The position numbers were made by a program, and so were the translations under genes. 35,181 nucleotides of DNA, from the IMG/VR virus record IMGVR_UViG_3300043436_001194, positions 1 through 35,181 of that record. The stretch is one strand, 5' to 3'. This stretch comes from a virus. Below the pieces are notes generated by a model. The model was not told the DNA's origin, did not search any database, and saw only the letters and a list, made by a program, of their open reading frames with translations. Of the stretch, positions 1-35,181 are shown piece by piece; position 1 is the first letter of the stretch, and each line of letters starts with the position of its first letter.

Positions 1-98
1 TGTACAGATATCCCGACACTATCGGCATATTGTCTTATAGTCATTTTTTCCATAGTTGCAATATTACAACTTTAAACCTTAATAAAAAAAATAAAAAT
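1..98. repeat. 98-bp terminal overlap, left copy
   Basis: These bases are identical to 35084-35181, so the window closes into a circle of about 35,083 bp. The minus strand of 1-53 carries a second copy of the first codons of the helix-turn-helix gene annotated at 34960-35136. An overlap this short is more likely left by the assembler than a true packaging repeat, which fits the headful-type small terminase. A genuine direct terminal repeat cannot be excluded from one sequence. Confidence 0.9.
55..70. promoter_or_regulatory. Near-perfect 16-bp palindrome, candidate operator
   Basis: GTTGCAATATTACAAC is a dyad with a single mismatched pair. In the second copy (35138-35153) it ends one base before the start codon of the leftward helix-turn-helix gene. 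It therefore sits in the divergent control region between that gene and the rightward early operon. Autoregulation by the HTH protein is an inference. The minus-strand octamer TAATATTG inside it is one base off the -7 consensus TAnnTTTG. Confidence 0.35.
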
Positions 99-101
99 TT
101 A

Positions 102-133
102 TTTGGTTGGTAACTTTAAACTATATACTTTTA
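102..133 (+). promoter_or_regulatory. Candidate early promoter (Bacteroidota type)
   Basis: TTTG at 102-105 is followed, after 20 bases, by TACTTTTA at 126-133, which differs from the -7 consensus TAnnTTTG only in the last base. The spacing equals that of the two stronger promoters at 4024-4054 and 13319-13349. It lies 26 bases before the first gene of the rightward early operon. Confidence 0.45.
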
Positions 134-158
134 CACTCTAAACAATAAAACAAACATT

Positions 159-839
159 ATGCAACTACAAAAAGCAACCCCAACAGAAATTATGTCAATC
201 GGTAAGGCATTTGCCGAATCAGGAATGTTCCCCGACATTAAAAGCGCAGCACAAGCAATAGTTAAGATTCAGGCAGGCAGCGAAATTGGGATACCGCCTT
301 TTGCATCAATGAGCGGCATCCACATTATACAAGGTAAGCCGACAATCGGGGCTGGAGTTATGGCAGCAATGGTAAAAGGTTCTAACAAGTACGATTACCG
401 AGTTATTGAAAGTAGCGAATTAATTTGCTCAATCGACTTTTTTCAAGGTAAAGAAAAGATTGGCAATAGTACATTCACTATTGCGGATGCAAAAAAAGCG
501 GGTACAAAGAACCTTGACAAGTTCCCTAAAAATATGCTATTTGCAAGGGCTATGAGCAACGGCGTTAAATGGTACACGCCAGATGTTTTCGCTGGTCCTG
601 TTTACGTTCCCGAAGAAATGGAAGCGCCTATTGTTACCGAAGAAGTAAAAGCAGAGGTTATAGAAGTAGTAACCGCCGACCAAGCAAAAATAATGATTAA
701 CGCCGTAACCGATGTTGAAGTTATTGCGGCGGTGTACAAATCATTGCCAAAGGAATTGCAGAAAGATAAAAGCATCATTGGACATTGCGCGGCTAAGAAA
801 CAAGAATTACTTAACCTTAATAGTGAGGGCGCGGAATAA
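159..839 (+). CDS. RecT-like single-strand annealing protein (putative)
   Basis: 226 residues. The core (about 1-155) resembles phage and bacterial proteins annotated as RecT-like recombinases: a G-I-P-P motif near 44-47, a glycine-rich GAGVMAAMV stretch at 64-72, and a conserved block at 122-142 (F-P-K-N-M-L-F-A-R-A-M...W-Y-T-P-D) followed by PEEME. The tail (155-226) is acidic and probably helical. Proteins of this type anneal complementary single strands during phage recombination and replication. The SSB-like gene 0.5 kb downstream fits that role. It is the first gene of the rightward operon and starts at ATG 159 without a Shine-Dalgarno, as usual in Bacteroidota. No partner exonuclease was recognised. 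The family call rests on motif memory. Confidence 0.6.
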   Translation: MQLQKATPTEIMSIGKAFAESGMFPDIKSAAQAIVKIQAGSEIGIPPFASMSGIHIIQGKPTIGAGVMAAMVKGSNKYDYRVIESSELICSIDFFQGKEKIGNSTFTIADAKKAGTKNLDKFPKNMLFARAMSNGVKWYTPDVFAGPVYVPEEMEAPIVTEEVKAEVIEVVTADQAKIMINAVTDVEVIAAVYKSLPKELQKDKSIIGHCAAKKQELLNLNSEGAE

Positions 840-1033
840 TGGAACAAGTAACTATATTAGACATTGAACGCGATGGGGTAGAGCAAGGCACAGGCTCACC
901 CATCCCTGCAAACAAATGGTTTAAACGTAATGATGACCAAAAGAAATGGTTAGCCGATAACGCTAACAACCAACGCCATCAAGAGTTAGAACGCGAATAC
1001 CAAGAACGCAAAAAACAAGATTATCACTATTAA
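839..1033 (+). CDS. Small hypothetical protein
   Basis: 64 residues, not recognised. The start codon overlaps the previous stop (TAATG), indicating translational coupling to the annealing protein. The C-terminal half is very polar and charged, with a run of Glu, Arg, Gln and Lys (about 40-60) that would form a helix. A W-F-K motif lies near residue 27. No membrane segment, signal peptide or cysteine motif is present. Position suggests an accessory role in early recombination or replication, without direct evidence. Confidence 0.6.
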   Translation: MEQVTILDIERDGVEQGTGSPIPANKWFKRNDDQKKWLADNANNQRHQELEREYQERKKQDYHY

Positions 1034-1044
1034 ACTAAATTAAC

Positions 1045-1311
1045 ATGACTTTTCTTGAATGGCTTGACAATGAACACCACCGCGTAGCAACGGAATATAG
1101 AATTGAATTGTATAAAGAAATCCAACATTGCAAACGGATATTCGGTAAAATTACACCCGATGCAAAAGAAATGCTTGTAAAGGCATTGCGCGAAATTCCA
1201 CACCCAACAATGAATAAATACAAGGGCAATGATGCTACAATGGAACTTTATAAGAAAGCCCCAAAAGTTGATTTTTTAGCAATATTTAACGAAGCAGTAG
1301 ATACAATATAA
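1045..1311 (+). CDS. Small hypothetical protein
   Basis: 88 residues, not recognised. It begins 11 bases after the previous stop at ATG 1045. The sequence is mixed alpha-helical, rich in Lys/Glu/His and soluble in character, with no cysteine pair, membrane helix or nucleotide-binding motif. It sits between the annealing protein and the SSB-like protein, so a DNA-metabolism accessory role is possible but unproven. A minus-strand open frame over the same bases is treated as a shadow because this frame continues the operon. Confidence 0.6.
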   Translation: MTFLEWLDNEHHRVATEYRIELYKEIQHCKRIFGKITPDAKEMLVKALREIPHPTMNKYKGNDATMELYKKAPKVDFLAIFNEAVDTI

Positions 1312-1352
1312 ACTCTTAAAGTTCCTAGACTTACTAACTAGGGTTATTAATT

Positions 1353-1682
1353 ATGGCTATATTAATGAGTGTTTTCTTTACGAAAACGAAACTACAAGAG
1401 ATGCTTACCGCATCAACAGACAAAGGCTTAGACGTTACTATTTCAGTAAACGATGAAGCGAACAAGTACAGACAAAATGTAAGTGCTACCATTGCACAAA
1501 CTAAAGAACAAAGAGATGCAAAAGTACCTAAAGTTTATTTAGGTAATGGCGGTGTATTTTGGACAGATGGCAAAGTTACACTTGCACCAAAGAAAGATGC
1601 TCAACCTACATTATCGGCAAACGATGTAGAAATTAAAAGACAATTGGAAAAGTACGATCCTGTTGAAGATTTACCATTCTAA
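1353..1682 (+). CDS. Putative single-stranded DNA-binding protein
   Basis: 109 residues. The last residues, D-P-V-E-D-L-P-F, match the acidic, Phe-ending C-terminal tip of SSB proteins (D/E-D-x-P-F), which recruits replication and repair partners. The N-terminal 75 residues look beta-rich, compatible with a small OB-fold, and are followed by a charged linker (about 75-100). SSB proteins coat single-stranded DNA; the annealing protein upstream and primase downstream fit. A second in-frame ATG at 1365 gives a start at MSVFFTK and may be the true one. A hairpin terminator follows directly. The body of the protein was not matched to a family, so the call rests on the tip and context. Confidence 0.55.
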   Translation: MAILMSVFFTKTKLQEMLTASTDKGLDVTISVNDEANKYRQNVSATIAQTKEQRDAKVPKVYLGNGGVFWTDGKVTLAPKKDAQPTLSANDVEIKRQLEKYDPVEDLPF

Positions 1683-1693
1683 AAATTAACCGA

Positions 1694-1724
1694 GTGGCAG
1701 CGGTAATACTGCCACACTTTTAAA
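1694..1724 (+). terminator. Rho-independent terminator after SSB-like gene
   Basis: A perfect 7-bp stem GTGGCAG (1694-1700) / CTGCCAC (1709-1715) with an 8-base loop is followed by ACTTTTAAA. It lies in the 44-bp gap after the SSB-like stop. The short T-run suggests partial rather than complete termination, as downstream genes have no obvious promoter of their own. Confidence 0.6.
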
Positions 1725-1726
1725 CC

Positions 1727-1921
1727 ATGAACGCACAAGAATACGTTAAACACTTATACGCTTTACGATATACAACCTACATTCGCCGCGATGGCAAAGG
1801 CTTTTACCTTGTGGAAGGTGTAGAAATACCCGAAGCTGAATTTAAAGCAATGCATAAACTTCCAACGGTATTAAATAGAAGTATGGATAACCCCGATAAA
1901 ACAAGACTATGGCTCGGATAG
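1727..1921 (+). CDS. Small hypothetical protein
   Basis: 64 residues, not recognised. It starts right after the terminator hairpin and overlaps the next gene by 13 bases. The composition is basic and aromatic, with several Tyr and Arg around 10-30. There is no membrane segment or cysteine motif. It appears to form a coupled pair with the 67-residue protein downstream. Confidence 0.55.
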   Translation: MNAQEYVKHLYALRYTTYIRRDGKGFYLVEGVEIPEAEFKAMHKLPTVLNRSMDNPDKTRLWLG

Positions 1922-2112
1922 CAACCTACGCAAGTTACACGCATATTGAAGTTTACCGCAATGGCGAACTAGAGCGAAGTTTAGGTATTTACAATAAATC
2001 AAAAGTTGATAAAAATAGATTTATTAAAGCCATGTTTAATGAAGTAACCAAAGCGGCACATGCAAATCCACACAATACTTATTACATACAATTAAGAAGA
2101 TATGATGAATAA
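1909..2112 (+). CDS. Small hypothetical protein
   Basis: 67 residues, not recognised. The N-terminal 30 residues alternate hydrophobic and polar positions (Y-T-H-I-E-V-Y-R-N-G-E-L) like a beta hairpin, followed by a basic helix. It overlaps the preceding gene by 13 bases in another frame, supporting co-translation. No known motif is visible. Confidence 0.55.
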   Translation: MARIATYASYTHIEVYRNGELERSLGIYNKSKVDKNRFIKAMFNEVTKAAHANPHNTYYIQLRRYDE

Positions 2113-2145
2113 AATAATTACTTTTATAATCTAAAACAAAAAACA

Positions 2146-2544
2146 ATGAAACAAACAAACCTTTTTGGTCAAGAGTTTGCGCCAAATCAAGATGAACAAA
2201 AATATTCATCAAAGATTGAAGCCCCAATTTATGAGCCTAAAAACGCCAAACCGCATTTGCTAGAGTTAGTTGATAAGTCTAAAACTCATAGGCTTATTAA
2301 GGAAATCGATGCTTCTTCTTTATCTTATGAAGAAAAAAATTTTTTAATAGATGCAGCAAAAAGGCATAGTGTTTTTAATTACGAAAAGATTGCCGACTAT
2401 TACGCTCATTCTAATAAAGAAATGCAGCATTTAATGGAAAGAAGCGCACTTGTAATAATAGACTTTGAAAAAGCTATTCAATATGGATATGTAAAACTTT
2501 GTGATGAAATTCGTAAACAATACCTTGAAGATTATGGAGAATAA
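2146..2544 (+). CDS. Conserved-looking phage protein of unknown function
   Basis: 132 residues. After a polar N-terminus (1-35), residues about 40-125 form a helical domain with F-N-Y-E-K-I-A-D-Y-Y-A-H and S-A-L-V-I-I-D-F-E-K-A-I motifs. I associate this arrangement with small proteins near DNA-modifying enzymes in phages, but cannot name a family. Its end overlaps the start of the DNA glycosyltransferase-like gene by 11 bases, so the two are probably made together. A role with that enzyme is inference. Confidence 0.6.
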   Translation: MKQTNLFGQEFAPNQDEQKYSSKIEAPIYEPKNAKPHLLELVDKSKTHRLIKEIDASSLSYEEKNFLIDAAKRHSVFNYEKIADYYAHSNKEMQHLMERSALVIIDFEKAIQYGYVKLCDEIRKQYLEDYGE

Positions 2545-3364
2545 AGATTTTGCTGTTTTTATATTAACACATGGTAGACCAGATAATGTAAAAACATTAA
2601 GCACATTAAAAAAATGCGGCTATACTGGTAAAATTTATTTTATTGTAGATAATGAAGATAAAACAATTGAGCAATATAAAAATAATTACGGAATAGAAAA
2701 TGTAAAGATATTTGATAAAAAAGCAATGGCAGATAAGGTTGATGAAGGAAATAATTTTGATAATAGAAAAGTTATAATACACGCTAGAAATGCTTGTTTT
2801 GAAATTGCAAAAGAATTAGGTATTACTTATTTTGTACAATTTGATGATGATTATTATTATTTTGGTTATAGATATTTAACTGGTGCTAAAATCATAAAAA
2901 ATATAAATGCCGTTTTTGATGCAATGTTAAAATTTTATAAATCAACTAATATAAAATCAATTTGTTTTTCGCAAGGTGGAGATCATATAGGTGGATTTAG
3001 TGGTATTAAATTAAAACGAAAAGCAATGAACTCTTTTTTTTGTTCTACTAATAGACCTTTTCAATTTGTAGGTAGTATAAATGAAGATGTAAATACTTAC
3101 ACTTCATTAGGTTGTAAAGGAGATTTGTTTTTTACTTTTACAAATATACAACTTGATCAAAAAGACACACAAACAAACAAAGGCGGTATGACCGATGAAT
3201 ATGCTTTGACTGGAACTTATGTTAAATCATTTCATAGTGTATTAATGCACCCTAGTGGAGTAAAGATATCAATGATGAACGCAAACAATATAAGACTTCA
3301 TCATTCTATTAAATGGGTTAATACAACTCCAATGATATTAGACCAAAAATATAAAAAGATATGA
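2534..3364 (+). CDS. TET-associated-type glycosyltransferase (TAGT-like)
   Basis: 276 residues from ATG 2534. An upstream in-frame ATG at 2501 would add 11 residues inside the previous gene, and the family-like start M-E-N-K-D-F-A-V-F favours 2534. Motifs of the GT-A-fold TAGT family: F-I-L-T-H-G-R-P-D-N at 9-18, I-V-D-N-E-D-K-T at 37-44, H-A-R-N-A-C-F at 83-89, Q-F-D-D-D-Y at 102-107 (metal/nucleotide-sugar binding), Q-G-G-D at 147-150 and G-G-M-T-D-E-Y at 217-223. In other phages such enzymes transfer sugars onto hydroxymethylated bases in DNA, often beside a TET/JBP dioxygenase. No dioxygenase is seen here. The gene is visibly more AT-rich than its upstream neighbours, suggesting separate acquisition. 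Family is fairly sure; substrate is unknown. Confidence 0.75.
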   Translation: MENKDFAVFILTHGRPDNVKTLSTLKKCGYTGKIYFIVDNEDKTIEQYKNNYGIENVKIFDKKAMADKVDEGNNFDNRKVIIHARNACFEIAKELGITYFVQFDDDYYYFGYRYLTGAKIIKNINAVFDAMLKFYKSTNIKSICFSQGGDHIGGFSGIKLKRKAMNSFFCSTNRPFQFVGSINEDVNTYTSLGCKGDLFFTFTNIQLDQKDTQTNKGGMTDEYALTGTYVKSFHSVLMHPSGVKISMMNANNIRLHHSIKWVNTTPMILDQKYKKI

Positions 3365-3552
3365 TGACTAAACAATGCTCACGCTGCAAGGTAGTGCAGC
3401 CAACAACAAACTATTACAAAAACCCAAACACAGCGGATAAGATTGGGGCTTATTGCAAACAATGCCAAAAGGCGGTAAGCAATAGGCACGATAGACAATA
3501 CCAAAAGCAAGTTGTATATTTTGAATGGGATGTAAAAAATGTAACTATATGA
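3361..3552 (+). CDS. Small CxxC/CxxC zinc-binding protein
   Basis: 63 residues. C-S-R-C near 6-9 and C-K-Q-C near 32-35 form a four-cysteine zinc ribbon like the N-terminal finger of many HNH-associated phage proteins. The rest is basic (N-R-H-D-R-Q-Y-Q-K) and could bind DNA. The start overlaps the glycosyltransferase stop (ATGATGA); ATG 3364 is an equally good start. It overlaps the nuclease gene downstream by 28 bases. It may be a free-standing finger or the remnant of a larger HNH protein; no HNH residues are present. Confidence 0.6.
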   Translation: MMTKQCSRCKVVQPTTNYYKNPNTADKIGAYCKQCQKAVSNRHDRQYQKQVVYFEWDVKNVTI

Positions 3553-4046
3553 AAGATTGGAAAGAAAGATATTGCAATGCACATGAGGAAATGAGTAAAA
3601 TAAAATATGCTCAAGGATATGCGGATGGACATTATTCCGCTCCTATTATACCCAAAGTAAAAACTGCCAACGGATTAACAACTTTTTGCGCTAATTACAT
3701 CAAATGGACTAATGGACATTTAGAGCGAACTAATAACATGGGAGTTCCCGTAAAAAAGAAGATACCGAAATTCAATATATTTAGTGGCAAATTAGAACAA
3801 TTGGATGGCGGCATTGAATGGCGCAAAGGCACTGGCTCAAAAGGCACAAGCGATTTAAAAGGGCATATAGTTACTCCAAATCATAAATATGGTTTGCCTG
3901 TTTATATTGAAATAAAGATTAATGATAAGCAAAGCGAAGATCAGAAAGAATATGAACGCAAGATAAATTCAACAGGCGGATTATATGCGGTAGTGCATAA
4001 CCCGCAAGAATTTTTTAGTTTTATTGATTATGTAATGAGTTTATAG
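3525..4046 (+). CDS. VRR-NUC-like PD-(D/E)XK nuclease
   Basis: 173 residues. The C-terminal 80 residues carry the nuclease signature in order: G-T-S-D-L-K-G (107-113, catalytic Asp110), V-Y-I-E-I-K (126-131, Glu129 and Lys131), a conserved Gln140 and G-G-L-Y-A-V-V (151-157). VRR-NUC proteins cleave branched DNA such as Holliday junctions. Here it probably resolves replication or recombination intermediates before packaging. The N-terminal 95 residues are unrecognised; the first codons include C-x-x-C (3-6). ATG 3549 is an alternative start that removes the overlap with the preceding gene. The promoter of the small structured RNA lies at its 3' end. Confidence 0.7.
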   Translation: MGCKKCNYMKDWKERYCNAHEEMSKIKYAQGYADGHYSAPIIPKVKTANGLTTFCANYIKWTNGHLERTNNMGVPVKKKIPKFNIFSGKLEQLDGGIEWRKGTGSKGTSDLKGHIVTPNHKYGLPVYIEIKINDKQSEDQKEYERKINSTGGLYAVVHNPQEFFSFIDYVMSL

Positions 4047-4054
4047 TATATTTG
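4024..4054 (+). promoter_or_regulatory. Bacteroidota-type promoter before the structured RNA
   Basis: TTG at 4024-4026, a 20-base spacer and a perfect TATATTTG at 4047-4054 match the -33/-7 consensus of the Bacteroidota primary sigma factor. The -7 box begins immediately after the nuclease stop codon. Transcription should start around 4058-4062, which is 27-31 bases before any ATG and about 90 before a terminator hairpin. Confidence 0.75.
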
Positions 4055-4157
4055 TACAACGGTTCATATATTTCGTTCGAGGTGATATATGAATTTATTG
4101 TTTAACAAACGCAAGTTAAACATAGCCCCTTCTCTCGAACAGTTGGGGCTTTTTAAT
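4055..4157 (+). ncRNA. Candidate small structured RNA with kissing loops
   Basis: Three hairpins fill the gap between promoter 4024-4054 and the HNH gene. H1: 9-bp perfect stem 4063-4071/4085-4093, 13-base loop. H2: 8-bp stem 4099-4106/4115-4122, 8-base loop. H3: AGCCCC/GGGGCT 4124-4129/4145-4150, 15-base loop, followed by T-rich sequence. The H1 loop GTTCGAG (4075-4081) is the exact reverse complement of CTCGAAC (4134-4140) in the H3 loop, so a seven-pair kissing interaction is possible (eight with a G-U). The ATG at 4089 lies inside the H1 stem. It could be a trans-acting small RNA, a cis antitermination element or a leader. No known RNA family was recognised. Confidence 0.6.
4124..4157 (+). 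terminator. Terminator hairpin ending the small RNA
   Basis: Stem AGCCCC (4124-4129) / GGGGCT (4145-4150) is followed by TTTTAATTTT. It shares the AGCCC...GGGGCT stem ends with the terminator at 13378-13407. It stands between the promoter at 4024-4054 and the HNH coding region from 4161. Confidence 0.65.
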
Positions 4158-4160
4158 TTT

Positions 4161-4760
4161 ATGGAATGTTATAATTGCAAAAGCAAAAATTTAAAAATAA
4201 ACACAATAGGCAGATATGATGCTTATTGTTGTAAAGATTGCGAGTATTCATCTATTGTGCAAAATCAATGTTGTTCACATCAAAATAAAATATTTGTAAG
4301 AGTTGAGCAAGGACAAGGAGTTGTTCAAAGAACAGCTTGTAATAGGTGTAAACATATTTTTGGAACGGCAGTAAAAAAAGATGCAAATTTTTACAAATAC
4401 CCATTGGTTACATTAGAAAGACATTTGCAAATAAAGGAATTAGACGAATCATGTTATACAATGATTTCCGATTGGGTTAAATGTAACTTAGAAAAGTATA
4501 TACAAAAAAAACAATTTGAAAGTCAAAAAGAAAGTATAGAATGGTGGAATATGTATAATAAATATCTTTTAACGGAAAAATGGAAGGAAATAAGAAAAAA
4601 AGTATTAGAAAGAGATAATTATATTTGTCAAGGTTGTTTAAAAAATAAAGCAGTACAAGCACACCATTTAACTTACAATAACGTTACAGACGAACTACTT
4701 TTTCAATTAATTTCCGTTTGTTTAAGTTGTCATAATAAATTACATAAAGATAAAATATGA
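4161..4760 (+). CDS. HNH endonuclease with N-terminal zinc fingers
   Basis: 199 residues from ATG 4161. The open frame extends to ATG 4089, but that part runs through the RNA hairpins and terminator, and C-x-x-C right after M-E is a typical protein start. Zinc-ribbon cysteines lie at 3/6, 23-27 and 60/63. The HNH core is at the C-terminus: W-K-E-I-R-K-K-V-L-E-R-D (about 141-152), C156-x-x-C159, H168-H169, C187-x-x-C190, H191, N192 and H195. Such enzymes nick or cut DNA and are common as free-standing homing or packaging-associated nucleases in phages. The gene is more AT-rich than its neighbours, fitting a mobile element. Its stop overlaps the primase start (ATGA). Confidence 0.8.
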   Translation: MECYNCKSKNLKINTIGRYDAYCCKDCEYSSIVQNQCCSHQNKIFVRVEQGQGVVQRTACNRCKHIFGTAVKKDANFYKYPLVTLERHLQIKELDESCYTMISDWVKCNLEKYIQKKQFESQKESIEWWNMYNKYLLTEKWKEIRKKVLERDNYICQGCLKNKAVQAHHLTYNNVTDELLFQLISVCLSCHNKLHKDKI

Positions 4761-7024
4761 ACATAAACACATTTAAAGAACTTGTTGCACTAGGTTTAAA
4801 GCCTTTTCCGATTAAATGGGATGAAAACGGCAAAGTAGCATCAAGCCATATAATAGCCCATAGCACTATAACCGAATCCGATTGGAATGAAACAACATTA
4901 GACCAATGGGTAAGTTTAATTGATAACGCTAACGGTATTGCTTTAAAGCTATTCCCGCCTTTTGGCACTATTGACTTTGATACTAAAAACGAAAAAGGAA
5001 CGGTATCTTTTGAAGATTGGTTTAAGATAATTGAAGCAACCGACCCCGACATATTGCGCAAAGTATGTATTGAATCAACAAGAAACAAAGGGTATCATGT
5101 TTATATTAAGTATCCTAAACTTACCCATAAAATAACCCTTGCGGCAAGTGAAGAAGGGCGCGAAGTTATTGCCGTTTATACGGGTGGGTTACTTTCTTAT
5201 TGTAGCCCAACGCCAGGATACGATATGTTTCATAATTCTTTTGAAGATTTAGAAGAACTTACTAATGATGAATACGATTTACTTACTTCAACGGCTTCTT
5301 TATTTAACAAGTTTAAAGAAGAAATTAATAATACATTTACCCCCGTTGAATATCCGCAACAATATGAAACTACTTGTTTGTTATTTGATAAAGAAATTAC
5401 AGATGATGCCTTTGAAGAACTACTAAATCAAATGAGCCTTTATGAAGCTAGAGATTTTAGATACCGTACCAAGCAAAAGTTTACGGCATACTTAAGGCGT
5501 GGATCAAATACCAACTATTCCGCGAAGGTTTATTTTAGTTCTAAGAAAGTATTGCTTTTTACAACTTCAATTCCTGGTTATCCTTCTTGGGCAGATTGCA
5601 AAGGCGCGGGAGATAAATCATGGGTACTTACACCTAGTAGGATTATTTACTATAAAAATAAACGTGATTGGATAAAAACAATAGAAGAAATACAAATTAT
5701 TGCCGATAGTATTGGCATTGAATTAAACCAAAAACCAATTGAGGAAACACCGATAGCAAAAGAACGTACCGAGTTCCCGTATGATATATTCCCCGATGCT
5801 ATACAAGATTACATTAAGGCGCATAAAATACAAAACGAATACATTGCAGGTTTTATGCTTTCGGCATTATCTACCGCAATTGGCAACACTTGTTACCTTG
5901 AAGCCTTAGACGGTTATAGATTACGCACTAACCTTTACATGGCTATTGTAGCCCATGCAGGTGGTGGTAAAAGCCCCGCAATGAAGATAGCATACAAATA
6001 CCTACAAGAAAAAGACAACGAGGCATATAAGGCTTATCAATTAAAACAAGCCGAGTACTTACAAGAAATGGCTTCACTTGATAAAAAAGAAAAGTCTAAA
6101 CTACCTAAACCAATATTAAAGCAAAGCATTATAAACGATGCAACAATGGAAACGGTTATTCATGTTTTGCAATACAATCAAAAAGGGTGCTGCCTAGTTG
6201 CCGATGAACTTGCAGGGTTTATGAAACGCATGAGCCAATACAAGGATGGTGATGACACCCAAAAGTGGTTAGAAATGTGGGATAGTTCCCCCGTTCTTCA
6301 ACAACGCATAACCGCCGAAGATCGTAAACTTTCCGATTATACTATTGGAATAGTTGGCGGCATACAACCTGGAATTATAGATGTACTTAGTAGTAAGGAT
6401 AACCAATTCAATGGGTTTTATCATAGGTTTTTATTTGTATTCCCCGAAACAGAACCTAAACCATCATTTGAGGCTATTTATTGCCCCGAACATATAAAGC
6501 AAGAAGTAAACGCAATATTTGATAAATTAATATTACATAGAGATAATGAAGTTAAAACAAAATACACATTAAGCCCCGATGCATTAAGCCTTTATAAGCG
6601 TTGGCATGACTATAAAAATATGTATTACAATAGAACCTTAGACGAAAACGCAAAGGGTATCATTGCCAAATATCAAGCCTATTGCTTAAGGTTTGCACTT
6701 ATCATTCAATGTTGCGATGACCTTACTAACCGTAGTGGTATAATAGAACAACAATCAGTAGAACGTTCAATAAGACTTACCGAATACTTTTTAGGTAATA
6801 TGCTAAAGAGCCTAAAATTACTTAGCCCCGAAACGCCTATCGATGGTCTTAAAGCACCTTATGATAAGATTTATCGTGAATTAGAAGTTATGTTTAGCAC
6901 TAAAACGGCTATTGAAATAGGCGCAAAATATGGTATAAAAGCACCTACTTTAAAAATGTGGCTACTTAATAAGCGGGATTTATTCCAACGAAAAGAACAT
7001 GGTAACTACGAAAAGCTGCTTTAA
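4757..7024 (+). CDS. Primase-polymerase/helicase (Prim-Pol + DUF3987)
   Basis: 755 residues. An N-terminal Prim-Pol-like domain shows the catalytic D-F-D pair (G-T-I-D-F-D, Asp73/Asp75) and the G-Y-H-V-Y motif (His114). The C-terminal half matches DUF3987: Walker A A-H-A-G-G-G-K-S around 399-406 and Walker B C-C-L-V-A-D-E around 478-484, then G-F-Y-H-R-F typical of this ATPase family. It probably synthesises primers and unwinds DNA, the central replication protein of a genome lacking its own DNA polymerase; host polymerase would extend. A terminator overlaps its stop codon and a repeat-rich origin candidate follows. DUF3987 proteins with such primase domains are frequent in Bacteroidota mobile elements. 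Confidence 0.85.
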   Translation: MNINTFKELVALGLKPFPIKWDENGKVASSHIIAHSTITESDWNETTLDQWVSLIDNANGIALKLFPPFGTIDFDTKNEKGTVSFEDWFKIIEATDPDILRKVCIESTRNKGYHVYIKYPKLTHKITLAASEEGREVIAVYTGGLLSYCSPTPGYDMFHNSFEDLEELTNDEYDLLTSTASLFNKFKEEINNTFTPVEYPQQYETTCLLFDKEITDDAFEELLNQMSLYEARDFRYRTKQKFTAYLRRGSNTNYSAKVYFSSKKVLLFTTSIPGYPSWADCKGAGDKSWVLTPSRIIYYKNKRDWIKTIEEIQIIADSIGIELNQKPIEETPIAKERTEFPYDIFPDAIQDYIKAHKIQNEYIAGFMLSALSTAIGNTCYLEALDGYRLRTNLYMAIVAHAGGGKSPAMKIAYKYLQEKDNEAYKAYQLKQAEYLQEMASLDKKEKSKLPKPILKQSIINDATMETVIHVLQYNQKGCCLVADELAGFMKRMSQYKDGDDTQKWLEMWDSSPVLQQRITAEDRKLSDYTIGIVGGIQPGIIDVLSSKDNQFNGFYHRFLFVFPETEPKPSFEAIYCPEHIKQEVNAIFDKLILHRDNEVKTKYTLSPDALSLYKRWHDYKNMYYNRTLDENAKGIIAKYQAYCLRFALIIQCCDDLTNRSGIIEQQSVERSIRLTEYFLGNMLKSLKLLSPETPIDGLKAPYDKIYRELEVMFSTKTAIEIGAKYGIKAPTLKMWLLNKRDLFQRKEHGNYEKLL

Positions 7025-7039
7025 TTAGCGGCTTTTTTT
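7013..7039 (+). terminator. Terminator overlapping the primase stop codon
   Basis: Stem AAGCTGC (7013-7019) / GCGGCTT (7028-7034), seven pairs with one G-U, encloses an 8-base loop that contains the TAA stop. A run of seven T follows at 7033-7039. It closes the early operon. Confidence 0.8.
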
Positions 7040-7046
7040 ATGTCTT

Positions 7047-7363
7047 AAAAGTAAATTCGGTTTTTTACTTTGGCACAAAAAAATTTACTATTTTCATCAT
7101 ATATAAATTATTTATAATGAATAAAAGTAAAAAGTAAAATAAAAGTAAAATCGTTTTTTTACTTTCTAAACGATATTACCATGTTGAAAATCAAATAGTT
7201 ATATCTAAAAAATAGCCAAAGTAAAAAAGTAAAGCCGTTTTTAGTGAATAGTAAAAAAGTAAAGAAAAACATAAGATATTTAAAAACATTATTATTATAT
7301 ATAATATAAGGGTATAGGCTTACTTTTAAATATTTATGGCAAAATGAATTTACTTTTTACTTT
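7047..7363. repeat. AT-rich iteron/palindrome array, candidate replication origin
   Basis: The largest non-coding stretch. The 9-mer AAAAGTAAA occurs at 7047, 7123, 7130, 7141, 7225 and 7255, with inverse TTTACTTT at 7064, 7158 and in tandem at 7350-7363, and an unfinished copy near 7218. Two 25-base imperfect palindromes are near identical, 7047-7071 and 7141-7165 (AAAAGTAAA-wTCGk-TTTTTTACTTT); 7225-7249 is a degenerate third copy keeping the central CG. An extremely AT-rich segment (7285-7310) follows. Repeats of both orientations next to the primase/helicase gene are typical of origins. Binding sites for a transcription regulator of the sigma-like gene are an alternative, since the last repeats enter its first codons. 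Confidence 0.5.
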
Positions 7364-7931
7364 GAACAAAAAACCATCCATTTTAAAAATATGTACTAAT
7401 TTAGCAGAAACGCAGCAGATATTGTTACCATCTTTTCATGCAATAGTGGAAAAAGTTTACACGAGCCAATGGTTTAATGAAGTTATCGACAAGATGCAGC
7501 CAGAACAATTGCAGCAAGATTTAAAGCAAGAGGTTATAATGGTGTTACTAGAACTTCCACAAGAAAGGGTTGAACAAATGGAAGCCGATGGGATGCTAAA
7601 GTTTTACACAATTCGGACAATTTTAAACATGATTAAATCCGATAGGTCTAAGTTCTTTACCATGTTTAGGAACTACGAGGAAATACCCGACATCAAAGAA
7701 CAAGCCCATGAAGATTATTTTGAAATGCCCGACATTGATTTAAATACTATCTTTGACAATACAAGAGAGCAGCTATATGAAAAGGATATGCTTTTCCATT
7801 ATTGCTATTCTTTTGACCGTAACGCTTTAGCAATGAGTAGAGGTACTGGGATACCCTACAAAACAATTATAAGAACATTAACAAACGCAAAAAACAAAGT
7901 TAAATGCTACTTACAATCGCAGCAGCAATAA
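7344..7931 (+). CDS. Sigma-factor-like protein (putative ECF-type)
   Basis: 195 residues, the size of an ECF sigma factor. Residues about 54-105 (D-L-K-Q-E-V...L-K-F-Y-T-I-R-T-I-L-N-M-I-K-S-D-R-S-K-F) have the pattern of sigma region 2, and the C-terminus (about 155-190, N-A-L-A-M-S-R-G-T-G-I-P-Y-K-T-I-I-R-T-L) reads as a region-4 helix-turn-helix. It could direct host RNA polymerase to late promoters, and it lies just before the sugar and virion operon. The first residues (L-L-F-T-L-N-K) are encoded by the origin-like repeats, so a later start is possible, although the next Met is at residue 51. Similarity is moderate; a plain DNA-binding regulator remains possible. Confidence 0.5.
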   Translation: MNLLFTLNKKPSILKICTNLAETQQILLPSFHAIVEKVYTSQWFNEVIDKMQPEQLQQDLKQEVIMVLLELPQERVEQMEADGMLKFYTIRTILNMIKSDRSKFFTMFRNYEEIPDIKEQAHEDYFEMPDIDLNTIFDNTREQLYEKDMLFHYCYSFDRNALAMSRGTGIPYKTIIRTLTNAKNKVKCYLQSQQQ

Positions 7932-8140
7932 CGTTTACAATTTGGTTTATTGACATTGTACAAGGGCATCGTATCCTTAAAATCAATTTTAAGCCATTTA
8001 ATTGCCATCCATGCCTTTCGGTATGGGTTTATATTGTTTTTTATTTATCGCCTAACCTTGTGGCTCTAATTGCGTTTGGCGCATGTTTTACATCGGTAGC
8101 TACTGCCATCATTAGTAAAATGTTAGACAAATGGAATTAA
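7904..8140 (+). CDS. Small membrane protein with CxxCxxxW motif
   Basis: 78 residues. Hydrophobic segments at about 3-19 and 37-70 indicate two or three membrane spans, separated by F-N-C-H-P-C-L-S-V-W. The C-x-x-C-x-x-x-W pattern beside a helix is reminiscent of DUF1360-type membrane proteins, but the match is short. It overlaps the sigma-like gene by 28 bases and the next gene by 10. Its place is far from the lysis genes, so a holin role is not favoured. Function unknown. Confidence 0.6.
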   Translation: MLLTIAAAITFTIWFIDIVQGHRILKINFKPFNCHPCLSVWVYIVFYLSPNLVALIAFGACFTSVATAIISKMLDKWN

Positions 8141-8391
8141 AGCCAGAACATTTAGCGTTTTTAAAAGCAAATGAACATCATTTTGCTACCGCCAAAGATG
8201 GTTGGGTGCAAAACGTAGAAGGACTAGATATGCTTGAACACATATACCATCAATATTTAGATAGCCGATTTATATTAACTAAATGGTGTAAGGATTGCGT
8301 ATTTAATATGATTTTAAGACTTGCACATTTATACGAACTAAATAAACCAAATGAGAATACTAGCACTAGGAAGCCTAAACTCAGGCGTTAG
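8131..8391 (+). CDS. Small hypothetical protein
   Basis: 86 residues, not recognised. The body looks helical with several His and aromatic residues (E-H-H-F-A-T-A, Y-H-Q-Y-L), a K-W-C-K-D-C motif near 51-56, and a very basic C-terminal tail (T-R-K-P-K-L-R-R) that runs 41 bases into the glycosyltransferase gene in another frame. The two cysteines alone do not make a zinc site. It begins the block leading to the sugar cassette. Confidence 0.6.
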   Translation: MELKPEHLAFLKANEHHFATAKDGWVQNVEGLDMLEHIYHQYLDSRFILTKWCKDCVFNMILRLAHLYELNKPNENTSTRKPKLRR

Positions 8392-9376
8392 CTTTCATCG
8401 TATTATAATGCCTTTAATCTATATGGTTCAAGGTACTAATGACTTTGTAAAGATAACCAACCAAATAGATAATGAACAACTTGAACAAGGTTGGGATATT
8501 GTAGTAATGAATAGGTCGGTTAGTTTCCCTGCTCATAAAATGGCAGAGTTTAAAAAAAGGTATAGCTTTACCTTAGTTGTGGACAATGATGATTATTGGG
8601 AACTTGATCCGCATCATAACCTTGCAGACCATTACCTTACCAATAACATTGCCCAACAAATTATTGACTACATACAAATAGCCGATATTTGTACCGTAAC
8701 CCATTCAAGGTTAGCCGATGAAGTTTACAAGTACAATAAAAACGTATATGTAATTCCAAACGCTTTGCCATTTGGAGATGGTCAATTTAGTGCCGCCAAA
8801 CAACCATCCGATAAAGTACGTTTATTTTGGTCTGGTAGCGATACCCATGCACAAGATGTTTCTATATTAAGAAACCCAATGCAAAGAGTATACGGTGATT
8901 ATGATTTAAGAAGTAAGATTAAAACCAACATGGCTGGTTATACCGAAAAAGCTAAACCCATTTGGGATATTATGATTTCGGCATTTACAACAGGGTTAAG
9001 GTTTGATTCAACTATTTACCAAATAGCATTGCCAGAAAAGTACATGAATGCTTATTGTGATTCCGATATATCGGTTATCCCTTTGCTTAACACAAAGTTT
9101 AACGGTTATAAATCTAACTTAAAAGTATTGGAAGCCGCTACAAAGCGTAACCCTGCTATTGTTAGCATGGTTGATCCTTACCTTGATATGCCTTTGTGTT
9201 ATGTTAGAAGCCAACAATATTGGTACAAATGGATAAAGGAATTAGTAAACGATAAAGCCATGAGAGAGGAAAAAGGAAATGAATTGTTTAACTATTGCAA
9301 TAAGCATTTTAATTTATTAACCGTAAATAAGAAAAGGCATGAATTATATTCATCCAACTGCCATAATTTATCCTAA
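8351..9376 (+). CDS. Glycosyltransferase, GT-B fold (GT4-like)
   Basis: 341 residues. The N-terminus M-R-I-L-A-L-G-S-L-N-S-G is a GT-B nucleotide-sugar fold start and fixes ATG 8351 despite the overlap. Later motifs fit a GT4-like enzyme: A-D-I-C-T-V-T-H-S (about 115-124), V-Y-V-I-P-N-A (about 130-137), L-F-W-S-G-S-D-T-H (about 156-165) and S-D-I-S-V-I-P-L with downstream K-V-L-E-A-A (about 237-260). It would move a sugar onto an unknown acceptor. First of four carbohydrate-type genes with overlapping ends. The lack of membrane spans suggests a cytosolic product. Candidate acceptors are host glycans, virion proteins or DNA. Confidence 0.75.
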   Translation: MRILALGSLNSGVSFHRIIMPLIYMVQGTNDFVKITNQIDNEQLEQGWDIVVMNRSVSFPAHKMAEFKKRYSFTLVVDNDDYWELDPHHNLADHYLTNNIAQQIIDYIQIADICTVTHSRLADEVYKYNKNVYVIPNALPFGDGQFSAAKQPSDKVRLFWSGSDTHAQDVSILRNPMQRVYGDYDLRSKIKTNMAGYTEKAKPIWDIMISAFTTGLRFDSTIYQIALPEKYMNAYCDSDISVIPLLNTKFNGYKSNLKVLEAATKRNPAIVSMVDPYLDMPLCYVRSQQYWYKWIKELVNDKAMREEKGNELFNYCNKHFNLLTVNKKRHELYSSNCHNLS

Positions 9377-9821
9377 TGTAATTTTAGGCAATAATTGTTA
9401 CATCGGTGCTTATTGTATTATAGGCGCACCGCCAGAATGGAAAGGTAAAGAGCAACAAGGTAAAGGCGTTTTTATAGGAAACGATGTAAGGATAACGGGG
9501 CATGTTACAATAGATTCGGGTGTAGAAAATAAAACCTTCATAGGTAGCGGTTGCTACATAATGAAAGGGGTGCATATTGGGCATGATGTTTATGTATTTC
9601 AAGATTGCACATTGTCTTGCCATTGTTTAATAGGTGGGCATAGCATTATTCAAAAAAATACTAATATAGGTTTGGGTGCTATTATTCATCAAAAGTTAAT
9701 AGTACCACCAGGATGTATGATAGGCATGGGAACTGTTGTAACAAAGCGCACACAAATGCAACCTAATTCAAAATACGTTGGAAACCCCGCAAAATACCTT
9801 GCACCAAATATAAAACCATGA
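9339..9821 (+). CDS. Left-handed beta-helix (hexapeptide) acyltransferase
   Basis: 160 residues. Hexapeptide repeats ([IVL]-G-x-x-x-x) run through most of it: I-H-P-T-A-I-I at 4-10, V-I-L-G-N-N-C-Y-I-G-A, I-G-N-D-V-R-I-T-G-H, I-G-S-G-C-Y-I and later I-G-M-G-T-V-V-T. The ending G-N-P-A-K is characteristic of sugar O- or N-acetyltransferases, with LpxA-like proteins related by fold. It likely acylates a sugar made or transferred by its neighbours. It overlaps the upstream glycosyltransferase by 38 bases, and its stop overlaps the methyltransferase start (ATGA). Confidence 0.8.
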   Translation: MNYIHPTAIIYPNVILGNNCYIGAYCIIGAPPEWKGKEQQGKGVFIGNDVRITGHVTIDSGVENKTFIGSGCYIMKGVHIGHDVYVFQDCTLSCHCLIGGHSIIQKNTNIGLGAIIHQKLIVPPGCMIGMGTVVTKRTQMQPNSKYVGNPAKYLAPNIKP

Positions 9822-10405
9822 ATGAATTTGACCAATGGCGCAAAGCCTACGATACAATGACAATTAATGAGCAAATAGCTTACCACAATGAATTAGAGGC
9901 ACGTTACCCCGAGCAGAACCATTACAACTACGATAAGGTTAAAGAAGCGTTGTTGTTATGTAGTAGACCAATAGTTTTAGAGTTTGGCACATGGAAAGGC
10001 GATTTAGCTAAACAAGCCATGAAAGACTTTGCTATATTAGATTGGTACGGTGTAGAGATTTGCGAAGCTGCCATCCGTTCAACTAAATGTAAAGAAGTTA
10101 ATTACATTAAGCCTACTAAGTTTGATTGGTTTAAAGATAAAAGAACAATAAAAGCCGACATTATAATAGCAACTCATTTTATTGAGCATTTAAGTAATGA
10201 CCATTTTAAAGAGTTAGCAAAATATTGCAAAGGAGTAAGTGTGGTTCATTTTGAATCGCCTTTAACAAACGAAGGAAATGAATGGGATGGCTATGAAGGA
10301 ACTCACAAGTTAACAATAGGATGGAATGAAATAATTAACATAATGCAAGGCAACGGGTTTAAATTAACTATAAACCATCCCGAAAGCAAAACATTTACCA
10401 CATGA
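9818..10405 (+). CDS. SAM-dependent methyltransferase (class I, putative)
   Basis: 195 residues. Motif I-like V-L-E-F-G-T-W-K-G-D (about 53-62) and a later A-D-I-I-I-A-T-H-F-I-E-H-L (about 115-127) match the Rossmann core of class I methyltransferases. The N-terminal 45 residues are helical. No DNA-methyltransferase catalytic motif (D/N-P-P-Y or P-C) is visible, so a small-molecule or sugar methyltransferase is likelier than a DNA methylase. It sits between the acyltransferase and the second glycosyltransferase with 4-base overlaps on both sides, suggesting joint sugar decoration. Confidence 0.7.
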   Translation: MNEFDQWRKAYDTMTINEQIAYHNELEARYPEQNHYNYDKVKEALLLCSRPIVLEFGTWKGDLAKQAMKDFAILDWYGVEICEAAIRSTKCKEVNYIKPTKFDWFKDKRTIKADIIIATHFIEHLSNDHFKELAKYCKGVSVVHFESPLTNEGNEWDGYEGTHKLTIGWNEIINIMQGNGFKLTINHPESKTFTT

Positions 10406-11022
10406 CAACCATAATACTACTCGACTACTTACGACATGAATTTACACATAGGGTTAAAGATGTAAATTTAAACAACGCGGGTGCGGAGTTTGAACTTGTG
10501 CAAATAGACACGAAAGGCGTTTCGGCTGCAATAAATGAAGGTATAGCACAAGCAAACGGCAATGTAGTTACAATGGCTAACGATATATTGATGCCCAATA
10601 ATTGGTTGGCGGATATGTTACATTATGCTAACCAAATACCAAATAGCGCAATGGTAGGAATGCACACCGTAGAGGGTTTACCCGCTTCAACGGAAATAAA
10701 TGGATTGAAGATTTGGGAAACTATCCCATTTGGTAATGTGCTAATAACAAAACAAGCTATTGATAAAGTAGGGTATTTCAACCTTGACCTTGATCCGTAT
10801 TCGGTAAACGATAGAGATTATTGGATGAGGTGCGAGTTAGCGGGTTTAAGGTCTTATTACATTCCAGGAAGTGCAGAGCATTTAGGAAACGATGTAGGGC
10901 AAACAACCGACTACCGTAAAATGAAAGATGAAAGCCTTAACTTATTATGGCGAAAAGGCGAACAATGGCTAGAGTATTATAAAAACACAGGAAATTACTA
11001 TTTAGGTTATGAGCAAAACTAA
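10402..11022 (+). CDS. Glycosyltransferase, GT-A fold (GT2-like)
   Basis: 206 residues. G-V-S-A-A-I-N-E-G-I-A-Q-A-N-G (about 38-52) followed by V-V-T-M-A-N-D-I-L-M-P (about 54-64) is the GT2 nucleotide-sugar site, with N-D replacing the usual D-D metal motif. N-D-R-D-Y-W-M-R-C-E-L-A-G (about 135-147) is the acceptor/base region. The protein is shorter than typical GT2 enzymes and has no membrane helix. It ends the sugar cassette and overlaps the small terminase by 14 bases, which ties the cassette to virion gene expression. Confidence 0.75.
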   Translation: MTTIILLDYLRHEFTHRVKDVNLNNAGAEFELVQIDTKGVSAAINEGIAQANGNVVTMANDILMPNNWLADMLHYANQIPNSAMVGMHTVEGLPASTEINGLKIWETIPFGNVLITKQAIDKVGYFNLDLDPYSVNDRDYWMRCELAGLRSYYIPGSAEHLGNDVGQTTDYRKMKDESLNLLWRKGEQWLEYYKNTGNYYLGYEQN

Positions 11023-11443
11023 AAAAAATTACATTGGAGTAGATGAAATGTGGGAACTATTCCTACAATATCAAGAGTGGGCAAAAGCCACGCCAGTTGA
11101 AGTACAAGATTATGTTGGTAAAGATGGCAAAGAAGTACATAGAAAAAGAGAAAGACCACTAACATTGGTAGGGTTTGAGTTGTTTGTTTACAATATTAAA
11201 AACTGCGTTATTGCTCAATATTTTTATGGCGGCTCTGGTGATTATACCGATTATAAGAATGTAGCCGAAAGAATTAGAAAGACTATTCAAAACGACCAAA
11301 TAGTTGGCGGTATGACCAACATTTACAATCCAAGTATAACCGCAAGGCTTAACGGATTGAAAGAAAGCGTTGAAGAAAGCGGAAGCAAAGAATTAACCAT
11401 AAAAGTAAAATATGAGCGAAAGGGAAGTTCCGATAACACTTAA
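11009..11443 (+). CDS. Terminase small subunit (P22 gp3-like)
   Basis: 144 residues. Features of the gp3 packaging family: a W-x-x-F-x-x-Y-x-x-W start (about 14-25), R-P-L-T-L-V-G-F-E-L-F (about 49-59), Q-Y-F-Y-G around 70-74, and I-Y-N-P-S-I-T-A-R-L-N-G-L (about 105-117). It recognises packaging DNA and regulates the large subunit, immediately downstream with a 32-base overlap. gp3-type subunits belong to headful packaging systems, consistent with a circularly permuted genome that assembles as a circle. Confidence 0.8.
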   Translation: MSKTKKNYIGVDEMWELFLQYQEWAKATPVEVQDYVGKDGKEVHRKRERPLTLVGFELFVYNIKNCVIAQYFYGGSGDYTDYKNVAERIRKTIQNDQIVGGMTNIYNPSITARLNGLKESVEESGSKELTIKVKYERKGSSDNT

Positions 11444-12593
11444 TGAACCGCATGAAGCGCAAGAACAAATACTAAATGAAGCCCAAAGGTTTAATGTGCT
11501 TTGTTGTGGTCGTAGGTTTGGCAAATCCGCATTAGCGGTTAATTTGCTTTGTGAACCCGCGATTGATGGAATGCCCGTTGGGTATTTCACCCCTACGTAT
11601 AAACTTTTGGATGGCACGTATAACGAATGCTTAAAAGTACTTGAGCCTATTATATCAAGAAAGAACGACCATCAATTCATTGAACTTTTAACTGGCGGTA
11701 GGATTGAATTTTGGTCTTTAGAAAATGAATTGGCGGGTAGGTCAAGAAAATACAAACGTGTTATATTAGATGAAGTTGCCTTTGCTCGTAACCTTTGGAA
11801 GCTATGGACTGAAAGTATACGTGCAACCTTGTCCGACTTAAAAGGTGATGCTTGGTTCTTAAGTACTCCAAAGGGTAAGAATGATTTTTATAAACTATAC
11901 ATAAGAGGTAAACAAGACGAGCCAAATTGGAAGTCGTGGCAAATGAGTACTTACATGAATCCTTACATCGATCCTTTAGAGATTGATGATGCTAAAAAGG
12001 ATTTGCCAGAATTAGCATTTAGCCAAGAGTACTTAGCCGAATTTAACGACAACGTAGCAAACCCATTTGGTACGGCTTATATTGCTCAATGCACTTACCC
12101 ATTGTCTACATTACCCGCCGTTTGTTATGGAATAGATTTGGCAAAGTCTTATGACTTTAGTGTTATTATTGGCTTAGATAAAAACGGAAGCGTTTGTTAT
12201 TACGATAGGTGGCAAAGTGATTGGCATAATACAAAACGCAAAATATTAGATTTACCAAAAGTTGATGTTTGTATGGATGCTACGGGCAATGGCGATCCTA
12301 TTGCCGAAGATATACAACGCGTAAGGGGTGGCGTTGAAGCGTTTAAATTTACATCAACAAGTAAGCAGCAATTGATGGAAGGCTTGGCGGTTGCTATACA
12401 AAGTAGAGTAATAACATTCCCAGAAGGAGTAATTACAGAGGAGTTAAATAATTTTGAGTATATTTACTCAACAAGCGGGGTAAAATATTCTGCACCTAGC
12501 GGCTTACATGACGATACCGTTTGCGCTTTGGCTTTGGCATGGCGCAAGTATCAAAGTGTTGGCAAAGGTGCGGGTAACTATTCATTCAGTTAA
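11412..12593 (+). CDS. Terminase large subunit
   Basis: 393 residues. ATPase: Walker A C-G-R-R-F-G-K-S (32-39), Walker B R-V-I-L-D-E (116-121), coupling motif S-T-P-K-G (151-155). RNase H-like nuclease: G-I-D-L-A-K-S-Y-D (240-248, Asp242), V-C-M-D-A-T-G (287-292, Asp289) and H-D-D (366-368). It powers DNA translocation into the prohead and cuts concatemers. The size is slightly short for the family but all motifs are present. The expected neighbour, the portal, lies 10 kb downstream, so the packaging module is split. Confidence 0.93.
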   Translation: MSEREVPITLNEPHEAQEQILNEAQRFNVLCCGRRFGKSALAVNLLCEPAIDGMPVGYFTPTYKLLDGTYNECLKVLEPIISRKNDHQFIELLTGGRIEFWSLENELAGRSRKYKRVILDEVAFARNLWKLWTESIRATLSDLKGDAWFLSTPKGKNDFYKLYIRGKQDEPNWKSWQMSTYMNPYIDPLEIDDAKKDLPELAFSQEYLAEFNDNVANPFGTAYIAQCTYPLSTLPAVCYGIDLAKSYDFSVIIGLDKNGSVCYYDRWQSDWHNTKRKILDLPKVDVCMDATGNGDPIAEDIQRVRGGVEAFKFTSTSKQQLMEGLAVAIQSRVITFPEGVITEELNNFEYIYSTSGVKYSAPSGLHDDTVCALALAWRKYQSVGKGAGNYSFS

Positions 12594-12595
12594 TT

Positions 12596-13222
12596 ATGTG
12601 GAATAAACTAACCGTAAGACAAGCGCAAGAAATAGATAAACTAAGGCGCAAAGTAAGCAAAGAATACACCGAAGCCGATGTAGATACCGAACTATTGGCT
12701 ATCATTAAAAACGTGCCTGTATCCGTAATAGATAGCATGAAGTGGGTGGACTTTGTAGAAGCTAGAAAAGAACTTGTATTTTTAGAAAACGAACCCAAAG
12801 GAAAGCCCGTTAATTACATTAAAATAGGAAAACGGGCTTATAGAATGGTTTACGATATTAGGCAAATGCCTTTTGCTCGTTACATTGAGGGTAAAACCTT
12901 TGCACAAGACTTTGTTGCTAATTTACATAAGATAGCCGCAACAATGGTAATACCACAACGCAAAACATGGTTTAGGTGGGTAGATGACAAGTACGATGCG
13001 GCAAAGCATGAAATATATGCTAACGATATGCAACAAGCACCATACGAGGCTATTTATGCAAGTACGGTTTTTTTTTGCAATCTATTCAAGAATTGGATAA
13101 TAGCTTCAAAGGACTTTATGATAAACGAGTTAGCGAACAAGGGGATGACAAAAGAGGAAGCCGAAAAGCAGGTGAACGATTTATGCAAGTATTTGGATGG
13201 CATTACACCGCAGAGCAAATAG
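12596..13222 (+). CDS. Tail assembly chaperone, short form (gpG-like, putative)
   Basis: 208 residues in the zero frame. The N-terminal part (L-T-V-R-Q-A-Q-E-I...L-L-A-I-I-K-N-V-P-V...M-K-W-V-D-F-V-E-A) has the layout of tail assembly chaperones. A perfect slippery heptamer T-TTT-TTT at 13069-13075 lies in frame after codon 158, and the open frame at 13075-13338 lies in the -1 frame, the arrangement of lambda gpG/gpGT. Slippage would give a 247-residue product. The zero-frame tail after the slip (about 161-208) is Lys/Glu-rich. It is near the terminase rather than between the tail tube and tape measure genes, although tail genes follow. Function is inferred from frameshift logic and context. 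Confidence 0.6.
   Translation: MWNKLTVRQAQEIDKLRRKVSKEYTEADVDTELLAIIKNVPVSVIDSMKWVDFVEARKELVFLENEPKGKPVNYIKIGKRAYRMVYDIRQMPFARYIEGKTFAQDFVANLHKIAATMVIPQRKTWFRWVDDKYDAAKHEIYANDMQQAPYEAIYASTVFFCNLFKNWIIASKDFMINELANKGMTKEEAEKQVNDLCKYLDGITPQSK
13069..13075 (+). promoter_or_regulatory. -1 ribosomal frameshift slippery site
   Basis: Nine T (13068-13076) contain T-TTT-TTT in the register needed for simultaneous slippage: the zero frame reads TTT (13070-72) and TTT (13073-75), and after slipping continues TTG-CAA-TCT in the -1 frame. The -1 frame is then open to 13338. The homopolymer could also be a sequencing-length error, which would fuse the frames permanently. Confidence 0.6.
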
Positions 13223-13338
13223 CCGAATATCAGCGCATTGAATTAAATAGCGTTTACGAAATGCCTACCATTGAGGCTATAAATGCCATGAGTTACCTAA
13301 AGGGGAAGGCTAAATATATTGAGGAATTGTCAAGATAG
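13075..13338 (+). CDS. Tail assembly chaperone, frameshift extension (gpT-like)
   Basis: 87 residues read only after the -1 slip; there is no ATG at its beginning (TTG at 13075). It overlaps the short form by 148 bases. The part beyond the overlap (V-F-G-W-H-Y-T-A-E-Q-I-A-E-Y-Q-R...P-T-I-E-A-I-N-A-M-S-Y-L-K) looks like the helical T domain that binds tape measure protein in other siphophages. The product is expected only as the C-terminus of the fusion that starts at 12596. Confidence 0.55.
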   Translation: MQSIQELDNSFKGLYDKRVSEQGDDKRGSRKAGERFMQVFGWHYTAEQIAEYQRIELNSVYEMPTIEAINAMSYLKGKAKYIEELSR

Positions 13339-13349
13339 TTGTATATTTG
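13319..13349 (+). promoter_or_regulatory. Bacteroidota-type promoter before the tail operon
   Basis: TTG at 13319-13321, 20-base spacer, perfect TATATTTG at 13342-13349. Geometry is identical to the promoter at 4024-4054, again placed right at the end of a gene. Transcription should begin near 13354-13357, about 22 bases before a terminator hairpin and about 90 before the next gene. Confidence 0.75.
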
Positions 13350-13377
13350 TTTTTTAGATCATGGTTTGTTTTTTGTT

Positions 13378-13407
13378 AGCCCTTTGTTTCTACAAGGGGC
13401 TTTTTTT
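13378..13407 (+). terminator. Terminator directly downstream of the promoter
   Basis: Eight-pair stem AGCCCTTT (13378-13385) / AAGGGGCT (13394-13401) with one G-U, 8-base loop, then seven T. It would stop transcripts from the promoter at 13319-13349 after roughly 50 nt, and also those reading through from the terminase genes. It implies a tiny RNA or a read-through (antitermination) switch. Confidence 0.75.
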
Positions 13408-13445
13408 ATGCTATGCCTATAACCATCGCTTTTACTATTTAGTAT

Positions 13446-14099
13446 ATGGCATTGAGTTTAGCAGGTATAGGCGAAAGCAGAAGCGGGTTTAATCAGCGAG
13501 GCGGAGCTGTTGATGAAAAAGAATTGCCTATTGTTCAAGGCTTACTTGAAAAAAGTGCTTTGGATTTTATAACCCAAGTTCAAGCCAATATCAATAAAAA
13601 AGGCTTAACAAGCAAGGGCAATATGTCGGATTTGGTTTATAACGTAACCGACAACAACGGATCATATTTAATAGAGGTAGGATATTCACCAGACAATCCC
13701 GCATCTAAATACTACGATTACCAAAACAAAGGCGTGGCGGGTGTAGGTAAATCTATTGCTTCGCCTTATGCTTTTAAAACATTGTATCCAAGTAGGGCAA
13801 TGATGACAAGCATATTAAGTTGGCTAAATACCGCAAAAACCGCTAGTAGTTTTAAGCCTAACACAAAACCATCTATTTCAAAGTTAGAACGTAAGCGAAA
13901 AGCGTTAAGCAAAGTCCCATCTAGGGAATCTATTGCCTATGCCATTTCGGTTTCTATAAAAAGAGATGGTATAGACCAAACAAGATTCTTTGACGATGCA
14001 ATAGTAAAAGTATTTGGCAAAGGATTTATTAAAAAAGCATCAGAGGCATTAAAAGCCGATATAAGTATAAAGATTATCAATTATGGCGATAACAATTAA
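13446..14099 (+). CDS. Putative tail/neck structural protein
   Basis: 217 residues, no firm family. The start M-A-L-S-L-A-G-I-G at ATG 13446 follows the terminator by 38 bases. The middle (N-I-N-K-K-G-L-T-S-K-G...Y-L-I-E-V-G-Y) resembles HK97 gp10-type neck/tail-completion proteins, which begin with a helix and carry a beta-rich segment. The C-terminal 60 residues are basic and helical. It overlaps the next tail gene by 17 bases and leads the tail operon, so a virion role is likely. Confidence 0.5.
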   Translation: MALSLAGIGESRSGFNQRGGAVDEKELPIVQGLLEKSALDFITQVQANINKKGLTSKGNMSDLVYNVTDNNGSYLIEVGYSPDNPASKYYDYQNKGVAGVGKSIASPYAFKTLYPSRAMMTSILSWLNTAKTASSFKPNTKPSISKLERKRKALSKVPSRESIAYAISVSIKRDGIDQTRFFDDAIVKVFGKGFIKKASEALKADISIKIINYGDNN

Positions 14100-15306
14100 A
14101 TCAGTACCAGCGGACTTTGCTTCATTAAACGATGACGCATGGTTTGTAGTTAGTAGTACAAATGTGGCAACCGAAAACTTTAAATATGTATTTGATACCT
14201 ATGTATCGGGTGGCATTGTTAGTAGGGTAAAAATAAACCCTGCCCCATCTGCCGAGAGTAGTTATGGTGTTTTCAATTCCGCGCCTATTGTACGCAATTA
14301 CATGAATAACTATTTTAAACCAGTGGAAGGTAGCGTATTGCAACATTCATCGGATGAAATAAAGGTACAATACGATATTCGCTTTGGCGAAGAAGTTTCT
14401 GGCATTGTTACTACAAACTTAGCAAGTGGAAGCTATGCGGGTTACAACTATTACAATCCTTTGTTTTTTGATGGGATACTTTTGTTAGGCGGTGGCGAAG
14501 GTGATTTATTGCTTTCCAACCAATACGATAATTTACTTATATCAAACTATTCCGACGACTGGCTTACCGAACGCAAGATTGATTACATTGATATAATATT
14601 TGGCAAACGTAGTTTTATTTCATTCTTATCTAGGGAACTTACAAGTTGCAACGTAGAAATAAGCAAAGTAAACGAATCGGGAAATATAGTAGCAACGGCA
14701 TCGGGTGCAACGGTAAACCTTACGGGTGAATTTAATTTATTTGAATTTAGTGCCGCATCAATAAACGACTATTTAGGTAGTGAGTTTATTTTAGAAACCG
14801 ATTACGGATATAAAGTAAGGTTAATAAATGGCGAATTTATAACCAACTATGTAAACTATGTTCACGCTTGTTATACAAGAAGCAACCCTATTAACATTCA
14901 TTTCCTTAACCGTTTAGGTGGTTGGGATACATTTGGGTTTAACCTTATAAATAAAAGGTTTACCGCATTTGAAAGGCGAAGTTTTAAAAAGGCGGCTTAT
15001 CAACTTGAAGGCGATCAGATGCTTAATAGCGACCAATACAATAGATTCAATGAAAGTACTACTAACTTTTCAATAGAGCATAGAGATACTTATAGATTGG
15101 TAAGTGATTATGTAAGAGAACAAGATTACACATGGCTCGGTCAATTGGTTGCTTCGCCTATTGTTTACATGGAAGTTAGAGGGGCTTATTTCCCAGTAAC
15201 GGTAACCGATACCAATTTTGAATACAAGACCGAAAAGGCAGACCAATTATACAACCTTGAAATAAATATTGAGGTAGCTAAATACAATAATAGTCAATAT
15301 AGATAA
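14083..15306 (+). CDS. Putative tail protein
   Basis: 407 residues, predominantly beta-strand with many Tyr, Asn, Phe and Ser. A central N-P-I-N-I-H-F-L-N-R-L-G-G-W-D (about 270-284) is a motif I have seen in Bacteroidota phage tail proteins encoded near the tape measure. The C-terminal end (about 340-407) is beta-rich. No enzyme motif is visible. It ends one base into the next gene (TAATG), in a run of tail genes leading to the tape measure. Distal tail or tail-tip component is the likeliest role. Confidence 0.55.
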   Translation: MAITIKSVPADFASLNDDAWFVVSSTNVATENFKYVFDTYVSGGIVSRVKINPAPSAESSYGVFNSAPIVRNYMNNYFKPVEGSVLQHSSDEIKVQYDIRFGEEVSGIVTTNLASGSYAGYNYYNPLFFDGILLLGGGEGDLLLSNQYDNLLISNYSDDWLTERKIDYIDIIFGKRSFISFLSRELTSCNVEISKVNESGNIVATASGATVNLTGEFNLFEFSAASINDYLGSEFILETDYGYKVRLINGEFITNYVNYVHACYTRSNPINIHFLNRLGGWDTFGFNLINKRFTAFERRSFKKAAYQLEGDQMLNSDQYNRFNESTTNFSIEHRDTYRLVSDYVREQDYTWLGQLVASPIVYMEVRGAYFPVTVTDTNFEYKTEKADQLYNLEINIEVAKYNNSQYR

Positions 15307-17375
15307 TGAGAACAAGATTAGTACTAGAAGGAATCAATTTAGATTTATACGAGGATATAGATACTACGTTTACCTATGCCATTGACGATGTAAACGATTT
15401 TGGAAGCAAAAACACATCGTATTCAAAGACTATATCCATTCCTGGCAATGCCGTAAATAACAAAGCATTTGGTAATGTATTTAATTTATCAAGTTCTAAC
15501 GATTACGACAACGGCGCACCTAACATCGGTTATAATTTTAACCCATCAAAATCGGCAAGGTGCATAGTACTAATTGACCAAATACAAGTTTTTAAAGGTT
15601 CATTAAGATTGACCGAAATAATAAACACCGATGGAACTTTAGAATACCAATGTTTTATTTATGGCGAATTAGGCGGCTTTATATTTGAATTAGGCAATAG
15701 GCGTTTAGAAGATTTGGATTTTAGCGAATACAACCAAAACTATACTTTGGCTAATATTACTAATTCATGGAATGCGGTAAATGGTCAAGGCGTTGCTTAC
15801 CCATTAATTGATTATGGCAATGTATCAACTAACAAAGTAGACTTTCAATATAAGGCATTTAGACCTGCATTGTATGTTAGAGAATATTTAGAAAAAATAA
15901 TTTCAGGCACAGATTACACCGTAGAAAGCAATTTCTTATTGACGCCTTTGTTTGACCGTTTGGCAATACCTTACAATAGAAAAAATTTAGATAAGGTTTC
16001 AACTCAATACATGTCGGCTACAATTAATGAGCAAGAATTTGCTGCAGTAGCGGATGAATACATTTTATCTTACACAGGCGTTTCTTTAGGTAACTTTAGT
16101 TTAATAGGTGGCGGGTTTAATATACAATACGATGGCGCAACGCCAATAACGGTTGATATTGAATTTCGTTTAACTGGTCAAATAGGTATCATTTACGCAG
16201 GTGGCGATCCACAACCTGTTAATCTTATATTACAAAAAAACAATGTAGGTATTGATTCAATAACCTTGCTACCTTATACAGAGGTAAGCACAACCGAGCC
16301 AATGGATATACTTGTTAGATTCAATGGCGTTAATTTAGTAACAGGCGATAGGCTTAGAATGGTTATACCTGTTGAAGATGCTAGTAGAGGACTTAATACA
16401 ATAGTATTAGAAATTGATGCGGGTATTGCATTAACATTTGGCGGCGGTACGGGTTTGGCAGTACCTATAAACATCGGCGAAGCTATACCGATTAATAAGA
16501 TAATTCCAAAGGGTATATTTCAAAAAGACTTCTTTATTTGGATTTTAAAAATGTTTAATCTTTACGTTTACGAAAGTCCATTTGATGACAAAAAAATTAT
16601 CATTGCGCCTTACGTCGGTTTTTATCCAACAACGGCTGCAAATGCTATTGATATTTCACAAAAGGTTGATCGTAAAGAACCAATTAGAAGCATTCCAATG
16701 AGTGAACTCAATGCAAGGTATTTTAGATTTAAGTACAAAGAGGATAACGATTTTTATAACGAGGAATATCGCAAAGGCTATAATGAAGGCTATGGCGATT
16801 TTATTTACGATACCGAATTTGATTTTAGCAAAGACACAGACGATTTAGAAGTTGGTTTTAGTAATTCGGTTTTGTATCAAAACACAGGAACGGATAAAGT
16901 TTATCCTGCCATTTATAAACTTTCAGGCACTACCGAAACAAGCATGGACTTTAATATAAGAATAGTGCAAATGAAGAAAATGAGTTGCAACTCTTATAAC
17001 ATTTTAAACGGTGTTACCAATTTGGGAACTCAAGCAAATTACTTGTATTGTGGACATGTAAACGATCCCGTAACACCAACAAGCGATTTATGCTTTGGCG
17101 CACCACAAGCATTGCAGTTTACACCAACGGGGGTTTATCCATCGGCTAATTTATTCAACTCTTTTTATTCGGCTTACATGGCAGAGATAACGGATAAGGA
17201 TAGTAAATTAGTAGCATGTAAAGCATACCTAAATACCGTTGATATAATGACTTTGGATTTTAGCAAATTGATTTATTTAGATGGCGTTTTGTTTAGATTA
17301 AATAAAATAAAAGATTATAACCCAGTTGATTTAGGTACAACCGAAATTCAACTACTTAAAGTAATAGATTTATGA
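15306..17375 (+). CDS. Large tail-tip/baseplate-like protein
   Basis: 689 residues, beta-rich, no signal or membrane segment. The N-terminal third has T-S-Y-S-K-T-I-S-I-P-G-N (about 38-49) followed by F-G-N-V-F-N-L, a pattern common in large structural proteins of Bacteroidota phages, perhaps a baseplate hub. A central region (about 255-395) looks like a jelly-roll carbohydrate-binding module (short strands, many Gly/Thr/Val). The end overlaps the tape measure start by 4 bases. It likely forms the tail tip that meets the host surface. Assigned by context and fold impression only. Confidence 0.55.
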   Translation: MRTRLVLEGINLDLYEDIDTTFTYAIDDVNDFGSKNTSYSKTISIPGNAVNNKAFGNVFNLSSSNDYDNGAPNIGYNFNPSKSARCIVLIDQIQVFKGSLRLTEIINTDGTLEYQCFIYGELGGFIFELGNRRLEDLDFSEYNQNYTLANITNSWNAVNGQGVAYPLIDYGNVSTNKVDFQYKAFRPALYVREYLEKIISGTDYTVESNFLLTPLFDRLAIPYNRKNLDKVSTQYMSATINEQEFAAVADEYILSYTGVSLGNFSLIGGGFNIQYDGATPITVDIEFRLTGQIGIIYAGGDPQPVNLILQKNNVGIDSITLLPYTEVSTTEPMDILVRFNGVNLVTGDRLRMVIPVEDASRGLNTIVLEIDAGIALTFGGGTGLAVPINIGEAIPINKIIPKGIFQKDFFIWILKMFNLYVYESPFDDKKIIIAPYVGFYPTTAANAIDISQKVDRKEPIRSIPMSELNARYFRFKYKEDNDFYNEEYRKGYNEGYGDFIYDTEFDFSKDTDDLEVGFSNSVLYQNTGTDKVYPAIYKLSGTTETSMDFNIRIVQMKKMSCNSYNILNGVTNLGTQANYLYCGHVNDPVTPTSDLCFGAPQALQFTPTGVYPSANLFNSFYSAYMAEITDKDSKLVACKAYLNTVDIMTLDFSKLIYLDGVLFRLNKIKDYNPVDLGTTEIQLLKVIDL

Positions 17376-19117
17376 GTGAGATAATAGGTTTAAAAATTGT
17401 TGTTGATGGTCAAGAACGAGTAGTTAAATCTACTGGAGAGATTCGCAAAATTTTAAAAGAAGCGCAATTTGAAGCTATTGCCTTGTCCCAAAAGTTTGGT
17501 GAAACATCTAAAGAGGCGTTAGATGCTGCTAAGAAAGTGGCATTAATGAAAGACCAAATACAAGACACTAGTGAAAGGATTGGTTTATTCGATCCAGGTA
17601 AAAAGTTTCAAGTATTTTCTAATTCAATTTCTGCCGTTGCAGGTGGGTTTACTGCACTACAAGGTGCTATGGGTTTATTTGGCGCAGAAGCGGAAAACGT
17701 ACAAAAATCTTTATTAAAAGTACAAAGTGCTTTAGCTTTATCGCAAGGCTTATCTACAATAACAGATTCAGCAAAAGACTTTCAAAGGTTAGCTGGTGTA
17801 ATTAAAACGCAAGTAGTAACCGCATTTTCAACTTTAAGAGGTGCAATTATAGCAACAGGTATAGGTGCGCTTGCGGTTGGTTTAGGTTTACTTGTAGCAA
17901 ACTTTGAGGCGGTTAAAAAAGCGGTATTAAGCGCAATTCCTGGTCTTGAAACATTTGGCAAATGGATAGGAAAGACAATTGATTCAATAACCGATTTTGT
18001 AGGTGTTACAAGTGAAGCTAGTAGGGCATTGGATGAACTTACAAAAAGCACTATTGCAACAAACAAGTCTTTGGATTTTTCTATTAAATTATTAGAAGCA
18101 CAAGGCGGTAGAGAAGCAGAGGTATACGAACTTAAAAAACAAAGGATTGAAAATGAAAGAAAACTTTTATTAGAGCAGTTAAAAATTAAAGGCGATTTAG
18201 ACGATAAAGAACGTGATGCACTATTAAATTTAAATGCAGATTTAGCGGTATTGGATGAAACAGAAAAAAACAGATTAAAGAAAAAATCAGAAGATGACGC
18301 AAAAGAGGCATTTGAAAAACAATTAGAAAGAGAAGCCGCCCAACGTGCAGCACTTGATAAGCAATATGAAATAGAATTAGAGGCTTACAATAAACGCAAG
18401 GCGTTAAGAGGTAAAGAGCAGCAAGAAAACATTGATAGTTATAAAGGTTTATCAGAACAAAGAGCAGAACAAAAAGCCATTGAAGATAAAAAAGCAAAAG
18501 ATGATGCAGAACTTTTACTGCAAATGCAAAACTCTGCTTTAGGTAAAATGCTAGAAGCCAATGCCGCGGCTGGTGCTAAGAAATTAGCAGATGACAAAGC
18601 AAATGCAGATGCAGGAAAGCAAATTGCAAAAGCCGAATCGGATGCTAAAATTGCATCTTTACAAGCAACTGCGGCAGCAATAACAAGTTTGTCAATGTTG
18701 GCTGGAAAAGAAACTACGGCAGGTAAAGCATTGGCAGTTGCCGCTTCTTTGATTAATACTTATGCCGCGATTGCAGGGCAATTAAGAGCAAGTACAAGCA
18801 GCCCTGCGGCAGCTATTCCAGGTTGGGCTATTGCTCAAGCTATTGCAACAGGTATTGCTGGTCTTGCTGCGGTTAAGCAAATTGTATCGGTTCAAGTTCC
18901 TGGCGGTGGGGGTGGCGGCTCTGTACCATCTGCGCCTAATTTAAACGCTGGTTCACCGCTTCAACCAAGTACAATTGCAGCAAATCAAGTAACACTTGAC
19001 CAACGTAGTATTAACGCAATGGGCAATAGAGCAATAAAGGCTTATGTAGTAGAAACCGAAATAAGTAGCGCACAACAAAAGATTAGAAGGATACAAAAGC
19101 AAACAACCTTTGGATAA
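17372..19117 (+). CDS. Tail tape measure protein
   Basis: 581 residues, Ala/Lys/Glu-rich and mostly helical. Two hydrophobic stretches lie near 155-180 (G-A-I-I-A-T-G-I-G-A-L-A-V-G-L-G) and 455-500, and a long charged coiled-coil segment at about 245-400. The C-terminus is Gly/Pro/Ser-rich (G-G-G-G-G-S-V-P) and then polar. Tape measures fix tail length at roughly 1.5 angstrom per residue, so the tail would be near 87 nm. The hydrophobic parts may help DNA pass the host envelope. Head genes start right after it, an unusual order. Confidence 0.85.
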   Translation: MSEIIGLKIVVDGQERVVKSTGEIRKILKEAQFEAIALSQKFGETSKEALDAAKKVALMKDQIQDTSERIGLFDPGKKFQVFSNSISAVAGGFTALQGAMGLFGAEAENVQKSLLKVQSALALSQGLSTITDSAKDFQRLAGVIKTQVVTAFSTLRGAIIATGIGALAVGLGLLVANFEAVKKAVLSAIPGLETFGKWIGKTIDSITDFVGVTSEASRALDELTKSTIATNKSLDFSIKLLEAQGGREAEVYELKKQRIENERKLLLEQLKIKGDLDDKERDALLNLNADLAVLDETEKNRLKKKSEDDAKEAFEKQLEREAAQRAALDKQYEIELEAYNKRKALRGKEQQENIDSYKGLSEQRAEQKAIEDKKAKDDAELLLQMQNSALGKMLEANAAAGAKKLADDKANADAGKQIAKAESDAKIASLQATAAAITSLSMLAGKETTAGKALAVAASLINTYAAIAGQLRASTSSPAAAIPGWAIAQAIATGIAGLAAVKQIVSVQVPGGGGGGSVPSAPNLNAGSPLQPSTIAANQVTLDQRSINAMGNRAIKAYVVETEISSAQQKIRRIQKQTTFG

Positions 19118-19155
19118 GCTATTTGACCAAAAACCCAAAATAAACTATATACATT

Positions 19156-20202
19156 ATGGACTTACCTGTTTTTTTATTGAATATATCGGATGACGAAAAC
19201 AACGATACCGAAGTGAATTACATTGCTTTGGTTGAATATCCTGCAATACAAAAGAACTTTTTAGCATTTAAAGATCAATTTGTTGAGCCAAAACAAGGTG
19301 AAAGCAAAGAAGATTTTATCCCTAGATGTATTAGCTACATGATTAACGAGGGAAAAAACAATGAACAAGCGGTTGCTATTTGCTACAATATGTGGGAAGA
19401 TGGCTTTACCGAATCATTTAAAAGTTATGCCGATTACCCCGATGGAGTAAAAGGCAATGCTAAAAGGGTGTTAGAATATGTAGAAAAAAACGGTTGGGGT
19501 TCATGCGGAACTCCCGTTGGTAAGCAAAGAGCAAACCAATTGGCAAAAGGCGAAGCTATATCCTTAGAAACCATAAAAAGAATGTACTCTTATTTAAGTA
19601 GGCATGAAGTGGATTTGGATTCATCTACGGGTTATAGCGATGGATGCGGAAAACTTATGTATGATGCATGGGGTGGGAAGGCGGCTTTAGGATGGAGTAG
19701 AAATAAATTAAGGGAGTTGGGAGAATTAAAAGACGATTTTATTGGGCAAACTAAATTTGCTATACAAGATGAGGAACAAAAAATTGTTTCTGGTCCTTTA
19801 ATGGTAGCCGATTTACCAATTTACCGTAGAGATGAAGATGCCGAGTATTATGTAGTATTTACCGCCGATGAAATTAAAAAGATAGTACAAAGATTTTTCA
19901 AAAAAGGCTATCAAAGCAAAGTAAATATTGAACATGGAAAGCCCGTTGATGGCGTGTATATGTACGAAAGTTATATAATCGATAGAGAAAAAGGCGTTAT
20001 GCCGCCAAAAGGATTTGAAGATATTAGCAATGGTAGTTGGTTTGGCACTTTTAAAGTAGAGAATGAAAGCATTTGGGAAATGGTAAAAGAAGGCACTTTT
20101 AAAGGTTTTAGCGTTGAAGGTTTATTTCAATACAAGCCAAAAAAAGAGGCTATGAGTGATGAAGAAGTGCTTGAAAAAATTAAGGCAATACTTTCTATTT
20201 GA
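19156..20202 (+). CDS. Head maturation protease, XkdF type, with extra domain
   Basis: 348 residues. The C-terminal half matches XkdF-like prohead serine proteases: K-I-V-S-G-P-L-M-V-A-D-L-P-I-Y-R (about 208-223), N-I-E-H-G (about 257-261, likely catalytic His), G-S-W-F-G-T-F-K-V and G-F-S-V-E-G (about 318-323, likely catalytic Ser). The N-terminal 200 residues hold two further modules: a C-x-x-Y-M...A-V-A-I-C motif (about 55-75), and a domain with N-A-K-R-V-L, G-W-G-S-C-G-T-P-V-G-K-Q-R-A and a W-G-G-K-A-A-L-G-W ending (about 95-190), also known in other phage head proteins. It should process scaffold and capsid during maturation. Scaffold and capsid genes follow directly. Confidence 0.75.
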   Translation: MDLPVFLLNISDDENNDTEVNYIALVEYPAIQKNFLAFKDQFVEPKQGESKEDFIPRCISYMINEGKNNEQAVAICYNMWEDGFTESFKSYADYPDGVKGNAKRVLEYVEKNGWGSCGTPVGKQRANQLAKGEAISLETIKRMYSYLSRHEVDLDSSTGYSDGCGKLMYDAWGGKAALGWSRNKLRELGELKDDFIGQTKFAIQDEEQKIVSGPLMVADLPIYRRDEDAEYYVVFTADEIKKIVQRFFKKGYQSKVNIEHGKPVDGVYMYESYIIDREKGVMPPKGFEDISNGSWFGTFKVENESIWEMVKEGTFKGFSVEGLFQYKPKKEAMSDEEVLEKIKAILSI

Positions 20203-20232
20203 CCATATTATTAATTAAAAACTATTTAGGTT

Positions 20233-20760
20233 ATGAACGCAAAAGAATTACTAGAAAAAATCAAAGCGGTATTTAACGAAGTACCTGTTGAACAAGCTGC
20301 TGCACCAGTTGCAGAAGAAGCACCAGTAGAGTTTAAAGATTACACTTTAATGGATGGTTCAAGCGTATCTATTGACAAATTAGAAATAGGCGGCGCAGTT
20401 ACAAAAGATGGCGTACCTGTTCCAGAAGGCGAATACCTTATGGCAGATGGTTCTGCAATTGAAGTTGATGCAAGTGGGTTGATTTATGAAATTAAAGCAG
20501 CCGAGCCTGTAATGCCAGAAGCACCTGTTGAGGCAGCAAAGCCACCAATGGAAGATGCAAGAGTACCACAATTAATGGCAGAGCAAGTTAGATTGAAACA
20601 AGCATTCAATGATTTAGTTTCATTGGTTGAAGGTTTAATTGAAACTCCTGCGTCTGAACCAACAGAGGTACAAAAAACTAAATTCGGTCAAGTTATCGAC
20701 AATAAAAAAGAAAGACTTTCAAATATTACAAAGTTATTAACTCAAATCAAAAATAAATAA
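20233..20760 (+). CDS. Putative capsid scaffolding protein
   Basis: 175 residues, acidic, between the protease and the major capsid protein, the classic scaffold position. An N-terminal helix, an Ala/Pro/Glu linker, two related beta units (L-M-D-G-S-S-V-S-I-D, about 38-47, and L-M-A-D-G-S-A-I-E-V-D, about 73-83), a second Pro/Ala linker, and a C-terminal helical region (about 115-175) that could form a coiled coil and bind capsid. Similar proteins occur before capsid genes in other Bacteroidota phages. A decoration role is the alternative. Confidence 0.65.
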   Translation: MNAKELLEKIKAVFNEVPVEQAAAPVAEEAPVEFKDYTLMDGSSVSIDKLEIGGAVTKDGVPVPEGEYLMADGSAIEVDASGLIYEIKAAEPVMPEAPVEAAKPPMEDARVPQLMAEQVRLKQAFNDLVSLVEGLIETPASEPTEVQKTKFGQVIDNKKERLSNITKLLTQIKNK

Positions 20761-20762
20761 AA

Positions 20763-21710
20763 ATGGCATTCTCAGTAGGAACACTTACAGACTACGTTAA
20801 GCAGAAGGCAGACGAGATTGTCGCTTCTTCGCTTTTCGATGCAAAAACTCAACAATTAATTCAATCAGCAGGTAACGTAATGGTTGAAGTAAAGTCGGCT
20901 CAAACTGTAAACATCATGGATACCGATGCGGCTTTCCAAGATGATAGCGGTTGCGCTTTCAATGCTTCTGGTACAACTACATTCACTCAAAGAACTTTGA
21001 CTGTTGGTAAAATCAAGATTCAAGAAGCACTTTGCCCTAAAGATTTAGAAGCTAAGTATTTACAAGAATCATTAAGACCAGGCACTAACCAAGATAGCGT
21101 TCCTTTTGAGGCTGCTTACATGGACAGAAAAGCTGGTAAAGTTGCAGAGCAATTAGAAACTGCAATCTGGCAAGGTGATAAGTTAAGCACCAACATGAAC
21201 TTAAACAAGTTCGACGGATTTATAAAAATCATTAACGCTGCTGCTGGTGTTGTAGATGCAAACACTACTCCATATGTAAGTGCAACCGTTACAAGTTTAA
21301 CCGTAACTAACATTTTAAGTGTTATTAAAGGAATCAAAAACGCTATCCCTGCACAAGTAATGGGTAAAGAAGATTTTGTTATCTTCTCTGGATGGGATAC
21401 ATTTAACTTAGTAGTTGATGCTCACGTTAATGCTAACTTGTTTAACTACGGTTCACAAAATATCGGAAACGGTGAGTTCACTATTCCAGGAACAAATTAC
21501 AAAGTAATTGCAGTTCATGGTTTAAATGGAACAAACGATTTGTTTGGTCTTAGACTTTCAAATATGTATTTCGGTACTGATTTGTTAAGCGATGAAACAA
21601 ATGCGGAAATGTGGTATAGCCAAGATGATAGAAATGTTAAGTTTCACTTAGCTTTCAAAGCTGGTGTTCAGGTGGCTTTCCCTGCAGAGATTGTTAAATT
21701 TATAGTATAA
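20763..21710 (+). CDS. Major capsid protein (HK97-fold, inferred)
   Basis: 315 residues, starting two bases after the scaffold stop. The helical N-terminus (about 1-35) is followed by a beta-rich body with Q-D-D-S-G-C-A-F-N-A-S-G-T-T-T-F (about 59-74). No repeat or membrane segment is present. A strong hairpin terminator follows. Position after protease and scaffold, length, and the Thr-rich surface strands agree with the capsid of Bacteroidota siphophages. Codon choice shifts to C-ending codons (AAC, TTC) more than in neighbours, fitting high expression. Confidence 0.8.
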   Translation: MAFSVGTLTDYVKQKADEIVASSLFDAKTQQLIQSAGNVMVEVKSAQTVNIMDTDAAFQDDSGCAFNASGTTTFTQRTLTVGKIKIQEALCPKDLEAKYLQESLRPGTNQDSVPFEAAYMDRKAGKVAEQLETAIWQGDKLSTNMNLNKFDGFIKIINAAAGVVDANTTPYVSATVTSLTVTNILSVIKGIKNAIPAQVMGKEDFVIFSGWDTFNLVVDAHVNANLFNYGSQNIGNGEFTIPGTNYKVIAVHGLNGTNDLFGLRLSNMYFGTDLLSDETNAEMWYSQDDRNVKFHLAFKAGVQVAFPAEIVKFIV

Positions 21711-21717
21711 AAAATCG

Positions 21718-21745
21718 GGGTAGGTACTAAATGTGCCTACCCTTT
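21718..21745 (+). terminator. Terminator after the major capsid gene
   Basis: Ten-pair stem GGGTAGGTAC (21718-21727) / GTGCCTACCC (21733-21742) with one G-U and a 5-base loop, followed by a short T-run. It probably trims mRNA so that capsid is made in excess of downstream products. Confidence 0.75.
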
Positions 21746-21759
21746 AAAAATTATTAATC

Positions 21760-22281
21760 ATGCCATGTGCTTTAACAAGTTCATATAGTTTAGATTGCCG
21801 CGATAGTGTTGGCGGTTTGGTAGAAATTTACTTCATTGAGGAAGGTAATGTTACAAGCGTTACCGAAGCTAGTGGATCTGTTTCTGCAATAACCAAAGCA
21901 ACGGGAAAGGTTTTTAGAAAATATGAGCAAGACCAAGATACGGCGTTCTTTGTTGAAAACTTAAATAGCAACGTACAAAACGGAACTATCTTCTACCAAC
22001 AAGAATTGACCATTGTTTGCAATAGAATGCAAACCGCTACAAGAAATGAATTGTTGTTGTTGGCAAAAAATAGATTAATTGCAGTAGCTAAAGATGCAAA
22101 CGGTGCATATTGGTTGTTAGGTAAAACTAGACACCTTCATGCAACTGCTGGAAATAGTGGTTCTGGTACTGCTTCTGGAGATCGTAACGGTTACACCTTT
22201 ACTTTCACCGCTATGGAACCAAGCCTTGCACCAAGCGTAACCGATGCTTGTGCTGCTACTTTATTAACTGTTGGAAGCTAA
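21760..22281 (+). CDS. Major tail tube protein (putative)
   Basis: 173 residues, beta-rich with an acidic N-terminal half and a Gly/Ser/Thr loop (G-N-S-G-S-G-T-A-S-G-D, about 131-141) before a hydrophobic C-terminal strand (Y-T-F-T-F-T-A-M). Size and pattern agree with tail tube subunits. It is separated from the capsid gene by one terminator and from the next gene by another, as expected for a highly expressed structural gene. It lies outside the other tail genes, which are upstream of the capsid. Confidence 0.65.
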   Translation: MPCALTSSYSLDCRDSVGGLVEIYFIEEGNVTSVTEASGSVSAITKATGKVFRKYEQDQDTAFFVENLNSNVQNGTIFYQQELTIVCNRMQTATRNELLLLAKNRLIAVAKDANGAYWLLGKTRHLHATAGNSGSGTASGDRNGYTFTFTAMEPSLAPSVTDACAATLLTVGS

Positions 22282-22304
22282 TAAAACATAAATAAAATTA
22301 AACG

Positions 22305-22338
22305 ATGCCCTGAATAATATCGGGGCATTGTTGTTTTT
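22305..22338 (+). terminator. Terminator after the tail tube gene
   Basis: Nine-pair stem ATGCCCTGA (22305-22313) / TCGGGGCAT (22320-22328) with one G-U and loop ATAATA, followed by TGTTGTTTTT. It lies in the 88-bp gap before the next gene. Confidence 0.75.
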
Positions 22339-22369
22339 GACCAAAACCAATGATTTTGCTATTTAAGTT

Positions 22370-22744
22370 ATGTTGGTACTTACAAAAGGCATTACTTCAA
22401 ATATAGTTGTTACATTGACCGAAAAGCAATTGCTAACTTCGCCTAATTATTTATTTATATTTACAGGTAGGACTACAAACACAGAGGTTAAATTTGTTTT
22501 GCTTAATGCAGCCGATATAAGCCAATACAAGCAACGATATAATAAATTTAGCATATCAAACACCTTATTTAGTACCGCTAAAGTAGAGCAATACATTTAC
22601 AACATATACGAGCAAACAAGCACAAGCAATACAAATCCAATAGGGCTTAATTTATTAGAAACTGGCATAATGGATTTAAAGCAAAGTGCAACAATATTTA
22701 CAAGCCCTATCGGGGTTGAAACTGAATTTATTATACCATCATGA
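22370..22744 (+). CDS. Putative virion protein of unknown role
   Basis: 124 residues, not recognised by motif. The sequence alternates beta strands (S-N-I-V-V-T-L-T-E, Y-L-F-I-F-T-G-R-T) with Asn/Thr/Ser-rich loops, as in small tail or neck proteins. It overlaps the portal start by 4 bases (ATGA) and starts 32 bases after the terminator of the tail tube gene. A structural role is suggested by its place and composition only. Confidence 0.55.
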   Translation: MLVLTKGITSNIVVTLTEKQLLTSPNYLFIFTGRTTNTEVKFVLLNAADISQYKQRYNKFSISNTLFSTAKVEQYIYNIYEQTSTSNTNPIGLNLLETGIMDLKQSATIFTSPIGVETEFIIPS

Positions 22745-24738
22745 GTGAAAGCATATTCATACTAAAATTTGCAGAAGCAAAACAACCTGCATACAAGGAA
22801 AAAAGAGCCGAAGGATATATTGAATTTGGAGAAAAAAACGACTATCCTACTTACTTGTTAGACTTATTTAACAAGTCTGCAAAGCATGGTGCTATAATAA
22901 ACAACAAGGCAAAGTATATTTCGGGCAATGGTTGGGTAACCGAATCGGGTGAAGATTCAACTTTTGCAAACAAAATGATGTTAGATGTACTAACTAGAAA
23001 AGTAGCTTTAGACATTGAAACCTTTGGCGGTTGTTATTTAGAAGTTATTTGGGGGCAATTAGGCAGACAAATTGCAAGTGTAAACCATGTAGATTATACA
23101 AGGGTAAGAACCAACAAAGATAATACGCAATTTTGGTATAAAGAAGATTGGTTGGCTATTGGTAGAGATAAGAAAGAAGCAAAGGTTATTCCTGCTTTCA
23201 ATCCAAATACCAATGAAAAAGTACAAATATTATTTATAAAAGAATATAGACCTGGCGGCATGGCTTATCCGCTTCCTGGTTATTTCCCTGCATTAAACTT
23301 TATAGAAAGTGATGTAGAAGTGAGTAAGCATGTTTTGGGTAATGCTTCAACTGGCTTTACACCATCTAAGTTAATTACATTGCCAAATGGTGAGCCATCG
23401 GATGACGAAAAGAGGGAGATTACAAAAACCTTTGAAAAAAGATTTACGGGTTCGGATGGCAAAAAGTTTATCCTTTCATTTGTTACCGATGCGGCTCGTA
23501 AACCCATTATCGATGACTTAGGCGCATCCGACATGACTAAGGAAGATTTTACCGCCGTAGATACGTTAATACAAAATAACATATTTGCGGGGCATGAAAT
23601 AACTTCACCTTCATTGTTTGGTATTGCTCAACCTGGAAAGTTAGGCACAAGCACCGAGTTAAAGGATGCTTACGAAATATTTAAAAACACATATGCCAAC
23701 GATAAGCAAATGTTATTGGAAGGCGTGTTCAATATGTTGGCACGTTATGCGGGTTATAATGAGGTTTTAAAAATTATGCCTGTAAATCCTATTGGATTGC
23801 AAGTAACCTTTGCCGATTTAATAGCTATGGGTGCGCCTAAAGAATACTTGTTTGAAGTAGCGGGTATTGATGCTAGTAAGTACCAACCAACAAATGAGCA
23901 AGGCGTTCAAGTTCCATTGGGTGCAACAAACGAGGCTTTGCGTTCATTAACGGGCAAACAACATCAACAATTGCTTCGCATTATTAGACAAGTAGGACAA
24001 GGCAAATTGACAAAAGAAGCCGCAACCGTAATGCTTAAAAGCGCACTTGGTTTAAGTGATGACGATATAAATACAATGTTAGGAGTTGATGAATTACCAA
24101 CTCAAATGTCGGCGCAAGACGAGGTAAGCATATTTGCCAAGTTTGGCGATAGTAAGCAAAACTATAATGTACTTGTATCTCGTGTAAGGTTTAATGACCA
24201 AACGGAATTACAAGCCTTTGCCGATGTTACACAAATAGAAAGCAATGTTTTGGATTTAATTGCAAAGGATAAGCGTATTACCCCAGAGGTAATTGCCGAT
24301 ACTTTAAACGTAACCGTTAGAAGGGTTACCGATATTATAAGCGCGGCAATTGAAAAAGGTTTAATAAGTACACAACAAACTACAATAGGCAAAGGCGATC
24401 AAACTAACATTGTAATAGAGCGTAAACTAACACAACCTTTGGCAAAGATTGTTGAGCAAATAAAGCCACAAACTACACAATTTTTGGTTCGCTATTCTTA
24501 CGAGTGGCTTCCAGAAATACCTGCCAATGAACGAAATTCGGCGGCGCATCCTTCAAGGGATTTTTGCAAACAATTAATGACTTTGGATAGGCTTTATTCA
24601 AGAGCCGAGATTGAACAAATATCAGCGCAAGTTGGATATAGCGTGTTTGATCGTAGAGGCGGATGGTGGAACGATGACGGTACAAATAAGCCACATTGTA
24701 GGCATAGGTGGTTTTCTCAAATAGTAACAAGAAAATAA
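22741..24738 (+). CDS. Portal protein with winged-helix and MuF-like C-terminus
   Basis: 665 residues, longer than a usual portal (400-500). The first 400 or so match HK97/SPP1-type portals: N-D-Y-P-T-Y-L-L-D-L (about 33-42), A-K-Y-I-S-G-N-G-W (about 57-65), D-I-E-T-F-G-G-C-Y-L-E-V-I-W (about 91-104), and the I-T-S-P-S-L-F-G wing near 286-293. Residues about 500-545 (L-D-L-I-A-K-D...I-A-D-T-L-N-V-T-V-R-R-V-T) look like a winged helix. The last 70 have S-R-D-F-C-K-Q-L and R-G-G-W-W-N-D-D-G-T-N-K-P-H-C-R-H-R-W, the ending of MuF-type minor head proteins. It is the DNA entry ring and possibly recruits a minor head function in the same chain. Confidence 0.8.
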   Translation: MSESIFILKFAEAKQPAYKEKRAEGYIEFGEKNDYPTYLLDLFNKSAKHGAIINNKAKYISGNGWVTESGEDSTFANKMMLDVLTRKVALDIETFGGCYLEVIWGQLGRQIASVNHVDYTRVRTNKDNTQFWYKEDWLAIGRDKKEAKVIPAFNPNTNEKVQILFIKEYRPGGMAYPLPGYFPALNFIESDVEVSKHVLGNASTGFTPSKLITLPNGEPSDDEKREITKTFEKRFTGSDGKKFILSFVTDAARKPIIDDLGASDMTKEDFTAVDTLIQNNIFAGHEITSPSLFGIAQPGKLGTSTELKDAYEIFKNTYANDKQMLLEGVFNMLARYAGYNEVLKIMPVNPIGLQVTFADLIAMGAPKEYLFEVAGIDASKYQPTNEQGVQVPLGATNEALRSLTGKQHQQLLRIIRQVGQGKLTKEAATVMLKSALGLSDDDINTMLGVDELPTQMSAQDEVSIFAKFGDSKQNYNVLVSRVRFNDQTELQAFADVTQIESNVLDLIAKDKRITPEVIADTLNVTVRRVTDIISAAIEKGLISTQQTTIGKGDQTNIVIERKLTQPLAKIVEQIKPQTTQFLVRYSYEWLPEIPANERNSAAHPSRDFCKQLMTLDRLYSRAEIEQISAQVGYSVFDRRGGWWNDDGTNKPHCRHRWFSQIVTRK

Positions 24739-24739
24739 A

Positions 24740-25318
24740 ATGAGCAGCAATACACTACTAATTACAGTACAACAGATTAAAGATAGAACAGGCTTACATT
24801 CCAACGTGGATGAAAAGCAAGTAAAGCCCGATATTAAGTATTGTCAAGATGCTTATATCTTACCATTGTTAGGCACTGCATTAATGAACAAACTTCAAGA
24901 CGATATTGAGGCAGGTTTACCAATAGGAAACTATTTAATATTGTGGCGTGATTATTTATTAGACGCCTTGACTTATTATGTATTAAGCGAAAGCCCAAAC
25001 ACATTAACGTACCAACTTTACAACAAAGGATTGGTTCGTAAAAGTTCGGACAATACAATCAATCCCGATGTACAAGAAATTATAAGCGAAGCTAATAGGT
25101 TTAAGAAAAAGGCAGAGTTTTATGGTCAAAAGATGGCTAACTATTTATTAGAAAACCATACTTTATTCCCTGAATATGATGAACCTGGAACTGGCATCGA
25201 CATTGAGATTCCAAAAATAAACGCATACACAACTACTTTTTATATGGGCAATGATTGCAAATGTGATAATGGTAGTTATCAGGTATCGGATTCTAAATAT
25301 AAAAAAGGATGCAGATGA
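24740..25318 (+). CDS. Head-tail connector (gp6-like, putative)
   Basis: 192 residues. The N-terminal two thirds are helical (I-K-D-R-T-G-L...Y-I-L-P-L-L-G-T-A-L-M-N-K-L-Q), typical of gp6/gp15-type adaptors that attach below the portal. The C-terminus carries a beta segment and three Cys (C-K-C near 172-174 and one near the end), perhaps a metal site or disulphide. It starts one base after the portal stop and its stop overlaps the next small ORF (ATGA). Confidence 0.65.
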   Translation: MSSNTLLITVQQIKDRTGLHSNVDEKQVKPDIKYCQDAYILPLLGTALMNKLQDDIEAGLPIGNYLILWRDYLLDALTYYVLSESPNTLTYQLYNKGLVRKSSDNTINPDVQEIISEANRFKKKAEFYGQKMANYLLENHTLFPEYDEPGTGIDIEIPKINAYTTTFYMGNDCKCDNGSYQVSDSKYKKGCR

Positions 25319-25449
25319 GCAATAAGACTTATCATTTGAAAAATCAAGAGAAGTTACAAAAATTTATCGAGCAGCAAAAAAAGAAAGATGACCTTAAACC
25401 AAATAGTCAAAAGAATAAAAGCAATAGCAGAGGCACACGAGCAAATTAA
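25315..25449 (+). CDS. Small Lys/Gln-rich hypothetical protein
   Basis: 44 residues, coupled by ATGA to the connector stop and overlapping the next gene by 62 bases in another frame. It is highly charged: Q-E-K-L-Q-K-F-I-E-Q-Q-K-K-K-D is probably one helix, followed by an Asn/Ser/Lys tail. It fills an otherwise unexplained 69-bp gap. No homologue was recognised, and low complexity keeps the call tentative. Confidence 0.4.
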   Translation: MSNKTYHLKNQEKLQKFIEQQKKKDDLKPNSQKNKSNSRGTRAN

Positions 25450-25852
25450 TACGTTTGTGTTTGGCGACATTGACGATGCTTTGCGTTTAGATATAGTTTA
25501 TCCCGCTTGTTTTATGCCTTACCCTAGTGAAAGTATTTCAAGCGTAGACGATACAATGGCGGCTAGTTTATTTTTTATGGATAGAACCGTACAAGGTGGA
25601 AGTGAAACCGATAAAACCTATAACGAATTAGAGGTAACAAGCGACATGAGAGAAGTGGCAAAAGATATATTTGCCCAATTGCTTTACCAAAAATACAATC
25701 CTATTTGGAATGTATCAAAAGATTGCACAATTACTTTGACCAATGAAAGCGAATTAGACTATTTAGCAGGGGCGCAGTTATCATTCACCATTAAATTACC
25801 GTACATCGCAGACCGTTGCGCAGTACCTACAAATTACAATTATGGCACTTGA
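25388..25852 (+). CDS. Putative tail terminator/completion protein
   Basis: 154 residues. A helical N-terminus (M-T-L-N-Q-I-V-K-R-I-K-A-I-A-E-A-H) is followed by a beta-alpha core with Y-P-A-C-F-M-P-Y-P (about 38-46) and an end strand L-S-F-T-I-K-L-P-Y. The layout fits tail terminators that join tail and connector, and the position between connector and fibre genes agrees. It overlaps the next gene by 11 bases. Confidence 0.55.
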   Translation: MTLNQIVKRIKAIAEAHEQINTFVFGDIDDALRLDIVYPACFMPYPSESISSVDDTMAASLFFMDRTVQGGSETDKTYNELEVTSDMREVAKDIFAQLLYQKYNPIWNVSKDCTITLTNESELDYLAGAQLSFTIKLPYIADRCAVPTNYNYGT

Positions 25853-26207
25853 TAAACGGATTGACCAATTAGCGGCAACGATACCAGTATTATCGGACTT
25901 GTTGGCTATTTACGATGTAAGTAATATTGGTACTAAAAAGATTACTATTGCTCAATTAGTTGCTTTAATTAATTCAAGTAGCATTACTACTATTTGGGTA
26001 AGCGCTACGGATAGCAATGTTATAAGTGATGCAAGATTAGTTGGTAGGATAGTTTCTTTGGTTTTAATAGGCGGCATAGGTTCGGGGCAAATTATAACAA
26101 GCGGAACGCCAACGGGTGATCAATTACTATTTGATACCGCAGCAGGAACTTTACAAAGAGAATATAGCTTTTCGGCGGGTGAAACAATAACAATTCAATA
26201 CATATAA
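25842..26207 (+). CDS. Small tail fibre/appendage protein
   Basis: 121 residues. The start A-L-D-K-R-I-D-Q-L and D-L-L-A-I-Y-D-V-S-N-I-G-T-K-K-I-T-I (about 19-36) form an element often repeated in phage fibres; the C-terminal half is beta-rich and ends in Y-I. It precedes the large fibre and overlaps its start by 1 base (TAATG). It may be a collar or adapter for the fibre. Confidence 0.5.
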   Translation: MALDKRIDQLAATIPVLSDLLAIYDVSNIGTKKITIAQLVALINSSSITTIWVSATDSNVISDARLVGRIVSLVLIGGIGSGQIITSGTPTGDQLLFDTAAGTLQREYSFSAGETITIQYI

Positions 26208-29200
26208 TGAAACAACTATTAACATTTTTATTCCTTATTTCAAGTTTTGTTTCCTTTGGGCAATTTGCACCAACTTCAGCCAAGACTAAGTTTGTAAACG
26301 GTATTGGTATTGGTAGTAAAGATACTAGCCAATTTACGGCGGCGGATACTATTGCCTTAACTATTGCAAGGGATTCGGTTATGTATTATAGATATAGAGG
26401 CTTTTGGCGACCTATTGCAACAGGCGGTAATTTAAGCGCATATAAGCTCATTAGCGACACTTTATTTGCAAATGGATATACTACAAGGGCAAGACTAAAA
26501 CAAGGCTTAGATAGCCTTGCAGCTACGAAAGGAACGGTTAATAGCGTTGGGCTTACCATGCCATCGGCTTTTAACGTGGCAAATAGCCCAATTACTACAA
26601 GCGGAACTTTAGCGGTTACGGCGGCGGGTAATGCTACCCAATATATTCGCGGTGATGGTGTTTTAGCTAACCTACCTACAAGCGGAGAGGGTGGCGGTGC
26701 ATCGGTATCATACTACTTAAACGGTTCGGTTAATCAAGGTACTATTGGCGGTGTTACTTATTACGAAATGAATAAAACGCCTATAATTGGGGCGGGTACG
26801 GATTTTACAACAAGTTCTAACGGATATATTGCATCTTTTTTAACCGATGCTAACGATCCCGCTTTGTTGAATATCCCTGCAGGTAATTGGAACTTTGAAA
26901 CATTTTTTGAGGCTTCAAGTGGTGGCGGTAGTCCAACTTTTTACATTGAATTATATAAATACGATGGTACTACCTTTACCCTAATTGCATCAAATAGTAC
27001 AACCCCTAAATTGATTAATGATGGTACGACTATTGAGGCTTATTTTAGTGCATTAGCAGTACCGCAAACTACATTAACATTGACGGATAGATTGGCGGTT
27101 CGTATTTATGTAACTACGGCGGGGCGTACAATTACATTACATACCGAAAATGGACATCTTTGCCAAGTTGTTACTACATTTACAACAGGCTTAACGGCTT
27201 TAAATGGCTTGACCGCACAAGTGCAATACTTTGCAACGGGTACAAGCGGAACGGATTTTAATATTTCAAGTGCAACGGCTACACATACATTTAACTTACC
27301 TACTGCATCAGCTACCAATAGAGGTGCTTTATCAAGTGCAGATTGGACTACATTTAACAATAAGATTGGGGCGGGTGATACGGCGGCTATGTTGTTGCCT
27401 TACTTGCGCAAAACCGATACGGCTTCAATGTTAAGCCCTTATTATAGAACTGCAACCGCAAACGCTGCATTAGCAACTAAATTAAACATAAGCGATACGG
27501 CGGCTATGTTATTAGGTTACACAAGGGTTCAAAGATTTACCGATTCACTTACCAATGTACAAAGTAGGATTCAAACAAAACAAAACATTTTAACCCTAAC
27601 AACAACAGGCACAAGTGGGGCGGCAACATTAACAGGGGCTACGTTGAATATTCCGCAGTACCAAGCGGCTTTAACCAACCCTGTAACAGGTACAGGTACT
27701 ACCAACTACCTACCTAAGTTTACAGGTGCAAGTACAATAGGGAATAGTCAAGTGTTTGATGATGGTACTAATGTACTTGTAAATACTACGACAGTAGGTG
27801 TAAATGGTTTATTGCAAGTTAATGGTAGTATTGGATTACGGGGAAACACTCAAATTAGACAAGCAACAAATGCAGATGGGAATAGTTTGCAAATTTTTGC
27901 TACACAATTTGTTGCAGGTTTAATAAATAGCTCATCATATAATTACACAGGTGGTGGTTTAATTGCATCTGTTGCAGCAGGGGATAGCTTTACGTTATTT
28001 GACGCAGGTAGAAATACGTCAACAGATGGTAGAGTTAAAGTAATTAATACGAGTTCGGGCAATACTTCTTTGACAGTTGAGAAAAATGGCGTTTACACAT
28101 TAATTGCTTCTACTGTTGGTAACGTATTGATTGGCACAGCAACAGACAATGGTGCGAGGTTGCAGGTGGCGGGAAGTGCAACTATTAGTAGCACATTAGG
28201 AGTTACAGGTGGAATTAATCAAGGTTCAGGAACTTTAAATTATAACGCAAACTTTTACACAGGCGGTGCAGTTGCTTCTTATGTTCAAGTAAGTAATGGT
28301 AGTACAGGTAGTGGTTCAGCAAATGGCTTACTGTTAGGCTTAGATGGTACAGGAAACGCTTACGTTAATCAGCAAAGCAATTTTGATTTATACCTAAGAA
28401 CAAATAACACAACAAGATTAACAATAGCAAATTCAGGCGCAGCTACGTTTAGTAGTAGTGTGACAGCAACGAATGGTACGTTTACAAATGGAGTAAATAG
28501 CACATCAAATGTTACGATAGGAAGTGGTGGTGGTTTTGGTGTTTCAAATTCTACTACATTAACACTAAATACTCCAAATGGGGGTGGTCAAATTGCTCCT
28601 GCATTTATTGATTATAAGTCTAATGGTACTACTGTTTGGAAAGCGGGTATTACTTCTACAAATAATGGACAAGTATTTTATAGAATTAGTGATGCAACTA
28701 GTGATATATTAACCATAGCCTCCACAGGCGCAGCTACGTTTAGTGGGGCGGTAAGTGTAGACGATGATGGCTCTACTATCAGCAAGGTTCTTGCTTTATT
28801 TGGCAATTCAGCAAACAGTCGTTGGGACATTAGAAACGCAGGAAGCCCTACAAGTAGAAGAATTTTATCGGGGTATGTTGGTTCAAGTGAGAATATACGA
28901 TTTGACCCATTATCGGGTGCAGCTTCTTACATTAATAATGGTGGTGCATTTTTGATAAACACTACTACTAACAACGGAACAGATGCTTTGCAGGTGGCGG
29001 GGAGTGGTACGTTTAGTGGTGCGGTTACATCTAATGGCACTTTTGTAGCTGGTTTAATAGGAGGAAATATTCAATTAAAAGGTTCTACTGATGGGTTCTT
29101 AGGAGTAAATAATAGTAATACACTATTTTTAACAGATTGGGCTACTGCTTCTAAAGGTTTACAAATAAACCTCTCAACAGGAGCAGCTACGTTTAGTAGT

Positions 29201-29638
29201 TTAGCAGGTACGGGAACAAGAGTTGTAGAGGCTTCAAGTGCGGGATTGCTAAGTGCAACTAAGGTAATTGATGCGGGTACTTTTACTCCTACAATAGCAG
29301 ATAGAACTAATTTTTCAGGCGGCTCGTTAAACCCACAACAATATATTAGGGTTGGTGATATTGTTACTGTTTCAGGATGGGTTCAATTAAGTCCTTCAGC
29401 AGGAGATACTTGGACAGAACTTTCTCTTACAATACCAATTACAGGTTCAGCAACAGGTGGAGATCAAGGATATATTGGGGCTGGTACGTGGTTAGACGGG
29501 TTTCAAACAGCAAGTAATACGGCAAACGTAAGACCAGTTGCCGTAAATGTTAGAGGAACAAAAGTTTTTCTTTCATTTTACCCAAAAAGCACATCAGAAG
29601 GAAATCTTTCTTACACTTTTACATATCGAGTAGATTAA
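26207..29638 (+). CDS. Large tail fibre with N-terminal signal peptide
   Basis: 1143 residues, Thr/Ser/Gly/Ala-rich. Residues 1-18 (M-K-Q-L-L-T-F-L-F-L-I-S-S-F-V-S-F-G) are a Sec-type signal with a Bacteroidota-style cut before Gln19. Residues about 20-480 hold repeated Asp-Thr-Ala-Ala-Met-Leu units; about 480-1040 contains repeats like L-Q-V-A-G-S-A-T-I-S and A-A-T-F-S-S/G. The last 125 residues (D-A-G-T-F-T-P-T...Y-I-R-V-G-D-I-V-T-V-S-G...Y-T-F-T-Y-R) resemble a receptor-binding C-terminal domain of phage fibres; no S74 chaperone domain is seen. A signal peptide on a virion fibre is unusual, since virions assemble in the cytoplasm. It may be borrowed from a host surface protein. Confidence 0.75.
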   Translation: MKQLLTFLFLISSFVSFGQFAPTSAKTKFVNGIGIGSKDTSQFTAADTIALTIARDSVMYYRYRGFWRPIATGGNLSAYKLISDTLFANGYTTRARLKQGLDSLAATKGTVNSVGLTMPSAFNVANSPITTSGTLAVTAAGNATQYIRGDGVLANLPTSGEGGGASVSYYLNGSVNQGTIGGVTYYEMNKTPIIGAGTDFTTSSNGYIASFLTDANDPALLNIPAGNWNFETFFEASSGGGSPTFYIELYKYDGTTFTLIASNSTTPKLINDGTTIEAYFSALAVPQTTLTLTDRLAVRIYVTTAGRTITLHTENGHLCQVVTTFTTGLTALNGLTAQVQYFATGTSGTDFNISSATATHTFNLPTASATNRGALSSADWTTFNNKIGAGDTAAMLLPYLRKTDTASMLSPYYRTATANAALATKLNISDTAAMLLGYTRVQRFTDSLTNVQSRIQTKQNILTLTTTGTSGAATLTGATLNIPQYQAALTNPVTGTGTTNYLPKFTGASTIGNSQVFDDGTNVLVNTTTVGVNGLLQVNGSIGLRGNTQIRQATNADGNSLQIFATQFVAGLINSSSYNYTGGGLIASVAAGDSFTLFDAGRNTSTDGRVKVINTSSGNTSLTVEKNGVYTLIASTVGNVLIGTATDNGARLQVAGSATISSTLGVTGGINQGSGTLNYNANFYTGGAVASYVQVSNGSTGSGSANGLLLGLDGTGNAYVNQQSNFDLYLRTNNTTRLTIANSGAATFSSSVTATNGTFTNGVNSTSNVTIGSGGGFGVSNSTTLTLNTPNGGGQIAPAFIDYKSNGTTVWKAGITSTNNGQVFYRISDATSDILTIASTGAATFSGAVSVDDDGSTISKVLALFGNSANSRWDIRNAGSPTSRRILSGYVGSSENIRFDPLSGAASYINNGGAFLINTTTNNGTDALQVAGSGTFSGAVTSNGTFVAGLIGGNIQLKGSTDGFLGVNNSNTLFLTDWATASKGLQINLSTGAATFSSLAGTGTRVVEASSAGLLSATKVIDAGTFTPTIADRTNFSGGSLNPQQYIRVGDIVTVSGWVQLSPSAGDTWTELSLTIPITGSATGGDQGYIGAGTWLDGFQTASNTANVRPVAVNVRGTKVFLSFYPKSTSEGNLSYTFTYRVD
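28439..29197 (+). repeat. Dispersed 15-bp repeats inside the fibre gene
   Basis: GCAGCTACGTTTAGT occurs exactly at 28439-28453, 28730-28744 and 29183-29197, each coding A-A-T-F-S. TTGCAGGTGGCGG also recurs near 28160 and 28990, coding L-Q-V-A-G. Nucleotide identity beyond codon need suggests recent internal duplication, offering sites for recombination and fibre-length change. Confidence 0.7.
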
Positions 29639-29661
29639 TAATTTAAACCCCAAACACAAAT

Positions 29662-29991
29662 ATGAAACAAGTACTATTAATCATCGGTTTAGCGTTCACC
29701 TTAAACGCATCAGCCCAACAAGTCGATACCGTTGCAAACGCAATACAAGTAAAACCAGTGCTTTACAATGCTTTGCTTAAAGATACGGTGTATCAAGTTA
29801 GTTGGACGGTATTAGGCATCCCAAGACACGATACAAGCGGAGCAAATTCTTACATTCAATTATACGACCGTAAAGCAAAAAGCATAGGGCAAATGAACAT
29901 CCAAATCCCTAATGCCGTAATAGTTGCATGGTTAAATGATACAATTATTGACGATTATATCTTAAAATACTTAGGTTTGCAAAAAAAGTAA
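29662..29991 (+). CDS. Small exported protein
   Basis: 109 residues. Residues 1-18 form a signal peptide (K-Q-V-L-L-I-I-G-L-A-F-T-L-N-A-S-A) with a probable cut before Q-Q. The mature part (about 90 residues) is beta-rich and unrecognised, with Y-Q-V-S-W-T-V-L-G and Y-I-Q-L-Y-D-R-K. It lies between the fibre and the lysis genes. A periplasmic helper of fibre function, lysis or superinfection exclusion are possibilities; none is shown by the sequence. Confidence 0.6.
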   Translation: MKQVLLIIGLAFTLNASAQQVDTVANAIQVKPVLYNALLKDTVYQVSWTVLGIPRHDTSGANSYIQLYDRKAKSIGQMNIQIPNAVIVAWLNDTIIDDYILKYLGLQKK

Positions 29992-29992
29992 T

Positions 29993-30238
29993 ATGAAAAA
30001 ACTATTATTCATGGCTGCATTATTCGCAGCAACAACAAGCAAAGCGCAAAAGCAAGATTCTTTGGTACTTCAAATTACTATTGATACTACTACTTTTAAA
30101 AATGTGGTGGCATTAATTCAAGAAAACATCAACGGTAATACAACAACGGGTAAGCTATTGCTTCAAAGCATTTTAGCACCGCTTTACAATAACGCAAAGT
30201 TGGTGGCTGATAAACCAAAAGAAACTATTAAAAAGTAA
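29993..30238 (+). CDS. Small exported protein
   Basis: 81 residues. A signal peptide (M-K-K-L-L-F-M-A-A-L-F-A-A-T-T-S-K-A) ends before Q19. The mature 63 residues begin with Q-D-S-L-V-L-Q-I-T-I-D-T-T-T and end in a Lys-rich tail. The start is one base after the previous stop. With the fibre and the 109-residue protein it forms three consecutive genes with Sec-like signals. Function unknown. Confidence 0.6.
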   Translation: MKKLLFMAALFAATTSKAQKQDSLVLQITIDTTTFKNVVALIQENINGNTTTGKLLLQSILAPLYNNAKLVADKPKETIKK

Positions 30239-30242
30239 CACA

Positions 30243-30470
30243 ATGCAAGAAAGCCTAGAACAAAAGATTGATAAAATTTATGTCGCTTTATTAGGCGATG
30301 AATTTGGTAGCAAAGGCATAGTTGATAGGCTTTTGGATGTAGAAAAAGAAGCCAAATTAAGCAAAAGTTTTAGGCAAAAAACAATGGCTGGGCTTTCATT
30401 TCTTGTTGCTTGTGGAACTATCCTTGCATGGATAGGAGATAAAATTTTTGAACTATTAAAACATAAATAA
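30243..30470 (+). CDS. Holin-like protein, XhlA-type layout
   Basis: 75 residues. A charged amphipathic helix (about 1-45, E-S-L-E-Q-K-I-D-K-I-Y...L-L-D-V-E-K-E-A-K-L-S-K-S-F-R) precedes one membrane span (about 49-70, G-L-S-F-L-V-A-C-G-T-I-L-A-W-I) and a short basic end. XhlA-type haemolysin/holin proteins have this architecture and sit beside an endolysin. It belongs to a run of lysis-type genes at 30243-32225. Confidence 0.6.
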   Translation: MQESLEQKIDKIYVALLGDEFGSKGIVDRLLDVEKEAKLSKSFRQKTMAGLSFLVACGTILAWIGDKIFELLKHK

Positions 30471-30471
30471 A

Positions 30472-30687
30472 ATGAACGAATCAAAGTTATTTAGCGTAAA
30501 CACAAAAGACATTTTAAAAGGTTTATTGATGGCTATATTAACCCCAGCTGTTTTTATCCTTCAACAATCCCTTGAAGCGGGAAGTTTAAAAATTGAATGG
30601 CATACCGTATTACTTGCATCCGTTGCGGGTGGGGTAAGTTATTTAGTTAAAAACTTCTTTACACCGCCTACAAAGGAAGTAAAATGA
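30472..30687 (+). CDS. Small membrane protein, possible holin
   Basis: 71 residues with two membrane spans (about 14-31, L-K-G-L-L-M-A-I-L-T-P-A-V-F-I-L, and 46-60, V-L-L-A-S-V-A-G-G-V-S-Y-L) and a short polar loop. The start follows the previous stop by one base. Two-span proteins of this size next to an endolysin are commonly holins or antiholins. Which of the three or four candidates here is the true holin cannot be told from sequence. Confidence 0.6.
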   Translation: MNESKLFSVNTKDILKGLLMAILTPAVFILQQSLEAGSLKIEWHTVLLASVAGGVSYLVKNFFTPPTKEVK

Positions 30688-31214
30688 GAATCAATATAAG
30701 TGAAATAGCAAAGCTATTACTGATATACCTTATTGGTATAGTATTACTTATATGCCTTTGGTCTTGTAATTCGGTAAATAAAGTATTGGCAAACGTGGAA
30801 TCGGTACAAAAGGTAAGGGCGGCAACCGATCCGCTTTACCCCTGTGCCAATGATTCTTTGGTATTCATCCATGATAGCACAATAGTAAACAATACCGAAT
30901 ACATACGCGATACGCTAGTAAAGCAAATAAACGATACTACCTTTGTTTATTACTATGATACGGCAATAGTTTATAAAACCAATACAAAGACTATTAACAC
31001 CGTTGTAGTTGATAAGCGCGAAGCAAACAAGCTAAAAGATAGCATTAACGCCTTACGTTTACGCGAAGCAAAGCTACAAGGTGCAATACATGAGCAAAGG
31101 CTTGAATACAATAAGGTAAAGGATAGTAAAAGCATTTGGCGAATGATAGCCATTTGTTTGTTTATAGCATTTATAGGATCGGGAATAATTAAATTAATGA
31201 AAATAATAAAATAG
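30684..31214 (+). CDS. Putative unimolecular spanin (u-spanin)
   Basis: 176 residues. N-terminus: hydrophobic segment 11-27 ending L-W-S-C28, a permissive lipobox that would anchor the protein to the outer membrane. Middle (30-145): Asp/Thr-rich beta-like stretch followed by a charged coiled coil (K-R-E-A-N-K-L-K-D-S-I-N-A-L-R-L-R-E). C-terminus: a membrane span at about 150-170 (W-R-M-I-A-I-C-L-F-I-A-F-I-G-S-G-I-I). An N-terminal lipoprotein signal plus a C-terminal inner-membrane span is the architecture of T1 gp11-type u-spanins, which fuse the two membranes at lysis. Neighbours are holin-like genes and the endolysin. Lipidation is inferred: Trp at -2 of the lipobox is non-standard. Confidence 0.55.
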   Translation: MRINISEIAKLLLIYLIGIVLLICLWSCNSVNKVLANVESVQKVRAATDPLYPCANDSLVFIHDSTIVNNTEYIRDTLVKQINDTTFVYYYDTAIVYKTNTKTINTVVVDKREANKLKDSINALRLREAKLQGAIHEQRLEYNKVKDSKSIWRMIAICLFIAFIGSGIIKLMKIIK

Positions 31215-31220
31215 TAAAAT

Positions 31221-31682
31221 ATGCAAATTTCAAAGCATTTATCTTTAGCTGAAGTTAGTAGAAGCGAAACCGCAAAGCGCAAAGGAATCAATAACACCCC
31301 ATCGGGTGAGCATTTAGAAAACTTTAAGAAGTTGGCTGAAAATATATTTGAGCCTATTCGTGAGCATTTCGGAGTACCTATTCATATTTCATCAGGATAC
31401 AGAAGCAAGGAATTAAATGCAGCGGTTGGGGGTTCATCTAGTTCGCAGCATTGTCAAGGCGAAGCAATCGACATCGATATGGATGGCACTACAATTACAA
31501 ACGCCGAAATATTTAATTACATCAAGGATAATTTAAACTTTGATCAGCTTTTGTGGGAGTTCGGCAATGATACAAACCCCGATTGGGTTCATGTAAGCTA
31601 CGAAAGCACAGGCAAACAACGTAAGCAAATACTAAAAGTAATCAAGGCAAACGGTAAAACTTCATACGTTCCTTATGTTTAG
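31221..31682 (+). CDS. Endolysin, M15 peptidase (VanY/D-Ala-D-Ala type)
   Basis: 153 residues. Zinc motif S-Q-H-C-Q-G-E-A-I-D (75-84, ligands His77 and Asp84), substrate region S-S-G-Y-R-S (57-62), and D-W-V-H-V-S-Y (121-127, ligand His124). Peptidase M15 proteins cut peptidoglycan cross-links or D-Ala termini and serve as endolysins. There is no signal peptide, so release needs a holin. The protein is just the catalytic domain, without a cell-wall-binding module, as is usual for Gram-negative hosts. It follows the spanin-like gene by six bases. Confidence 0.85.
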   Translation: MQISKHLSLAEVSRSETAKRKGINNTPSGEHLENFKKLAENIFEPIREHFGVPIHISSGYRSKELNAAVGGSSSSQHCQGEAIDIDMDGTTITNAEIFNYIKDNLNFDQLLWEFGNDTNPDWVHVSYESTGKQRKQILKVIKANGKTSYVPYV

Positions 31683-31980
31683 TTCCCCTAATCAGTTCAT
31701 AATGATATTTGCAGTCCTTTTGGGGCTTGGATTTATCGTTATGTGTTTGTATTTTGTAAATAGGTTATTTGTTAATCAAACGCAGGAACTACTTGTTAGG
31801 TTTATTCTATTAATATTTACCGCCTTAGTAGCGGTATTTATTATAGATAAAGTAATTGCATTTAAGATTAACCTATTAAATGACGAGCAAAACAATAAAC
31901 TATTTGACCTAATAAAAACTTTGGTTTTGATGGTCTTTGCATATTATTTCGGCAGTAAAACCGTAAAAGAAAAAGAATGA
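31675..31980 (+). CDS. Membrane protein, possible holin
   Basis: 101 residues with three predicted spans (about 8-28, 39-61 and 80-93) and a Lys/Glu C-terminus (V-K-E-K-E). It overlaps the endolysin end by 8 bases and the next gene by 4. A three-span protein next to an endolysin is compatible with a class I holin. The charged loop at about 62-78 faces the other side. No family was recognised. Confidence 0.6.
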   Translation: MFSSPNQFIMIFAVLLGLGFIVMCLYFVNRLFVNQTQELLVRFILLIFTALVAVFIIDKVIAFKINLLNDEQNNKLFDLIKTLVLMVFAYYFGSKTVKEKE

Positions 31981-32225
31981 AAAATTTTATTGTAAGAATG
32001 TTTTCCGACAAAAGCGATATAAACGCAAAAACCGTTGTAGGTGTTACTTCATTTGTTACTATGGTTCTTTATGGCTTAACGGATGTAGTTACAGGTGCAT
32101 TAAAAAAAGAATTTGTAATTGAACCTATTGTATTCAATGGCTTAATGTATACGACATTTGCTTGTTTAGGCATTGCTGGAGCTGAAGCTATATTTGGCAA
32201 CAAGAATCTTCCAAAGCAAGATTAA
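31977..32225 (+). CDS. Membrane protein, possible holin/antiholin
   Basis: 82 residues with two moderately hydrophobic spans (about 20-40 and 53-71) and charged ends (F-S-D-K-S-D and K-N-L-P-K-Q-D). It starts within the previous stop (ATGA). Two-span proteins paired with a three-span one often act as holin and antiholin. Closing gene of the lysis block; function not proven. Confidence 0.6.
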   Translation: MKNFIVRMFSDKSDINAKTVVGVTSFVTMVLYGLTDVVTGALKKEFVIEPIVFNGLMYTTFACLGIAGAEAIFGNKNLPKQD

Positions 32226-32234
32226 ATAAACAAT

Positions 32235-33203
32235 ATGAAAAAATCATCTATTGCAAGAGATTACCGTAACCAATATGGTATGGAAATGCCTACGTTGAAA
32301 CTTGCTAGGATAATGTACAAAGAAAACAATTTAATCTTTAAACATGTTGAAGATGCTAGAAGCCATTTAAGAGGCATTGAAGGCAAACTAAATACAACCA
32401 TTAAAACAACCCATCCTTATCCCGAAAGACCAAAGAATCCATATAAGCTACCAGCATCAGACGAGGCGGCATTTACCCCATACGAAATAAAAGGGCATAA
32501 ACGAATGGCTATATTTTCGGACATTCACGTTCCTTATCATTCCATTGATTGCATTACGGCTGCTTTGGACTTTTGTAAGAAAGAAAAGCCTGATGCTTTA
32601 TTACTAAACGGTGATACAATAGACTGCCATCGTCTTTCAAGATTTATTAAAGATCCTAAAAAAAGAAACTTCGCTTTGGAATTGGATACATTTAAGGCAT
32701 TGTTTGATGTATTTGAAAAGGAGTTAAAATGTAAAATATATTTTAAGATTGGCAACCATGAAGAACGCTACGAGCATTTCCTTTATGAGAAAGCGGGTGA
32801 ATTAGTAGGCATTGAAGAATTTACATTTGAAAATATTATAAAAGCAAGAGCAAGAGGCATTGAGATAATTGGTGATAAAAGACCTATGAAAATGGGCAAC
32901 CTTTGGGGAATACATGGACATGAATATGTAGGCGGAATTACTGCGCCTGTAAACCCTGCAAGGGGCTTATTTCTTAAAGCAAAGGTTAGCACGTTTCAAG
33001 GACATAACCACCAAACATCGGAACACACCGAGCCAACATTGTCGGGTAAAATGGTTACTACATGGTCTTTGGGTTGTATGAGTGAATTGCATCCCGCTTA
33101 TATGCCGTTGAATAAGTGGAATCATGGATTTGCAATGGTTGATATTGATGGAGAAGATTTTGAGTTTAGGAACAAAAGAATATTTCAAGGTAAGATTTTA
33201 TAA
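32235..33203 (+). CDS. Calcineurin-like metallophosphoesterase
   Basis: 322 residues. All five metal motifs are present: F-S-D-I-H (94-98, D96/H98), N-G-D (125-127), G-N-H-E (173-176), H-G-H (227-229) and G-H-N-H (256-259). The first 85 residues are a separate polar domain that looks helical and may bind nucleic acid. Such enzymes hydrolyse phosphoesters in nucleotides or nucleic acids; phage homologues may process DNA ends or RNA. The gene follows the lysis block by 9 bases, so it is expressed late. The substrate cannot be inferred. Confidence 0.85.
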   Translation: MKKSSIARDYRNQYGMEMPTLKLARIMYKENNLIFKHVEDARSHLRGIEGKLNTTIKTTHPYPERPKNPYKLPASDEAAFTPYEIKGHKRMAIFSDIHVPYHSIDCITAALDFCKKEKPDALLLNGDTIDCHRLSRFIKDPKKRNFALELDTFKALFDVFEKELKCKIYFKIGNHEERYEHFLYEKAGELVGIEEFTFENIIKARARGIEIIGDKRPMKMGNLWGIHGHEYVGGITAPVNPARGLFLKAKVSTFQGHNHQTSEHTEPTLSGKMVTTWSLGCMSELHPAYMPLNKWNHGFAMVDIDGEDFEFRNKRIFQGKIL

Positions 33204-33350
33204 ACCGCAATAATTCAAGAAAAGAACACCCAAAAAAACACTTAGTAGAATGGGGCATACATTGCGAAAAGTTGAGAGGGTAGGATGTAGGACTGCAAAT
33301 ACTACTTGCGTTATGCCGCCTTGTAAGGAAAACGTATAAAAACCTAACAA

Positions 33351-33593
33351 ATGAGCGAAGATTTAGAACTACCAATAGACGGCAAAGAAGAAGAAGGTAT
33401 CGTTGAGTTTACAACCCGCGAGGAATACATTAATTGCGCTTGTTATGCTTTGGCTACCGTTGAAACGCTTAACCCTATGACGGCAAGTGATACCGCAAAG
33501 GTCAACAGGATTAAGCGCAAATGCCTAAAAATACTTGATGACTTGATAGCCGAAATGTACGATGAATTGAACGAAGCCGATGAAGAAGATTAG
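33351..33593 (+). CDS. Small acidic hypothetical protein
   Basis: 80 residues, strongly acidic at both ends (S-E-D-L-E-L-P-I-D-G-K-E-E-E and E-A-D-E-E-D), with a helical middle containing a C-A-C motif and K-V-N-R-I-K-R-K-C-L-K-I-L. Starts at ATG 33351 after a 147-bp gap without a convincing gene. DNA mimicry or a chaperone-like role is possible for such composition but unsupported. Last gene of the rightward set; the leftward genes converge on its 3' end. Confidence 0.55.
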   Translation: MSEDLELPIDGKEEEGIVEFTTREEYINCACYALATVETLNPMTASDTAKVNRIKRKCLKILDDLIAEMYDELNEADEED

Positions 33594-33613
33594 TACTTAA
33601 TTTGGAATATTAG

Positions 33614-33811
33614 CTACTGTAATAACGAACCAACTATCAAACCAACAACAAGACCAACAATTACAGAAAATATCTGATTCGGTTGGCATCCAAAAGGCAA
33701 GGATAAATACGTTAAAAAACGTTCTATATATTCATCTAAACGATTCAACAAAACATAAGTAATAGAAGCAGAGCCTTTTTTCTTAATATTCTGTTGTGCG
33801 CTATTTAACAT
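33614..33811 (-). CDS. Small membrane-anchored protein
   Basis: 65 residues. The polar, basic first 45 residues (Q-Q-N-I-K-K-K-G-S...L-N-R-L-D-E-Y-I-E-R-F) are followed by a C-terminal span I-F-S-V-I-V-G-L-V-V-G-L-I-V-G-S-L. Last gene of the leftward group. A candidate promoter (TTTG at 33905-33902, TACATTTA at 33883-33876) lies upstream. Tail-anchored topology is inferred from hydrophobicity. Function unknown. Confidence 0.5.
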   Translation of the reverse strand: MLNSAQQNIKKKGSASITYVLLNRLDEYIERFLTYLSLPFGCQPNQIFSVIVGLVVGLIVGSLLQ

Positions 33812-33875
33812 AAAATTTAGTTATAAGATTTAACCCATTTCCCTTGTTTTTGCGGGATTCTCGGTAATGGTCCAG

Positions 33876-33905
33876 TAAATGTATTTATTATTTTTATATT
33901 GCAAA
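33876..33905 (-). promoter_or_regulatory. Candidate leftward promoter
   Basis: On the minus strand TTTG (33905-33902), an 18-base spacer, and TACATTTA (33883-33876), one base off TAnnTTTG. It lies 64 bases before the membrane-anchored protein gene and near a perfect palindrome at 33922-33936. Confidence 0.35.
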
Positions 33906-33921
33906 ATTTTATTTTCAATCC

Positions 33922-33936
33922 GTTACAATTTGTAAC
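33922..33936. promoter_or_regulatory. 15-bp perfect inverted repeat, candidate operator
   Basis: GTTACAA-T-TTGTAAC, seven-base arms around one base. It sits in a 143-bp gap between two leftward genes, just upstream of the candidate promoter 33905-33876. It probably binds a dimeric regulator; which one is unknown. Confidence 0.4.
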
Positions 33937-33954
33937 AGTTTGCAAATTCCAAAT

Positions 33955-34140
33955 TTAATGCAAGTATTCCATAAACCTATCATATACATAACTGGTATCT
34001 TCGTTTAATTCGTCAAGCATTTCAATTGACATTTCAAAGCCATTGTACAAAGCCCTAACGATATAAGCATCGCAATAATCGGGATAATCGTAATAGTCAA
34101 TATCAGCAAACTCAATGTTTGTAATTAATGAATAATCCAT
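33955..34140 (-). CDS. Small acidic phage protein, unknown
   Basis: 61 residues from ATG 34140, beginning M-D-Y-S-L-I-T-N-I-E. It is very acidic and aromatic (D-I-D-Y-Y-D-Y-P-D-Y-C-D-A-Y-I-V, about 13-28; E-L-N-E-D-T near 48). Similar short proteins occur in other phages, in my recollection, without known function. The open frame extends to 34200 but the added hydrophobic part is an out-of-frame reading of the 35-residue gene upstream, so 34140 is preferred. Confidence 0.6.
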   Translation of the reverse strand: MDYSLITNIEFADIDYYDYPDYCDAYIVRALYNGFEMSIEMLDELNEDTSYVYDRFMEYLH

Positions 34141-34172
34141 ATTTTTAAATTTTGTTAAAAGTAGTAATAACA

Positions 34173-34280
34173 CTACCCAAATAATGCAAATAATATACAT
34201 AGTATTGCGGTAATACCAGCAAAGTTAGACCATAGCGATTCCGCTTCCGCTTCCTTAATTCTTGATTCGGTTGATTTCAT
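34173..34280 (-). CDS. Micro membrane protein (35 residues)
   Basis: A polar N-terminus (K-S-T-E-S-R-I-K-E-A-E-A-E-S-L-W) is followed by one membrane span (F-A-G-I-T-A-I-L-C-I-L-F-A-L-F). The start overlaps the previous stop (ATGA), so translation is coupled. Function unknown. It is one of three single-span peptides in the leftward operon, each under 40 residues. Confidence 0.55.
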   Translation of the reverse strand: MKSTESRIKEAEAESLWSNFAGITAILCILFALFG

Positions 34281-34366
34281 AGTTCATCATTTAAGTCTTG
34301 TTCAGCACTTTGATAAGCCCAATAAAGGCATACAAGGTAAATGGCGAGGAGAATGTAGGGCAGCAT
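34277..34366 (-). CDS. Micro membrane protein (29 residues)
   Basis: A hydrophobic N-terminal span (M-L-P-Y-I-L-L-A-I-Y-L-V-C-L-Y-W-A) and an acidic tail (A-E-Q-D-L-N-D-E-L). The start overlaps the previous stop (TAATG) and its stop overlaps the next start (ATGA). Tight coupling on both sides supports that it is real despite its length. Confidence 0.55.
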   Translation of the reverse strand: MLPYILLAIYLVCLYWAYQSAEQDLNDEL

Positions 34367-34548
34367 TATACTAGATTTAAAGGTGCAGTAATGTGATCCA
34401 TTAACTCGGCGTATCTTTTAATTTCTATTTCTTTCATATCTCGTAAAAACATACAAGTGTAGCTATCCGATGACTTAATCATGCGGTTAAGCATTTCAAT
34501 TTTAATGCAACATTGGGCGGCGGCAAAGTGTAAATCTGATTGTTTCAT
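34366..34548 (-). CDS. Small hypothetical protein
   Basis: 60 residues, helical and soluble, with two adjacent cysteines (Q-C-C-I-K-I-E) and Met/Glu/Lys-rich helices (L-R-D-M-K-E-I-E-I-K-R-Y). The start is preceded by A-CCAAAC-ATGAAA, the same leader as the 24-residue gene upstream. Its stop overlaps the next start. Function not recognised. Confidence 0.55.
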   Translation of the reverse strand: MKQSDLHFAAAQCCIKIEMLNRMIKSSDSYTCMFLRDMKEIEIKRYAELMDHITAPLNLV

Positions 34549-34561
34549 GTTTGGTTTGTTT

Positions 34562-34636
34562 TTAAATGTTATCGGCTAAAGTGAATAATAAAAGCATTGC
34601 AACGATTGCGATTGTTTGGAGTGTTTGTTTTTTCAT
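34562..34636 (-). CDS. Micro membrane protein (24 residues)
   Basis: K-K-Q-T-L-Q-T-I-A-I-V-A-M-L-L-L-F-T-L-A-D-N-I: a short basic start and a single hydrophobic helix. The preceding CCAAAC-ATG-AAA context is repeated at the next gene, which supports translation. It fills the gap between the 68- and 60-residue genes. Confidence 0.45.
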   Translation of the reverse strand: MKKQTLQTIAIVAMLLLFTLADNI

Positions 34637-34653
34637 GTTTGGTTGTTTAAAGT

Positions 34654-34684
34654 GTGCGTTTAGCAGTCGCACCCCTGCGGGGGT
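34654..34684 (-). promoter_or_regulatory. Overlapping alternative hairpins between leftward genes
   Basis: On the minus strand, ACCCC/GGGGT (34684-34671) and GTGCG/CGCAC (34672-34654) share two bases, so they cannot both form. The first begins in the stop codon of the 68-residue gene. There is no T-run, so this is not a plain terminator; an attenuator or mRNA-stability element is possible. The patch is conspicuously GC-rich for this genome. Confidence 0.3.
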
Positions 34685-34890
34685 TATAATTTAAAAGCTG
34701 GAGCCATTGAATATTTACCTAATGGCATAATATATTTACTGCCGTCAAAACTTGTGTAAATTTTGCATTTTTTTTGATTGCCATCAAATGATATTGTAGC
34801 AAAATTTCCTTTAATAGATAATAAATCAGCAGTTAAAGTAATATCTGCATCAGTAATCAATTTGGTGGTAAGTGTTTTTAAAGTTGTCAT
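34684..34890 (-). CDS. Small hypothetical protein
   Basis: 68 residues, first gene of the leftward operon after a strong promoter. An N-terminal Thr/Leu-rich helix (T-T-L-K-T-L-T-T-K-L-I-T) and a beta-rich remainder (A-T-I-S-F-D-G-N-Q-K-K-C-K-I-Y-T-S-F-D-G-S). No known motif. Expression from its own Bacteroidota-type promoter suggests an early or constitutive product. Confidence 0.6.
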   Translation of the reverse strand: MTTLKTLTTKLITDADITLTADLLSIKGNFATISFDGNQKKCKIYTSFDGSKYIMPLGKYSMAPAFKL

Positions 34891-34910
34891 GTTGTTTTTG
34901 TTTTGTTACA

Positions 34911-34943
34911 CAAATATACATAGGTTTAAACATATAAACCAAA
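34911..34943 (-). promoter_or_regulatory. Bacteroidota-type promoter of the leftward operon
   Basis: On the minus strand TTTG (34943-34940), a 21-base spacer and a perfect TATATTTG (34918-34911). It is 21 bases before the start of the 68-residue gene, and lies just after the helix-turn-helix gene stop at 34960. Confidence 0.75.
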
Positions 34944-34959
34944 TATATTTTAAAAATAG

Positions 34960-35136
34960 TTATCCACATTTAGTGAAACCCTTTTTGGTATTGACTTTGA
35001 GTAAGAAAAATTTATTTGTAATTTTCTCAACTTCTTTGATTTCTTTGTATTTTTCCATATTTTTAACACGCTTATGGGCAGCTTGTACAGATATCCCGAC
35101 ACTATCGGCATATTGTCTTATAGTCATTTTTTCCAT
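34960..35136 (-). CDS. Small helix-turn-helix DNA-binding protein
   Basis: 58 residues, ending with stop TAA at 34960-34962 and starting at ATG 35136 in the terminal overlap. Residues 4-26 (M-T-I-R-Q-Y-A-D-S-V-G-I-S-V-Q-A-A-H-K-R-V) are a clear helix-turn-helix as in small phage and plasmid regulators. The rest (E-K-Y-K-E-I-K-E-V...F-F-L-L-K-V) is basic with a short strand, possibly a dimer arm. A 16-bp near-palindrome sits right before the start codon. It lies at the divergence of leftward and rightward operons, a position suited to an early switch. No ligand or cleavage domain is present. Confidence 0.65.
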   Translation of the reverse strand: MEKMTIRQYADSVGISVQAAHKRVKNMEKYKEIKEVEKITNKFFLLKVNTKKGFTKCG

Positions 35137-35181
35137 AGTTGCAATATTACAACTTTAAACCTTAATAAAAAAAATAAAAAT
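35084..35181. repeat. 98-bp terminal overlap, right copy
   Basis: Exact duplicate of 1-98. It contains the start codon and first codons (minus strand) of the 58-residue helix-turn-helix gene and the near-palindrome just upstream of it. Confidence 0.9.

Follow-up and report, generated by a model that had tools for sequence, protein, structure and literature searches.

Kissing antisense RNAs, such as ColE1 RNA I/RNA II, interact through U-turn loops. The plasmid replication leaders of IncI-alpha ColIb-P9 repZ and IncL/M repA reportedly fold into loop-loop pseudoknots, and pT181 is said to use an antisense attenuator. The element described here lies in a 35,181-nt viral contig (the whole stretch of DNA analysed, hereafter the window), which carries tailed-phage genes and has its main genes on the + strand. 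It resembles repZ, repA and pT181 by architecture, being a structured leader before a replication gene in which the pairing sequence of the loops differs between replicons. It differs from the repZ type in that it is a phage element with a Bacteroidota-type promoter, that antisense TAnnTTTG promoters are not enriched among the matches listed, and that a terminator-like hairpin with a U-tract supplies the second pairing loop. With ColE1 RNA I/RNA II it has in common fully paired 7-nt loops and words starting with GU, as a U-turn would give, but here both loops belong to one transcript.

Two phage RNAs are also comparable. The HK022 put RNA (~70 nt) consists of two stem-loops, contacts the beta' zinc-binding domain and suppresses downstream terminators (PMC9378689). 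As for putL and putR (PMC9378689), the present element directly follows a phage promoter, is of similar size, is made of stem-loops and occurs at most twice per genome; unlike them, it has kissing loops and a terminal U-tract and is found also 5' of single endonuclease genes, while any contact with the polymerase is putative. The phi29 packaging RNA is likewise a phage RNA with two complementary loops (PMC7357161); its pairing, however, is intermolecular, spans 4 bp and serves the packaging motor, whereas here 6–10 nt are paired upstream of replication genes. Finally, a survey of structured RNAs in the human microbiome includes, in its main text, Bacteroidetes candidates near phage genes, some of them predicted terminators (PMC8040213); that main text mentions no pseudoknot, and the present element may overlap with those candidates.

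Results

Anatomy of the element

The promoter, the hairpins and the 7-nt loop match of the original prediction were all found in place (Table 1). The arms of hairpin 1, TTCATATAT and ATATATGAA (4063–4071 with 4085–4093), enclose a 13-nt loop, hairpin 2 is formed by TGTTTAAC and GTTAAACA (4099–4106 with 4115–4122), and the terminator-like stem AGCCCC/GGGGCT (4124–4129 with 4145–4150) is followed by TTTTAATTTT. GTTCGAG, in the loop of hairpin 1, is exactly complementary to CTCGAAC, in the loop of the terminator-like hairpin. Unconstrained folding retrieved all three hairpins (−29.3 kcal/mol, z = −4.15 versus 200 shuffles) and made GUUCGAG and CUCGAAC exact 7-nt loops, fully complementary to each other, both loops being mostly unpaired in the fold ensemble. 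A shared complement of at least 7 nt was obtained in 173 of 200,000 shuffles of both loop sequences (0.09%); the chance of such a match is therefore low, as had been proposed, and lower than the 0.4% estimated at that time. Each of the two words occurs only once within the 35-kb window, and a second kissing element, looked for in the window, was not found. A simple terminator scan admitting loops of up to 8 nt did not call the terminator-like hairpin.

Table 1. Features of the kissing-loop element and its surroundings in the window.
Feature	Position	Strand	Basis and remarks
Upstream gene, 173 aa, phrog_824, function unknown	3525..4046	+	PHROG; 97–98% identical in L026–L030
−33-region hexamer TTGATT	4024..4029	+	sequence; weak
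−7 promoter element TATATTTG (TAnnTTTG)	4047..4054	+	abuts the TAG stop of the upstream gene; same position in relatives
Leader RNA body	4059..4158	+	fold and relatives; 5' end placed a few nt after TATATTTG from promoter geometry
Hairpin 1	4063..4093	+	9-bp perfect stem (12 bp in fold); compensatory changes in relatives
Kissing strand 1 GTTCGAG, loop of hairpin 1	4075..4081	+	sequence, fold, relatives
Hairpin 2	4099..4122	+	8 bp; sequence, fold, relatives
Terminator-like hairpin AGCCCC-UU-CU-[CUCGAAC]-AG-UU-GGGGCU	4124..4150	+	sequence, fold
Kissing strand 2 CTCGAAC, apical loop of terminator-like hairpin	4134..4140	+	sequence, fold, relatives
U-rich tract TTTTTAATTTT, reaching the start codon	4150..4160	+	sequence; TTTTATTTTATG recurs in relatives
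Downstream gene, 199-aa HNH endonuclease	4161..4760	+	PHROG HNH families; no Pfam match
Next gene, DUF3987 / PHROG DNA helicase-primase (replication)	4757..7024	+	domain and PHROG matches

The −7 element is a perfect match to TAnnTTTG, the −7 promoter consensus reported for Bacteroides (PMC7366714). When scored by sigma-70 rules alone the promoter is unremarkable (9/12), with 11 such sites in 3 kb against 14.6 in shuffles. In the window and its relatives, TAnnTTTG lies no more than about 35 nt 5' of hairpin 1. Thus, of the element's own promoter and terminator claimed at the outset, the former is retained as a dedicated promoter and the latter as a 3' hairpin that, judged by its sequence, is terminator-like.

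Using Rfam 15 at gathering score, no family match was found in the window, in 27 related loci or in 6 cultured-phage loci, the only hits being two tRNAs, and a permissive Rfam search of the window element gave chance-level matches only, in agreement with the earlier statement that it matches no known RNA family. A description of the element was not found in the open-licence literature text searched.

Other hairpins in the window and related contigs were recorded. At 13342–13401 of the window, a terminator-like hairpin with U-tract follows a TATATTTG promoter, and a kissing partner was not found. The identical loop TTTCTAC, with U-tract, is carried there and by terminator-like stems of unrelated sequence in contigs L161 (~18755–18781), L178 (~1767), L191 (~12773 and ~12843) and L193 (~13060–13084), all likewise lacking an identified kissing partner.

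Relatives and covariation

The upstream gene is shared, at the identity given in Table 1, with five IMG/VR contigs. Two of them (L026 and L027) have the same leader as the window, with hairpin 1 and both loops altered together (ATTGCAG/CTGCAAT), and the other three (L028–L030) have an entirely different leader behind the same promoter, with loops GGTAGAAG/CTTCTACC. Loss of complementarity beside the conserved flanking gene was looked for in these contigs and not seen, since the loops change in concert. Further leaders at the same place came from a set of 13 contigs with the DUF3987 gene and then from a set of 38 retrieved by DUF3987 profile.

Across 21 curated elements, 6–10 nt of the hairpin 1 loop are perfectly complementary to a segment of the terminator-like hairpin, and the own-loop complementarity summed over them is 157 nt, compared with at most 112 in 100,000 re-pairings. 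The alignment of the window's own sub-type (A2) showed seven pairs with double-sided change, three of which in the kissing helix (0/500 shuffles). Hairpin 2 is found in this sub-type (L026, L027, L032) and is missing from most others. Linkers measure 13–32 nt in nearly all members, and U-tracts are well formed in most of them, though poor in some (L032, TTAATTTTTT; L174, TTTACTTTAAAA). Contigs or phages with two leaders (Flavobacterium phage tooticki, i.e., L456, and L166, L173, L192, L341 and L432) use different kissing words for each.

An early descriptor scan gave results no better than its reversed-sequence control (32 versus 56 matches) and served only to propose candidates; the support comes from re-pairing, from the alignments and from the scan free of any kissing condition described below. 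Covariance models of two sub-types retrieved no match in 395 Bacteroidota genomes each, a result that shows little without a positive control. Some candidates were discarded: a 15-mer from the loop region hit 24 viral contigs, all by chance in unrelated sequence; a hit to the terminator in Xanthomonas phage RiverRider proved to be an ordinary hairpin with no kissing partner; and the hits of the conserved sub-type C motif in bacterial genomes were chance matches.

Pattern scan of IMG/VR

IMG/VR was scanned for promoter, spacing and U-tract plus ATG, without demanding loop pairing, and at least 95 distinct elements were retrieved. Among the matches listed, a complement of at least 6 nt was detected by script in 76/95 and of at least 7 nt in 66/95; for the latter threshold, controls gave 2.9% with loops swapped between elements and 3.0% with shuffled loops, i.e., about 3 expected of 95. 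Fourteen of the 19 elements with less than 6 nt by script were judged complementary by eye, so that the 90/95 of the listed matches counted as members include a manual step; the five non-members are L343, L376, L408, L413 and L419. In an alignment of 17 scan sequences from the matches listed (A6), double-sided changes were observed in all 7/7 pairs of the kissing helix, and the whole structure contained 76 double-change cells against 20.6 when shuffled and 6–11 when slid. The compensatory changes that the original prediction looked to as a check are thus present in the kissing pairs of both alignments.

The words ATGCGAC/GTCGCAT were found with sides exchanged (L352, L364, L387, L421, L440 and L447 versus L359, L366, L368, L369 and L383), as is expected if only complementarity matters. 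Together with GTCGGAT, these loop sequences recur in different phages among the matches listed, and 41/76 kissing words begin with GU. The window and its relatives thus share perfect, covarying complementarity of at least 6 nt between loop 1 and the 3' hairpin loop, and we are confident both of the structure and of the assignment of the window element to a large family of phage leader RNAs.

Neighbouring genes

In the window, the U-tract runs into the ATG at 4161 of the 199-aa ORF. Among the matches listed, the ATG following the U-tract opens an ORF in 90/90 members, the ORF being at least 40 aa long or running off the contig, the search having already demanded the ATG but not the ORF. The downstream products of the listed members fall into 23 clusters, and the representatives scanned are mostly replication-initiation, DnaD or primosomal-like proteins and HNH endonucleases, along with helicases; the leaders found earlier sit 5' of HNH, GIY-YIG, ParB-like and DUF3987 genes. 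The sequence upstream of the start codon of the genes downstream of a leader is U-rich, and A at −3 is present in 29% of these genes versus 60% in a set of 220 other genes from these phages. In Flavobacterium, initiation benefits from an A at −3 and from low structure (PMC6847099). The hairpin ends about 8–16 nt before the AUG in 17/21 curated members, and the AUG is 21–27 nt from the hairpin in a few members.

Two further features of the window were noted. The region 3' of the DUF3987 gene (7025–7343) is an AT-rich gap with repeated AAAGTAAAA-like units, possibly origin iterons, and a TET-associated glycosyltransferase (PF20691) encoded at 2501–3364 suggests modified DNA bases in this phage.

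Cultured phages

Unannotated copies of the element were found in the Flavobacterium phages 11b, elemoA, elemoD, tooticki (two copies) and filifjonk, as well as in Olleya phage Harreka_1 and Cellulophaga phage phi19:3. For the Flavobacterium phages (11b, elemo and Muminvirus), elements are located at AJ842011 33621 and in MT497075, MN812240 and NC_048831. The annotated replication protein lies a short way downstream of the element in most of these phages; in 11b the genes that follow are of unknown function, and copy 1 of tooticki precedes a NUMOD4 endonuclease. Tooticki and filifjonk have flanks 93–95% identical and differ by a block containing the endonuclease with its own kissing leader (L456 2555–3421 versus L461), this leader being separate from the replication leader. 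No match was found in a whole-genome scan of Bacteroides phage B40-8, nor in the few kb examined of Tenacibaculum phage JQ and Porphyromonas phage 005b. Since the cultured carriers infect Bacteroidota, these data support a putative host of this phylum for the window phage.

Discussion

The element travels with single genes, lies between the promoter of each and its start codon, and conserves nothing but the complementarity within itself, so that a cis-acting leader is the simplest explanation. Its action as a conditional terminator or attenuator, gating the replication operon or the endonuclease cassette, is the reading we put forward, at about even confidence. Indeed, no intergenic TAnnTTTG was found in the window between the element and the DUF3987 gene, hence RNA reaching this gene from the element's promoter or from one further upstream must cross the hairpin, and this forced passage favours a conditional terminator.

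The anatomy, the conserved pairing with its covariation, the promoter and start-codon context and the gene association are read directly from the sequences compared; from them we infer the transcription start, termination, the order of folding, the direction of the effect and any trans-acting signal. Transcription would begin just after the TAnnTTTG promoter, and hairpin 1, being at the 5' end, would fold first. Once the 5' arm of the terminator-like hairpin and its loop have been transcribed, this loop would pair with hairpin 1 before the 3' arm is made, and the finished RNA would be a loop-loop pseudoknot holding the terminator-like hairpin and the U-tract at the start codon of the replication or endonuclease gene. 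The locked fold would then set the balance between stopping at the U-tract and read-through into the replication operon or the endonuclease cassette; given the position of the hairpin before the AUG, translation may be affected as well. The kissing lock may be opened or closed by a factor acting in trans, of phage or host origin. Some aspects agree less with this proposal: the kissing helix and the terminator stem appear compatible with each other, so that no obvious two-state switch is visible; the poor U-tracts of some members fit a pure terminator role badly; and the unfavourable start-codon context is equally consistent with control at the level of translation.

A leader acting in cis on translation, with the kissing pseudoknot 5' of the AUG promoting or blocking ribosome entry as in ColIb-P9 repZ, is in our opinion unlikely. 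The short distance between hairpin and AUG in most curated members, the U-rich start contexts in which the A at −3 favoured in Flavobacterium (PMC6847099) is scarce, and the replication-initiator genes common downstream among the matches listed would all be accounted for. It is less easily reconciled with the U-tract, a hallmark of terminators and well formed in most members, with those few members having a more distant AUG, and with the opposite strand, where antisense promoters are not enriched (12 observed versus 13.2 shuffled for the 90 members among the matches listed, counting only TAnnTTTG-type sites). The original prediction had considered a trans-acting small RNA. In such a reading a free, stable RNA of about 95 nt would act on host or phage targets, and its proximity to the next gene would reflect nothing more than tight packing. 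We abandoned this as the main reading, and hold it quite unlikely, because in 90/90 members among the matches listed the U-tract leads into an ORF start, mostly replication or endonuclease genes lie downstream, and loops differ within a genome. The partner of each loop is always within the same element, GTTCGAG and CTCGAAC are found nowhere else in the window, loop sequences change freely and can exchange places, as ATGCGAC/GTCGCAT do, the endonuclease cassette has its own copy and genomes with two elements use different loops; all this outweighs the dedicated promoter, the terminator-like end, the hairpin at the extreme 5' end and the compact fold that such an RNA would have, and the recurrence of GTCGGAT, ATGCGAC and GTCGCAT across the phages listed, which could mean shared targets.

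The comparison with HK022 put RNA, also made at the outset, is kept as a functional analogy, while membership in put is not supported. A nascent RNA that stays on the RNA polymerase to suppress the terminators further along the early or replication operon is improbable to a high degree here, although the element shares with putL the placement, size and stem-loops described above, lies immediately after its promoter with a presumably early timing, has two copies in some genomes and, in several sub-types, has complex internal loops that would fit a protein contact. Put RNA consists of two polymerase-touching stem-loops without loop-loop helix or terminal U-tract (PMC9378689); moreover, single endonuclease genes need no long-range antitermination. 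As for the number of hairpins, the window has three in about 100 nt and many relatives have two, the loop-loop helix being additional. A multimeric RNA formed by pairing between the loops of different molecules, on the model of phi29 packaging RNA, is scarcely credible: linkers of 13–32 nt in nearly all members allow intramolecular pairing, the element precedes replication and not packaging genes, and genomes with two elements have different loops in each. Every element is nonetheless self-complementary via its two loops, and the shorter linker that hairpin 2 leaves in the window's sub-type might put strain on the intramolecular pairing.

Returning to the cis-acting conditional terminator, structured leaders and attenuators are already known, whereas a widespread phage family in which a hairpin kisses a terminator-like hairpin appears to be new. 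We tentatively propose, with somewhat less than even confidence, that these elements represent an undescribed and widespread RNA class of Bacteroidota phages, in which a 5' hairpin would lock the terminator loop and control the entry into replication, the loops diversifying so that each copy pairs only with itself. In phages of Bacteroidota, dominant in many gut and aquatic communities, the timing of early and replication genes is hardly known. It becomes directly testable through an RNA device that recurs where the replication operon begins and is available in cultured phages of Flavobacterium, Olleya and Cellulophaga, and the dozens of natural loop pairs would be useful to understand how termination or translation is tuned by loop-loop contacts in non-Shine-Dalgarno bacteria.
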